Translations under genes and position numbers: made by a program
Part shown: positions 1 through 64,000 of the stretch, one piece after another
Numbering within the stretch: the stretch's first letter is position 1
Layout of the letters: each line of letters opens with the position of its first letter
Notes under the pieces: generated by a model
Databases searched by the model: none
Told to the model about the DNA's origin: nothing
What the model saw: only the letters and a program-made list of their open reading frames with translations
From: Nothopassalora personata
Lineage: Eukaryota; Ascomycota; Dothideomycetes; Mycosphaerellales; Mycosphaerellaceae
Length of the DNA: 64,000 bases
Assembly (NCBI GenBank): GCA_033816765.1
Contig: CM066290.1
Span: 3,038,001 to 3,102,000 of the forward strand
Reading direction: 5' to 3'

Positions 1-676
1 GGGGGGGCGGCCGCCCGATGTTCACTTCACGGAAGCATCCAACTCCGCGTCGCTGGGATTGTGGGCCCAGGAAACAGGCGGACCAAGAAGCGCACAGTAT
101 GATGTGATACAGAAATAAGGACAAACGAGGAGAGACGAGGCGCGGAGGGGAAAGGAATGGGTGGTGGTGGTGGTGGAGTGGAGGACGATACGCGTGGGCA
201 TAGAGTTTCTCGACGAGAGAGTCAGCAGCACATACGCGCCGCCAATCGACTTCGACGCCGGCAATCCATTCTTCTTGTTCAATTCGTCATCCAGCGGACG
301 GACGGTGGCACGCATTGATTGAACTCATGTGAAGGCGCGATGTACAGTGAGACTCATATCATGTATGCCATGCCATTACTACAGTACATGTCCTGCGTGA
401 TTCTCTCACGTCGGTGACAGATGATGGTATGAAACACAAAACTGAACACCTGCGTGTGCGGCTTCATGCCTGACAGCCTCTATCTATCGCTCAAAGCAGA
501 CGTAGCAACGCGCTTCACGCTGGAAACGACGCAATTCGGCGGCAACGGACGTGGCGGCATAATTCTATCCATCAGCCGAGGTGGCGTTGGTCAGCCACAC
601 TTTGAAAGCTTCAAGATATGTCTGTCTTCCGAAACATCTCTAAGCCGAACAATCTTGTCTACCGCCGCCTCACAAC
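1..676. other. Intergenic left edge; possible first exon of a gene running off the window
   Basis: No gene can be supported here. An ATG-started open frame on the minus strand (315 down to 22) encodes 97 residues with no recognised domain; its first 40 residues look protein-like, so it could be the first exon of a gene continuing beyond the window, but no second exon is visible. The segment just before 677 is the promoter and leader of the splicing-factor gene. Confidence 0.3.
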
Positions 677-1615
677 ATGGCAGACGTCGCAGCACCAGTC
701 TTCAAGAAGCGCGCCAACAAGGGCACCAACATCCGCAAACGACCAACACCACCACCACCGGCAGAGTCCGGCTCCCACTCCGACTACACCGACGATGAAG
801 CAGGTGTCAGAATAAAACGTCGCAAGAAGGACGGCGTCACAGTCGACACCGGCCCAAAGCGCGAGATCAACTTCAACAAAAGCACAACCTTCGAAGCCGA
901 TCGCTCAAAAACGATAGCCGACAATGAAGATGCGACAAAAGCCTCCAACTGGTACACAGACGCAGCGCTCGCCGCCAAAGACGCCCCCTCCACCACCATC
1001 AATAAGACCGAAACAGTCGTGCCCGACGCGACCGACGGCAAATACCAAGGGACAGCAAAGTACTCGACCTTCATCCAAAAGCACCCCGACCACGAAAAGA
1101 AAGTCGGCCCGGTAAAAGCACCCACCAACGTCCGCGCCATCACCGTTACAGACTTCGCCCCAGACGTGTGTAAAGACTACAAACAGACCGGCTTCTGCGG
1201 CTTCGGCGACAGCTGCAAATTCCTGCACGCGCGCGAAGACTACAAGCAAGGCTGGCAGCTCGACAAAGAGTGGGAGAAAGTGGGCAGCAAAAAGGACAAA
1301 CCCGGGGAGCATGGGAAAGACGACACGAGTGACATGACGGAGGAGGAGAAGATGTTGATGGAGATTCCTTTTGCCTGCATCATCTGCAAGGAGAGCTACA
1401 AGAACCCCGTGGTGACCAAGTGCGGGCACTATTTTTGTGAGAAGTGTGCCATGGGGAGGTACATGAAGGAGAAGAAGAAGACGTGTGCGAATTGTGGGGT
1501 GGATACGGGAGGGAGTTTTGGGATTGCGAAGAAGTTGAAAGGATTGTTGGAGAAGAAGAAGAAGAGGGCGGAAGAGAGGGCGGAAAAGGAGGCGGAGGAG
1601 GCGGATGATGCATGA
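677..1615 (+). CDS. CWC24: Pre-mRNA-splicing factor Cwc24 (CCCH zinc finger plus RING)
   Basis: The single-exon frame encodes 312 residues. A CCCH zinc finger with spacing C-x8-C-x5-C-x3-H occupies residues 165-184, and a C3HC4-type RING finger starts at C234 (CIIC ... CGHYFC ... CANC). This domain order, a basic and proline-rich N terminus and a lysine/glutamate-rich tail are the signature of the Cwc24/RNF113A family. In yeast that protein joins the spliceosome during activation and helps protect the 5' splice site; the RING suggests ubiquitin-ligase activity. The ATG sits in a good context (acaacATGg) and no other in-frame ATG precedes it. The beta-galactosidase gene converges on it, with only about 160 bp between the two stops. 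The family assignment is firm; ligase activity is inferred from the family. Confidence 0.93.
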   Translation: MADVAAPVFKKRANKGTNIRKRPTPPPPAESGSHSDYTDDEAGVRIKRRKKDGVTVDTGPKREINFNKSTTFEADRSKTIADNEDATKASNWYTDAALAAKDAPSTTINKTETVVPDATDGKYQGTAKYSTFIQKHPDHEKKVGPVKAPTNVRAITVTDFAPDVCKDYKQTGFCGFGDSCKFLHAREDYKQGWQLDKEWEKVGSKKDKPGEHGKDDTSDMTEEEKMLMEIPFACIICKESYKNPVVTKCGHYFCEKCAMGRYMKEKKKTCANCGVDTGGSFGIAKKLKGLLEKKKKRAEERAEKEAEEADDA

Positions 1616-1777
1616 AGTTACGAGAAATGTAAATGTGAGAACCGATCAATCCCAGATACGAAACTTGGGGTAGCCCTTCATGATGAACTGCAGTCATGAA
1701 AAATTCGAACGAATAAAGTTAATTGAGGAATGAGTGGCGTCAAAACTCGCTGCGGCAGGTCATTGACGCATCGCAAG

Positions 1778-4700
1778 CTACCTGTATTGCAGCCTGTCCT
1801 TCGTCCATCCAGGCTGCAGCTTGCTCCAGTCTTGGCTGAAGTTGAAGCCAGTCTGATACTTCCCATAAGCAAACAGCGAAGCCTTCGACAGCTTCGCTCC
1901 AGCATCGGTTTGCGCCCACAGTGCCAAGGCGAGAGTATTGTTGCCACGGTTGTTGATGACTCCAGGCGGGAAGGGAAAGCGTGTTTGCGGCCCAATTTGC
2001 GGAATGTACTTGCCATCTAGAACCAGGTCAGCATAGCCTAGCACATATGACAGCACATACTCACATTGATACCCATTCATATAAATCTGCACGCTCGCCA
2101 CAGTCCCATGCGGCGCATCCACCTCGATCCCGACCGGAACGTCCAGATCCTCGTCCAGATTCAGCTCAAATGTCGAGACATACCACCTAATCCCACCCTT
2201 CTTCACCCCATCCAGCGGCGACCCATCCGCCCATTCTGTCCCAGACGTATTGAACCCCGGAAGATGCCATCCCAGTCTGGTCCCATACATTCCATCTTCG
2301 TTGATCGGACCTCTCACAGGATCAATATTTGCGTCACCACCAGCGTTCCCCTGGATCCTCCACTCCGTGAAATTCTTAGTCGCATTCCCGTCATACAGCA
2401 CAGCTCCCAGAATCCCTCTTGGATTCTCCACACCCGCGGGTCCCGTGCTCGTTTCGTCGTGACCAGTATAGTCACACACGACCGTGAGGACATTGCTGGA
2501 GTTGGACAGCGTTGCATGGCTGAAGTCCAGCAACGAGGATACTCTAGTGGCAGACGCGTTCCCAGCATTGTAGCCTACGAGATCGCCATTGAGCCACGCG
2601 CTGAAACCTGCTGCTAGGCCGCCTTGCATGGTAATGTTGGCGGAAGTTGCGGGACCGGTGAAGGTAGCTCTATAGAGTTTGATACCGGCGTAGTAGCCGT
2701 AGTCTGAGGAGAAGAGGACGGGCAGTGTTAGGGGTGCGACTGGGCTTCGCGTGGTGGTCTGGTTGCAGATTGTCCAGCGAGAGTCGTCGTAGTCAGGGCG
2801 GGCTTCGGGCAGTGAGTCGGCGGTTCTCCAAGCAAGCGAGGGGAGGTTGATGGTGCGGTCTTCTGCACCTGGGATGGAGCCGAGTAAAGAGCCGTAAGCT
2901 GTTCGGTTGGTCTCGATCTTGTTGCCATTCCACATTAGCGAAGTGGCTTCTGCTCCGGCGTATACTTCGAGCGTCGTGGCGTTGGCGTTGTCTCCGATCA
3001 ATTTGACCGTACCATTGGTCAGAGAAGCGCTGCGAACGTTGTATGATCCCAGAACGAAGACTTGTTGATTGCATGGTACTGATGGGTCAGATGACAATGG
3101 CGGTGCAAAGAAGTTCCATGCGGTCTCAGTATCTAGCAGATACACAGTGACTCCATTTCCGAAAACCACAACTGTGGAACCACTGGTCTGTGTGTACGTA
3201 TAGCTCGTGAATGTCGAAGAATTGGTCGTCGCTGTCCGTGTTTGCGAGGTGAGGTTTGCTGTACCATAGTTCCTGTGTGTCATGTTGTTGTCGACGGCCT
3301 TCCAGGCGAATTCGCTGATCTGTCCAACTTCGGCATACATGACCAGAACCGTGGAGTTGTCAAAAATGCCCCAAGCGAGAACGTCGGCGCTGGAGTACAG
3401 TAGAGTTTGGTTGCCAAAATGATAGTCCGTGGTTACGATTTTGCTTTGTCGCCCATTCAGCTGGACGTTGGGTATTGAAACGCTGCCGATGGAGGTGTTT
3501 AGGCGCGCCTCGAAGGTAGTGACGGCTCTCGAAGATGAGGTGTCATGCTGGTAAGTATAGAATCCGGCTTGGTTGTCTGGATTTCTCAAGACCCATGAGA
3601 AGACATCTGCGGAGGATGCGGCGTTCCCTGTGCCGTTGCTCTCCATGATGGTCTTTCGAAGGTCCTGAGACAAACGGATGAAGAGACCTATCAGCTTGGT
3701 CTGCTTGAACTTCCGCTGGACCTCTCGTGTCTCCCGAAGCGGAGCAGAGTAGTCGTAGCTCGTGTACACTACTGGTGCTGCAAGATTTCCTACACAGCAA
3801 CTGTCAGTCCAGCCATGCGTGCAGGGGAGTGAATGAATTCTGACCCCAATTTGTGCCTCCAAACGCCATATAGAGGCTCATGAGAGTCACTCGCTGGCCA
3901 ATGTTGTTCTTGTAGTACACATCCGCAAATGCAGGATCGTGCTCTGCTAGGCACTGATCGTAGAATTGACCACCCCAGGCTGTGAAGTAGCCGGCTTCGA
4001 ACTCAGGCATGCTCTCTGGCTGCGTATAGGAGTAATCCTGGAACCATTGATAGTATGTTCGTAGAAGGTTGAAGCCGCTGTTAATGTTCGTGCAGCTGAG
4101 GCCGCCCGGGTAGCTGTCCAGACCGTAGATGCCCACCGCGCCGCCGACGTTCTGGTAGTCGGTGGACCAGCTGTGACGAAGATTAGCTATGGTCTAAGCT
4201 ACTGGCTGTTTAGTACTATTGCACAATTGAATTTCTACCTTTGAGACCGCATGCCCTTCTCATTAGACGTGAATGGAACGATAATGCCGGCGTCTCGCGT
4301 CGCTTCCTCGATCTGCTTCATATATAGGACGAGTGTATTGTTGGCTTCGTGGTGTGTCTCCTGAAGCTCATTCTCAATCTGATACAGAATGATAGGACCT
4401 CCATCATCAATCTGATTCTTCGTCAAGATCTCGTTCACGGCGTTCATCCATGGTAGCCACGTCTGGCGGTAGTTTTCATCAGATGTCCGGATCGATCCCA
4501 AGGTACCGTCTGACCCCCAGAGGGCAAGACCTCCCCCATTCGTCTCCGCATTGCAGTAGGGCCCTGGCCTGGCGATTACGTACAGTCCGACTTCTTTGGC
4601 AATGTCAAGGAGCTTTTGAATGTCCTTGCCCGGACTTGTGAAATCGAACTCGCCTTGTCCTAAAGCATTGATCAGCATTGAACTCTACCGTCAATGTGTT

Positions 4701-5013
4701 ACTAACGAGCGCTGTGGTAGCTCCAGAAAAAGTACACCTAAACGGATATCAGTTCGGAGCCATCAGCTCAGTAGTGCAATGCGCATACAGAGATAGCGTT
4801 GAGCCCATTTGCTTTATATTTCTCTAGTACATCTCGCCACAGCTCAGGTACTGGTAGTCGTTCGTAGTGGAATTCGCCGCTGAAGATGAAGACCCTCTTG
4901 CCGTTGATGAGCAGGCTGTATTCGTCCCAGGTAACTATGCTGTTATGTCCTTGGCAAGTAGCTTGGAATGTGAATATTGCGAGCAGCAGCTGGATCATGC
5001 GTGAGATGAACAT
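1778..5013 (-). CDS. lacA: Secreted GH35 beta-galactosidase, six exons
   Basis: Joining exons 5013-4789, 4737-4707, 4659-4239, 4170-3845, 3789-2065 and 2016-1778 gives an uninterrupted 988-residue protein, the usual length for fungal family 35 beta-galactosidases. Introns are 47-68 nt, all GT-AG. A hydrophobic signal peptide opens the protein ([14 protein letters not shown]). The catalytic domain starts with [15 protein letters not shown]; the proton donor is Glu183 in QIENE and the nucleophile is Glu284 in PEFEAGY, both assigned by family motif. The C terminus, including [14 protein letters not shown], matches the jelly-roll end of LacA enzymes. Many NxS/T sites fit secretion. The enzyme should hydrolyse terminal beta-galactosides in pectin, galactan, xyloglucan or lactose outside the cell. 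The symbol lacA is by family; paralogues are common, so the exact orthologue is uncertain. Confidence 0.93.
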
Positions 5014-5552
5014 GGTCGTCAGTGCCTTTGCGAAGCTGGGATGGGCAAGCTATCTCGATATATAGCGCAGTACTGTATCTGGCAATGGGTATACGGATTC
5101 ATCCTCACGCGCTACACTGCAGCGGTGTTTCAGTATACCAGCCAATGAGGCACCTCCCTACAAATAGAATGCAGCGCATAGGTAGATCAAGCCAGATCTG
5201 GCAGGAGCAGAGACAGCAGCGAGCCGTTTTCAAAGAGTTCTCATTTCGTCCGGGTGATGGAGAGTCCTTCGCGGTCGGTGAAGCTGTGGCCGAACGTTGT
5301 TATGCTCCAGGGAGAAAGTCATCGGATGGTCGAACAGCCATTATTGCTGCCGGGACATTGACACGCGAGGATGTACCGTAGATGTGCAGACGAAGTGCCT
5401 TGCTAAAGATAAAACATTGGGCGATCATCAAAGCTTTATGGGGTGTCTGAGTAAAATTTGACGATCCACGACCGATTACGACTCCCAGCAACATTTTCCT
5501 TGCTCTTCATACATGCACGACACCACGCGATGAGCACATCGCAGTCGCCGTA
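5014..5552. other. Divergent promoter region between beta-galactosidase and CTU1
   Basis: This 539-bp gap separates two genes transcribed away from each other, so it must hold both promoters. I see no coding exon, repeat or clear operator. Confidence 0.6.
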
Positions 5553-6869
5553 ATGCCTTCTTTCACCTGCGAGATGTGCAAGTCAGCTCGCGCGCAGATA
5601 TCGCGACCGAAGAACCACGCTCGGATATGCTCGACATGCTTTATCCAGATCTTCGAAGACGAAGTCGCTGATGCCGTCAACACTGCGGACCTGTTCCAGC
5701 CTGGTGAAAAGGTCGCGATTGGCGCGTCTGGTGGCAAAGACAGCACTGTGCTGGCATCGGTGCTGAAGACGTTGAACGACCGTCACAGCTGGGGGCTTGA
5801 TCTTGTTCTGCTCAGTGTTGATGAGGGTATCACGGGATACAGAGATCACAGTCTCGAGGCTGTTAAGAGACACGCTGCGCAGTACGACCTGCCGCTCAAG
5901 ATCGTGAGCTATGCAGAGCTATATGGCTGGAGCATGGACCAGGTCGTGGCACAGGTAGGCAAGAAGGGCAATTGTACTTACTGTGGCGTCTTCAGACGAC
6001 AGGCACTAGACCGCGGAGCGGCCATGCTGGGCGTGGGCCATGTTGTGACTGGGCATAACGCCGACGATGTCGCAGAGACAGTGTTGATGAACTTGCTACG
6101 AGGCGATCTCCCACGATTAAGCAGAGCAACGAGCATTGTCACGAGTACACCATCCGCGAAGGCGATCGAGGCCACAGACGGCAGCGTGAGCTTCACGAAC
6201 GTTAAACGGAGCAAGCCTTTGATGTATGCATATGAGAAGGAGATTGTGCTTTATGCACACCACAGGAAACTGGACTACTTCACTACAGAGTGCATCTACA
6301 GTCCCGAAGCATTTCGAGGTTCGGCACGTACATTGATCAAGAACTTGGAGAGAATACGGCCAGAAAGCATACTGGATGTTGTGCAGTCCGGCATTGACAT
6401 GGCCAGGCTCGTCCCAGATGCTGATGGCAACTGCAAAGACGCATGCAGCAGTAGCACAGACTCTATGGCGAAGGGCGCCGAAGACGAAACTGCTGGCGGC
6501 TGTGGGACAGCGGTGGGTGGTTCAAGCGGTGGCGAGATGGCTGAAATGGAGAAGAAACTTCGAGAAGATGAGGAGGCCAAGGATAATGGCACCGAAGTCG
6601 AGGTTAAGGTGCCCGCGAAGACAACCAACGGGCAAAATCACGATAGAGAACGAAGTATCACTCAAAGTATGTCAATCCGGATGAAGCAGGAGAAGAAATC
6701 GAATCGCAAGCCGACACGTGATGCACCACCTCCGAAGCAGAAGCTCGGTCAGTGCGAACGGTGTGGCTACCTGTCTTCTCAAGCAGTGTGCAAAGCATGC
6801 GTGTTACTTGAAGGACTCAACAAAGCTCGACCGCGGACCGAGATAGGAGTATCTGAAGCAGGAGGTTGA
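5553..6869 (+). CDS. NCS6: Cytoplasmic tRNA 2-thiolation protein 1 (Ctu1/Ncs6)
   Basis: This 438-residue single-exon protein belongs to the TtcA/Ctu1 adenylating sulfurtransferases that put the 2-thio group on wobble uridine 34 of tRNA Lys, Glu and Gln, using sulfur from the Urm1 pathway together with Ctu2/Ncs2. Seen directly: N-terminal zinc-binding CEMC (6-9) and CSTC (26-29), the ATP-pyrophosphatase loop SGGKDST at 59-65, the CTYC pair in the middle, the [14 protein letters not shown] motif, and a C-terminal zinc module [10 protein letters not shown] ... CKAC followed by [11 protein letters not shown] low-complexity glycine/glutamate-rich segment (roughly residues 295-385) separates catalytic core and tail, as in other fungal members. 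It is longer than the yeast protein (359 residues) mainly because of that linker. Confidence 0.95.
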
Positions 6870-7996
6870 GGAAGGCCATATTTCGCTAGATCACAGCACT
6901 GTCCCAGCTCAAATGGACGAGGTAACGGCAATGCAACTACAAGACTTGCAGGGTGCTCTGGAATGTCATTCCCTTTGAAACAGTTGAGATACGCACCGAG
7001 CGCTACGTCAGCCTGACCAGAAGTTTGGAGCAGTGGCAAGCAGAGCAAAGCCATCTCGTCGATATCATCATGTCAACGGTTCAAGAGTGCGTCTCAAGGG
7101 AAGCAATTACCTTGCATTTCCCGACGAGACGCCTCACAATTCACGCGGTCACGTACATACATGGATGCAGATGTACGGCTGAAGATTGTCTGGGCTGTCC
7201 TCGGTCGAGTCTACACTGCAGCAGATTGCGGCTTACCAGCCCTTCTATCAAGCACTGCATAGATGAGAACGTGGTTGTCAAGCTGCAGTGATGCTACTGG
7301 CGCCTAGGATTCATCGAAGTGTATTCAAGGAGGGGTCGTTGATGAGCGCTCGCACGAACGCCCACGAGTTCTTCCAGACTTGGCTCGAAAGTCTTATACA
7401 CCTTCCTCGCTAAAGTGCATGAGAGCCGCCTGTCGTTGTCCATTGGACAAGTATAAGAGTGCGTCTTGCAGCATGGTCCGCGGAATCTGCCACAAAGTTC
7501 ATGCTTAGGACAACCATCCCTAATCACCATGCTGACTGCTGTACAAAGGAGTCCACAAGACACGCGCTTGAGATGAACGACAAGACGTGGCTGCAGGAAG
7601 ATGTACCATTCTAGCTATTGCGAGCATGCTATGTGCCGATCAATATGGAGCCTCGGCCGCTTGCTGATCCTTCTGGGGGAGTTCATGTTTTCACATACCA
7701 TATCCAGAATCGACTACAATGCAGGGCGGCGACACCTCACAGTCAGTCCCCGGAGCTTCGGTTAGTCTGACTGGAATCTGCCGTGCACCATTAAGACTCT
7801 CCAAACTAAGCTTCGGAGCAGTAAGACGACACCGAGGCAGATGGCACCGCACATAGCGTAAAGTGCTCGAACTTGTCCATAGAATCACTGAAGCAGCAGA
7901 CTCATGGAGGTCATCTAAGTATCGAGCGCTTTCCACTCCACTGTTCGAGGTATCAACAGCATCTACCTCGTCGAATACACTCGCTCCACAATCAGC
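6870..7996. other. Intergenic, no supported gene
   Basis: About 1.1 kb with scattered short open frames on both strands but none with an ATG start, domain or intron pattern that I can defend. A cysteine-rich minus-strand frame at 7294-7563 is discussed under rejected items. The last 100 bases are the leader of the small secreted protein. Confidence 0.5.
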
Positions 7997-8510
7997 ATGC
8001 AGTTCACAGCTCTCCTCTTCGGCCTCGCTGCCACTGTTATGGCCATGCCAGAGGCTGAGCCTGCCATTACCCCAGTCGCAGAGGTAAGAAAGGACCTTCT
8101 AACACGCCTCTATAAACACTAACGAATCAACAGCTCGTCGAGCGCCAACAAGAGATCGGTGGCGGAGCAGCTGGTACTCTCGGTCCATTCGACGGGACGG
8201 CAGGCGGCGCCATCAACGGACCAACTGGTTTCGTTCAAGGATGTCTTGGAGGGGCTGGCCTAGGTGCCGGTACAACTGCTTGCTTCCCAGTCGCTACTGC
8301 CCCAGCTCCCACGAACGTATGTCCTCCTGCTCTCTGTCCCAACGTTCCACTAACAGCTTTTCCCAGACCGAATCGCACGCCGCTGCTGGAAACGTTGCTG
8401 GTACTCTCGGGCCAGCTTCAGCCTTCGCTGACTCTGATGGTCTTTGCGCTGGTGGTGCTGTTGGCAACAATGGATTCACAACATGTCTTGCGCAAACGCC
8501 GAGCTCGTAG
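7997..8510 (+). CDS. Small secreted protein with duplicated C-x12-C module
   Basis: Three exons (7997-8083, 8134-8316, 8367-8510) join in phase 0 at both junctions to give 137 residues. Exon 1 encodes a clear signal peptide (MQFTALLFGLAATVMA) and a short pro-segment; exon 2 opens LVERQ, resembling a Kex2-type processing site. Exons 2 and 3 each encode one copy of a glycine/alanine-rich module: AGTLGP, then a cysteine pair spaced exactly C-x12-C (CLGGAGLGAGTTAC and CAGGAVGNNGFTTC). The protein has only these four cysteines, so two disulfides are likely. I do not recognise the family. Length, secretion signal and cysteines fit an effector-like or cell-surface peptide, which is inference. The introns are short, with GT-AG ends, and CTAAC is visible in the first. 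Confidence 0.8.
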
Positions 8511-8809
8511 TTTGCACAAATCGAGATACCCTACCTTGCTGCACACCTACACCTTTCTACTTCGGTTCATGGCGACATGTAAAGGCGTCTGTCCATCGCT
8601 GCCATATCTCCCTCGGCTTATATTGTGCTCACCTCAGTAGGGTTGAGGTACGTTGCCAAGACAACATCTGAGAAGCCGGTGGCACGGTTTATTAGTCAAC
8701 ATCCCGAGCTCAGCCGGTAAAGCTCGGCTAAATTTGACATATTATATATACAATTATAATTCATTCTTACTCATCAACGTGACATAGTTTGCTGTGCATA
8801 ACACTTGTC
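8511..8809. other. 3' flank of secreted protein gene and upstream region of tRNA-Trp
   Basis: No coding sequence. An AT-rich stretch with TATATATA at 8743-8750 lies about 60 bp before the tRNA gene and could serve as an upstream TATA element. Confidence 0.4.
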
Positions 8810-8946
8810 GACCCTGTGGCGCAGCGGTAGCGCGTCTGATTCCAGTTTTCCTGGAACCTCCAGAAGGTCATCCGGTATGTGCAGTCAATCCATACACGCT
8901 GGTGATGAATCTAACGAAACGAACAGTTCAAATCGGGTCAGGGTCA
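8810..8946 (+). tRNA. tRNA-Trp (CCA) with an anticodon intron and a second, mRNA-like intron in the T arm
   Basis: Removing two inserts leaves a 72-nt cloverleaf. Acceptor GACCCTG pairs fully with CAGGGTC, discriminator A; D stem GCGC/GCGC; loop AGCGGTA; anticodon CCA at 8842-8844; variable AGGTC; T stem ATCCG/CGGGT; T loop TTCAAAT. Tertiary pairs 8-14, 15-48 and 26-44 are present. The first insert (8846-8858, 13 nt) follows position 37, the canonical site, and its CTGGAA can pair with TTCCAG around the anticodon, as in normal pre-tRNAs. The second insert (8875-8926, 52 nt) falls between positions 53 and 54. It starts GTATGT, has CTAAC 12 nt before its end and finishes ACAG, exactly like a fungal spliceosomal intron. 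One flaw remains, an A31-C39 mismatch in the anticodon stem. Identity as tRNA-Trp is strong; how the second intron is removed is unknown. Confidence 0.85.
8875..8926 (+). other. Spliceosomal-type intron inside the tRNA-Trp T arm
   Basis: The 52-nt insert carries a consensus 5' splice site (GTATGT), a branch site CTAAC at 8911-8915 and a 3' CAG, with the short branch-to-acceptor distance usual for fungal introns. GTATG at its start can pair with CATAC at 8890-8894 to make a hairpin. The last G of the insert rebuilds the 5' end of the B box (GTTCAAATC), so the internal Pol III promoter stays intact in the DNA. I find no bulge-helix-bulge pairing at its ends, which argues against removal by the tRNA endonuclease. 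Confidence 0.7.
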
Positions 8947-9343
8947 TGCGAGCATGAATCCTCTGTTATCCTTTTGCGTCGATCTGTACTAAGTTGAACC
9001 TGCATCGCTTCTCGCGAAGTGACTGCGTGGCAGACAGACGAGAGGTCGAGTATAAGGTCTCCAACGAAAACGTGCAAGTTTGAAGCTCGGAAGCATCTCT
9101 CGCTACCCGAAAACTCAGCTGCATCTTTACCTACATCTTTTTGCTCCTCTGTTACCACCGCTCACTCTCCTCCTGTATCACGCAGTTTTGCAACGGTGTC
9201 ACGTGGGTGTGTGAACTTGTGGTGCGGTCAATGCCAAGACATGTGGCCCGTGCCTCCGTTCCCGCGGAAGATTTGCTCTCCTATAGAACACCATCTTCTA
9301 GCCATCAACACTAAGCCGTGCCATCGTGCACGCAAAACACACA
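8947..9343. other. Intergenic between tRNA-Trp and mS45
   Basis: No gene or repeat seen apart from the short T-run at 8972-8975; it contains the promoter of the ribosomal-protein gene. Confidence 0.5.
8972..8975 (+). terminator. Candidate Pol III terminator (T4)
   Basis: A run of four T residues 26 nt after the tRNA 3' end is the first downstream T-run. It is short for a Pol III terminator, so the call is weak. Confidence 0.35.
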
Positions 9344-10804
9344 ATGCCTCCACGAATACAGCCTCAGCGGCTGCAGACATTATGTTCATGCCAGTGCTTC
9401 CGCACCAGACCCAATACAACACCTGAGTCATTACCCTATTCAGCACAGATCCGCCCTTTCACTTCCTCAGAATCTCGACAGAGGCGACTACGCCGCTCAT
9501 CAGATTTTGTCAATCCAGGCTCAACACGTCTGCGGCGGAACATGCAGGAATGGCTCAATGGTCCTGGCAAGGTCTTTCGCGAGCCACTCCAGAACAGCAC
9601 GAACTACATGAGTGCGTACGACAGGCAGGGCAACCTACTACGAAAGAAGCGCGTCCGTGGACAGCGTAATGACGAGGAGGAGGCTGCAAGCCAGCTGGAG
9701 AATGTCATTCCTGAAAAGGACGAGGCCGCCTTGCAAGCAAAGCAAAGAGCAGAGAACATGGAAGAATACGAGATCCAGGAGCAATTTGAGAAGCGCGCCA
9801 TGGCAAGAGCCAAGAATGCAGCAATCCAATCGAGAGGTGGCATTCCACCTGAACGACTCGGCGACATGCGGCCATATCCTCTCAACCACGCGTTCCGGTC
9901 AGAGCCCGTTCTGAGTGAGGAATTACGCGAAGCCATCTACAATCAAGTCATTACGAGAAGTACGGACATCTCCACAGTCAGCGCCATGTTCAGCATCGAC
10001 GTTCGACGTGTTGCTGCTGTTGTGCGTCTGAAGACCATCGAGAAGCAGTGGGTTTCTAAGGTACGTTTTGGTGATCCTTTCTTCTCACCCCTGCTCCCCT
10101 TCGATGATGACCACATTCAAATCGATTAGTCTTTAAGACACCTACATGGTTACAAAATTTTAGCTTTGCGAGCCTCTCTGATTTCAACGTTGAAATATCA
10201 CATATTGCGCAATGATCATCTGCAGAGACCAGGTTACTGATCATCCATACAGGGCAAGCAACTGGCAAAACCATACAATGACGCTGTCTTGGCTATGCTG
10301 CCACAAACACCATTCAGGCCGGATCTGCCAACAGAGAAGATCGTTCCACACGAAACGATCAACGACCTGCCGGTACACCCGAAGACAAGGCAACAATTGT
10401 TCTATCCAGTTTCAGAGTCGAGGCAGTTCACACGAGAAGATGCTGCCAAAGCATTTGATGAAAACTTGTTGCCTGCCGACAAGCGCATTGCTCATCCAGA
10501 TATGATAGCCAGCGAGAAGGATGCCTTGTCTGGTATGTCACGAGATCAGCGATTCGCGAAGGTCCGCGAGCGCGATGCCAAAGCTGCGCAGGAGAAGCGA
10601 GAAGCTGAGCAGAAACGTCGTCGCTGGGAAGAGCGAACACAACGAGTCGTTCCTGGTCGGAGATGGGATTTCAAGTTCCAGGACTTCAGCGCTGAGAAGA
10701 CTGGCAAAGATGGACGAGCAAGAAACGCGGTCGGTGTCAGATACGGAATGCCGCATGAAGACCGCAAGAGTAATGCGGTCAAGATACCCACCAGTGTTGA
10801 GTGA
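9344..10804 (+). CDS. MRPS35: Mitochondrial small-subunit ribosomal protein mS45 (Mrps35 family)
   Basis: Two exons, 9344-10060 and 10253-10804, joined across a 192-nt GT-AG intron (unusually long for this region), encode 422 residues. The ATG at 9344 (acacaATGcc) is the first in frame; an upstream GTG in the same frame is unlikely to be used. The N terminus is basic and lacks acidic residues, as expected for a mitochondrial targeting peptide, ending near RPFTSSESRQRRLRR. The central helix-turn-helix-like stretch (LREAIYNQVITRSTDISTVS, then FSIDVRRVAAVVRL) and the end of the protein (RRRWEERTQRVVPGRRWDFKFQD) match the eukaryotic mitochondrial regulator/mS45 family, a fungal-type component of the 37S subunit. 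The family call rests on motif memory, not alignment. Confidence 0.82.
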
Positions 10805-11083
10805 TGAATTGTATAGCAACCGTTGTATAGTATACCCACATCCGGCCGTCCACCTCAGGCGAGCTGTGAGCATGTACAAATACATGTACAGATCAGCAGC
10901 ATGGTCATGCGGAGGTATGTCAGTAATGAGCTTGTGATCGACGCCTGTTCTTCCTGCCTGCAGGCAATTTTCATGCCCCACCACCTCACCTAGCCTCCCA
11001 CCAAACGAGTCCATTATTTGCGAGAACGACTTTCCTTCGTGTCCGCACAGGACATCTGATGTTGCGACAGAGCTGCTAACAGC

Positions 11084-12064
11084 ATGGCCGGGATCCTCTT
11101 CTGGCTGTTGACCACGGCCACCGTCCTCAGCGTAACGTGCAATGCCCTCATCATCTCTGGACGATCGTTCAAAATGCCGGCGCTCGAGTTCTACGGCCGA
11201 TCAATAGCATCCTTCGTCGCCTTGATCATATGCGCAACATACGGCACGATAGCGTCGGCATGTCTGAATGTGGTGGGATACGGGGGTCTGGGCCAATGGA
11301 CAACGGCGAGAGCGTTCAAGTACACGATGCTGCTGTTCACCGGCATATGGTTCGAGATCTACGATGAGAAGGATTGGCTGAATACAACACGGCCGGCTGT
11401 ACTGGTGGGGAATCATCAGACTGAGCTAGATGTGCTCATGCTGGGACACATCTTCCCACAGTACTGCAGTGTCACGGCGAAGAAGAGTCTGAAGTATTGG
11501 CCGTTCTTGGGCTGGTTCAGTATGTGGCACATATGCTGTGTGCAGGACCACATGGAGATGGCTAACAGCATTGCAGTGGCACTCAGTAAGACCGTCTTCA
11601 TCGAACGCGCCTCACGCGAACAAGCCGTCGCAGCCTTTGCCAAAGCCGCCGAACAGATGCACTCTGCCAAGCAATCCGTCTTCATCTTCCCCGAAGGCAC
11701 TCGCTCCTACTACGACCACCCTGATCTTCTTCCTTTCAAGAAAGGCTGTTTCCATCTCGCAGTCCAGGCCCAAGTGCCCATCATTCCTATCGTGGTCTCC
11801 AACTACTCGAATGTGCTCAACGTGAAGCAGAAGAAGTTTGTGCCGGGAAGCATACCGATCAGAGTGCTGGAGCCAATCGAGACCAAGGGAAAGACGAAGG
11901 ACGATGTGGATGCATTGCTAGAGGAGACGAGGAGTAAGATGCTGGCGGCATTGAAGGAGATCACAGCGTATGCCAGGAAAGAGGGCATCGCTATGCCAGC
12001 TGAGCAAGAAACAGGGAGGATGGCGAACGGAGCGAGCACTGGCGTCGATATCGCGAAGGCCTGA
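11084..12064 (+). CDS. SLC1: 1-acyl-sn-glycerol-3-phosphate acyltransferase (Slc1 type)
   Basis: This enzyme acylates lysophosphatidic acid to phosphatidic acid in the ER membrane, the second acylation of glycerolipid synthesis. Two or three hydrophobic segments lie in the first 90 residues. Acyltransferase motif I is NHQTELD (residues 110-116, catalytic His111 and Asp116) and motif III is FPEGTRS. The genomic frame is open for 326 codons, but a 57-nt intron (11520-11576: GTATGT, CTAAC, GCAG) interrupts GWF|MALSK. Removing it gives the expected family sequence and 307 residues. Because the intron is a multiple of three and has no stop codon, an unspliced message would still be translated, with 19 extra residues close to the active site. 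The start ATG is the first in frame. Confidence 0.93.
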   Translation: MAGILFWLLTTATVLSVTCNALIISGRSFKMPALEFYGRSIASFVALIICATYGTIASACLNVVGYGGLGQWTTARAFKYTMLLFTGIWFEIYDEKDWLNTTRPAVLVGNHQTELDVLMLGHIFPQYCSVTAKKSLKYWPFLGWFSMWHICCVQDHMEMANSIAVALSKTVFIERASREQAVAAFAKAAEQMHSAKQSVFIFPEGTRSYYDHPDLLPFKKGCFHLAVQAQVPIIPIVVSNYSNVLNVKQKKFVPGSIPIRVLEPIETKGKTKDDVDALLEETRSKMLAALKEITAYARKEGIAMPAEQETGRMANGASTGVDIAKA

Positions 12065-12365
12065 GCATGTTCACGGTATGCGTTGTCTTTTGCTCTCTGC
12101 GGCATGACTGGAGCTCGAATTGGCCCACAACTGCGATACACAAAGCCACTTTATGAGCGAACACACGCGGCACCTTTTCTTAGTCGATTGGGCTTTAAAA
12201 TCATGCATTGGAGCGCGAGATACCCTTCGAATTATACAAGGCGCCTGGCGAGATAACCTATCTTGGGATCTGGGGGCTCACGCCGAGCTAGGGAACGTAT
12301 TCAAGCCGGAAGATAATAAGAATGCTGGAAAGCTGGTTAAAGGGAGACTTTGCTGCCTAAGTGTT

Positions 12366-12478
12366 CGCCCATAGCACGACGCGCACTACTCTCGTGCGTT
12401 GCTGTCGTCGTCGCCACGCAGCTACCGTCTCGTATATTCGAGCAAACTATCTACTTAAGTACGAAGCAAAGCGCTCTG
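12366..12478 (+). repeat. Degenerate repeat, copy A
   Basis: Shares many blocks with copy B about 285 bp downstream: CCCATAG(C/T)ACGACGCGCA near its start, CACGCAGCTAC in the middle, TTCGAGCAAACT, and AAGTACGAAGC-AAGCG at its end. Identity is estimated by eye at roughly three quarters. I do not recognise the element; no terminal inverted repeats or target duplication are evident. Confidence 0.6.
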
Positions 12479-12652
12479 CGGCGACCAACTTCGTAACCAG
12501 TTCTTCAGGCTCTCGCAGAGCGACTTGGGCAATATTGCAGGGCATTGCCCCAAGGCATACCGAGAAATAGCGACGAACTTTTGTTGCCGGGGTAAGTTAC
12601 AAGTAACATTTTGAAAAGCTGCTCATAGGAAGTCGTAGTTACCTGGATGCGT

Positions 12653-12762
12653 ACCCATAGTACGACGCGCAATACTCTTGTATGTTGCTGTAGTCCTCGC
12701 TACGCAGCTACGCTCTCTCACATTCGAGCAAACTCTCTACTCAAGTACGGAGCGAAGCGCAT
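12653..12762 (+). repeat. Degenerate repeat, copy B
   Basis: Second copy of the repeat at 12366, in the same orientation, with the same order of blocks (CCCATAGTACGACGCGCAA, CTACGCAGCTAC, TTCGAGCAAACTCTCTACT, AAGTACGGAGCGAAGCG). A third, shorter copy is at 29788-29874. Confidence 0.6.
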
Positions 12763-13156
12763 GGTGGCACTTCATTTTGTCTTCAGCCCTTTCAAAGCGG
12801 TCAACAGATGCATCAACAACGCCATATCCCCAGCGATGGACTAGCTAAACGCTCAATCCCTTTTCCGACCAACTTGAGGCACTTATATATGACCCTTCTT
12901 CAGCTGCCCAATCGCTTCGTACCCCGCCATGACGTGTTGATGCAGCTACGTAAATAGGTCAATGACTACTTTGACTGCCCGGCGAACGCCCTGGACGATG
13001 TCAGGCTCAAGTGGTCCATATCATACATATGTACTGACGCGAATCGTGTTCCTGTGCGGGAACTTTGCAATTACTGTTCGCTCTCAGGAAGAGTGACTTC
13101 CAGATCGTTTTTAGCCAATGACTCTATCTACCTAGCACTTCTAGCGTAAACATTCT

Positions 13157-14225
13157 ATGCCAAACCAACGGATTAGATCAGTCGAACCCATTGACCAAGT
13201 TCTACAGCGAGACTCCCATTCCACAATGTCAAAGCGAGACTCGACAACTTTCCCTCCCTCGAAACGAGACTCCACAGCTTCCATCACGCTCTTATCGAAT
13301 CGAGTCAGTACACAGAGCACAATCTCCAAGAAAGGACCCAGAAAGGTCATCCTCATCACCGGCGCCACCGGCGGTATTGGCAAAGCCACAGCCTGCTCTT
13401 TTGCCGGCACAGGTCAGTACGACCTCGCCCTTCACTACCACACCGCCAAACAAGACTCCCGCGACCGCCTTCTTCACGCCATCAACGACTCCGTCACAAA
13501 AGTTATCGACGTAGCTCTCTTCCAAGCAGACCTTTCGTCGTACCTCGAAGTCCGCCGTCTCCACAAGGAAGTCGTGGATCAATTCGGTGGCGTGGATGTC
13601 CTATTTGCGAATGCTGGCTCGACCGGTGGCATGAGTGGTGTGCAGAGTCTGGCGGATGTGCCGATTGACGTGTTTGAGAGCACGTGGAGGACGAATTGTG
13701 GGAGCAGTATTTTGCTGGCGCAGTTGTGTTTACCGTTTATGGAGCAGCAGGGGTGGGGGAGGGTTGTGTTCAATAGTAGTGTGGCAGCGTGGACGGGTGG
13801 GTTTGTTGGGCCGCATTATGCTAGTAGTAAGAGTGCGTTGAGTGGGTTTGTGCATTGGTGAGTGTGAAATAAGGTAAAAGTAGCGAGGACGCGCTGACGG
13901 TGGTGCTGCAGGCTGGGCAACAATGTGGCGAAGAAGGGAGTCACGGTCAATGCTGTTGCGCCGGCGTTGATCGAAGGAACGAGTATGATGGCGGGAGCTG
14001 AGGAAGATGGAGAGGCGAAGAAGAGGATGGCTGCTAGTAAGTACGCTCTCTACTTCGGCAAAGCTCTGGAAAAGCTCGATCTTTGGCTGCTAACGATGAA
14101 CAGACGTACCTGTGGGACGACTAGGACGGCCGGAAGAGGTTGCAGAAACGGTGCTGTGGATGGTGAACACGTCCTACGTGACGAGGAAGATCATTGGAGT
14201 TGATGGAGGCTACCATCCATACTGA
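13157..14225 (+). CDS. Short-chain dehydrogenase/reductase (3-oxoacyl-ACP reductase-like)
   Basis: Exons 13157-13857, 13912-14036 and 14104-14225 give 315 residues with no break. Classical SDR features are present: the dinucleotide-binding TGATGGIG (68-75), NAG near 152-154, catalytic Ser208, Tyr221 and Lys225 (YASSK), and a C-terminal GRLGRPEEVAE ... GVDGGYHPY. This makes it an NAD(P)-dependent oxidoreductase of the FabG-like classical group; the substrate cannot be read from the sequence. A non-catalytic N-terminal extension of about 60 residues is rich in Ser, Thr, Lys and Arg and contains the repeat KRDST at residues 26-30 and again at 36-40. Start at 13157 is the first ATG; Met24 is an alternative that would shorten the extension. 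Introns of 54 and 67 nt have standard ends. Confidence 0.87.
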
Positions 14226-14655
14226 TTAAGCAGTAGCGACCCACATATAGACCGCAGTACTGATGTGTAGGTCGTGTTGCCCTTAGGATACCATATTCCA
14301 GTATACACGTGCTCGAGGTGTACTTTCCGAGCTAGATTTGCTGTATGTTCGCGCTCTTGACAGGGAGACTACCCGTCATTGAAATCTACCGCCACCATAT
14401 AATATGCGAAGATCACGAGTATAGGCACCACCAATATACAGTTGGGTATGATTGTCAGTCCACAATGTCACATCGACCTCATACCATGGTCTTGGCATGC
14501 AGCATGTGAAAGAGGCAGGCGAAGCTCTATCGCGCTAATGCAACCGCCCGTTCCAAGCTTAGCAAACGCAACCCGCGCACCACTAATCTCCGCTATGCTG
14601 AGAATATCTGCTCTCCTAACACTCTTCTCATCACACCAGCACGAGCGCACGAAAG
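14226..14655. other. Intergenic between SDR and BTB genes
   Basis: Nothing recognisable; it should contain the promoter of the BTB gene that starts at 14656. Confidence 0.5.
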
Positions 14656-15676
14656 ATGGGCAACCTGCCAGCATCACCCGGCGAGCTTCCGCGAAGTTAC
14701 AAGCCGCTTGTCGACAACATCAAGGCCCAGATTGACAATGCTGAGTTCAGTGACCTGACCATCACGTGCGGCAGCGACAGCTGGCCCGCCCATAAGAATA
14801 TTGTCTGTGCCAGATCAGCCTTCTTCAAGAAAGCATGCGATGGCCGGTTCAAGGTGAGTACGCTTGAGAGTATGGTACGAGCGGCCCACTAAGCATAGAC
14901 GGACAGGAATCCAATGGCATCATCTCCTTGCCTGATGACAAGCCAGCTGCCGTACGCCAGATGCTAAAGTACCTCTACACTGCCGATTACGAAGACGACA
15001 CCTCCTTCGTGCAAGGCGATACCCCCGACCCCGTCCCTGCGTTGCTGTTCAATGTGTACATCCACACGCTCGCGAACAAGGCAAGTTCTCCGCTTTGACC
15101 AGACTGGACTTCACTGACTCGTGTCCCAAGTACGGCATAGATGACCTGGGCCAGCTAGCCGAGGCCAAGTTCGTAGAACGCGCAGACACCGAGTGGAACA
15201 CGCCGGGCTTCGCTGATGCGATCGTGGAGATGTACGAGACCGCTCCCGAGAGCAAGACTGCGATGCAAGAGAAGGCGCTGCAACTGTCGACGAAGCATGC
15301 GAAGGAGCTGTATACCGGAGAATCCGGCGTGCGCTTCCAGGAAGTTGCTGCAACCCTGACGCCCTTCACATCTGAACTCTTCGGACGCTGTATGATCATG
15401 TCGCCGGCAGATTCGGAAGCTCCATATTCGTGCCTGCACTGTCGCAGCATACTGTTCATTGAGGGGCTGAACGGTGCAAAGACGTACTGTTGTCCGCACT
15501 GCGGGCATTTCTACAAGGGAGAGCGCTGGGCCACGCTGGGCTCTGGCCCGGTGGTCAGATACAGCTGTAGCCAGTGTCAGGCTAGCTTCAGGACCGCTAA
15601 GTTTAGCGACAGAGACCATCGTTGTCCATACTGCTCGATTGTGTTCCCTGCCGAGCATTGGAACGCCGAGCGATAA
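14656..15676 (+). CDS. BTB/POZ protein with C-terminal zinc-ribbon pair
   Basis: Exons 14656-14853, 14907-15080 and 15131-15676 encode 305 residues. Residues about 20-120 are a BTB/POZ fold: FSDLTITCGSDSWPAHKNIV, CARSAFFKKAC and the MLKYLYTADYED strand are typical of fungal BTB proteins. The C-terminal 85 residues hold two Cys4 units, CLHC ... CPHC and CSQC ... CPYC, each followed by an F-Y/P-containing tail (GHFYKGERW and SIVFPAEHW). These look like tandem zinc ribbons, perhaps a duplication. The second intron (15081-15130) appears to be a GC-AG intron: the donor is AAG|GCAAGT and CTGAC lies before the acceptor; reading through meets a stop. BTB proteins usually oligomerise or serve as Cul3 adaptors; the role here is unknown. 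Confidence 0.8.
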
Positions 15677-16855
15677 AGCTGGCACCAGTAAGTGGCCACT
15701 TGCTGTCCGTCGAGTCGGGAAATTCATGACGCTCTTGCGGAAAAGATTGGCGGGTCGTGGTACTTGTCTGAGCGTTCGGGGCTGGACAGTACTAGCTAGT
15801 TGGGACGACCATCATGAGACACACGTCTATCGTTGGTTTCCATCAGATAGAGTGACCTTGATATATCATGTATCTCACTGGTTGACCACGCTACCATCTA
15901 CGCAGAAGCACAGAGCCACGCGGATTAAGAGAGGCATTGGTTGATTCGTGCTTCGCCACCAGTCCTATCCAAATTGCAGCCATGGCATATTATTCAGTCA
16001 GAATCTCATCTGCCGTACGACCCTCCTCGAACTGAGAACCCCTAGTCTCCTGGGAGACTCGGCAGTCTCCAACTCCTCGTCAACAGCCTCTTACATTCCT
16101 CACATTGTCCAACCAGAAGTAGTCTCTCATACCCTGATCTTCATGCGCCCTTATTATAGTCATCTGGTTGGCTTGCTCCTTATCAGCCAGTGTAGGATCA
16201 ACTGTACTCACGATCGATGGGATCGTCGAGCCCTATTGCTCCAGACCGAAAACGGTGTTGCACCTCGACCATATGCGCGCGATTGCGTCGCTGAGCTCGA
16301 CTTCCGCTAACCCGGCACTTTGGCCTGTGTGCAATGTCGCCTTCTGCCCTTCTCAGATGGGTCCAAGATCTAAGAGGACATTTCTGGGTACTGGGGACGT
16401 CTCGCTGCAGACAGGGTAGAGGCTAGACTCGAGGATGAGGGCGAAAGATCCCGGTCTGCTGACGGTGGATTGCTGGAACGATGTAAAATTTGGTACCAAG
16501 GACAATCTAGCGAGTCTCGAGATCGATGAGCTTGGAGAAGCCAGGTTATGTAGTACGCAAGTACTTCAGGGCGAAGACCTCGATCCCTCCGATATCTTCT
16601 GGGAGCGTATGTATCTGGACGCATCTCGATGCGAGATGTCAAGAAGGCCCTCGTCAGCAGCCATAAAAGCATTGTGGGCATTCTACACTGTATGACCAAT
16701 GGATACATTCACTAGATGAAAGATGATTTGTATGAGACAAGATTGTTCAAGTGGGAGATGAATTACTCCTAACTCCAGTACCAAGCAAGCAAGCACAGTC
16801 TATGCAATCTATGCCATGTCCATTAGTAGAGTATCATCGTCAGCGTCGAGCAGAC
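15677..16855. other. Intergenic, about 1.2 kb
   Basis: No exon with convincing coding character. Short open frames on both strands lack domains and intron signals. Confidence 0.45.
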
Positions 16856-17503
16856 TTACCCCTCCTCGCCAGAATCGACGGACGCACAGTCGTTATCAAA
16901 CCGCTGAAGGATCTCTTCTTCAATTCCTTCTTCGCCGTTGGTCCAGCCGTCTACGGCCATACGATAGGCCTGTCCCTCATCAGCGAAGCCCTGCTCCACT
17001 GCATCAGCCACGAAAGGAATGGACATGATCCACTTACGTCTGAACTTGATCATCGCATCATGATCCTCAGAGCAATCCATGGGAGTGTCACTAGTCATCC
17101 AGGCGTCCATCATGTCACGGACAGCCATCTCCAGAGCCTCAATGATGTTCACGAAATCGTCCAGACGCGACATATCGAGGAGGTCCTCGGCTGCCACGCC
17201 ATCGCCACGACGCATGGCCTCTCTGGCCTCTTCTCGAGTGCTTCTAAGAGCGCGGAGACCTTCGCATCGCTCCGGGATGTCATGACGGAGAGTAAGGCAT
17301 CTGACGCACATTTTGACTCGTGCATCGTCTACCTTCTCACGTACCTCGAAAGGAAGGAAGTGGTAACTCATGCCAACGGCCAGGTATTGCCGTTCGATGT
17401 TGGCAAGACGAGACGAGTATGCTGGAAATGAGGAGCGTGCTCGCTCCATGGCGAATGCCTGCATCTCGGAAGGATCGGTTGGGGTGTAAGTGCCAGGAAG
17501 CAT
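16856..17503 (-). CDS. Hypothetical helical acidic protein
   Basis: An ATG-started minus-strand frame of 215 residues, rich in Glu, Asp, Arg and Met and probably mostly helical, with no signal peptide, membrane segment or domain I recognise. An overlapping plus-strand frame (16751-17431) is longer by a few residues but has poorer composition and no ATG context, so I prefer the minus strand. Near the end GAGGAGGG|GTAAGT can be read as a donor, with an acceptor CATAG around 16809, which would replace the last residues by a tail of about 13 residues. Thus the true C terminus may differ. Confidence 0.5.
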   Translation of the reverse strand: MLPGTYTPTDPSEMQAFAMERARSSFPAYSSRLANIERQYLAVGMSYHFLPFEVREKVDDARVKMCVRCLTLRHDIPERCEGLRALRSTREEAREAMRRGDGVAAEDLLDMSRLDDFVNIIEALEMAVRDMMDAWMTSDTPMDCSEDHDAMIKFRRKWIMSIPFVADAVEQGFADEGQAYRMAVDGWTNGEEGIEEEILQRFDNDCASVDSGEEG

Positions 17504-18019
17504 ATTGAGTTGTGGTATGTCGGGCTGTTGCTTGCGTTGGAGAAAATGTGTAGCTTTCCGGAAGCGGTTGTTATCGATGCGTTTGTGTGTGACGGTAGCT
17601 GTACTGGTGTGTAGAGGAGAAGTCCGCAGAATTTTGTTGTATATATAACACCGTTAGACAATGCCTTGAGAGGCTCGACAATTGCATTGTCCTTCTATTG
17701 ATACCATGGCTTCCTATTCATTGTACTGGCTTTTGTCGACTAAACAAAGGCCTTCAAGCAGATCCGCCTGTCAAGGAATGCGGCTTTGTGCTGATTCGAC
17801 AGGCTTGAGATGTGGATACCGAAGGTGTGTGGTGTAGATGGAAGGAAGCAAAAGGGTTGTCAGACGAGAGGAGCTTCTTCCATGTCAAGCATAGATGATT
17901 AAATGCATGCCTCAGCGAGTACGATTCGGAGAAAGCTGTCTCATCGATTGTGACTGGCTGAGCGTAACCGGTCGTCGGTCTTCCTATGACCCGTCGAGAC
18001 GGTGGAAAATACTGTTGTC
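17504..18019. other. Intergenic, about 0.5 kb
   Basis: Nothing recognised. Confidence 0.45.
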
Positions 18020-18736
18020 TCAGGTATCGCTAGACCGCCTGCTCGAACTCTGGTTGACCGCGACGAATCCTTGACACCCCGGCGGCCTGTAGTAGTGCTC
18101 CATAGTCCGAACTTCGCTCCATTTCGAGTCTCTCCTCATAAGATTGCGATACCTCTTGATGTAATATTCACCCTGGTCCTGCTCAGAGGCTCGTCTACCA
18201 ACAGTCGTGCCCTCGAGTGCTGAAGCCGACTCATCAATCGATTCCATTCCGACTAGACCATTACTTTGCACCGGGAGGACGGCCGGTAGCTCTGCGCCTG
18301 AGCGCGGTGACCTCTTGAACCTTGGTGAGACATTTGAGGACCACGTTGTAGAGGTGCCAGTGCTGCCGCTGCTCGTGCTTGAGGTCATAAAGGTTAGAGC
18401 GGAAGACCTTCGTCGCCCGGATTGTTGCTTCTCTATAGTCTCCATTTGTTCGTTGGCTTTCTGATTGGTGATGGCTTGGCTGAGACGAAGATCTAGGCTC
18501 TTGTCCGATGTCCTGCTTCGCGTGTTGCTGCGAGAAGACGACCTGTATGGTATCAGCATGTTCAGCCTTGCTATATAGACAGTGAGCGCCACTGACATAT
18601 CGTCGACTTTGGGTATGTACAGCATGGGGGAGGATATCAGTCTGCTGCGATGCCACGCCGATCCCAACGGCGAGGTGGCCAAGAAACCTGCTGTTAGCCG
18701 GTCGTCGCATGTTATGGTGGGGTTGCACATGTCCAA
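18020..18736 (-). CDS. Hypothetical serine-rich protein
   Basis: The minus-strand frame (238 codons) has strong fungal coding character in its last 170 codons: serine/threonine-rich disordered sequence (SSTSSGSTGTSTTWSS), several RRxS phosphorylation-like sites and a C-terminal segment with aromatic and basic residues (EYYIKRYRNLMRRDSKW). No domain is recognised. A likely intron lies within the N-terminal third: donor GTACAT after CCCATGCT (about 18617) and acceptor CATACAG just before the RSSSRSNTRS segment. The first exon and therefore the start codon are uncertain, and the coordinates give only the open frame. Confidence 0.5.
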   Translation of the reverse strand: MDMCNPTITCDDRLTAGFLATSPLGSAWHRSRLISSPMLYIPKVDDMSVALTVYIARLNMLIPYRSSSRSNTRSRTSDKSLDLRLSQAITNQKANEQMETIEKQQSGRRRSSALTFMTSSTSSGSTGTSTTWSSNVSPRFKRSPRSGAELPAVLPVQSNGLVGMESIDESASALEGTTVGRRASEQDQGEYYIKRYRNLMRRDSKWSEVRTMEHYYRPPGCQGFVAVNQSSSRRSSDT

Positions 18737-19397
18737 CGAGCTTTTTTTCCATTGGAAGAGGTCGTGAACACCACCGCGGACTGTACTAGGTCAAGCTCTG
18801 TCATTGACAGGCGCTGCTATGAACAATAATGAGTAGTAAGATGAACCCCCACCTTCTGTTTGCAATTCCTTGTCGTCAGCGTATTGCACTTTCTATGGAT
18901 GGTGGCAGAATTCTTCGCACCCACTACACGACCGTCGCGCTTAGAATACGTCGCGCCTAAAATACGTCGCTCAGCCAGGGGCTGTGCCTTCGGAAGACTA
19001 GAATTCCGTACTCGTGCTGCGACGCAAGACGGGTCGACCCATGCTTAGGCGATGGTCGATGATACAGTAGGTGGTTGGTCGCGTGTATGGTACCATGTAT
19101 GAAGGTTTGGTGTAGATTATCCGTTGGGTACGTCCTGATATGTGAAGTAGTAGACGATGAGATGTGTTGTTTTTCACGCGGCTGCCTTGACGCGTTGAGG
19201 ACCCTCTCTCCCCGCCAAATTCGAGCTCGCAGCCAGCTTACGTTGGTTAGGTGGGCTAACCGTCGTGCACCCGCACCACATCTCACACCCCCCCCCCGGC
19301 CTCATATCGTATTGAGCGCCTGGTCGAGCCGATCCTGGACACAGGCACACAGGCCTGCCGCGGCTGGCGGCAGACACCAGACACACGCCATTCCACC
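18737..19397. other. Promoter region of the NC2-alpha gene
   Basis: Gene-free. It contains a C10 run at 19288-19297 and a pair of near-identical AATACGTCGC motifs around 18945 and 18961. No other structure is visible. Confidence 0.45.
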
Positions 19398-20291
19398 ATG
19401 GACCACAGCTACAGACCCGAGTCGCCGGATCTCTCGCACTTGGACGGCGCGAGACCCGTTAGTCCCGACCTTGGTGGAGGCCTGAACGCCTCACCGCCGA
19501 TGGGAGAATTTCATCACCAAGCACCCGCACCACACTTTCCCGGCGCGTTGGATGCCGGCCATCGCCATCGCGACATTCCAGGCCGCTCATCTCAGCCGCA
19601 GCCCACGTCTGTTCCACAATACAACCCGTACGATCAGCAGTATCAGCAGTATCAGCAGTATCAGCAGTATCAGCAGTATCAGCAGTATCAGCAGTATCAG
19701 CAGTACCAACCGTCCTCACCACCCGCCCCCACCAGCATGCCACCGCGACAGTGCAAGGCCGAGGATGAGGACGAGTACATGCCGGATGCCAACACCGACT
19801 CCGAGACATCGCGGCGCCTGAGGCACGAGCTGCCAAACGGCGCACCTTCCATCGACGCGTCGCCCTTTCCCATCCACTCTGAGCCGGGCGATCCCACCCT
19901 CGGCTGCACAATCAATACGTCATTTCCTGTTGCGCGCATAAAGAGGATCATGCAGGCAGATGAGGATATCGGCAAGGTTGCGCAGGTCACACCAACCGTC
20001 GTCAGCAGAGCCTTGGAACTCTTCATGATCAAGCTCATTTCACAATCCGCCGTTCAAGCACGTGGGCCAGGTGGAGCAGGAGGTCCGGCGAGTAAAGGTC
20101 CCAAGCGCATACTGGCACAGCACATGAAGGCGGCAGTCAAGGCTGATGAGGTCTTGGACTTTTTGGGCGACATCGTGGACAAGGTGCCGGATGCGCCAGT
20201 CAAGGCAAAGAAGGAGACGGGCAGTGACTCGGAGGAGGCGAAGCCCAAGAGGCGGAGCAAGAAGAGGAACCATTCGGGAGACGATGTTTGA
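19398..20291 (+). CDS. BUR6: NC2-alpha/DRAP1 (Bur6) histone-fold transcription repressor
   Basis: Single exon, 297 residues. The histone fold of the CBF/NF-Y/NC2 type lies around residues 175-270: FPVARIKRIMQADEDIGKVA, then TPTVVSRALELFMIKLI, and KADEVLDFLGDIVDKVPDAP, which matches the alpha3 region of human DRAP1 (residues ending VPD). With NC2-beta it would bind TBP on promoters and block TFIIA/TFIIB entry. The 170-residue N-terminal extension is proline- and glutamine-rich and contains eight QQY repeats (residues 80-103). The C terminus is lysine-rich (KPKRRSKKR), a likely nuclear signal. Dpb3/Chrac-type proteins are the main alternative, but the IGKVA and DFL motifs favour NC2-alpha. Confidence 0.85.
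   Translation: MDHSYRPESPDLSHLDGARPVSPDLGGGLNASPPMGEFHHQAPAPHFPGALDAGHRHRDIPGRSSQPQPTSVPQYNPYDQQYQQYQQYQQYQQYQQYQQYQQYQPSSPPAPTSMPPRQCKAEDEDEYMPDANTDSETSRRLRHELPNGAPSIDASPFPIHSEPGDPTLGCTINTSFPVARIKRIMQADEDIGKVAQVTPTVVSRALELFMIKLISQSAVQARGPGGAGGPASKGPKRILAQHMKAAVKADEVLDFLGDIVDKVPDAPVKAKKETGSDSEEAKPKRRSKKRNHSGDDV
19635..19706 (+). repeat. 9-bp minisatellite CAGCAGTAT, eight units, in frame
   Basis: Eight consecutive copies of CAGCAGTAT (the last ends TAC) encode QQY x8 in the low-complexity N terminus of the NC2-alpha protein. Seven copies are identical at the DNA level, which suggests recent expansion. Confidence 0.95.
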
Positions 20292-20962
20292 GAGGTGATG
20301 GCATCGCCTGGGCGAGCATCTTACACCCCACGAATCCCCGACATGGATGGGCTTACTGGATGGTACATGGCCATGTCGGTGGCCTTTGCGCCGGCCACAC
20401 ATGGCGCAGTCCAACGTCAAACACTCATGTAATGGGCTACACGAAGGCAGGCAACGCAGACCGCATAGTACTCTATCACCTTGCGGAAGCTTGTCGTGCG
20501 AGGCAGCGACAACGTAGAATGTCGGTGACTTTCGGCAAGACTGGCTCGATCGAACCACCCGAACCGCCATGGAATGCCGTCTAAACTATCCCAGCGGGTC
20601 GCTAGTGCACACGAGGTCGACCATCTGCATGCATTGAATTGGCTATGGCATGCTGTGGCAGCGGAAGAGCCTGCTTGGCAGCTTCAACGACGAAACCATC
20701 TGCGAGATTGGCATTGAATCGGGCGAGATGTCACCGATTCACCACGTAGTTATCGTGTCCCAAGAGGTAGACAGTACTCGGCAACATCGGACAAGAAGCT
20801 GGCAATTGACCCCGCACCGTCAGTGGCGGGTGCCAGGGACAGGCTTCGTAGAGGGAGCATGATAATGTCAATGAATTGCACGACCTCTTGGACCCTTCCG
20901 CATACCTCTCCTCTTGTCCATTACGTACTGACCATCTCACATAGTCGTATCAATCTCCAACC
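20292..20962. other. Intergenic, about 0.7 kb
   Basis: No gene seen; the end holds the promoter of the aldehyde dehydrogenase gene. Confidence 0.5.
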
Positions 20963-22704
20963 ATGGCGACTCAAAAGAAGACGCTGAAAGAAGTGAAGAA
21001 CAGAAAGCTCTTGAAAGACACCGGCTTGATCAACGGAGCGTGGGTTGGGTCTCTGGCCGGCAAGGCCACATTCGATGTCATTGACCCAGCGACACTCGAG
21101 AAACTTGCTACGCTACCAGAGATGGACAAGAACGATGTTGCCAAGGCAGTGGATGCAGCTTACGAAGCGTTCAAGACGTGGAAGAAGACTACTGCGCGTG
21201 AGCGGGCACGAATGCTCAGGAAGTGGAGTGATTTGTGTCATGGTATGCTAATATTGAACCCCCTTGCGCCTCTACAGCCGCTAATCAGCTCAGAAAACGC
21301 CGACGATCTGGCCTTGATCATGTGCCTCGAGAACGGCAAGACCCTGACAGAGGCGAAAGGTGAAGTGATCTACGGCGCCAGCTTCCTCGAATGGTTTGCT
21401 ACGCAAGCAGAAATGACCCATGGCGAGGTCGTACCACCCGCCAACCCCAAGCAACGGATCGTGACGTTCAAGCAGCCGTTAGGTGTCGCTGCGTGTCTTG
21501 CGCCTTGGAACTTCCCCATTGCCATGATCACGAGGAAATGCGGTGCCGCTTTGGCGGCTGGCTGCACGACCGTGTGGAAGCCCGCGGGCGAGACACCTTT
21601 GTCAGCGCTGGCGCAGGCAGTACTGGCAGAGCAGGCTGGCTTCCCGAAAGGCTCCATCAATGTGATCACATCGCTCACGACCGTGGCCGAAGTCGGCGAG
21701 GAACTCTGCACGAACCCGAAAGTCCACAAGCTGTCCTTCACTGGCTCTACCCGTGTCGGGAAGCTCCTGATGAAGCAGTGCTCCTCCACTCTGAAGAAGC
21801 TCTCGCTCGAGCTCGGCGGCAACAGTCCCTTCATCGTCTTCGACGACGCGAACATGGACACTGCTATTGAGGCGGCGATTCTGGCCAAGTTTAGGAATAG
21901 TGGGCAGACTTGTGTTACTGCCAATCGGGTTTTTGTTCAAGCTGGAATCTACGATGATTTCGCTCGTCGCCTCACCGACCGGATCAAGACACTCAAAGTC
22001 GGTGCTGGCACGAATGCAGACGTCTTCGTGGGCCCTTTGACGCATGAACGGGCTGTTGAGAAGGCGATGAGCCATATTGAGGATGCTAAGAAACATGGCG
22101 GGCAGGTGGTGTATGGTGGTGGACCGGCGAAAGACGTGGGCAAGGGGTATTTCATGCAGCCTACGGTCATTACAGGTATGTATGTTCGAAGACATTCAGG
22201 TGATGAATCGTGTGCGGGCAGCAGCAGTAGAGCGCTCAGGACAAGCGCGTCACTGCGTTACGAAAACCACGTTTCTACGAGCATGCGTGCAGAGGCTAAC
22301 AGCGATGTGTGTGTGTCCGGCAGGAATGAACACGAAGATGCTCACAACGAGGGAGGAGACCTTCGCTCCTGTCGTAGGGCTGTACAAGTTTGATACCGAG
22401 GAAGAGGTCGTCGAACTGGCGAATGACTGTGACGTCGGCCTCGGCAGCTTCATCATCACGGAGAACATGGCGAGGAGCTGGAGGGTGGCGGAAGCGCTAG
22501 AAGTTGGGTAAGTCCATGCCATCGCTGTGAGCTATCGCCGTATTGACAAGAATCAGGATGGTCGGTGTCAATGTGGGCATGCTAAGTGCCTGCGAGTCCC
22601 CGTTCGGAGGCGTAAAAGGAAGTGGCTTTGGTCGTGAAGGCGGGACTCAAGGCATCAACGAGTACTTGACCACCAAGGCCATGCTTATCAACGTGGCCAA
22701 CTGA
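20963..22704 (+). CDS. UGA2: Succinate-semialdehyde dehydrogenase [NAD(P)+]-like
   Basis: Four exons (20963-21242, 21294-22175, 22324-22507, 22557-22704) give 497 residues, the standard length for aldehyde dehydrogenases. Key motifs: the cofactor-binding [22 protein letters not shown], the general-base Glu in LELGGNSP and the catalytic Cys in NSGQTC, and a C-terminal [17 protein letters not shown]. These residues and the [14 protein letters not shown] segment are typical of the succinate-semialdehyde dehydrogenase (GabD/Uga2) branch, the last step of the GABA shunt. No mitochondrial signal is obvious at the N terminus ([17 protein letters not shown]), so a cytosolic enzyme is likely. Intron 1 is 51 nt without stops, so retention keeps the frame. 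A related semialdehyde substrate cannot be excluded. Confidence 0.9.
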
Positions 22705-22864
22705 GCGCACAAGCCCACGCCTGCTGAATCACGATCAACAGCGGCGTATCATCAATCGTCCAAGCCATTCTCTTGCGCTGGCTGCCTCCTTTTCACAACA
22801 TCTCCCAGCCCATTCAAACCCCCTGTACGCAACCCAGCAGCGATAGCGTCGATTTCCAAACATC

Positions 22865-23712
22865 TCACGAGCTCCACCCCTCCGCCCGCTTGCGCCTCTT
22901 CGCCGCCGGCAAATCTCTCTGATGGTCAAGACTAGCCTCCTCACTGCCCTCGCACCAAGCGAAATCCTCATGTACATGCCACTCGCAGCTCTGCACGCGA
23001 CGCCACGTCTTCGCACTGACCCTGACCTCACACTCGCCGCGAACCAGCGCCTCGACCAGCCAGACGAGTCTCTCCGGATCCTCGCTGCGTCCGTCCACAA
23101 GTTCGCTCCAGATGTAATGTCTGTGTCCGTCCGGGATCCACATCTCCCTGACCAACGCCACCAGCATCTTCCTCAGTCGACTCCCGTGCCCGGTGCGTTC
23201 CCACAGGTACTCGATGCTCCAGCGGTCCGGGAGCGATTTGGCGAGCTTGATTTTGCTAGCTAGGAGATCGGCCGCGGCATTTTGGATCAAGGGCATGACT
23301 CTCGTCTCGCCGAAGGACCAGAGGTCGATGATCCTGTCGAAGGAGAGGAGGTGACTTGGGTGGCGCGGCGAGTCGAGGAATCGGCGGTGGTACAGGTAGT
23401 GGAGGACCATGCCGAAGACTTCGGGGTCTTCACCCGGGAGGCGGATTTCTGTGGCGTTGGGTGCGAGGATTGGATTGATGGTGGGGGGTGAGGCCATGGT
23501 GCGGAAGTAGCCGGAGTAGTGGGAGAGGAAGCTCTGGCTGACGTTGAAGATGGTCTGGGTGGCGCCACTGCCGATGAGGATGAGGAAGTTTGGGCCGTAG
23601 GGATCCCTAGGCGGTGGTTAGTTGCCGGGAGGAGGAGTAGAGTCATTGAAGCTTACCATTTGTGCTCGCTGCCGGGAGTCGACGCTGGAGGGGGAGGAGG
23701 AGGAGGAGGCAT
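22865..23712 (-). CDS. BTB/POZ domain protein
   Basis: Two exons, 23712-23657 and 23606-22865, flank a 50-nt intron (GTAAGC ... CTAAC ... CTAG) and encode 265 residues. After an N terminus with a run of eight prolines comes a BTB fold: DPYGPNFLILIGSG, FNVSQSFLSHYSGYFRTM, the acidic strand ATEIRLPGEDPEVFGMVLHY and LYHRRF. The region after residue 110 is helical and ends with a basic AAKRRKRAEG stretch that may be a nuclear signal. It resembles the many fungal BTB proteins that test as Cul3 adaptors or remain uncharacterised. It is not closely similar to the BTB protein at 14656: no zinc ribbons are present. Confidence 0.78.
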
Positions 23713-24140
23713 CGTATTGGTTGCTACATCAGGAAAGGTTGGTCAGACACCTGAGATGGGAAGAAATGAAGTAAGACGCAAAGTGAGAAGAATTGCCATT
23801 GTCGTAACGAGCAATAAGATTTGGTGCGCGAGCTTCTGGTGGCGCATGCCAGTCATGAGGTGAGGTTAGCTAAGAAAAGTGGGGCGTGCACATGTTTGCG
23901 CACAAAAGTCCTCCCATTGGTCTCTTTACCACTCGAGCCTGCTTGTGTGGCGGTGCAATCCTCTGCGTGATGAGCTTCACTTAATCGTTCGCTCCGACGC
24001 TTTGACTTCGCACGAAAGTCATGCTCTAGGCAATGAAGGGGCGCACTGGCGAGTTCGAGGGACTTTCTTCGCTCTGGATAGTACGAAGCGCTTCGTGGCA
24101 GTGGCATCTGTGGCCACACTGGGGTATCTTACGGTCGCAA

Positions 24141-25915
24141 TCACAGCTTCGAGACCTCCTCCTGCTCCTTAGCGATATCATCCTTGATTTCCTTCGCCTC
24201 ATCTGATTTGCCCTCGTCTTCCTCTTCCTCCGCAAGCCATCCTTTGCACATCCTTACAGCTCTTTCCCACTTGCGGAACATTTTCTTGCTGCTCTTCTCG
24301 TCCATCCGTGGCTCAAAAGTGGTCTGTCCAGCGGTGTTGACTTCCTTCAGCTCATCGAAGTTCTTCCATACATCCACGGCGAACCCGGCGGCGATGGCCG
24401 CGCCAAGAGCTGTCGTTTCCCTCATTTTTGGCCGCACAATAGGAATGCCCACAAGATCTGCTTGTGTCTGCATACATAGCGCAGAATTGCTCATACCACC
24501 GTCAACCTTCAGCTCACTAAGCTTGTGTCCGCTGTCTTTCTCCATTGCGTCCAAGATAGCTTTCGTTTGGAAACAGACGGCTTCGAGTGTGGCTCGAGCG
24601 ATGTGACCACGTTCCGTGTGGTGTGTTATGCCAACTATGAATGATCAGTAGTCTTTCTCCTAGCGTGCGCAGAGCACCTACACATCGTGCCATGAGCATC
24701 ATCAATCCAGTAAGGTGCAAACAAGCCGCTGAAAGCAGTCACAAACACAAGCCCGCCGTTGTCCTTCACGGTCTCCGCCAACTCGGTGATCTTATGGGAG
24801 GCATGGCTAAAGCCAAGATTATGCCTGATCACGTCAGCATTGTATCAATGGGCGACACTCCCGAATAGAGTCTCTTACATCAGAAACTTCACTCCGGATC
24901 CAGCGACTGCGATGCTGCCCTCAAGGGCATACGCAGGCTTGCCGTCAAAGTTATATGCCACTGTTGCTAGCAGTCCATGGTTAGATATCACTGGCTTTTC
25001 GCCTACGTTGTACAGCAAGAAGCAACCAGTACCGTACGTGTTCTTTGCAGCGCCCGGCTCGAAGCCTTTCTGACCAACAAGTGCTGCAGACTGATCTCCA
25101 AGGCATCCAGTAAGAGGGAAGCCTTTCAGAGAGCCGGACGTGACCCGTCCGAAGGCTTTCTTATCTGAGGACCGGACAATTTCAGGCATGTGAACTTTGC
25201 GCATGTCGAACTCGTAGGAGAAGAAGTCCAACATTTTCTCACTGTATTGCAGAGTGTGGATATCCATGAACATCGTTCTGCTGGCATTGGTTGGGTCAGA
25301 CACGAAAATATTGTTCTCTGGCCCACCATTGAGCTTATAGATAAGCCATGCATCGATTGTGCCAAACGCCAGAGTTCCATTATCGTACGCCTTCTTGACC
25401 TTCTCTGAGTTCTTGAGTAGCCAAAGAAGTTTAGTCACGGACGGGTATGTCGAGATGGGTAGGCCACAGACATCAGTGAGCTTGTCACTGTCCGGTCTCG
25501 CCTTGAGCTCTCTTGCTAAAGCTGCTGTACGTGTATCTGTCCATACAATGGCGTTGTGTAGAGGCTCGCCGGTTTTGTTGTCCCAGCACACGGTCGTTTC
25601 GCGTTGGTTCGTAATGCCGATCGCCTTGATACTGTCCTTGGAGTGGCCATCCTTCTCAAATATCTTGAGTGCGCCTTCTATACAGTTCTGGACCGACTGG
25701 ACGATCTCGTCTGGGTCATGCTCGTGCCAGCTACGAAAAGATCAGCATACTGAGCTTTGGTGATCTGAAAGGACTAACCCTGGATTTGGGTAGATCTGGC
25801 TGAACTCCTCCTGGTGTACTGCAACAGGCTCGCCAGCCTTGTCGAAAATAAGAAATCGAGAGCTTGTAGTGCCCTGGTCAATGCTGCCCACGAAGGCCTC
25901 TTCCGAAGGCGCCAT
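24141..25915 (-). CDS. GUT1: Glycerol kinase
   Basis: Exons 25915-25779, 25730-24879, 24824-24682 and 24634-24141 join to 541 residues. The FGGY-kinase signature is complete: the N-terminal phosphate loop [65 protein letters not shown], and the C-terminal [13 protein letters not shown] with [13 protein letters not shown]. The enzyme phosphorylates glycerol to glycerol-3-phosphate, feeding glycolysis and lipid synthesis. The third intron is best read with donor GTAGGT, giving [19 protein letters not shown] as in other fungi. The tail is strongly acidic and lysine-rich ([14 protein letters not shown]). Start at 25915 is chosen because upstream in-frame sequence has no family resemblance. A glycerol channel gene lies 1.9 kb away on the other strand. 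Confidence 0.95.
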
Positions 25916-27833
25916 CTCTGCTGGAGAATCGCTGTGAGACGTGGTCGAAATGAGGGGCACAACTGGAGACTTCGAAGTACGGAATGCGTGCCAAACTGTT
26001 CGCGTGCTTGAAGCGGACGCGCTTTGTTTATGAGGAAGCCATGTACGCCTGTGACCAGCTCCAAACGAGCTGTCGCCTCGTCGGCACACATGAAAGACGA
26101 CCCCACGAGCTCCCCCATCGCAGGAGGGATGGCCCGCTTCTAAGTTCGACCCATGTGATCATGACCCAGCTTCGCGCATGCGCTGCATATCATGTCAGCT
26201 CTCCTTGGCGACGCACATCCGCTGGGAGCCGTCGGTAGCCTATGATGAGATGCACCTCACGGCATGGCATGGCATTACCGCATTCATTGTTGCTTGCATA
26301 CCACAGTGGGTGTCAAGATTCTCTGATTCCTCTCTGCGAGCACATGTCGCTTCAGAACAAAGACTACCTAATGGGCAATTGCGCAGCGCGTCAGGTCATT
26401 CCCGTCTCGTAGCCTGTCGTGGATGTAATATTGTGAGCAAAGAGTAAGAAGGACATCTGTCGATCCTCTCTGCGTGCGAATCAACGTGACGTGACGTGAC
26501 GTGGCGTTCGTCGTTCGTGTTCTCGCTAAATTCTCGAAGCTCTCGGGACGCTCTCGGCGCTCACGGACCCGGTGCCGATGTGGAGGAACTCCTCCAGGAA
26601 TGATGAGGGGTAGTTTAGCATCTGGGGAAGGAAGGAAGGTGGATGCTGTTTGCAGACGTTTGCAGACGATGTGACCATTGGGATCGTTCTGGCCTTGAGA
26701 CAAGAACGATCCCTGCAATGCACACGGTGTATTGCTCCGCTTGAGATGGTGCGGTTGAGCAGACCGACTCGGCGGCCGGGCTCGCTCTGCCAACGCGCCC
26801 CAACCAGTTGGCAGCCACTTTAGCGACACAATAGCCTGTGGCGCGACCGGACATTCACCAAGATGACGAGGAGGGAGGATCATACAGCACGGTCGCGGGG
26901 AACCTTGAGCTATACGTCGTTTCGGCAATGCCCGTCTCTCAAGCTACAGTTCTCAGCAGTAAGTGCGTAAAGGGTAATCGCGCTCACGCCCGAGGACGGC
27001 ATCAAATGTCAGCGACTTCGTGTCAGACGGCGTTGGGGTTGCCATCGTCATTGGATGTACCAGCTGCAGAGCGATCAGTGATCCTCGCGGCCACAGTGTT
27101 ATCGTGACCACTGCTGGTGCAATCGTGTTCGATTGTGCCATGCGCCAGCGATACACAAAGCAGTCACTGCAGCCGGAAGCGTGGCTGCTGTCACGACCTC
27201 CTGGATGTTGAAAGGGAGACACAGCTGTCTGGTTGTCACGGCACATGAAGAGTCACATGTCGTGGAAGGTCTCCAACCCGTGTGGCCGACGGGAGAGCCT
27301 GGGTGAATGTGACTGCATGCGGCGTTGATTCCTTTGTTCAACCATACTTCCGGCCATGCCGCATGGCCAAACCTGAACCGGTTGGCTTCCATCGTGAAGC
27401 GTGGTTCGCGAGGATTGCCGTGCTTTGCAAGTGGCATAGAATGCTACTTGGCCTGTACATACGGTTTGTGACCTGCATGTCCTTCACATAGGATTTACAA
27501 AACTTCGTGTCCCGCGTTGCAGAGCTCGTGGCTCTGCCTCGCATGTAAGACGTCCCCGTAGCAGCTGTTCAGTTGGATTTTGATCGGGCCTACGACTGCA
27601 TGGCCGCGAATGGGAACCTCTCGGAACCAAGCTATTGTCAGAGCAATATAACGAACCTTTGAGCATGGTCAGCAAGACCAACATCTCTTCGTCTAAACTC
27701 ACACCGGCAACGACCTGAGCCGATTTTCACCGATCTCCTCATAGTGGTCGCTCTCATCGCACAACATAGGTCCTGGACACCTGGTCGACCACTGAGTATA
27801 CACCTGCACCCAACATCAGCTCTGCTATCCAAC
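25916..27833. other. Divergent intergenic region between glycerol kinase and aquaglyceroporin
   Basis: About 1.9 kb with no supported gene. It should hold both promoters. The only clear motif cluster is a TGACGT array at 26483-26503, listed separately. Confidence 0.5.
26483..26503. promoter_or_regulatory. Tandem TGACGT (CRE/ATF-like) array
   Basis: The sequence reads AACGTGACGTGACGTGACGTG, that is three overlapping TGACGT units in a 5-bp repeat. TGACGT is the core bound by ATF/CREB-type bZIP proteins such as Sko1/Atf1, which act below the osmotic-stress MAP kinase in yeasts. The array is about 570 bp upstream of the glycerol kinase start. Function is inferred. Confidence 0.45.
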
Positions 27834-29306
27834 ATGCCTGAAAGAGATTTCGCAGAAGTCATCCACCAGAAGAATTTGGACATCCTCCACGACGACCCAC
27901 ACATCACACATCGTGAGCACAGGTTCGTAGTGTCATCCCTTGGACTCTGCCTCAACATCGTAACACTGACGTCGACGTAGGAGAGCCAGCTCCGAGCCAA
28001 GTACACCTTCAACTCTCCCTTATGCAGAGACGGGAGCACCTATCAACAGAAGTCCTACCGCCGCAGCAAGGAAGGAATCCAATAATGGATTGGTCTGGTC
28101 GAGAGTCCGGAGATACTTCCAAGAGCCTCTGTCAGAATTCCTCGGCGTGTAAGTGGTTCGAGACCGCACACCTCGTTCATCACATACTGACAAGTTCTGC
28201 AGGTTCATTTTGATTTTATTCGGTGATGGTGTGGTTGCGCAAGTGACTCTGTCGAATGGAGAGAAAGGTGACTATCAATCGATATCCTGGGGCTGGGTGA
28301 GTTCGGCATGCCGACTACTGTCTAAACGTCGTGCTGACAGAAGCTTTCAGGGCATAGGAGTAATGCTCGGAGTCTATGCATCTGGAAAGTCAGGCGCACA
28401 TATCAACCCAGCAGTGACCTTTGCCAATTGCATATATCGTGATTTCCCATGGAGGAAGTTCCCGGCCTTTATGGTGGCTCAAACCCTGGGTGCCATGTGT
28501 GCTTCGCTGGTAGTGTACGCCAATTACAAATCGGCCATAGATGTGTTTGAGGGAGGCGCTGGTATTCGAACGGTTCCAGGATACAGCGAGAACGCGACTG
28601 GTGGAATCTTCTGCACCTATCCTGCCGAATTCATGACCAAGACCGGACAGTTCTTCTCCGAATTTATAGCGTCTGCGATCTTGATGTTCATGATTTATGC
28701 GATCAAGGACGATTCCAACCTGGGAGCCAAAAATCTCACCCCGCTGGCCCTTTTCTTCATTATTTTCGGAATCGGAGCGTGTTTCGGCTGGGAGACCGGA
28801 TATGCTATTAACCTGGCCAGAGACTTCGGGCCAAGGTTAATGAGTTATGCTGTCGGTTATGGAGCAAATGTCTGGAGGGCTGGAGACTACTATTTCTGGG
28901 TTCCGATGGTCGCTCCTTTCGTCGGATGCACTTTTGGCGGCTTCTTGGTAAGCAATGTCTAGGGGATACATACAGTCGTGGCCGGTTAGCAACTTCTCGA
29001 GCAGGGTTAGCTGTCTTATGCAGTGACAGCACGGCACATTAGCAGAGCCCTATGGGGGCGTGCTAAGAGATGTCGCTAGCTCGGACACGACAGGTTGACT
29101 CCTTTCCCCTATCGCTCGATAACAACTGACCCCCAATCTTTTAGTACGACACTCTCATGTTCACCGGAGTGTCACCGATCAACACGCCGTACTGGGGACT
29201 GTATCGCTTCGTTCCTGGTATGAGGCACAAGTACGATGGCATTCGATGGGAGGCGGAAGACATTGTCGAAGACGTTGGCAACGAGAAAGGCCTGCGAGCG
29301 TCGTAG
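27834..29306 (+). CDS. Aquaglyceroporin (MIP family glycerol channel)
   Basis: Five exons (27834-27922, 27981-28148, 28203-28296, 28351-28947, 29145-29306) encode 369 residues. The hydrophobic core begins EFLGVFILILFGDGVVAQV. The first pore loop is SGAHINPAVT with a canonical NPA; the second is GYAINLARDFGPR, where NLA replaces NPA and the conserved Arg remains, with the downstream Asp (ARDFGPR) typical of glycerol-permeable channels. Six membrane spans can be drawn. The cytosolic N terminus (about 85 residues) and short C terminus are hydrophilic. The protein most likely passes glycerol across the plasma membrane and pairs logically with the glycerol kinase next door. The last intron is 197 nt, longer than the others. 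Residue choice in loop 2 is usual for fungal Fps1-type and related channels. Confidence 0.92.
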
Positions 29307-30364
29307 GACCGAACTATCGCCGGTTGAATCCACTGTGGTGGGTCGCGGAGGGCCACATGGGGCACTTTGTGATGAGGCAGCAGATGCGCGGTGATATTTT
29401 TGAAAGTCTTGTCATGCATGAGCTGCCATAGTAATCCTGTTGGGCGAAGGTGGAAGGCATAGTCAGCACTTCAAGCACGCGCACTATCGTTGTGTTTGCG
29501 CGCCAGGAAGACCGTTTGGGCGACGGTTGGAGGTGCGTCGCGAAGACAACACAGTGAGAACGGAGTTAGAGCGCTGTGGTATCGAGCACTGCTCTTGAAT
29601 GTTCTAATTGTCTCATATTCCTTTCAACACGGTATCGAGGGGGAAGTTCAAGTCAAATGGAGGCTTCTGTGCACGCGTCAAGCCCAGGTGTTCGCGAGTT
29701 CGGCTTCCTGGATCCGTCGCTGCCGGCTGATGACAAAGTTCCTTACCGCTCTGGATTGAATACGCAAGGAACGACGCAATATGATCTACTCGTAGCACGA
29801 CGCTACAGTCTACGCTGCGCATGCTACGCTTCCGCAGATTTGAGCAATATCGTGCGCTCTAGTACGAAGCGAAATGACAACATTTAGAGGGGTCTTGAAC
29901 AGTGGGGAGGTAGTTCGCATTGAAATGCATGTCAACAGCCAAGGAGATTCGTTAGCGATATTACTGTGTCGTAGATGTGCCAGGCAGAGCCCCAGCCAAT
30001 TCATAAAAGTCAACATTCGCGAAAACCCCCATTCCTCCGCCCCCAACGGCATTCTAAGACCTGATCGTCTTGTCGTAACGACAATGTTTAGCAAGTGCTC
30101 AATCGTTCCATCCACGTCAGTACAACCTCCTTGTCCTTCCAGACCTCAGACAGTAGCCAGGACTTGTCTGTGCCACGTCGCCCACAACACCTCGCCGAAG
30201 TGTACAAGACATCGAGCAGTGGCCTAGACAGCGGCGGAGCATAGGAGACATGGGTTGCAAGAAGCGCCTCGCTCCACGTCTACAGCACTTTCTAAGACGC
30301 TACCTCGTGCTTGTCGAGGATGGCTAACACCTTTCTGTTTGGCAGCTGAGTCTAGGTGGTCAGA
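29307..30364. other. Intergenic, about 1.1 kb, with a third repeat copy
   Basis: No gene found. It contains a short, degenerate relative of the 12.4-kb repeat at 29788-29874. Confidence 0.45.
29788..29874 (+). repeat. Degenerate repeat, copy C
   Basis: Shares with the copies at 12366 and 12653 the blocks GTAGCACGACGC at its start, ATTTGAGCAA in the middle and TAGTACGAAGCGAAA at its end, in the same order and orientation but with shorter spacing. It is an identification by eye. Confidence 0.45.
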
Positions 30365-31114
30365 TTACTCTTCGGTCCAGTGCTTGTCACCTATACGGAC
30401 AAAAGCAGTCTCATCGACCGGCTCCCGCTTGAACATGTCTTTGACCCGGCCTTTGACGCGCTGCCCGAATGTAGGCTGATCTGATCGTTCGGATTGCTCC
30501 TCCACGCTGTCGACCCGCAAGCGATTCGTAGACCCTTTCTTGCTACGCGAAGGCGTCCTCTCACGGGCCGACATCGTCCCTGGCATGGCCGTGACTGTGG
30601 GCTGAGTCTGTGGAGAAGCATAGTGATTCCTTGGTTGATCGACTGAAGACTTTGTCGAAGAGCGAGAAGGCGTGTTACTGTTTGGTGGTGAGGGCAGAGC
30701 TTTGACAAAAGAAGGCAAGTATGGTGCTGACTTTGGACCGAAAGGCATTTGGACTTGGGTCTCGTATGGTGCTGATGTTGATGGTATCGGCGGGTGACCA
30801 GCCGTCAAGGGTAGCCGTGTCGTCGATGAGCCTTCCCTGGTCCGAGAGTAGGGCTCTTCGACGGCAGTGGCCACGTTGGCATGATCGAAGGAATCCTGTC
30901 GATGTGACCGATCACTGCCGCTAGCTTCTCGCGTAGCCCATAATGAAGGTAGAGCTTGGCGTTCGGTTTGTATCAAAGGCGGTAATGAGGGGCTCATGGA
31001 AGGAGCCCGGGCAGATGTGCGTTGTTCCCAAGGTGGCTGACCTGTTGCACTCTCATGCGACGGTGCGTCTTCGATTGGTGTTGAAGATCTTGAACGATCC
31101 ATGAAGGTTGTCAT
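30365..31114 (-). CDS. Hypothetical disordered protein with conserved-looking C terminus
   Basis: An intronless, ATG-started frame of 249 residues, rich in Ser, Pro and Thr over the first 200 residues (SLPPLIQTERQALPSLW, SPPNSNTPSRSSTKSS), hence probably disordered, with many possible phosphorylation sites. The last 35 residues are compact and basic-amphipathic (FGQRVKGRVKDMFKREPVDE, then FVRIGDKHWTEE) and look like a conserved motif. I do not recognise a family. No signal peptide or membrane segment. Codon use and lack of stops over 750 nt support a real gene. Confidence 0.65.
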   Translation of the reverse strand: MTTFMDRSRSSTPIEDAPSHESATGQPPWEQRTSARAPSMSPSLPPLIQTERQALPSLWATREASGSDRSHRQDSFDHANVATAVEEPYSRTREGSSTTRLPLTAGHPPIPSTSAPYETQVQMPFGPKSAPYLPSFVKALPSPPNSNTPSRSSTKSSVDQPRNHYASPQTQPTVTAMPGTMSARERTPSRSKKGSTNRLRVDSVEEQSERSDQPTFGQRVKGRVKDMFKREPVDETAFVRIGDKHWTEE

Positions 31115-33754
31115 ACTCGATGTTGGTCATAAAAGCTGGCTAAAGGGTGGCAGCGGACAGAGACTGTTGGTATAGTTGTGTCGCTGTGAGGCACAGTATG
31201 TTGATCGCCCCTCTGTGGATCTTGCGCCGGTGCTGTCCTGCAGTCTAAGGTATTTAGTCTCCAGACTATACCTGCCCGCAGGTGTTGGTCGAAAGAGAGC
31301 AGAAAGCTGTACAGCCAGATGCTCTCATGAACGCTCGCCCAGCTTGGAGCGCACTCGTCGGTCAGCAGCAGAAGAACAAGAACAGCACAAGAACTGGCGC
31401 CCCACAAAACAAGCAAGCTGACAGAAGGAAACGGGATCTAAGGCTGAAAGGTTGCACTGCCCAAGTCGACCACGATATTAAGCCTGCACGCGAAGTGGTG
31501 GCACGACAGGGAGGTTCAGGCCTCGAAAATTGCATGAGGCACAGCAGCAAGCACCAGGACTCCGTGCGCTACCTTCGTGGACGAGGAGCCTTATCGTCAC
31601 CAATGGCACCAAGGATCGTTCGTGCACCGATGAGTGTCCGAGCAGCCCGTTTCAGCACTGCAGTCAAATTTGCACCAGATCATCGATAGGACAAGCTAAA
31701 GGCACGCCCGTTGCGATTGGGCAAAGACCTGCCTGAGCTTTGTGCATGTGTTCATGGTTCAAATGCTGTAAGTTAAGTCGCCCAATGAGATCGCTACCGC
31801 AATTGAAGGCCTCTTCGGCATACTCTGGGAGAGCAGGGAAGATACTGTTGCAGAATGCCGCATGCTTGTATATGGCTGTCTCGAAGTGACACGCAAAGAT
31901 AGGTCAGCGCTCGAATGTTGCCAGTCCGGCGCGAGAGCTCACTCGACTCGCTTCGTACGCGCTCGCGCTTGGAACCATTCCACTGGGTGTCGGAAGCGCT
32001 GAGCGACCGCATGGCGGTCTCATTCGTCAAAGTCTGGGCGGGATTCGGTCGTACAGCGCAAGATGTAACCATGTCGACAAGGAAAGCGTCACGCCATGAT
32101 AAGTGCAGAGAAGAAAGGATGTCTTCACAGCAGATCGTGAAGAAGCTTCGCCCGGTTGCACTGACCAAAGCTTGGCGGCTAACTAGAGTTCATTTTCTCT
32201 CCTGGCCCACTCCTGTAACTGTTTCCAGCCAGCCATATCATCATGGGAGAAACAATCGCAGAGTTCTGTACGGCGGCCGTCACTACAAGCAACAAGAAAG
32301 GACTTCACCTTCGCATCATATACTGGATGAGAGCATCGACATCATAGTCTACATCCGGCACCTCATCCCGTCAGATGGCCTCTACAGACCGCCTATGACT
32401 ACTATGCTCAACAGCCTAGTGAGCGTCGGGTACCGTTGTCAGACCAGGAGGCTGGCTGTAAGCAGCGGACAGTGCGACGACGCGAGCACAGTACTCAATC
32501 AGGCATGCGCCGTTTTGCGTCAGCATTCATCTTCTGGTTGTCACTATTTGGAGTACCAACATGTGTCTGGTCAACTATGGATGTGACACTTGGCGGAAGA
32601 ATACGAGAGCAGCGGTGGTGACCAACAAAATTCATGACCAGGCCTGTGTGCTCGCGACCTCACGAGCACCACGCGCTACACTGGCGAAAGCTGTTGAAAA
32701 AGTTAATTGCCGCCAGCGCCTCGAACATGCGGGAGCGGGACTTTGTCATAAGGCTGTAGCCATAAAGGCGAAGGCGTGCGCGTCGTGCTGTGCGTAGCTG
32801 AGTAATTCCACATCCTCTGTATGATATCTTAAGACGCCGTTCAATACACATAGCGGCAACAAATCTTGTCATCAGCCCTCGTGGTGCTTCGAAAGAGCCC
32901 TATTCTGTCGACTGTACACTTCTGCCAAGCGATGACCACATGTGGCAGACGTATGTGTCTGACGAATCTCGCCAGCGTGATGTTCAAGACTTCGCCACTC
33001 GTGCTGAGCATCCCAGTGTAGGACATGTAAGATCTATGTTCTCGCAGGTGGGTGCGAAGATGCTCGAGGCCCGGAATGATTTCACGTCATGGGCATGAAT
33101 CTGCCGGCATTGTCGTTCTCGACAGATAGGAGCGTCATTGAAAGCATCGCCCGCGTCGAGGACGACACGAAGAGGTCTTGATGACGGTGGTCGAGACCTG
33201 CCTGCCAGTCCTCGAGCAGCCGGACATGGCAGAGCAGCTTGAACCTATTGCGCTACATGATTGGCTGTGAAGGGTATGTGATGGATCCCGAGCGGCGGTC
33301 CGAGACGCGGGGCTCGCACCATACATATCAGCCGGGCGCTTACTTTGAATCCTTCATTCGCCTTGGCTGCTTTTGAGGTCGCGCAAATCACACGGCGGAG
33401 AAGCTATTTCCATCACGCACGCCGCAATGCTATGCCACTTCCAGCGAGTCCCTGCGGACCGTCAGCCTCTGGTCGTGCAGATGCGCGCCAAGCATAGTCA
33501 GCAACAGGACAGCGCTAAGCTCACGATAAGTCGAGTATGTTGCTGTGCTCATACAGGGAATTCGCTCGGTAAGCTCTCTCTCTCTCTCTCTCTTCACGTT
33601 CTTGTTTCGTCTTCTCAGGCTGCGATCAATCTGTCCGGAAGAATTACCATACCCAAGCGACTGCACGATTGCAAACGACCAGACCTCCGGACCGATACCC
33701 GGCGATCCAGCTGAACGCAGCACCAGCACAAAAGGACGGACCCAAGGCAGCGTG
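31115..33754. other. Gene-poor stretch, about 2.6 kb
   Basis: No exon, RNA gene or mobile element could be supported. Open frames up to 223 codons occur but have no domain, mostly non-ATG starts and no intron signals. A TC dinucleotide run lies at 33574-33593, just after GTAAG, and may belong to an untranslated-leader intron of the next gene. Confidence 0.5.
33574..33593 (+). repeat. TC microsatellite
   Basis: About ten CT units in a row immediately downstream of CGGTAAG, about 160 bp before the start codon of the copper-binding protein gene. Confidence 0.9.
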
Positions 33755-34595
33755 ATGGCAATGGCCAACCTTACGTCGATGGTGTTGGTACTCCTGGCAG
33801 CAATAGTTGGAGTGTCAAGAGCCCACACTGTTATCACATATCCTGGCTGGAGGGGAAACAACCTACATACCAACGGCACACTACCGGAAGACGATCCGAA
33901 CACGGTGGGCATAAACTTTGGCAATGATACCTTATCATTCCCATACGGAATGCAATGGATGTATCCGTGTAAGTTGTTGTCTTCAGCAGGCTCGATCTCC
34001 ATGGCTGAAGAGCGCTCTAGGCGGCGGTATGCCGTTAACACGGAACCGTACCAAATGGCCGTACCAAGGTGGAGCGGTATCTGTCCAGCCGGGGTGGTTC
34101 CCAGGACACAGCAAGGCTCTCTTCTACATGAACATCGGCATTCAAGAGCAAGGCATGCAAGCGCCTCCCAACTATTCACACCCAGTGGTGCCTGTGTTCC
34201 AGATAACAGGGCCGAACAATAGCGAATATGGTGGGCAGTTCTGCCTACCGCAAGTTCGCATGCCGGCCAATCTTTCCCTCGCGGTGGGCGACAACATCAC
34301 GATTCAGGTTGTCGAGACAGCTCAGCATGGTGCAGCACTATACAGCGTACGTTGTCTTCATGCTCTCACGCCGACAGCGGAACACTAACGAGTCTCTCAG
34401 TGCGTTGATGTGACACTTGCGGAGCCAGAAGATGTCGAGCAAGTAACTCCACAAAATTGCTACAACAGCACGAACATAGGATTCAACATGGTGTTCACTA
34501 CGAAAGCTCTTTCAAATGCCGCCTCGTTTGGGCACACCTCGACGGTACTCTCGATTAGTGCCATGATTGGCACGGCTATTGCTTTCTTGTTATAA
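33755..34595 (+). CDS. GPI-anchored copper-binding BIM1/X325 (LPMO-like) protein
   Basis: Exons 33755-33968, 34021-34346 and 34401-34595 encode 244 residues. A signal peptide ends at GVSRA, leaving an N-terminal histidine (HTVITYPGWRG), as needed for a copper histidine brace. The sequence YPCGGMPLTRNRTKWPYQGG, the GNDTLSFPYGMQW stretch, six or so N-glycosylation sites, and a hydrophobic C terminus after SNAASFGHT (GPI signal) match the X325/BIM1-like family. These proteins have a lytic polysaccharide monooxygenase-like fold but are reported to lack polysaccharide oxidation; Cryptococcus Bim1 takes part in copper acquisition. The predicted role is copper binding at the cell surface. Introns are 52 and 54 nt. 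The gene sits alone between two gene-poor stretches. Confidence 0.88.
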
Positions 34596-37500
34596 ACCCG
34601 GACCAGCCAACACGACGCAACGAATCTCATTCATCTACCTTTCATGTGCATATTATAGCGACTTCATGGTCTATAGACAGATCTCGACCCAAAACGATAT
34701 CCCGACGGCAAGGAAAGTGTTGGAGGTGTGTATATGTGGCCTGCCAAGATGTTAAGCGGCCAGGATTAATCAGACGGCGTGTTATAGTATCGATATCAAA
34801 GTACTCACGAGGGATCCTCTCGGATCAGATCTGTCCAGTTCCACAACAGCTTCTATGGCGCATATTTCGATCGTACTCGCATGTTAGCGCCGCAGCTGTG
34901 CTCGGCCTAGAGCATTATCATGACCTTGCATGGTAGCCATGTGCTGCGCATCCACTCGGGCGGTATGAACGCCGTTTTGAGTGGCTGAGACAGTGGTGTC
35001 GACGGACGGCTATACCGACTAATGACGGCGTCTGCGTCCAATGTCAGCAGCTGCGATGTTGATGAGTCGCCCCTTGGCCGCCATGGTGATTATGCTTCGG
35101 CACTCCCTTAAACAGGCTCTCGACACACCAATTCTTGGCCACGACAGATGGCAATGCTCTCGGCCTCAGCCTACATAGGCCAGGGTGACATGCTAAGACT
35201 CCACCTTTCCAAAAACCACTGCTTATGGCCTTTACGGCTTAACAGATCGGCAATTAACCACTCTGTGTCTGCTGATCGTCGTTCTCACAAATGTTGAAAG
35301 ACTTGCTGCCGGACGGGGCCATCGGTCGTGTACAAGTCACTCATACTACAGCGTCTTTGTCCGGCGGAACAGCATCCGATCGAAGATCATCTTCGCAACG
35401 AGAAGGATCTGGCCTCATGAGCTGGCACCTATCGAGAATACCGGGCGGGTCTATACTCACCGCACGACGTTTCGACGTTTATGGACCACTGTGCCAAATT
35501 GGACTAATGAATCACCGACCAGCCTTACCAGCTGCTGCGAGGACACAGCGCTTTCAACACGTATCTTGTAATCGTGGACCTCTTCCGTCTGAGAGCACAT
35601 TCCCATTCGATTGAAGTCGGCTGTGAGCAGTGTTAGCTGATGATCAGCTGGACTACTAGACGTCAGTGCGATGAAGTACTCCACGAAGCTGATGTGTATC
35701 GAAGATAAGGCTGCGACCAAATGCCTCAAGCCGCTTCGGTCAATGCTCCCTTTGACTGATCTGTTGTTGAGAACGTAGCGCCGATTTGTGATGCCCTAAT
35801 CACTAGACGCATATCTGCCAAGGCTGAACGGCAAGAAAGCGAACAAGCTCGATGGGGCACCGCAAGACTTCCCAGAAGAGAAGAGTAGCGACCAGCGAAG
35901 GACGGATACCACATCGGCCGTTCATCAGAATTGCTTATTACGTTGGGATGCGAGGTGGCAAGGTTCATTGTAGAGTTCCTGCATTGGTCGTGCAGTAGGG
36001 TCCAGATCCTGCGCATCCCAGGCGTTGCACCAGCAGGTGGGCCCAGGACATGAGCCATACTGCTCTGTTTGTGGTCAAGTGAGGCGGCATACTGAGCTTG
36101 CTGACTGTGGAGCGGGAATAGGTAGCAATTGCGAGCTAGGCATGGCTGGTGATGTTCGCAGACACCACTAGATGCTGCAGATTTGACGATGACATAACCA
36201 TGACGGATTCACTCATATCAAGTCGATCCTGCCGGCTTGAATCTGATGAAGCGGTCTTCGCTTCGAGAATCTGCGAGGCCAAACCTCGCATGAGGCTACG
36301 ACTGATGTGAAGCGTGACCGAGATCAGCAAGTTCACTATGTCCTAGCCTTCAACCTTGCAATATTGAGAGCCCGGTAGAAGACATGCTTCGAGGGGCTAT
36401 GCAGTTCGAAGGCATGGAGCATAGTCGTGTGAGGGACACGTTGCAGCCAGGATTGTGTTCGTGGCAAACCGCGTGGCATACCGTGCTGCACGCTTGACAA
36501 GAAGCTGTAGTCGAGATTCGAGTCGTACCAGCGGCACGGTCGATGGCTGCACACGTGGAAATCGGCCGTTTCCAAGCGCCTGGTTGAGGTCTTAAGTCGC
36601 CGAAGGAGGAGCGGTCTTGGCCGTCCGTGCCTCTTCGCAGCGATTGTGCTACCACGACAATTGTGATAACATGTGGCCATTATCAAAACAAGTGTAGCTT
36701 TCGGCGGTTTCGGCAGTACCAAATTCGAGCACAACCTTTCCAGGTAGGGCTATTTGGAAGGCCTTGGCGGCGTGGTGCCGAGCCAAGCTCACCGAAGTCT
36801 CCTGCTGGGCCGGCAGTCGAAACATCTTGCAGGTCGAGGGCGTGCCGGATCTGATATAGAGCGGGGGCCAGCGGTGCGATCGTTTCATATGCGTTGCGGC
36901 AGAGATTGACTCTTGGTGTTTGCCAGTGCTTCACGACAGGCGAGGCGAGACAGGGTCACATACTGTAGAACTACTCCGTCGTCAGAGGCACCGCTACCCT
37001 CAGCTCTCGACGTGACGTGACCGAGAAACAACGACGCATCTACCTACACGACCAGAACGCAGCAGATCGGTCATCGAGTGAAACACAAGCATAGGTGGCT
37101 TCGACGTTCGCGAATGATGTGAATGCGATCAGGGAAGGTGAGGCACGGCTCGGTTGCCGAGATCCGTGAAAAGAGCCTCCCGCGTCGACTCTAACCGTGC
37201 TCACGGTGCTCTGAATCGTACCCTAACCACGCCCTTGGCTTGTTTGGGAGCCTGGAATCTGTTTGTGGAAGAGCGCCGCCGCATGTACCGCGCCCAGCCA
37301 GCAGATCGCTCTACACACGACGTCTGCGCCGTCGAAATGCAGAATCACCACCGCCGAGACAGCTACCAGGCGTGCTCTGAGACATTCTACGGGACCCACG
37401 TTCGCTGGAGGATGTGGCAGAAGAGTGTGCCCGAAACTGCACTTGTGGACCGAAAAAGCTGCCAGGAACCTGGTCAACATGTCAACACGCCCATGCGCCC

Positions 37501-37901
37501 ATACGCCACCGCTGCTTCTTCTAACACCATGCTGCCTATTTCGAGGCCGGTGTCTGATGAGTAGGTCCATCTGCCCTCATGGCACGGTGCGTTTGCACAG
37601 TTCACTCGAACGCCACTTGGCGCCTAACCTTTCAGGCTTCTCTTCCGTCAAACTTTCCAAGACGCTCACTCGGCTCACCGATGCGATCTGGATATGCTAG
37701 GGTTGCGTAATAGTTGGGAGCTCCTCTGCTCGCCGGGACTAGCTTACCATATTGCGTCTTCACTTTTGTTTCCCTCACATCGCTGCACTTTTATAGTCAC
37801 TCGCTACTGCGACGTCCTCCTTTGCTGACCTTTTGGCAGTGCGACTCTTCGACAAGAGTGGACGCCTATCTATACGTGACCACTTGTGGATATTGAGAAA
37901 A
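34596..37901. other. Gene-poor stretch, about 3.3 kb
   Basis: The longest gene-free interval of the window. I see no transposon ends, no long repeat, no RNA gene and no exon series; the base composition is not strongly AT-rich, so it does not look like a heavily RIP-mutated transposon. Confidence 0.45.
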
Positions 37902-40134
37902 ATGGCCATCTTCAAACGTAAGGCCAAGCCTGCCAAAGAAGCAGAGATTCAGCCGAAGAAGGAGGTTGCTGCTGGCCAGGCTCCTATGAAGACCTATAAA
38001 CCAAGGCATATGACCAGTGCGGCCTTGCACGGGAACAGCAATGCAAATCAGGACGACAGAAATCCCATTCACAGCCAACAATTCTACAGTCAACCTAAGG
38101 AACGTAGTGAGGAAACGTTCTCGAAATCTCAAGCCCTGTCAATGGCCGGCTCGCAACATGGTCAAATGTCTGGCCAGAATAGCGACTATCTCTATCAAGC
38201 TCGCGGGCGAAGCGGAGGCTTCGATAACACCATGCCTTTTGCTCGCGGACGAGGCAAGGCAGATTTGGGCAAAGAGCCTGGCAACATGACACTCTACTCT
38301 TCCGACTCTGGCTACGAATCCGCAGGACCACCGTCTGCCATGCACTCGCGCGTGCCCAGCTTGCAAAATCTCCAACAAGAGCCCCGGCATCAGTACAATT
38401 CCAAAGCTTCGCCTAGCTTCATTCCCGAGCTCAGATTAGGCGAAGAAGCTCTTGAACAGATGTCAGAGCTCGATCGTGTTCCGACAGCGGACGCTGCGAG
38501 AAAGTCACAAGAAGGTATTTTGAAGAACAATGGAAGTGCACCGCCGTTGGACCACGAGTACGATGGTCACTCAATGAGGTCCACCAAGTCAGCCGTATCC
38601 GTGAGCAAGAAGACGCGCTTTGAGGATCAATCAGAGCCGATGCCAGCGCTCGATCAGCTGCAACATCACCGTGACCTAGGAACGGTGCTTCCTGTAAACT
38701 ACGATACAGAGGCCTCGAAGCAATACACTTCCTCATCCCCGGGTCACACAGAATTTGCTGCGCGCGAGCAGCAGGAAGCAACGCGTGACTCAGCGCGGTC
38801 CCTCCAGATCTCACCACAAGAGCTCGAGGGTCTGCGTCTGGCGTACCAGACCAGAGACAGCACGAGGGTTGACCAAGTGCCTGCAAGCACAGTGCAGCAC
38901 ATGTCCTCCACGAACAACTTCAGGCGGCCTAGCAAACCTCCCCTTTCCACGCTGGAGGGATTCAAGGTGAACAAGAAGGGGAAGATTCTTAATGAGGAAG
39001 GTGATTCGATTGGAGAGCTAGTTGATGGCGATCTCTTGGACTGCGTTCGTCAAAAGGTCAACGAGAAGGGGGAAGTGCTTGACGAGTTCGGCCGGGTTGT
39101 TGGGATTGTAAGCACCATCCCGAGCGTTAGCAATGCCTCTACCAACCCAGGGTCGATATTTGCGCAAAAGGAGCTACAGACAGCGCCCCAAGACTCTCGC
39201 CCCAACCTGAGCGTGCGAACGTCAGGCCACGGTTCAGGAGAACATGTATCGATCGCGCCTCCCTTCGTTGTGCAGCAGGAGGCTACAACGGCTACAACAC
39301 TTGGTTCGGCAATTCCTCGGCCTCAGGGACTGCACCCTGCGCCACAGCTCGTGGTCACTAGCATCCAAACCCCAACCGCGATGCACGCCGACCAACTGCA
39401 ATACCCTGCTCCCTCCACTCCAAAAGATCAGACGAGCCATGAGCACTTACAACGTCCGACCCGCACTGCTAGTGAGCGCAGTCTTTCTGAACTTGGCCGA
39501 TCGTATGCTCGACCACCGATGGATCCCGTGCCCGAGGACAATGTTCCGGAAGACGATATCATGCCTGTCGAGAGCGCGGAACTGTTTGCATACAAAGGCG
39601 AGATACCATTGACTGACGCCCGACTGCCCTCAAGGTCGAATGTCGACCTCGGCCTGCCTGGGCAGCTTTTCCCTTCTGGACGAGTCCCCATGGCTTCGCG
39701 TCGTGCAACTACATTTGTTGCTGGAGGCTGCTCTAGCAACAACCTCAATCCCAAGCTCGCGATGATTAATCACAACTCCAGACGGAGCCCGATGAGCAGT
39801 CATGGTATTTTAAAGCTCAACACGAGGCCTTGACTCGAGCTAACCATTCACAGAGACAAGCCCAAAGCGTAGCGAGGCGGGAACAGACTCTACGTCTGAC
39901 GATATGCCAACGATCAGGCCACCCCACGTGAGGACGCCATCGATGCGATCCGCTGCGACTACAGTAGACAAGCCAAGGACATATTTCACCCACGGCGGAC
40001 AGCCCACAGTCGACACCAGCACGCCAAAGCCCGAAAAGGCATGCGCATCCCCAATGGGTGAGCCAGTCGTCGAAAAGGCCGCTGTTGTCAGAAAGAAGAG
40101 TCGCTTTAGCATGGGATTCGGGAGCAAGAAGTAA
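37902..40134 (+). CDS. Large disordered protein with a DUF3659-type repeat pair
   Basis: Two exons (37902-39804 and 39854-40134, intron donor GTATTT, CTAAC, CACAG) encode 727 residues. Most of the protein is low-complexity, polar and Ser/Gln-rich. Residues about 345-400 contain two short tandem units: LEGFKVNKKGKILNEEGDSI-GEL and VRQKVNEKGEVLDEFGRVVG, which match the DUF3659 (LEA-like) repeat that is common in multi-copy fungal proteins, where it is usually repeated many times. The C terminus is conserved-looking (RKKSRFSMGFGSKK, with KPRTYFTHGG before it). The frame stays open upstream to 37833, but the first ATG is at 37902. Function unknown. Confidence 0.78.
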
Positions 40135-40925
40135 GCCATTGCAGCTGCTTTATCACAGCGTATACCATTTCCTTTGCGATCGAATTAGCGGGTGTTCTGG
40201 GTCACTGGCGAGGGGCCATATCGTTTCGAAGTAGGCATTACCATCTGTCGATGGACTATCATTAATGCGGGAGCTGGAATCTTAAGCACACTTTTTGCTA
40301 TATGATGGGGAAAGATGAAAGAACACAGATAGACATGCTTGGCTACAAGACATGCAAGCACTTGGAGTAAGAACTCCTGTAAACACATCCCCAACGCTTC
40401 ATGCATTGCGCTGTCTCCTGCTCACGGCCGTCATCCAAGCATCTTTCCAACGCTTCGGCAGATCCAGGTCACAGCACCAATGAATTAGTAGCACGAAGCG
40501 CTCGACGGCTCTTGGCTGTTCTGGTCACAGCAATCACACAGCTACTTTTCCATCTCATCATGCAGCCAGCTCCAGCAACTCTTCGCTAAAAAGGTCTAGA
40601 AGCCGCACAAGCGCAACAAATCCCTGCAAAGAGTTCGACGGGCTGGCCAGTAGAAAGCCACGGACAAAAGCCTAGCCCCCGTACAGCCCACGTGCGGATC
40701 ACACCCACCACGGTACGTTTACTCGAACCGATTGTGACCGACGATGGAAGAAAAAGCAGCTCGACAGCATCTTACTTTCCTCCTCTGCATCTCAACCCAC
40801 ACTGCTTCCCAAGTAGCTGTATTCACGGTGAGCGACTTCTGGAGTTTTGCGCTCACTCCCGACACACCGAAAGCTCCAACCTTAGCCCCCGCCACTTTGC
40901 TTCTGCTGGGATCATTCTGATCAGG
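40135..40925. other. Intergenic, about 0.8 kb
   Basis: No gene. Contains the promoter and leader of the SLC35F-like gene, including a stretch with no stops (40692-40925) that lacks an ATG and is taken as leader. Confidence 0.5.
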
Positions 40926-42212
40926 ATGTCGAAAACGACTGCAACGGAGCAGGTCACAGAGCACTATGGAACTGGAAACAGTCCCCAGGATATTGAGCCT
41001 GTGACTTCATACGAACGGATTACAGTTGTGCCAAAGGGTACCACTACAACACCGGATCCTTCAAGCCCTCCTTCTTCACGACATAGACACGGCCATGGTG
41101 TAGTCGAGCTCATTGGTGGCGCCAACCCTTCGCAGCAACGTCCAGTCCAGACCACAGTCGCAGAAGTCGAAGGTAGCAAGAAGGGATTCGGCTACTTGCG
41201 CCGGCCGCAGTTTTGGCTTGTTCTTGTTTTGTCGCAGGCACTGGCAGTGACCATCACAGGAACGAACACGCTCTCAACTTTGCTTTCCATGGAAGGAACC
41301 TCCATCCCGGCGTTCCAGACTCTGTTCAACTACATCCTGCTGAACCTGATCTACACGACCTACACCATCTACAAATATGGCTTCAAAGGATGGCTGAAGC
41401 TCATGTGGAAGGATGGCTGGCGATTCTTCTTGCTGGCTTTCTGCGACGTAGAGGGCAACTACTTTACGGTGCTTGCCTACCGCTACACTACCATTCTTTC
41501 AGCGCAATTGATCAACTTCTGGGCCATTGCGGTGGTTGTAATAATCTCTCTCATCTTCTTGAAGGTCCGCTACCACATCTTCCAGTATGCTGGTATTCTG
41601 ATCTGCATCGGCGGCCTCGGAATGCTCATAGGGTCGGATCATATCACCGGATCCAACGGAGGGCAGGCAGCGGATGCAGTTAAAGGAGACCTCTTCGCGT
41701 TGCTCGGCGCTACCTTTTATGGTCTTTCGAACGTGTTCGAGGAGTACCTTGTCAGCAAGCGTCCGCTGTACGAGGTGATCGGACAGCTTGCGTGGTGGGC
41801 CATGTTCATCAACGGCGTTCAGGCGGGCATTTTCGATCGTGCTGCGTTCCAGACTGCAGTATGGAATGCCAAGGTCGGAGGCTACCTGACCGGCTACACT
41901 CTGCTTTTGACCTGGTTCTATTCGGCTGTTCCAGTCGTTCTGCGGATGGCATCGGCGGCATTCTTTAACATTGGTTTGTTGACTGGAAACTTCTGGGGAG
42001 TCATTGTTGGCATCAAGGTGTTCAACTACCACGTCCACTGGATGTATCCAATTGCATTCGTCCTGATCATCATCGGCCACTTTGTGTACTACGGTACAGA
42101 AGGCGTTTTGGGTGAGGCGAAGAAGCCTTGGCTAGGAGAGAACCAGGAGGGGGGTGATGATGGCATTGGAACGGCTCGCAGACAGCTCGAGCATCCCGGC
42201 ATTACTTTGTAG
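40926..42212 (+). CDS. SLC35F-type drug/metabolite transporter family membrane protein
   Basis: Single exon, 428 residues, ten probable membrane spans from about residue 95 to 400. The sequence around TNTLSTLLSMEGTSIPAFQT, DVEGNYFTVLAYRYTTILSA, INFWAIAVVVIISLIFLKVRY, GLSNVFEEYLVSKRP and MASAAFFNIGLLTGNFWGV is that of SLC35F1/F2 relatives (DUF914/SLC35F family), close to the nucleotide-sugar transporter group. The soluble N terminus (90 residues) is polar. ATG 40926 is preferred over an upstream non-ATG extension. Substrate unknown. Confidence 0.88.
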   Translation: MSKTTATEQVTEHYGTGNSPQDIEPVTSYERITVVPKGTTTTPDPSSPPSSRHRHGHGVVELIGGANPSQQRPVQTTVAEVEGSKKGFGYLRRPQFWLVLVLSQALAVTITGTNTLSTLLSMEGTSIPAFQTLFNYILLNLIYTTYTIYKYGFKGWLKLMWKDGWRFFLLAFCDVEGNYFTVLAYRYTTILSAQLINFWAIAVVVIISLIFLKVRYHIFQYAGILICIGGLGMLIGSDHITGSNGGQAADAVKGDLFALLGATFYGLSNVFEEYLVSKRPLYEVIGQLAWWAMFINGVQAGIFDRAAFQTAVWNAKVGGYLTGYTLLLTWFYSAVPVVLRMASAAFFNIGLLTGNFWGVIVGIKVFNYHVHWMYPIAFVLIIIGHFVYYGTEGVLGEAKKPWLGENQEGGDDGIGTARRQLEHPGITL

Positions 42213-42583
42213 GGTCCCGAAGCCGGTTCGGTCAGCTACGAAACGTAACGGACACGAAGATAATGTTACCACATACCAAGAGCTCTTGTCAAATGCTTTG
42301 CTGTCGAGCTATTCGTGCATCATGCTGCGAGAATCGTGGCCGCAGTGCGTAGGGCAACGCAATGCATGAGTCGTCAGGCGCGTCGTTGTGCTTGGCCGCC
42401 CTAATCCAATCTGTGAGACTTTGTCGATTGTGTATTGAAGATCACAGTCTTCTAGAAACTCCCAGATATGCGCCGCGAATCAGACCAGTGTTAAGAGGTG
42501 TGATCCGTTCGTGAGATAGACGACGGTCGAAGCGAGCGGCGAAGAAGTACACCCGCAATCAGATAAGTTCGCAAAGCTTGATC
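42213..42583. other. 3' flanks of convergent genes
   Basis: A 371-bp gap between the stop codons of the SLC35F-like and TMEM170-like genes. Nothing else recognised. Confidence 0.5.
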
Positions 42584-43117
42584 CTAGAGGCCACCTTGTA
42601 TCGCAAATGATGACAAAATGAGCACCAGGGCGTTTATGATGCCCCAGGTAAGAGGGATCCAGGTGGACATCCTAAAGTAGCCGGCAGTATAGACCGCTGC
42701 AAGTCTACAACAGTGTCAGTAGTTTGACTGCATACAAGTGTGAACACCACTCACAGTCCACCAACTGCATTCCCTGCGATCAATGCTTCGATAGTCCCGA
42801 CGATGGTGTAAAGTATAGGCGTGATCCAGATCAACTTCCAGTTACGACGCTGTACGGCGCAAGCATAAGCGCCAGCGATCAGGTGCACCCCACCCACACA
42901 GATGAGTGACCAGTATAGCGTGAATCGCCACATAGACTCCGCTTTATAGAGGTGGTTGTCTTGTGGTCCATCTACTGGGAAAGGCCAATACAAGGATGGA
43001 AAGGGCGGTTCCTCGTGTGACAGCGGCCTTGGATCTACCGCAAGCTTGAGGAATCGGTGACTGTTTGCATGTTAGACCATGTTCTTCTTGATCGTGGCTC
43101 ACATATATTGACCTCAT
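42584..43117 (-). CDS. TMEM170-like integral membrane protein
   Basis: Exons 43044-42755 and 42704-42584 are clear; they read PSLYWPFPVDGPQDNHLYKA, then MWRFTLYWSLICVGGVHLIA, the span ITPILYTIVGTIEALIAG, and after a 50-nt intron YTAGYFRMSTWIPLTWGIIN with a final hydrophobic span. This matches the small three- to four-span TMEM170 family, whose human members shape ER sheets and the nuclear envelope. The 5' end is less certain: a 15-nt first exon at 43117-43103 (encoding MRSIY) followed by a 58-nt intron gives a clean 141-residue protein, but other starts are possible. No in-frame ATG precedes SLYWPFP in exon 2. Confidence 0.72.
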
Positions 43118-43381
43118 GTTGTCGTGAAGCCTGTGCTGCAATCCAGTTCACATGTACGCCACCTGTGCCCAGGCAGCATTTTGCCGATAAGATGGCACAG
43201 TGGATGATGTTGATGGACGTCTGACTTGCTACAGTAATGGAAGTCACGGCAGGCCATCCCTGTCGACGGGGCACGGATCACCTCCACGAAGCCGAGGCGA
43301 AACCATCGACAACATCACGCCCATATCCGCATCACCAGTCATCGATCGTACGTATATGTCGTCTGGGAAAGCGCCCAAACA

Positions 43382-45508
43382 ATGCCGGCAGATCGCTTGC
43401 TAGGCACTCTGCTGCGAGCTCTCCAAACGTACAGCGAGCAGGAGGACACGCCGAGGTGGGTCGACAGTCCTATGGAAACATTGCCGGTATACAACAACTG
43501 ATTGTTGTACAGATTGTTCGGCACAGCCTCATCCTTACTAACGATCTTAAACAATCCACTCAATGTCACACTTCTCACAAGTCAGATATTGTCAGCGCCG
43601 GCAATATGGCTGCGACCGGAAGGGTTGCGGACATGCATGCGATGCTTAAGCGTCTTTCATGCCGCGGCACAAGCACTTCTTAAGCACGAGGATGCTCAGA
43701 CGGAGAAAGCTTCAAATCAAGACTTTGTGCATCTCCAGCCGGAAAGGACTTTGCCTCAGGGTGAATGGATCAAGGCGGCCCTCAGTGGAGCTGACGAACA
43801 CTCTCCTCGGTGGAGACACATTCTCGTGATCGCGGGCCTGTTATTAGGCTTTGGTCGCCCAGACGAAGACAACTTAAGTCGAAGCGCGCGAAGCACACTG
43901 GAAGCTGCGCTGATCACTGCCACGAATCTCGCTTTGGAGGAAACCCTGGAGGATGATGATCTCGGGTTGGCATCGATAACCTTGGCATTGAACCATTGTT
44001 TCCCATATCTACCGGATCACGAACGGGCACAGCTGAATTACGATCTGTTGCTCCCAGTCTTAACACGTTCAACATTACATTCGAGCCAAGGGCTGCAGTC
44101 TGCATACTTCCTGGGAGCTCTCGATCGGGATGTTCTACTTCAGCAGGACGACCACCTTCAATGGAGTGAGCAATCGTCATCTTACCAGCAGGTCCAAGCG
44201 ATGATATCAAGCCCGTTGATAGGATCTCTCGGACCATTAGCGCGTCTGATTGGACATTCTGTCGAGCATGTGAGAGAGTCCTGGCTTGTGACGGCGGTGC
44301 TGAACGACCTAGAGACCTTTTCCAAGACGCTGCATACCCAGTGGAGGCAGAATAAGCTGTCTGGCGTGGAAGCTACTGAGCAACAACTACGACTCAACGA
44401 GCGTACCTTGAACATCACTGTTCCTGCTCTCTGGAGACTTTTGCAATCCGTAATGTTCGCAAGTGTGATTATTCTACGTAGCGCACTTGGACGCCTGTTG
44501 GGAGACATCACGCTCGCGAATGATTCCACGGCGCCTACTGTTGCCAAGCAGTCGCTGTATATCTTGCGCAGTCTCTACTTCATTACGACACGCCAAGGGT
44601 CAGCCACATTCTCGCAGTACAATTTCGTCTCGTACACAGCCATGGACATCCTTGGCCAGTACCCATTGGAGGCACAGTCTTTCCTACGAGACATCCGTCC
44701 AGCATATGTAGGGACTGTGGCCGAACATCCACTGGAACGCAACCTGGACCTCTTCTTCCTCAACACCGCTGAGCAGTTTACTTTGGTGCTTCCTCCGCAT
44801 GTCAGCGAAGAGCTTCTTCTCCCGACTGTGACATGTTACCTTGCCGCAGGAGGCAGACGCCAGCTGTTACCCATCTTCGAAGCAGCGCACAGTGTCACAC
44901 TGGCGGTCTTCTCAGCTCCCCAGAATGCGGATGCTACTATCAAGAATCTACCACTGTACGTGGACTCTTTGTTCAAGGTATTCCCATTGAACCTGTCCGC
45001 TCGGCAGTTTCGTCTAGCCTTCAAGACGTTGCTCAAGCTTACCTCGCCGCCATCTTCTTTATCTCTATATCAACCAATGATGCCCGCCACGCTATTGGAG
45101 CTACTGCACGAACGAGCACTGCACAGTTCGACTACTCCAATACCTATACATCCTGGAACAGTAGAGGCCTCAGTTGAGACGCCGGTGTCGCTATCCGAGC
45201 AAGCAGTACTGACTCTGACTGTGCTCGACGGCTTGACGCAGGTGCCATTGGAGCTCCTAGACGAGTGGCTCCCACTGACAGCCGAAATGATCTATGCAAT
45301 ACAGGACGTGGGCATGCGCGAGCATTGCAAAGAACACTTTTGGCATATCCTCACGGAGGGCGAGCTTGACCCGGAACGAAGTAGAGTGTGCCATGCGTGG
45401 TGGAGTACTGGCGGTGGGAGGGAATGGATTTTGTATGGAAGCTATGATGATGGTGAGGCTGCATTGATGAGTGGCGGCCTCCAGGGAGGGCAGGAGAGTA
45501 AGCTGTAA
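43382..45508 (+). CDS. PEX8: Peroxin Pex8 (also called Pex17 in Yarrowia usage), ends in SKL
   Basis: Two exons (43382-43455 and 43513-45508) encode 689 residues. The sequence LLGTLLRALQTYSEQEDTPR, then GTASSLLTILNNPLNVTLLT, followed by LRTCMRCLSVFHAAAQALLK, is the conserved N terminus of the fungal intraperoxisomal peroxin Pex8. The protein ends QESKL-stop, a perfect type 1 peroxisomal signal, as in yeast Pex8. Pex8 sits on the matrix side of the peroxisome membrane and links the docking and RING complexes of the import machinery. The body is helical with leucine-rich repeats and short hydrophobic stretches. The first 25 residues come from a small first exon (MPADRLLG) across a 57-nt intron. 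The length agrees with the 671-residue Yarrowia protein. Naming differs between fungal annotations, some of which call this family Pex17. Confidence 0.88.
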
Positions 45509-46077
45509 GAATGTCAATGATACCCAGATAGTGACCGTTCAGCGAGCCGAGTTGGGACGAAGTCATCTGTTCCACTCTACTGTACAAGAACTTGCAGACT
45601 GCCATGGCTCTTCCCACCCATTGCTGGCGGCACATGCATGGATAATTCCTGGGTCGGGATCAATTAGAGTTCACTGGCGCAAATGGGGACCTGAAGGGCT
45701 CAAGGGTAGAATACGTGGACCTTGTCTTGGTACTCAACATAGACAATGTTGTTAACAACGCGCAGAGGTGTCTTATTGACGGCAAACTCCACTATCAATT
45801 GATGCACCCTACCACTGTAGCCGGACTATTGACCAAGAGGCTAAGTACGAAAACCGGTTTGCTGGCGATCCGCTGCGGTGCATCAGCCTCGCTTCACACG
45901 TAACATCCTGGCGTCCTCGTTGCTCCCAGACTTCGCTACCTTGCCAGTCAAACATCTCCTGAAGCATTGGCGCTGGTCCCTGTGAGATTGGAGAGCTTAA
46001 CCTGTTCACCGCAGCATTCTTCGCATAGCACCAATTTTCCCAGCAACTTCGACGAGCAAACGTCCAACACCGCCAAT
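45509..46077. other. Intergenic, about 0.6 kb
   Basis: No gene or repeat. Contains the promoter and leader of the BAR-SH3 gene. Confidence 0.5.
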
Positions 46078-47728
46078 ATGAAGTCGATGCAGCGCATGGC
46101 CGGGAAGATGACCAAGAGGTCGGCAGATCAGCAGGATGTCGGTGCTGTGATTGCTTCCTTCAAGGCCACAGACGACATGCTGGATAGAGTAAGTCACCTG
46201 GCAGCTTCCTGCGGACTCAATGGCTCATACACGACAACAGCTTGCGAAAGACCTTGTCGCTTGGCGCAAGGGCTGGGACGACATCCTGAAGCTGCAGTAC
46301 GATGCTACAGAGGCATTCGCGACGCTATACAAGCCCATCGAGCCCGCCAACGACCCCGAACAGCGTCACACTCCCTCAGTCACACCACAAGAGTACGTGC
46401 AGAAATGCCTCGGCCTCCAGAAGATGTACTCGGACATGAAGATCGACTTGCAGCAGGAGATCACTCTGATCAACAACAAGGTGATTCGGCCAGTCAACGA
46501 AGCCAAAGTGGCCATGAAGAGTTTGCAAAAGACCCTTAAGCACCGAGAGAACATGAAGCTGGACTATGAGAGATACCTGAGCCGAGCGGAACATGCACGT
46601 AAGAAGGGCACGAAGACGCCGAAGGACGAGGCAGCTCTGGCGAAACATGAGAGCGATTTGCAGCAAGCACAGATCGACTACCAGACCGCAGACGACCAGG
46701 TCGTACAGACCTTTCCTCCTGTCACTGAAGCTGTCGTCAGTCTTCTCCCGCACTTGCTCGCAAGCCAGATCATGATCCAAACTACGCTCGTGGGCCAGAT
46801 CTATACCACGCTTGACCAGTACTGCAGGCAGCATGGAATGCCTAGCCCAGCACCGAGCGATGCAGATATCATCAGGGAGCATGATCGAGAGTACACGAGC
46901 CTCAGAAAAGAGCTGGAGAACGGTGGTATCAGCGCGATCACACAGGGCAAAGCTGTCCACCGCAGTATGGCCCTGCCTAAGGAGGAGGGTAGCACCTACA
47001 CTGGGTTGGGGATCAGGAACAAAGGTGTAGCTGGTTACAACAAGGGCATGGAAATGGTGCATCGTGGCAAGAAGGACACAGCACCTCCGGTCAGTGGGGG
47101 CGCGAGAGTTGACAGCGCTGCTGGCTATGAAGAAGGGGAAGCGCCTGTCAAGCCACCACGACCCGGGCAGTCGCCAGGCTACTCGCCATCCCCTTCGCCA
47201 GGCATAGCAATGTCGAATAGGTCGCGCATGCCATCCTATGGGAGCCACATTGCGCGATACGATCAGAAGTCGTCTGTGCCGATGCCATCTCCTGGTGATC
47301 AAGGTCAGCAGGCGCCTCCGCCATACACGGAGACGACCTCGTCGGGAGGAGCGACACCGTCCAGCTACCACACGCCCATCAATGGTCGATCACCTTCGGC
47401 GTCTGCAGCGTTGAAGGGCGGCAACGACTACTTCAAGCCTTCGCTCGATCGCAAGACATCAGCGGGATCTTTTGCAGGAAGCGTAGCTAGCATCGCTGCT
47501 GGAAAGAAGAAGCCGCCTCCGCCCGTGCCGGTGAAGCGGCTGGCGAGTCAGCAGACGCAGTTCGTCACGGCATTGTATGACTTTGATGGTCAGAATGAAG
47601 GAGACCTTGCGTTCCGAGAAGGCGATCGCATTCGTGTTGTGAAGAAGACGGAAAGTACAGATGACTGGTGGGAGGGAGAGAACAGAGGCAAGACTGGCTC
47701 TTTCCCAGCCAACTATGTACAGCTTTGA
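46078..47728 (+). CDS. RVS167: BAR-SH3 adaptor, Rvs167/Hob1 type
   Basis: Exons 46078-46188 and 46241-47728 (52-nt intron, GTAAGT ... CAACAG) give 532 residues. An N-terminal BAR domain (about residues 1-250) is recognised by its long heptad-rich helices, for example KHRENMKLDYERYLSRAEHA and YQTADDQVVQTFPPVTEAVV. A Pro/Ser/Gly-rich linker (about 300-470) carries PxxP stretches such as KPPRPGQSP and KKKPPPPVPVKR. The C-terminal SH3 domain is complete: TALYDFDGQNEGDLAFREGD, DDWWEGEN, GSFPANYVQL. Proteins of this layout bend membrane at endocytic actin patches, where Rvs167 works with Rvs161. Whether this is the Rvs167 orthologue or a paralogue cannot be settled without alignment. Confidence 0.92.
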
Positions 47729-48113
47729 GTGCGGGTACCTGTTATGGACTTGTAGATGAAGAGAAGGGATAGTTGGTTGTACGCAACACGAATTGTTTGT
47801 TTTCGGTATGCAGTGGATACATTAGAACTAGTCCCATGTCCGGTGGTCCAGTAATGTCAGCAGGGTGAGACGTCATTACAAGAGCTCGTTTTGGAGAGAG
47901 GAACGTGCTCCAGCTCTTCTGATGAAACTGGGCTTGTTTGACAGCTGCTGTGCATGCACACTGTTGCCTCAAGAAACGCCATGAAGACGCCGCAGTAGCA
48001 CGAGAAGTCGGATTTTTGTACATATAGACGTGCTGCAGCCCGGTCTGGAACAGTCTCGGCCGCCGTCCTGCACGCCAGCGCCAACCCGCCTACACATACA
48101 CACTCGCTTGACA
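47729..48113. other. Intergenic, 385 bp
   Basis: Nothing recognised beyond the 3' flank of the BAR-SH3 gene and the promoter of the RMD-like gene. Confidence 0.5.
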
Positions 48114-49858
48114 ATGGCATCGTCCAGCCAAGTCTCAGAAGCATCGCCCTTACTACCGCGAAATGACAGCAGTGCATCGCGACCGGTTCCCTCGCCGAAG
48201 CCAGCGCGTAATGTCACGTTCAACCCGCAGGTGTCGACATCGAGTCCGCCGAAACGACGAGCCAACTTCCCATCGCAGTCCAATTCCACCACCACCACAA
48301 CAACACACACGGGCAGTGCCGCGCTGCAAACCACGGGTCAAGATCGGTCAGGGCCGCTGGCGACGCTGAACAGCAAAATACGACGGCGTAACAGCTCTGG
48401 CTCTGCACTTGCGCTCCCGCCCTCGAACGCAGCATCCAAGATTGGCCCGCAGCGAACATCGCGTACAGCACAGAAGCTCAAGCTCTTGCCCAATCCCGAC
48501 GTGGCAGAAGATGGCGCCGACGAGGAGAGCGGGAGGGAAGTCTACAGTCAATTCACACGCATCAAAGACCCCACAGCACGCCGAGATGCCGCTCGCTTGG
48601 GCAAGGACGACCGGGCGAAACTCCCACGCGTCACTGCATACTGCACCGCCGGCTCGTACCGCCTGGACGATCTCATGCGATTTCTCAAAGGCCGCACCAA
48701 GACCAAGAACACCAACCCGAAGCTCTTCGACGAGTGCATCTACTCTCCCTACACCTACCGCAAAGAGGCGCGCAATATGGACAGGAGGCGGAGGATGAGC
48801 GGAGACCAGGAAGACCAGCCGGACAGTCCTAACGCCGCGAGAGTGCATTCACAGCCCCAGCGACGCTTCTCCGACAGTGCATTGGAGATCGAGGAGAACA
48901 CAGAGCAGAGGAGAGAGGACATCATTGACTTCAACAATGCCGAAACGTCGGCCATCTTGGACGAAGGCGAACCGATCGAGCACCAGGTTTCGATGGACGA
49001 CACGAACCTGCTCTCGGAGGCAGTGATCGACCGACGAGTTGAGCCGGATCTTGATACAACGGTGCACATACCGGAGATCTTCCTGTTCGAATATGGTGTC
49101 GTCGTGCTGTGGGGTATGTCTCTGAAAGAAGAACAGCGGTTCTTGAAGGAGATTTCCAAGTTTGAGCAGGAGAAGCTGGCAAAGGACGATGTGCAGACGG
49201 AGGAGTTCAACTTTTATTATACGCGGGAGTACCAGGCACGCATATACAACGACTTTATCTCGCTGCGAGAGAAGAGAAATTACATGACGAAGCTGGCTAT
49301 ATCGCACGCGCTGGCTCAGTCTGTGAAGGTATGCAAACAAGGTAGTATTGGAAAGCCGTCTGCTAACATGACTCCTAGACATCCCTTTACGAAGACCTGG
49401 TCGATGCCACAATCTCCACCACCCAGAACATCCCCTCGCAAATCGCCACGACCGGTAGGATCAATCTCACTCGGAAGCAGATCAACATGCAGATTGGCGA
49501 GCTCTTTATCCTTCGAATCAACATCCACTTGCAAGGATCGGTCCTGGATGCGCCGGAGTTGATGTGGGCAGAACCACAGCTCGATCCCGTATACCAGGCG
49601 GTCCGGAGCTACCTGGAGATGGATCAGAGAGTCGCACTACTGCAGGAGCGCGTGGGTGTGATTGCCGACCTGTTGGCTGTGCTCAAGGATCAGCTCAGTC
49701 ATACGCATGGTGAGAACCACAACGTGCGTGGCGATTCCAACGTGCTAATGTTACCACTAGGTGAATACCTTGAATGGATCGTCATCGTGCTTATCGCCGC
49801 CGAAATCTTCGTCGCTGGCATCAACATCGTCGTTGATTTGTACGCCGGCGTAGACTAG
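48114..49858 (+). CDS. RMD8: RMD1/RMD8 family membrane protein (DUF155)
   Basis: Exons 48114-49328, 49379-49709 and 49761-49858 encode 547 residues. The region starting RVTAYCTAGSYRLDDLMRFL, followed by NPKLFDECIYSPY, opens the DUF155 domain, which continues through DLDTTVHIPEIFLFEYGVVV, the LWGMSLKEEQRFLKEI helix, HALAQSVK, and LYEDLVDATISTTQNIPSQI, to the long C-terminal helices (VYQAVRSYLEMDQRVALLQE). One membrane span near the end (IVIVLIAAEIFVAGINIVV) is typical. Yeast Rmd1 and Rmd8 were found in sporulation screens and human RMND1 supports mitochondrial translation; the N terminus here (polar, Ser/Arg-rich, about 180 residues) does not look mitochondrial, which favours Rmd8. Function in this fungus is unknown. 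Confidence 0.87.
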
Positions 49859-50583
49859 GAGGCCTCGAAACGGCAAGGAAGCCCTCGAAAGCTTCTCCAG
49901 GCTTTGTCGTGGATTGCGTGCATGGATAAAGTACCTAGTGTGCGTGAGAGAGAATGTACAAAGAAGATTTGATACCCACGAACGAGTCGATCTTCAGGTG
50001 CGCGATCAGGTGCTTTTCATGGAAACGGCTGACATACACCCAGATGTGTCGCCGCCTGAAATACTGCCGTCAACTTCCTCCCGATCAACAAATTGCAGCG
50101 ATCAGATCGTCTTCATACCGCTACGAGATCATGATTCGATGCCGCTAGATCTGGATTGACACCGAGACCCACTGAGTTCTTGCCGGATATCCATTCGCAA
50201 TAGGCGATGCTTATGGCTGTGTCCACTTCAGCCATGACTTCGGCTGGATCACAAGGAAAGATGAGAACATCATATCATTCCATGTCGACATTCCGAGGTT
50301 CTTACTGGCTGCGTATTCGCTGAAGGATTCGATGATCGACAGGTACTGCAGGCTGGCGTCGATGCGCCGCCACGCCATGTGGAGAGATTCCTTAGGTCTC
50401 GGCAAAACGATGAGATACGGAGCACGAAAAGAGATCCTTTGTACTACCTGATTTCAGCTGCCAAGCTTTGAAATGGGGTATATGAAGCTGTGCTGCTGCT
50501 ATTGAGAGAGAAGTTTCATCGAAAATATCACCAACCTCAGTTCACCATAGCACACCAACGCATCACAACATTAAACTCCAACC
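49859..50583. other. Intergenic, about 0.7 kb
   Basis: No gene seen; it contains the promoter of the hypothetical gene that starts at 50584. Confidence 0.5.
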
Positions 50584-51300
50584 ATGTCCCACAACGAGCA
50601 ACCCGAAGACTCCTCCGCCCCAGTAGCCCCAGGCTCCTGGAAAGTAGACTTCAAATGGGCCAAAATGCAACTCCTCGTAACCGACACAAACACCAACCTC
50701 GACGTCGCCAGAATCCACTGTAACCTCCGCTCTCCCCATCTAGACTTCCGCACCGCAGACGACTCCACCTCATTCGGCACCGGAAACTACCACGCGGTCT
50801 CAATACACTCCAACTACACCTGCAACGCCTTCTCCGGCGAACTCCGCGCCTCCTCTCGCTGGTACACGCGGTATCAACACCTCTCCCCCATCTTCGGAAC
50901 TCCCTCCAACCCCATGGCGATGTCCTGGACCACGAATTACAGTTTTAAGAGCTGGGATTTCATCTGCCAGGACGAGAATGGCGAGGCTGTCGCGCGGTTC
51001 TCTACGCGAATTTGGGCGACGAAGCGGGTTGGCGTGATTGAGTTTGTGGGGCCTAGAGCGGAGGATCTGGAGGCGAGGCAGGAAATCTTGGTTACGGGGA
51101 CGCTGTTGCATCATACTATGATTACTCGGATGAATAATCCGTTGAATTTGATGTATTCCATTTTTGGGAAGGCGGGGCCAATTCAGAAAGAGGGGAGTGA
51201 CGGGGATGTTGTGGATGATGGGCTTGAGATGAGGAAGCAGGGGGAAAGTGCGGTGGTGACCCAATCGGTAGGGCAAAAGATTGGTTCGAAATGGAAGTGA
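50584..51300 (+). CDS. Hypothetical conserved-looking cytosolic protein
   Basis: Intronless, 238 residues, ATG in good context (aaccATGtcc). The first half alternates hydrophobic and polar residues like a beta-rich fold (SWKVDFKWAKMQLLVTD, SWTTNYSFKSWDFICQDENG, EAVARFSTRIWATKRVGVIEF), which recalls the tubby-like/LURP-one barrel of many fungal hypothetical proteins. This resemblance is only structural guesswork. It ends with a basic GQKIGSKWK. No signal peptide or membrane segment. Third-position C preference in the first 300 nt is strong compared with the later part. It converges with the decarboxylase gene; the stops are about 90 bp apart. Confidence 0.7.
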   Translation: MSHNEQPEDSSAPVAPGSWKVDFKWAKMQLLVTDTNTNLDVARIHCNLRSPHLDFRTADDSTSFGTGNYHAVSIHSNYTCNAFSGELRASSRWYTRYQHLSPIFGTPSNPMAMSWTTNYSFKSWDFICQDENGEAVARFSTRIWATKRVGVIEFVGPRAEDLEARQEILVTGTLLHHTMITRMNNPLNLMYSIFGKAGPIQKEGSDGDVVDDGLEMRKQGESAVVTQSVGQKIGSKWK

Positions 51301-51390
51301 CGGCTAGTTGGGTGGTTCTTGGTCGTGTGTAGCGCTTCTAAGGTACCCCCGAGCGATTTGCAGATTTCAGCATACATTGCTCGTCATCTC

Positions 51391-53154
51391 TTACTGCTTG
51401 ACACCCTTCTGCTCAGCAACTTTCTGGTCCCTCAACATCTTCGCCAAAATATCTGGTGCATCCTCCCGGTCCATTATCACTTCGACCATGTGTAGTGCCG
51501 GCTGCTTCACCTTCCCCACAGCCTCCATAGCCTGCTCCAACTCGCCCCAAGTGCTAGCTCTATACGTCTTCGCCCTGTATCCATCGCGGCCGTCTTCGCC
51601 CATCGAAGCACCAAACAACGAAGGAGCTTCGAGATATCTCCATCGAGCTACATCGTTATACCCCTCATTCCGACCGTGGATACACCGCTCAATGGTGTAA
51701 CCATCATTGTTGATCAGAATCAGCAAGACGTTCAACTCCTCCTTGATGATCGTACTCAATTCCTGCGCCGTCATCTGGAAGCTTCCGTCTCCCTGCATTA
51801 AGATCGTGCGAGGCGTCTGACCATTACCAGCATCTTGCCACTTCCCGGCGGCATGTAGTTCTCGCTGGGCTAGGGCGGCGCCTTGAGAGGCGGGGAGCAT
51901 GTAGCCGATCGAGAGCCAGGTGATGGGGTTGAAGAGACGGGCGTTGGCTGGGAGCTTCATGTCGCGGCAGCCGTAGCCTGGGGTCCCGGTCTCGGCTAAG
52001 ATGATGTCGCCGGGGCGGAGCCAGGTGGCGAATTTGCGGTAGAAGGAGACTTGTGTGATGGCTTCCGAAGAGGGCAGGGATGGGAGTTGTTTTGGCTGTG
52101 GTGGTGTGAAGTGAGCTTCTGAGCTAGTTTGCCATGATGATGCGTCCAGTTTGGTAAGAAGGGATGCGAGGTACTGTTTGGCCGGGAGGTCCCTAAAGAC
52201 CTTGTCGCCTACAAGCACGGATGTTGCTTTGAAGTAGATGGTTTTGTCAGCGCCAGTGATAGTGGAGTACAGGAAGGTGTTCGTGTTGCTGTGGTGAGGT
52301 CCGAACCAGAGGACCAGGTCTGCCGATGTGATGTAATCTTGTTCTTCCTGGCTCGCGAATGGGCCAGCCCAGACACCATGTACGTTAGGAAGATCTTCGT
52401 CGACTGCGCCTTTCGCATAGGTCGCCATCCAGGTGGGCCATTTACTGCTCTTGATGAGCTCGTGGACCTCGTCCATCATGCCATATGAGATGCTCTCGCC
52501 ATCGACAATGATGACAGGTCGCTTGCTGCTCTTGATCCGCTCCACGATCTCGGCGTTAGCAGCATCTTCATCGGGTGAGGCGACGGCTGCGTGTATCTCC
52601 AGGGGCGTATCGAGGCTTTTAGCAGATACTTTGGCCGAGACCATATCCACAGGAAGCTGTATGTATACTGGCCGGCTGTGTATTAGACATTGCAGTAGAA
52701 CAGAATCGACGAGTTGGGTAGCTGTTCGTGGGTCCAGCAGATTCGCTTGCGCTACTGTGACATGTTTTGACATGTCAGCAAAGTGGGTGTAATCTCCATC
52801 AAGCAGAGTATGGTGAATCGAGGCTCTGGTTTCCTGCTGGGCTCTTCGTGGCGTGCCAACTATATGCACAACCTTGGCAAGTTCAGCGTAGGCGCCTGCA
52901 ATTGCATTAATAGCACTAAGCTCTCCGACACCAAAGGTCGTGATCAGGGCTCCAACACTCTTGATCCGGGAGTATCCATCAGCTGCATAGCCTGCGTTGA
53001 GCTCGTTGCAGCCACCTGTCCAGTGTAAACCAGATGGTTCGACATAGTCGAGCAAGGTCAAGTTGTAGTCGCCAGGAACGCCGTGTATCGTTGCAACACC
53101 GAGCTGCTTGAGCCTTTCGAAGAGGTATTCTGCGAGTGTGACTGTGTCAGCCAT
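51391..53154 (-). CDS. Pyruvate/2-oxo-acid decarboxylase (ThDP-dependent)
   Basis: Intronless, 587 residues. All catalytic residues of the pyruvate decarboxylase family are in place: Asp29 in GVPGDY, Glu51 in GCNELNAGYAADGY, His114-His115, the thiamine diphosphate motif GDGS at 455-458 ending NN at 482-483, and Glu489 in TIERCIHG. The enzyme should release CO2 from pyruvate or a larger 2-oxo acid to form an aldehyde. The stretch before the catalytic His pair (IVGTPRRAQQETRASIHH) differs from the consensus of housekeeping enzymes, which have a GxPS-SQ-type segment, and may mark a paralogue with another substrate, such as phenylpyruvate or indolepyruvate. Next door are an acetyltransferase, an Aro8-type aminotransferase and two Zn2Cys6 regulators. 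It starts 338 bp from the divergent acetyltransferase gene. Confidence 0.9.
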   Translation of the reverse strand: MADTVTLAEYLFERLKQLGVATIHGVPGDYNLTLLDYVEPSGLHWTGGCNELNAGYAADGYSRIKSVGALITTFGVGELSAINAIAGAYAELAKVVHIVGTPRRAQQETRASIHHTLLDGDYTHFADMSKHVTVAQANLLDPRTATQLVDSVLLQCLIHSRPVYIQLPVDMVSAKVSAKSLDTPLEIHAAVASPDEDAANAEIVERIKSSKRPVIIVDGESISYGMMDEVHELIKSSKWPTWMATYAKGAVDEDLPNVHGVWAGPFASQEEQDYITSADLVLWFGPHHSNTNTFLYSTITGADKTIYFKATSVLVGDKVFRDLPAKQYLASLLTKLDASSWQTSSEAHFTPPQPKQLPSLPSSEAITQVSFYRKFATWLRPGDIILAETGTPGYGCRDMKLPANARLFNPITWLSIGYMLPASQGAALAQRELHAAGKWQDAGNGQTPRTILMQGDGSFQMTAQELSTIIKEELNVLLILINNDGYTIERCIHGRNEGYNDVARWRYLEAPSLFGASMGEDGRDGYRAKTYRASTWGELEQAMEAVGKVKQPALHMVEVIMDREDAPDILAKMLRDQKVAEQKGVKQ

Positions 53155-53492
53155 TGTCGAATTGTTGTTCAGTCAGACGACGTGTATATGTAAGTAAGCT
53201 GGGCATGTTGAAGGTAGGCAGAGGCGGTGATTGCCCTATTTAGGACTCAGCCGCGGCTACCAGAATTATGGAGCCCAGCCCCAAGGCACCAATTCTCCGG
53301 ATTCGGAGTATCGGAGTAGATCGTTCTTACCCATGCCACGGGCTAACAAGGGAACATACAGCAAGTGCCCAAACTCCTCCAGCAGACATGATGCATTGAC
53401 CTACAAGGCAGCACATCGAACTACCTACGATCATTCACGTACATTCTCCTGAGGCTCGCTACGTACCCGATCATTCATTGGAGTCCTGAGAG
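53155..53492. promoter_or_regulatory. Divergent promoter between decarboxylase and acetyltransferase
   Basis: The 338-bp gap must control both genes. At 53303-53318 the 8-mer TCGGAGTA occurs twice in direct tandem, giving CGG-N5-CGG, and CCGGATTCGG lies just before it (53298-53306). CGG direct repeats of this kind are typical binding sites for Zn2Cys6 regulators, two of which are encoded nearby. No proof of binding. Confidence 0.45.
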
Positions 53493-54240
53493 ATGGGCTC
53501 CATCGCCAACGAACCTCAGCAGGGGCATTCGAAGAAACTTGACACCTTCTTCTTGCCGTTATCATATGAGCATGCTGCAACTTGCCATGCCCTCGAGGAA
53601 GTCACGTTCCCACCAGCCGAGACGGCTACCCTCGAGAAGGTGAGCCGGTCGTCCAGCGCAGAGCATTGATCGTATCGCCGTCGTTGCTGTTCGGTGCAAA
53701 ATCTGTGCAAGCAAGATCGCTGACGCCACGTAGTTTCAGTACAGATTGTCCCGGTGTCCAGAGCTATGCCTGGGCATGTTTGTCGACACGGCTGACGCCC
53801 TGAAGCTTGATGGACTGGCGAAGCGACTTCATCTTCATAGCGACACACAACATGGGCTGGTGCTCATAGGCCAGATCAGTGCGACAAAGACGACGGATAC
53901 CACGGTGACCGAGGGAGCAATGGCGAGTCCAGCGCCTGAAGAACACACCACAAGAGGGCACAGACCAGAGGGCCGGACAGTGTGCATACATGCCGTTGCC
54001 GTTGTGCCGGAGTTCCAAAGGCTCGGTCTGGGAAGGAGGATGCTGACAGCATATCTGAAGCTCCTGAAGCAGCAAGATGTAGCAGATCGCGTTGCAATAT
54101 TGGCTCATGAACACCTGTTGGGATATTACGAGAGCTTCGGCTTCGTCAACATTGGGTTGAGCAAGAATTTGTATGGAGATGGTGGCTGGTACGATATGAT
54201 CCTCGAGCTGAATAGCACGCCGGTGGCGGCGAGGTGGTGA
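53493..54240 (+). CDS. AANAT-like GNAT acetyltransferase
   Basis: Two exons (53493-53639 and 53734-54240, 94-nt intron) encode 217 residues. The acetyl-CoA loop VVPEFQRLGLGRRML (R/QxxGxG/A type) follows HAVAVVPEF, and the segments YRLSRCPELCLGMF and AILAHEHLLGYYESFGFVN, then the C-terminal GDGGWYDMILEL, resemble arylalkylamine (serotonin) or polyamine N-acetyltransferases such as yeast Paa1. Such enzymes acetylate small aromatic amines or polyamines. It is longer than Paa1 because of an insert rich in Thr and charged residues (about 85-115). The neighbours suggest aromatic-amine chemistry, but that is inference. Confidence 0.82.
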
Positions 54241-54403
54241 CGATTTGTATGTTGGTATTGTTATGGTCAAAGGAACGGACGCGTCGAACGCGTAGCTAGA
54301 CAGACTCTTTTTCTCCATCTTTGTCAGCAAGTTTTCGGCTCCTTCATTTCCTACTCCGAGACTCCGACTTGGTCTTGCACATAGTCGACTGCCATCCACA
54401 ACG

Positions 54404-56568
54404 ATGCCCAACAGACTGGCAGCCTGCGACCCGTGCAGGACATCGAAAGTAGCATGCGATCATGTCCGTCCGATCTGCAGTCGATGTCACAAGGAGAACA
54501 ACGCCGAAGGATGTGTGTACCGAGAACGTCCGTTCAAGCGGCGTCGGCGTAGCGAGCATCAAGACTCCAGACCACCGTCAACACCCATGCCTGGCGGTCA
54601 TCCTCCTAGCGACAGCACTTCTCCGGCCTTCGTGGAGCGAGTGGACGCCCTACAGCCTCACTCCTATCCAAATCCTGGTTATCTCGGAGACTCCAGCCAT
54701 ACTGCCATATTTGAGCAGATTGTGGCCAGTCACGAGAGCAGCGAGGTTCACACTCCGACCACACCTGGTACCTCTACTGTGCGTCCAGCTACAGGACGCC
54801 AGGCTTCTCCAGGCCCGCAGGTACTTCGAGGAAAGGCCATACTTGATAGCATGCGAAGCACGTTGCATCCATCTTCGTGCGCAACTCTGCTCAAGGCCTG
54901 GCTTTGGAAAGGAACAAACTTGGCTTTAGCTGGGGACCTACTCCGACCTTGTATCGACACTGTCGTTCGTGTGATATCAAGTCGATGTTCAAGCATGGAC
55001 GTATCGCAGAAGTTGCTGACGAACTCCTTGAATGTGCTCAAAGCTAATTCATCATGCGACCTCGATCACTATCGGGCTCAGCTAATGAACGAAAATGTCA
55101 GATGGGAAAGTCTTGGTCTATTTCTTGTCGCCGTCAGTCGTGCAGCAACAGATCTGGATGAGTACAGTGAGCTTTATAGAACTCAGCCAGATCGACGACA
55201 GTGGCAGACGAGTGCCCTGGAGCTTTCAGACCAATGCTTGGAAATATGTCTGAGTCTAGATTGCCTGAATGATTTGCAGCTTCTGCTACAATATGAGAAC
55301 TGGATCGCGCACTCCATGGTAGATGGTGATCAGAGTAGGTGGTATCACTCTCGTATCTACCACATCTTGCTGACTGACCAGGCTATCACTCCTGGAGAAA
55401 GCTTGGCGACGTTATCAGCTCACTGTTCGCCTTGGGATATCATGAAAGGATCGACACGCAAGGACAGCTGCCGGAATTCATCAAGGACTTAAGGAGCACA
55501 GCGCTGGCAAGGACCTTTTCCGGAGACAAGAATGTTTCGATTTTCCTTGGTCGACCGCCCCGAATCCACAGTAAGTACTGCGAGATCAAGAGTGTGATTG
55601 ATGGCATCGCCCCTCGAGATGAGACCAGAAATCTCTCGGAAGAAGTGACCACAACACGATTCAGCTATCTGCTGGAGTCTTGGTGGACAGCTTCGTGTGC
55701 ACTGCTCAAAGAGCAAGTCCTTGATGTTCCCAAGAACGCACCTTATGAGCAACGATCGAGCACTGCCAGGTTCGTCAACGCAGCGGCATTCGTTTTATCA
55801 CAATGACTGACTCATCCAAGTAATGTGAATATCCAGGCAGAGCGGCTCTGGCAGTCACTGCCGAATCGTTTCCGACTCGAGGGACCTCTGCGACTTTGCG
55901 ACAAGTTCTCCCCTGTTGAGCGTGACTTCCTCGCCAGCGCAAAGCTCAATTATCTTCATACCCACTTTCTACTCCATCTGACACTAACACAGCGCACTCC
56001 GGAACCCAGTGCTGATCTGCTCGGGGTTGCTGTACAAATACTGAACTTGACTGTTGAAGCGGTCGTGCTAAAGAGCCATGTCGAGAATTCCGGAACTGGA
56101 CATGTTTGGAAAGTGAGTAGCAGTCTCGTGCTGTTGTCCTCCAAAGCTAACCACTGGTAGGTCGCCTATTATGGATTACCTGCCGCCGGCATCATCTGTC
56201 TATGTCTTCTGAATAGGCGTCTGGGAACACAAAACGGCGGCATACCCGTATTTCAGACCATTCAAGACCTCGGAGTACTTGTCGCTCATACCGAGACCGG
56301 GGCGCTGATTCACGTAGATGAGCCCAACTATTCGCTTTTGGCCGCGGCCACCGGAATAGTTAAGAGTTTGCTGGAGAAGACTCTTTCAGGTGCCATGACG
56401 CAACCGTACCAAGTACAAGACAGATCGCTGGATACTCTGGTGCCCCCGGATTGGGCTCCATGGACAGCAGAACAAGGTGGCAGGGACTTTGAGCTCGACT
56501 TTTGGTTGAACTTGGCCGATCATCCTGAATTGTCCAGCAACACAACGAACAACTTCGCAGCACCGTAA
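54404..56568 (+). CDS. Zn2Cys6 fungal transcription factor
   Basis: Exons 54404-55334, 55382-55769, 55821-56112 and 56161-56568 join to 672 residues. The zinc cluster is at the N terminus: ACDPCRTSKVACDHVRPICS, then RCHKENNAEGC (C-x2-C-x6-C-x6-C-x2-C-x8-C), followed by the basic linker FKRRRRSEH. The remaining protein is a helical middle homology region; the segment RTFSGDKNVSIFLGRPPRIH is the conserved core of the Fungal_trans domain. The third exon start is best placed at AAG|TAATGTG, giving SNVNIQAERLWQSLPNRF. The target genes are probably local (acetyltransferase, aminotransferase, decarboxylase), by location only. The gene runs in the same direction as both neighbours, which start about 160 bp and 300 bp away. 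Confidence 0.9.
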
Positions 56569-56871
56569 ATCACGACAGGCAAAACGAAGTGAAAGATTCA
56601 CACATTGAGAGTCTGATGCAAGTCTCCGTTGCGATCGATCCATGATCAGGATGCAGGACCTCTGGACGAGTGGTGGGCTTGGGCAGTAAGAGCAAGCGCA
56701 CTGAGGCTCCCCGCAAGTCAGCTCCAGTACCATCCCCACATATGGTACCCTCTACCACGGGTCACGAAGGAAATTGGACCCGAGATCGATCTTGCCGTGC
56801 TGAGGGCGGGAAGCCGGCGACCTGCAAGCTCGATAGTCCAACATTCCGGACGAACACTCCGAGACTCCGAT

Positions 56872-58578
56872 ATGTCTAACCAGGGAAACAGACTCAGCAA
56901 ACAAAGCGAGCTTTTCGAACTCCTCGACATGCTAGACCAAGGTCAACAGCATAACGAAAAGACCAAGATCAGCATGGACGACTTTTACCAGAAGCTTACC
57001 GCCATTGAGCACCGACGAGATGCATCGGGACCACTGCCTGTCGGCATCGCTCCACAGGTCTCCTCTTTCCTATACAGAGATACGCGGATTGCTCATACCC
57101 GAAGAGCAGAGGACTTTGAACATCGGCTCAGTGAAGAGAGTCGAGCACGACACGCTGCCACACTGAAGGCATCGGCAAGCGTTACTTCAACCATTCAAGC
57201 TATCAATCTCGGCACCGCCAGGCCATCAAGCAAGTACTCACCATGGCAGACTATGTCTATGAGTGGGTATGATCCGTGGACTCCAAAGGACAATCATGAT
57301 GAGTTCAATGCCCTCATGAATGTCGTCTGCGAGAAAGGTGAAGCGGGATGGGATTTTGGTACAGCAAGTATGCAACAGCCCTCTCGCGTTAACAAGCACA
57401 ATGCGCATACTGACCATCGATTTAAAGTGAATTATGGCTGGGCAACCGGATCACCGCAGCTGCTACGATTCGTGACTGAGCATGTAGAACTCATCCACAA
57501 CCCTGCATATCAAGACTGGGAATGCTGCCTCACGTCTGGCACCACATCCGCCCTGGAGATGATCTTCCGCATCTTGTGCAACCGTGGCGACCGTATCTTG
57601 ACAGAGTCTTACTCATATTCCGGAGCTTTAGAGGCCATCCGACCACTTGGCATCAAAGCCATCGGCGTTGATATGGACGAGCACGGCCTCAAGCCAGATG
57701 CTCTGGACTTCAAGCTACGACAATGGGACCCAGCCAACGGCCCGAAACCATTCGTCTTATACACCGTCCCATGTGGACAGAATCCTACCGGTATTACACA
57801 ACCCTTCGAAAGAAGAAAAGCCATTTACGCCGTCGCCCAAGTGCACGACCTCCTCATCGTTGAAGACGACCCATACTACTTCCTAACGCTCCACCAAGAC
57901 CTCAGCGCCGCGACACCAGACCGTTACATCAAGACCCTGCCAACCTCGTACCTCTCCCTCGACACATCAGGTCGGGTTTTGCGGCTAGACGCAACATCCA
58001 AGATCCTCGCCCCCGGCCTACGAGCAGGATGGCTAACATGCTGTGCGCAACTGATGACCAAGTTCCTTTGCCATACCGAGTGCAGCACTACAGCGCCGAG
58101 CGGGCCTTCGCAGGTTATGCTGTACAAGACACTTGATGAGGCCTGGGGTCATGAGGGCTTCATCAGATGGCTCATGAGGCTTTCGTCGCAGTATCGAGCG
58201 TGTCGAGATACTATGGTGCAGGCGTGCGAACAGTATCTGCCCAAGTCCATTTGTCGATGGACGACTCCAAGTGTGGGGATGTTCGTATGGATCGAGATCG
58301 ATGTTGCTGCGCATCCTGGTGCCAAAACGGATAGTCCGAGGAGCGAGAAGGGTTGTAATACGTCGTCGATCGAAGAGAAGATCTTTGCTGGCGCTAAGGT
58401 GAGAGGTGTTCAGGTCAGTAGAGGGAGCTGGTTCGCGGTGGAGCAGAGGTCGAAAGGGAGTGTGGTGGCGTTCCGTATGACTTTTGCGGCTGCCGACGAG
58501 AACATGCTGGAGGAAGCTGTGAAGCGCTTTGCAGCAGCTGTGAAAGAAGAGTTTGAGTTGGAGGATTATGTTGTCTAG
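56872..58578 (+). CDS. Aro8-type aromatic amino acid / alpha-aminoadipate aminotransferase
   Basis: Single exon, 568 residues from ATG 56872. It is a fold type I PLP enzyme of the ARO8 branch: INLGTARPSSKYSPW, the substrate-binding LTSGTTSALEMIFRILCNRGD, FVLYTVPCGQNPTGI, IVEDDPYYFLTL and the PLP lysine K377 in DATSKILAPGLRAGW. The C-terminal domain contains PSVGMFVWIEIDV and SRGSWFAV. Aro8 enzymes transaminate Phe, Tyr, Trp and 2-aminoadipate with 2-oxoglutarate. The Met-rich, Gln/His-rich N terminus (about 60 residues) is not conserved in the family. The frame stays open upstream to 56629 but this part has no family resemblance and is taken as leader. Together with the nearby decarboxylase this would give aromatic 2-oxo acids and then aldehydes. 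Confidence 0.9.
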   Translation: MSNQGNRLSKQSELFELLDMLDQGQQHNEKTKISMDDFYQKLTAIEHRRDASGPLPVGIAPQVSSFLYRDTRIAHTRRAEDFEHRLSEESRARHAATLKASASVTSTIQAINLGTARPSSKYSPWQTMSMSGYDPWTPKDNHDEFNALMNVVCEKGEAGWDFGTASMQQPSRVNKHNAHTDHRFKVNYGWATGSPQLLRFVTEHVELIHNPAYQDWECCLTSGTTSALEMIFRILCNRGDRILTESYSYSGALEAIRPLGIKAIGVDMDEHGLKPDALDFKLRQWDPANGPKPFVLYTVPCGQNPTGITQPFERRKAIYAVAQVHDLLIVEDDPYYFLTLHQDLSAATPDRYIKTLPTSYLSLDTSGRVLRLDATSKILAPGLRAGWLTCCAQLMTKFLCHTECSTTAPSGPSQVMLYKTLDEAWGHEGFIRWLMRLSSQYRACRDTMVQACEQYLPKSICRWTTPSVGMFVWIEIDVAAHPGAKTDSPRSEKGCNTSSIEEKIFAGAKVRGVQVSRGSWFAVEQRSKGSVVAFRMTFAAADENMLEEAVKRFAAAVKEEFELEDYVV

Positions 58579-59304
58579 CCAGAAGCTGTCAGTCGGCACG
58601 AAACAAAGATCATAGCAAGGTATCTATCTGTATTGCACTAGATGATCGACCCAACGGGCTGGAGATGTTGACGTAAAAAGCCTCCCCGGGGGTAAATCTG
58701 CTCATCATTACATTGTAGTCGTAGACACCACTCTCCGGCATCCTTTATCAGCACATATATACGTCTTCTCTCCTCACATGTTGCACCTGCAGCGTCACAT
58801 CTGCCGATCTGAGCTGCTGCTGCTGCTTTACAAAGCGCGACGGATTCGATGAGAATCTGTCGTCATGTGTCGTCTTCTTCAGCTCCCACCTTGGCTGCCG
58901 CGCTGCGATAGACGTTATCAATTTCCTCAGAGCACGAGTAAACTGCCGTTCCAGGCCACTGCCGCAATATTCATCCTTGAGCGGCCTTGCATGCTGGTAC
59001 CTCACTCTTAAGAGATCATGCACTTTGACCTCGCCCCTCGGTACCAATTATGGCTAATGCTCCGCTGAGGCGCGATGTTATCAACCGGTCAACCCGGCCA
59101 GAAGAGAAGCTTTCACTCATAGAGGATGCCAGCTAAGTACGGGAACGTACTTAGGCCCGCCACGTAGAGCGCCAGAAAAGATCGGCGATACCTGTCTCCT
59201 GTAATTCATCCGGACGTCTCGCCCAGGACTTTCTCTCTTGACGGATTCCGTCGTCGTCAGACCAACAATATCTTCACGAGGGCCGTATCTGCTAAACGCC
59301 TCAT
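58579..59304. other. Intergenic between convergent genes, about 0.7 kb
   Basis: No gene that I can support. It contains the 3' ends of the aminotransferase and of the second zinc-cluster gene and a CTG/CAG-like short run (GCTGCTGCTGCT near 58816). Confidence 0.5.
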
Positions 59305-61459
59305 TCAGCCTTTCGAGTCGATTCGTGGTATAGTTTGAGGTGGCGCACAGCTTGTCGTATTGAAGTTGCTACTCCAAAACAACTCAGCTGGACTGTCTGC
59401 TCTGCCCTGATAATCATGTGCAGTCGGTGTATCAGGCCGTACAACATTGAACCAGTCTTCGTGGATGGAAAGGTCGCCGTGGTCGTTGGACGTGCAGTAT
59501 ACCAAGCGCCCCCTGTCTGCCTTGTAGAACTCCGAGGCGTGCTGCATAGGACTGAGCTCGATTTCAACAAAGCGGGCTGCTTCCGGGATTTCATGGCACT
59601 GGAAGTCTTCGCCTTCTGGCTTGCCTGTGACGTCTCGTGCTCGCTTCTCTTCCAGATCGCAGATGAGCTGCATGAAAGAGGCAAGGAAATAGCTATCGAA
59701 TACGCCTTGCAGGTTGATGCTGCGCAGTAAGTTGATGCACCTTCGGCGGATGGAGCTAGTGCGTGCCTTGAAAGCGATCATGGAGACGCATGGGACCAGG
59801 TCTGTGCCTAGTGTGAAAGCTTGCCGGGTTGTGGCCGATGAATACCGCCCAGGCTTTTCTCGTAGATGGTGCGATGCAATGCCATCGAAGTGGAGACCTA
59901 CGTATTGCTCAGTGAGTGTGAGAATACGATCAAATTGAGCATCGAATCGATCAACGAGCAACTCGGTAGGATCCCGCCATGTGGATACGACGAATGATAC
60001 GTAGAAGAAGTGAATCTGTGTTAGAATGTGCTGGGTCTCCTTCTCTGCCCCAACGGTATAAGATGACAGAGCGGTCATCCAAGCTGTCAGTTCATGCTTG
60101 ATCTCCTCCATTCGCTGGAGTAGATCAGGAGCCGCCTCGAGCGGAAGTGTTCGAGAAGCAGCGCAAGCCAGGCAGTTTCGCATGTCATCATCCAAAGAGT
60201 CGTAGTCATCACGCTTGCTGATGATCTCCTGCTCGGTCAAGAAGGCTATATCCCTGCAGAAGTCGTGCGTCTTCGATGCGATCGCATCGAGGTGCACCAT
60301 TGCCTCGTCTAGGGAGTAGAAAGATGCTGGGATCTGCTCCTGGCAGATCGGGAAGAGATAAGGCTCGTCTTCTCCAACGATAGTCAAGTCCCCGTCTAAT
60401 CTCACGAATGTCTGAAGAATGACATCCATGTTGCTCTTTGGTACCGGCTTCACCATCACCATGCGCTTGAGCTCCCCGTCACTCCATGGTATTGGAGGAG
60501 GACTTGAAGCACGAATACGCTCGTATAGAATGCGCAGGCCGGTGCGCAGATGTAGTGTGGCCCGAGCATCTTCGCTGTGAAGCACTTCGAAGCAGAAGAA
60601 GAGTAATGACACCAGCAGCACTATCTCGACATCGTTCTCGGAGCATCCCGTGCCCAGATTCTCGATGTAACTCCGGACGTAGCTCATTGCCTTGTTATAT
60701 TGGCTAAGCGCAAAGCCATGTTGCTCTTTGTCGATGCCAGCAGGTCCTCGGAACGCTTCGAAGGTCATTGCTCGATGTATAGAGCCGAGCGCAATCGCGG
60801 CATGTGTGACAGCAGGCTCGTGATGTCCCATCTGCAGTGCCAGACGCTCCCAGCTCAATGTCCATGAGCTGCCTGGTAGTTGTTTGACCGTCTGTAGTCG
60901 GAAGAAGTCGAAGGCATATGCTTCGACATTGCTCATGCCCAGTGTCGTGATCATAGACGGCCTGCGATTGACCTCGACAGGATAGAGTGTCGGGAATTTG
61001 ACCGAAGCAACTCGAGAGCCCTTGGGAAGCAATACTGCTTGGCTTCGACAAGTCTCAGGCCGCGGAGCATCGTATCCTGCACATTGACGGCCCGAGATTC
61101 TGCAACGGCGGCAGCTAGGTCTTTCTTCATCACACTAGAGTTGGGGTGTTAGTGAAAGCTGATGGCATGTAAGCCTCAACGAGGATGGAAGTCGTAGCAC
61201 GTGCCCTTTGTGGAACATATATGTTGTTTGAAGTTGCATAGCAAGTTGCATAGCCAACAATAGATACATGTCCACGCGCAACCATGAACCCACACAAGTC
61301 AATGCTGGGTAAGAGATGTAGCTGATGAGATTGATGGCAAGCCTGGAGCATGTACGAGATGTATGACGTACGTACCTTGATATGCCTCTGCCGACAAGTC
61401 CTACAACCAGTGCGAGTCTTGGGCTTTTTCGCTCTCTTCCTGACGACCGGGATAGTCAT
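59305..61459 (-). CDS. Zn2Cys6 fungal transcription factor (second)
   Basis: Two exons, 61459-61376 and 61134-59305, encode 637 residues; the 241-nt intron is long for this region and splits the zinc cluster. The cluster reads CRTCRQRHIK | CDEERPSCRRCRISGRQC (C-x2-C-x6-C-x6-C-x2-C-x6-C) after a basic N terminus (KRAKKPKTRTG). The rest matches the Fungal_trans_2 type of C6 factors: the stretch AYAFDFFRLQTVKQLPG and WERLALQMGHHEPAVTHAAI are typical. A DNA-binding regulator is certain; the targets are unknown. It converges on the aminotransferase gene with 726 bp between the two stops. The first exon holds only 28 residues. Confidence 0.88.
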
Positions 61460-62178
61460 AGTCCTTGCAGATCGGAAGCCAGCAGTCTGAAGTCAGATCA
61501 GATCTCTCCCTCACCAGCCTTAGCTCTCTCTCCAGCTAGAACTAGCGCAGCCGTCCAACAACCAGAGATGAGGCGCAAGAAGGGGCAACGAACGAATGAA
61601 ACGACAGCACCTCGTTTAGCCACCCAACACTTTAATGCGCGCAGTGGGCGGAAGGCACATGATAATGTGCAGCGACGACGCCCTGAGATCTTGTATACAA
61701 GCTCATCCTTCTTGGGAAGCCGCCAACCGAGGAGGCATAGCCCGGCATGCTTGGTTAGCTCAGCAACATGGTTCAGCTGGAAACTCACCGATTGGGCACC
61801 TGTACGAGGCTTGACGTTGATGTCTTGCATTGCAATATAGTGAGTTCAGCTGGTCCAGGGCCTGGCGACGTCTTAATGTGCCTTGATATAGCGCGTACCT
61901 TGCCGATAGCTCGACATCCGTCATTCTGCTTCGTGCCTTTCTGGAAAGGTCGCCAGCCAAGAAACTGCAAGAAAAGAGTGTGCCGCATTCCCAGAATGGG
62001 GGATATAGTAAGAGATCGGATTGCCATTTTGGTCTCAGAGTATGGTACAAGTTACAAGAGGATATCATGGAGCCTCCCATGGCCTATGGAGACACCTCCA
62101 TCCAACGCCGTGCCGCTTACTTCAATTTTGAGCCTTCGCCCTGGTATCCCAACCCGACCCATATGCTATCCCGACCGA
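61460..62178. other. Intergenic, about 0.7 kb
   Basis: No gene seen. It includes the promoter of the second zinc-cluster gene and the 3' flank of the Ca2+/H+ exchanger gene. Confidence 0.5.
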
Positions 62179-63561
62179 TTAATGACCAAAGAAACCCGAC
62201 ACTAGCTCGCCGATGTCGCCAGCATCTTCTGGATAGACCCAGAACGCCAGCGCAATGATAACATATGTGCCCAAGCACATGCAACCCTCGAGGTAGTTGC
62301 TCTTTCCGTCTTGGATCAGGTAGTTGACGACCAAGACACTCAGGAAGAAGACGACCGTCTCGAAGCCTTGGAAGTGAAGAGACATGGGTTGACCAATGAT
62401 CCAACCCAAGATGACAAGGAATGGAGTGACGAACAGCGCAATCTGCATGGAGCTGCCAATGGCCACACCAACGGCGAGATCCATCTTGTCCTTGTAGGCC
62501 ACGACGACAGCGGTGACGTGCTCCGCTGCATTGCCGACAATTGGCAGAAGGATGAGACCAATAAAGGTCTTGCTGATGCCGGAACTAGCGACAATCGAGT
62601 CGATGCTGTCCACAAGGTACTCGGCGCATACCGCAACCAGAATGGTGACCAGGACCAGAGCGATCGTGGCCGCGACTGGACCAAGGATTTCCGGCTCCTT
62701 TGCCTCGCCGCCTTCCTCATCCTGAGCCTCCGCATCGAAGAGATGGGCATGAGTCTTGAGCTGGAAGACAAGATATAAGACGTAAAGGATAAGCATGATG
62801 ATGGCTGTGCCGCGCGACAGTACGAGTATGTTGCCGTCGGAATCCGCGGTGCTTCGTGTAAGAGCAGCGTACATGGTCGCGGGGATGATCAAAGAGGTAG
62901 CGGCGACGGCCATGAGCGAGGACATGGTGGATGCGACGGTCTCGTTGAACCGACTCTCTCCGCGCCTGATTCCGGAGGAGATGAAGCAGCATCCGAGGAC
63001 AAGCAGGATGTTCGATAAGATCGAGCCCAGCATGCTCGCCTGCACGATGCGGATCTCGCCCTTGTGTAATGCAACGATGGAGACCTGAGGATGTCAGTTT
63101 TGCGCTTGCACGTGATCACTGACAGTACTCACAATCAGCTCCACAGCGTTTCCAAATGTCGCATTCATGAGACCTCCAACGGTCTGCCCAAGTTTGACGG
63201 AGAGCTCCTCAGTCGCAAAACTGAGCAGAGCTGCGAGCGGGACGATGGCGAAGAAATTGACCACGAAGACGGCGGTCGGGTTGGCATCCATCGCACCGAG
63301 GACGATACCGGCTGGTACGCAGACCAAGAGCACGTTGACGTAATTGCTAGCCAGTGTTGCCCAGGTCAGATGCAAGAAGTTGGACGGATAGCGCACCCAT
63401 GCGCGCTCGTCCTCGTGCAACGGCTGTCCATTCGAGTTCTTCAAGACTCTGCCGCTCGCCATATTGCCCAAGCTACTAGCTCCGCGCGTGATGAGCGGCG
63501 TCTCCTCGTTCGATTCGTCGCGCGGTGCGCCATTGAGGCCGCGCTCTTCGTCGTTGGTCAT
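62179..63561 (-). CDS. VCX1: Vacuolar-type Ca2+/H+ antiporter (CAX family)
   Basis: Two exons, 63561-63133 and 63084-62179 (48-nt intron), encode 444 residues with about eleven membrane spans. The two CAX signature regions are present: SFATEELSVKLGQTVGGLMN followed by ATFGNAVELIVSIVALHKGE in the first half, and LLPIVGNAAEHVTAVVVAYKDKM in the second, with the internal acidic loop LFDAEAQDEEGGEAKEPEIL between them. The N terminus is polar (about 65 residues). The protein should use the proton gradient of the vacuole to take up calcium, sometimes manganese. The symbol VCX1 follows the yeast protein; fungi often carry several paralogues. Confidence 0.94.
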
Positions 63562-64000
63562 CGTGGTGGTGTATGTGGAGTTGTTGGTGGTATTGAAGCT
63601 GCCGAAGCGGCTGTGCTTGGAAAAGGCCCGCTTGACTTGAACTGTGATGTCGCGAATCGCATTAGTACAGTGACGATGACCGGGACAGGAACAGGACCAG
63701 GACCAGGAACAAAGCAGCGGCGGTGCCCTGGGCGCATATAACAGAGCAGCCTTTGTGGATGACCATGGTCGGAAAATGGTCGGAAAAGCTTACTTGTGTA
63801 CGTACGACCAGAGGGCTCCGGTGGCAGGGCCAAGAGTGTGGCTTATGGCCCAAGAGTCAAGGGTGCTATGGAGGCAATGTTTCTCCCGGTCTCAGCGGCC
63901 GGCGTGAGGGATGTGAGATGCCCCAGGGGAGGGGGGGGGGTGGTGATGGGCGATGGGTGGTGAGAGAAGGGTACTACTAAAGGATGGAACGGATGGGCAC
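63562..64000. other. Promoter of the antiporter gene and right edge
   Basis: A guanine-rich run (GGGGAGGGGGGGGGG near 63926-63941) and a GGACCAGGACCAGGAAC repeat near 63691 are low-complexity sequence. No gene can be supported before the window ends. Confidence 0.5.

Follow-up and report, generated by a model that had tools for sequence, protein, structure and literature searches.

RNA polymerase III (Pol III) transcribes U6. In archaea and some red algae, ectopic tRNA introns are removed by the tRNA splicing endonuclease; in both groups several introns are found at unusual tRNA positions, and these are of the bulge–helix–bulge type. A 2017 survey names U3 and U6 as the only small structured RNAs in which interruption by an intron was, up to then, known to be frequent (PMC5832005). 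Introner-like elements are described as a source of recent spliceosomal intron gain in Dothideomycetes, including Fulvia, Dothistroma and others (PMC4457414); a term search of the main text of that paper found no mention of tRNA. A literature search with thin coverage of subscription papers and preprints, which took in the available portions of PMC11782384, PMC6726248 and PMC5832005, recognised no description of nuclear tRNA genes that carry spliceosomal introns.

Here we analyse a tRNA-Trp(CCA) gene in a 64,000-nt stretch of genomic DNA from Nothopassalora personata (the window). Judged from its sequence, a 52-nt insert in this gene, the only tRNA-Trp(CCA) gene found, is very probably a U2-type spliceosomal intron; at least 19 nuclear tRNA genes of the genome hold such introns, and their number is 26 or more.

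The tRNA-Trp(CCA) locus

The tRNA-Trp(CCA) gene spans positions 8810–8946 of the window (+ strand) and carries two inserts, a 37/38 intron and a 52-nt insert. The preliminary description had given this extent, a normal intron after position 37, now placed at 8846–8858 (13 nt), and an insert of 52 nt exactly between positions 53 and 54, which we likewise find there, at 8875–8926. The locus reads as follows.

8743..8750, + strand: TATA-like stretch TATATATA, beginning 67 nt 5′ of the mature tRNA-Trp 5′ end (sequence; putative function)
8810..8845, + strand: tRNA-Trp exon, positions 1–37, with the acceptor 5′ strand, D arm with A box, anticodon stem 5′ strand and CCA (cloverleaf parse; ARAGORN, spliced form)
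8846..8858, + strand: ordinary 37/38 tRNA intron, 13 nt (sequence; parse; ARAGORN i(37,13))
8859..8874, + strand: tRNA-Trp exon, positions 38–53, with the anticodon stem 3′ strand, variable loop and T stem 5′ strand ATCCG (parse)
8875..8926, + strand: 52-nt spliceosomal-type intron at 53/54 (best cloverleaf-scored deletion, tied with a slid copy)
8875..8880, + strand: 5′ splice site GTATGT of the insert (sequence)
8911..8915, + strand: branch-site motif CTAAC of the insert, branch A 12 nt from the intron end (sequence)
8924..8926, + strand: 3′ splice site CAG of the insert (sequence)
8925..8935, + strand: B-box-like AGTTCAAATCG, completed by the AG of the 3′ splice site (sequence; putative promoter role)
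8927..8946, + strand: tRNA-Trp 3′ exon, positions 54–73, with the T loop, T stem and acceptor 3′ strands and discriminator A (parse)
8972..8975, + strand: TTTT, possible Pol III terminator, 25 nt 3′ of tRNA-Trp (sequence; nearest TTTT)

The GTATGT, CTAAC and CAG signals are present as first described; 8 nt separate CTAAC from CAG, and the distance of 12 nt is that between the branch A and the end of the intron. Excision restores the T stem (ATCCG/CGGGT) and T loop (TTCAAAT), again in agreement with the preliminary description. The spliced tRNA-Trp forms a complete cloverleaf with a CCA anticodon and a single stem mismatch; the T stem is fully paired as claimed, and the A31–C39 mismatch in the anticodon stem requires a small correction to the earlier picture of the restored tRNA; a second small correction is that the closest TTTT lies 25 nt downstream of the gene. 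Within the 13-nt intron, CTGGAA is a 6-nt complement of TTCCAG in the anticodon loop and can pair with it.

Scoring 26,590 single deletions of the locus by cloverleaf score only, we obtained the best value for the GT..AG excision (60.8, tied with its own copy slid one base; next 56.5). Among 256 dinucleotide classes, GT..AG was joint first with the slid copy. When anticodon-loop introns were allowed, ARAGORN returned tRNA-Trp(cca) with a 13-nt intron from the spliced form and nothing from the unspliced form. The ARAGORN window tool found no gene in the window, and Rfam at the gathering threshold gave no match there.

All genome-wide searches used the same genome (54.5 Mb). The tRNA-Trp anticodon-arm pattern matched once (reversed controls, 0), as did a 137-base query comprising the gene with its intron. 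When up to three mismatches were allowed, the A-box pattern matched at 10 places versus 5 in the control, the sole exact match being the gene in the window; two other matches of this pattern (L012 and L018) held no convincing tRNA. No second tRNA-Trp was recognised by the A-box, anticodon-arm or 137-base queries, which copies with an intron inside the patterns could escape, and a scan of viral contigs for a relative found none. Several intact tRNA-Trp genes elsewhere, named in the preliminary description as the case against it, were not found by the whole-genome patterns.

Upstream of the tRNA gene, window positions 5553–6869 hold an apparently intronless ORF for cytoplasmic tRNA 2-thiolation protein 1 (CTU1). 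Its 438 aa align over the full length to a 437-aa Dothistroma protein; the closest match is from Dothistroma septosporum (86% identity), followed among named matches by Pseudocercospora, Ramularia, Cercospora and Zymoseptoria.

Spliceosomal-type inserts in tRNA genes across the genome

Of 77 B-box loci tested, 19 were tRNA genes holding 26 spliceosomal-type inserts, with up to three per gene. The 77 loci were part of the matches to a B-box plus T-run pattern, the A-box pattern and other patterns, which leaves the inventory incomplete. Interrupted genes were initially spotted by eye among the pattern matches and then scored, with scoring blind to splice motifs. The B-box plus T-run pattern gave 101 matches, which include one place counted repeatedly and copies of a dispersed repeat, versus 9 for the reversed control. 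Other B-box patterns were barely above their controls (combined 211 versus 164; AGTTC 60 versus 55; TGTTC 78 versus 65), and GGTTC without the second C gave 24 matches versus 52 in the control. The remaining 58 loci comprised 14 read as uninterrupted tRNA genes, 12 members of a tRNA-like family and 32 that were unresolved or not tRNA, L103 being one of the 32. The inserts are distributed as follows.

Trp-CCA, one gene: insert at 53/54
Arg-ACG, two genes: insert at 53/54
Gly-TCC, one gene: insert at 53/54
Glu-CTC, five genes: insert at 52/53; two of the genes with an extra D-loop insert
Thr-AGT, two genes: insert at 10/11
Asp-GTC, two genes: one insert each, at 27/28 and at 28/29, with identical junction product
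Ala-TGC and Thr-TGT, one gene each: insert at 25/26
Thr-CGT, one gene: inserts at 6/7 and 24/25
Ile-AAT, two genes (L037, L126): inserts after 15 and at 25/26, with a 37/38 intron further on
Cys-GCA, one gene (L149): three inserts, at 10/11, 28/29 and 48/49

All of these inserts sit off 37/38, at 53/54 in tRNA-Trp and at varied positions in the other genes, and 17 of the 19 genes also have an ordinary 37/38 intron. In both Ile-AAT genes, an 11-nt exon, TTGGTTAGAGC, lies between two GT..AG introns. The T-arm introns (52/53 and 53/54) end in AG directly before (G)TTC, so that the B-box core is kept, and several D-arm introns come after an exonic AG. TTTT begins 2–25 nt downstream in all 19 genes, 18 of which came from searches requiring a nearby TTTT; the tRNA-Trp gene alone was recovered independently of that requirement. 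In the 150 nt upstream, TATA-like motifs precede 12 interrupted genes (at 42–85 nt, and in two genes also further away) versus 6 of 14 uninterrupted ones; being present in both sets, the motif was rejected as a mark of interrupted genes.

The inserts share a uniform set of signals. Each of the 26 starts with GT, ends with AG and has G at +5, and 25 are 50–57 nt long, the remaining one measuring 74 nt. A CTRAY motif with its A 10–14 nt from the 3′ end is found in 22 (one has a second at 31) and is absent from four; in 1,000 shuffles of the interiors, the chance count averaged 4.6 with a maximum of 11. For mRNA introns, the comparison covers a single gene, for succinate-semialdehyde dehydrogenase, the only intron-bearing protein gene mapped in the window. 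By eye, its introns measure 51 nt (GTATGC..CTAAT..CAG) and 49 nt (GTAAGT..TTGAC..CAG), with one longer; its best named protein matches include Meristemomyces, Elasticomyces, Oleoguttula and Septoria. In signals and length, the inserts match the short mRNA introns of this one protein gene.

The motif-blind deletion test gave the same result across the set. In 13 single-insert genes the best cloverleaf deletion was GT..AG, alone or tied only with its own copies slid by 1–2 nt. GT..AG ranked first of 256 dinucleotide classes in the five two-insert genes (tied with a slid copy in the two Glu-CTC genes L025 and L047) and in the three-insert gene, where it scored 59.9 versus 46.7 (deletions of 46–62 nt only). 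Among the 58 other loci GT..AG came top only trivially, in seven uninterrupted tRNA genes in which upstream deletions alter nothing. Score-improving excisions are not always GT..AG, because in 11 of 12 tested loci of the tRNA-like family the best deletions start with GG, with an AG end seen only in slid ties, and AC..AT came out best in L131; in the twelfth family locus, L134, no deletion reached the threshold. Chance is excluded at tRNA-Trp mainly because like architecture recurs in 18 other tRNA genes. The preliminary reading, that a functional tRNA-Trp gene holds an intron of the mRNA type, gains support from the 26 like inserts in 19 tRNA genes, which extend it beyond this one gene.

ARAGORN recognised a tRNA in the spliced forms of all 19 genes and the assigned anticodon in 17, giving an unexpected anticodon for L132 and L126; from the unspliced forms, the right anticodon was obtained in two, both Asp. 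The shifted-excision control was a weak one: the same anticodon was returned in up to 15 of 24 shifts, small shifts leaving most of the tRNA in place.

Several pattern matches fell outside this set. In L103:283–422, probably a tRNA-Val gene, GTAAGT..CTAAC..CAG lies in the D arm; GT..AG ranks 6 of 256 there in the deletion test, and the locus was left out of the 19. L138 may be an uninterrupted tRNA gene with a long variable arm. L095, L096, L100, L106, L127, L128, L139 and other pattern matches yielded no convincing tRNA. An Rfam tRNA search of the genome gave 63 matches, a lower bound that does not list the intronless Cys gene L129; the 28 read comprise 3 on a mitochondrial-like contig and 25 copies of a dispersed tRNA-like repeat. 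This repeat, 74–75 nt long (L004–L008 and L050–L069), accounts for all 25 matches read of the 60 off the mitochondrial-like contig, and another copy (L038) adjoins coding sequence that by eye resembles a retroelement chromodomain. The mitochondrial-like contigs C17 and C18 contain identical tRNA-like pattern matches and are perhaps one molecule assembled twice.

The tRNA-like family that supplied 12 of the tested loci is dispersed and ~130 nt long. Its ends resemble those of a tRNA, with A and B boxes and with acceptor, D and T stems, and between them lies an extended central helix. A conserved insert with GGGGCCC and mostly ACCATTCAA replaces the normal anticodon loop. For nine aligned copies 34 pairs are predicted, two of which are changed on both sides, and L044 and L119 gave no Rfam match at E 0.01. 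The family may represent a SINE or an unknown Pol III RNA. The 16 copies read are:

L097, L098, L108, L112, L114, L115, L134, L032, L041, L044, L046, L049 and four in L119

Paralogous genes, alternative readings and predicted processing

Among paralogues the exons are conserved while the introns drift. Mature sequences of genes with the same anticodon are 86–100% identical, and those of the different isoacceptors Thr-CGT and Thr-AGT 83%. By contrast, identity between the interiors of paralogous introns is 0.44–0.64 (highest in the Asp pair) versus 0.45–0.50 for shuffled sequences. Some stem changes are compensatory, for example at 5–68 in the Arg-ACG pair and at 6–67 in the Ile-AAT pair. In the two Asp-GTC genes the intron has slid by one base with the junction unchanged. 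The D-loop intron of the Glu-CTC genes L025 and L047 is absent from L099, whose mature sequence is identical, and besides the Cys-GCA gene with three introns (L149) the genome has one without any (L129), which Rfam scores as a plain tRNA with 55 bits. Functional, old introns would explain this pattern; decaying copies would not.

Conservation of this kind bears on the possibility that the tRNA-Trp gene is a pseudogene, or another non-functional copy with a small inserted element, while a different tRNA-Trp gene serves the cell. The A31–C39 mismatch would fit such a copy, and a second tRNA-Trp with introns inside the search patterns could be missed. Yet none was recognised by the three queries, the architecture recurs in 18 more genes, and exons are conserved where introns drift; we regard a pseudogene as highly improbable. 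Very unlikely, too, is that the inserts are ectopic tRNA introns cut by the tRNA splicing endonuclease. Ordinary 37/38 introns in 17 of the 19 genes are in keeping with this idea, but the uniform GT..AG, the +5 G and the branch motif at a fixed distance are not endonuclease features. Against a bulge–helix–bulge template, one of the 26 inserts paired fully in the centre; the tRNA-Trp insert had 2 of 4 central pairs and none of the 3 outer ones. The 37/38 introns, taken as the positive control, did not fit the template either, which makes these counts uninformative.

The tRNAs might instead be parts of RNA polymerase II (Pol II) transcripts with ordinary introns and be released from the spliced host RNA. 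The spliceosome normally acts on Pol II transcripts, and the TATA-like motifs upstream of 12 of the 19 genes point the same way. Such motifs, however, also precede 6 of 14 uninterrupted genes, the introns sit inside the tRNA body, and T runs near the 3′ ends and B boxes speak for Pol III, although both are largely a matter of ascertainment. We consider a Pol II host improbable, and take spliceosomal introns within Pol III-transcribed tRNA genes as the most probable reading.

From this architecture we infer which polymerase acts, that the spliceosome takes part, how the steps are ordered and that the product is functional. Pol III would transcribe the interrupted genes, as the A and B boxes and T runs suggest; the B-box and T-run part of this evidence is largely ascertainment, the loci having been found by these features. 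The T arm of pre-tRNA-Trp could not form before the spliceosome joins positions 53 and 54, and this joining would create the fold required by RNase P, RNase Z and the tRNA endonuclease. RNase P and RNase Z would then trim the ends, and the tRNA endonuclease and ligase would take out the ordinary 37/38 intron. The tRNA-Trp gene would need both machines, because its 13-nt intron holds the 6-nt complement of the anticodon loop; that most interrupted genes (17 of 19) would also need the tRNA endonuclease is the best reading of their sequences.

More broadly, much of this lineage's nuclear tRNA supply, its only recognised tRNA-Trp included, has probably long depended on the spliceosome, with many Pol III pre-tRNAs passing through two unrelated splicing machines. 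The introns would be old and should occur in related species, because paralogues have introns at common positions whose sequences have diverged until their identity is close to random.

Comparison with known intron systems

If true, this arrangement would break the textbook division of labour, in which the tRNA endonuclease deals with nuclear tRNA introns and the spliceosome with those of mRNA, and would couple translation capacity to splicing. It would test the action of the spliceosome on many short Pol III transcripts and on 11-nt exons, and paralogues with and without introns would provide a record of intron gain or loss in non-coding genes. Interrupted tRNA genes of related species would escape standard tRNA finders, a possible reason why fungal annotations made with such finders lack some tRNA genes.

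Introner-like elements spread through a genome in copies that resemble each other, whereas the tRNA-Trp gene with its intron has one match in the genome and the introns of paralogous tRNA genes are unlike one another; the genome-wide search for copies used the tRNA-Trp gene and its intron only. The tRNA introns may be of degenerated introner origin. Ordinary 37/38 introns likewise lie in tRNA genes but differ from the inserts in position, length class, signals and presumed enzyme. Archaeal and red-algal ectopic introns can be multiple and at unusual positions, as here; the inserts described here instead carry splice-site and branch motifs.

The introns of fungal U6 snRNA and U3 snoRNA are alike in being mRNA-type introns in small structured RNAs. 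In the present genome, two matches to U6 and one to U3 covered the full models and contained no insert. Paralogues of U3 can differ in intron presence, as do the paralogous tRNA genes here. Unlike in U6 and U3, the hosts are nuclear tRNA genes, numerous and interrupted at many different sites; one gene carries three introns, and in two genes an exon of 11 nt separates a pair of introns. What would be new is the large-scale presence of a known intron type in host genes of another class.
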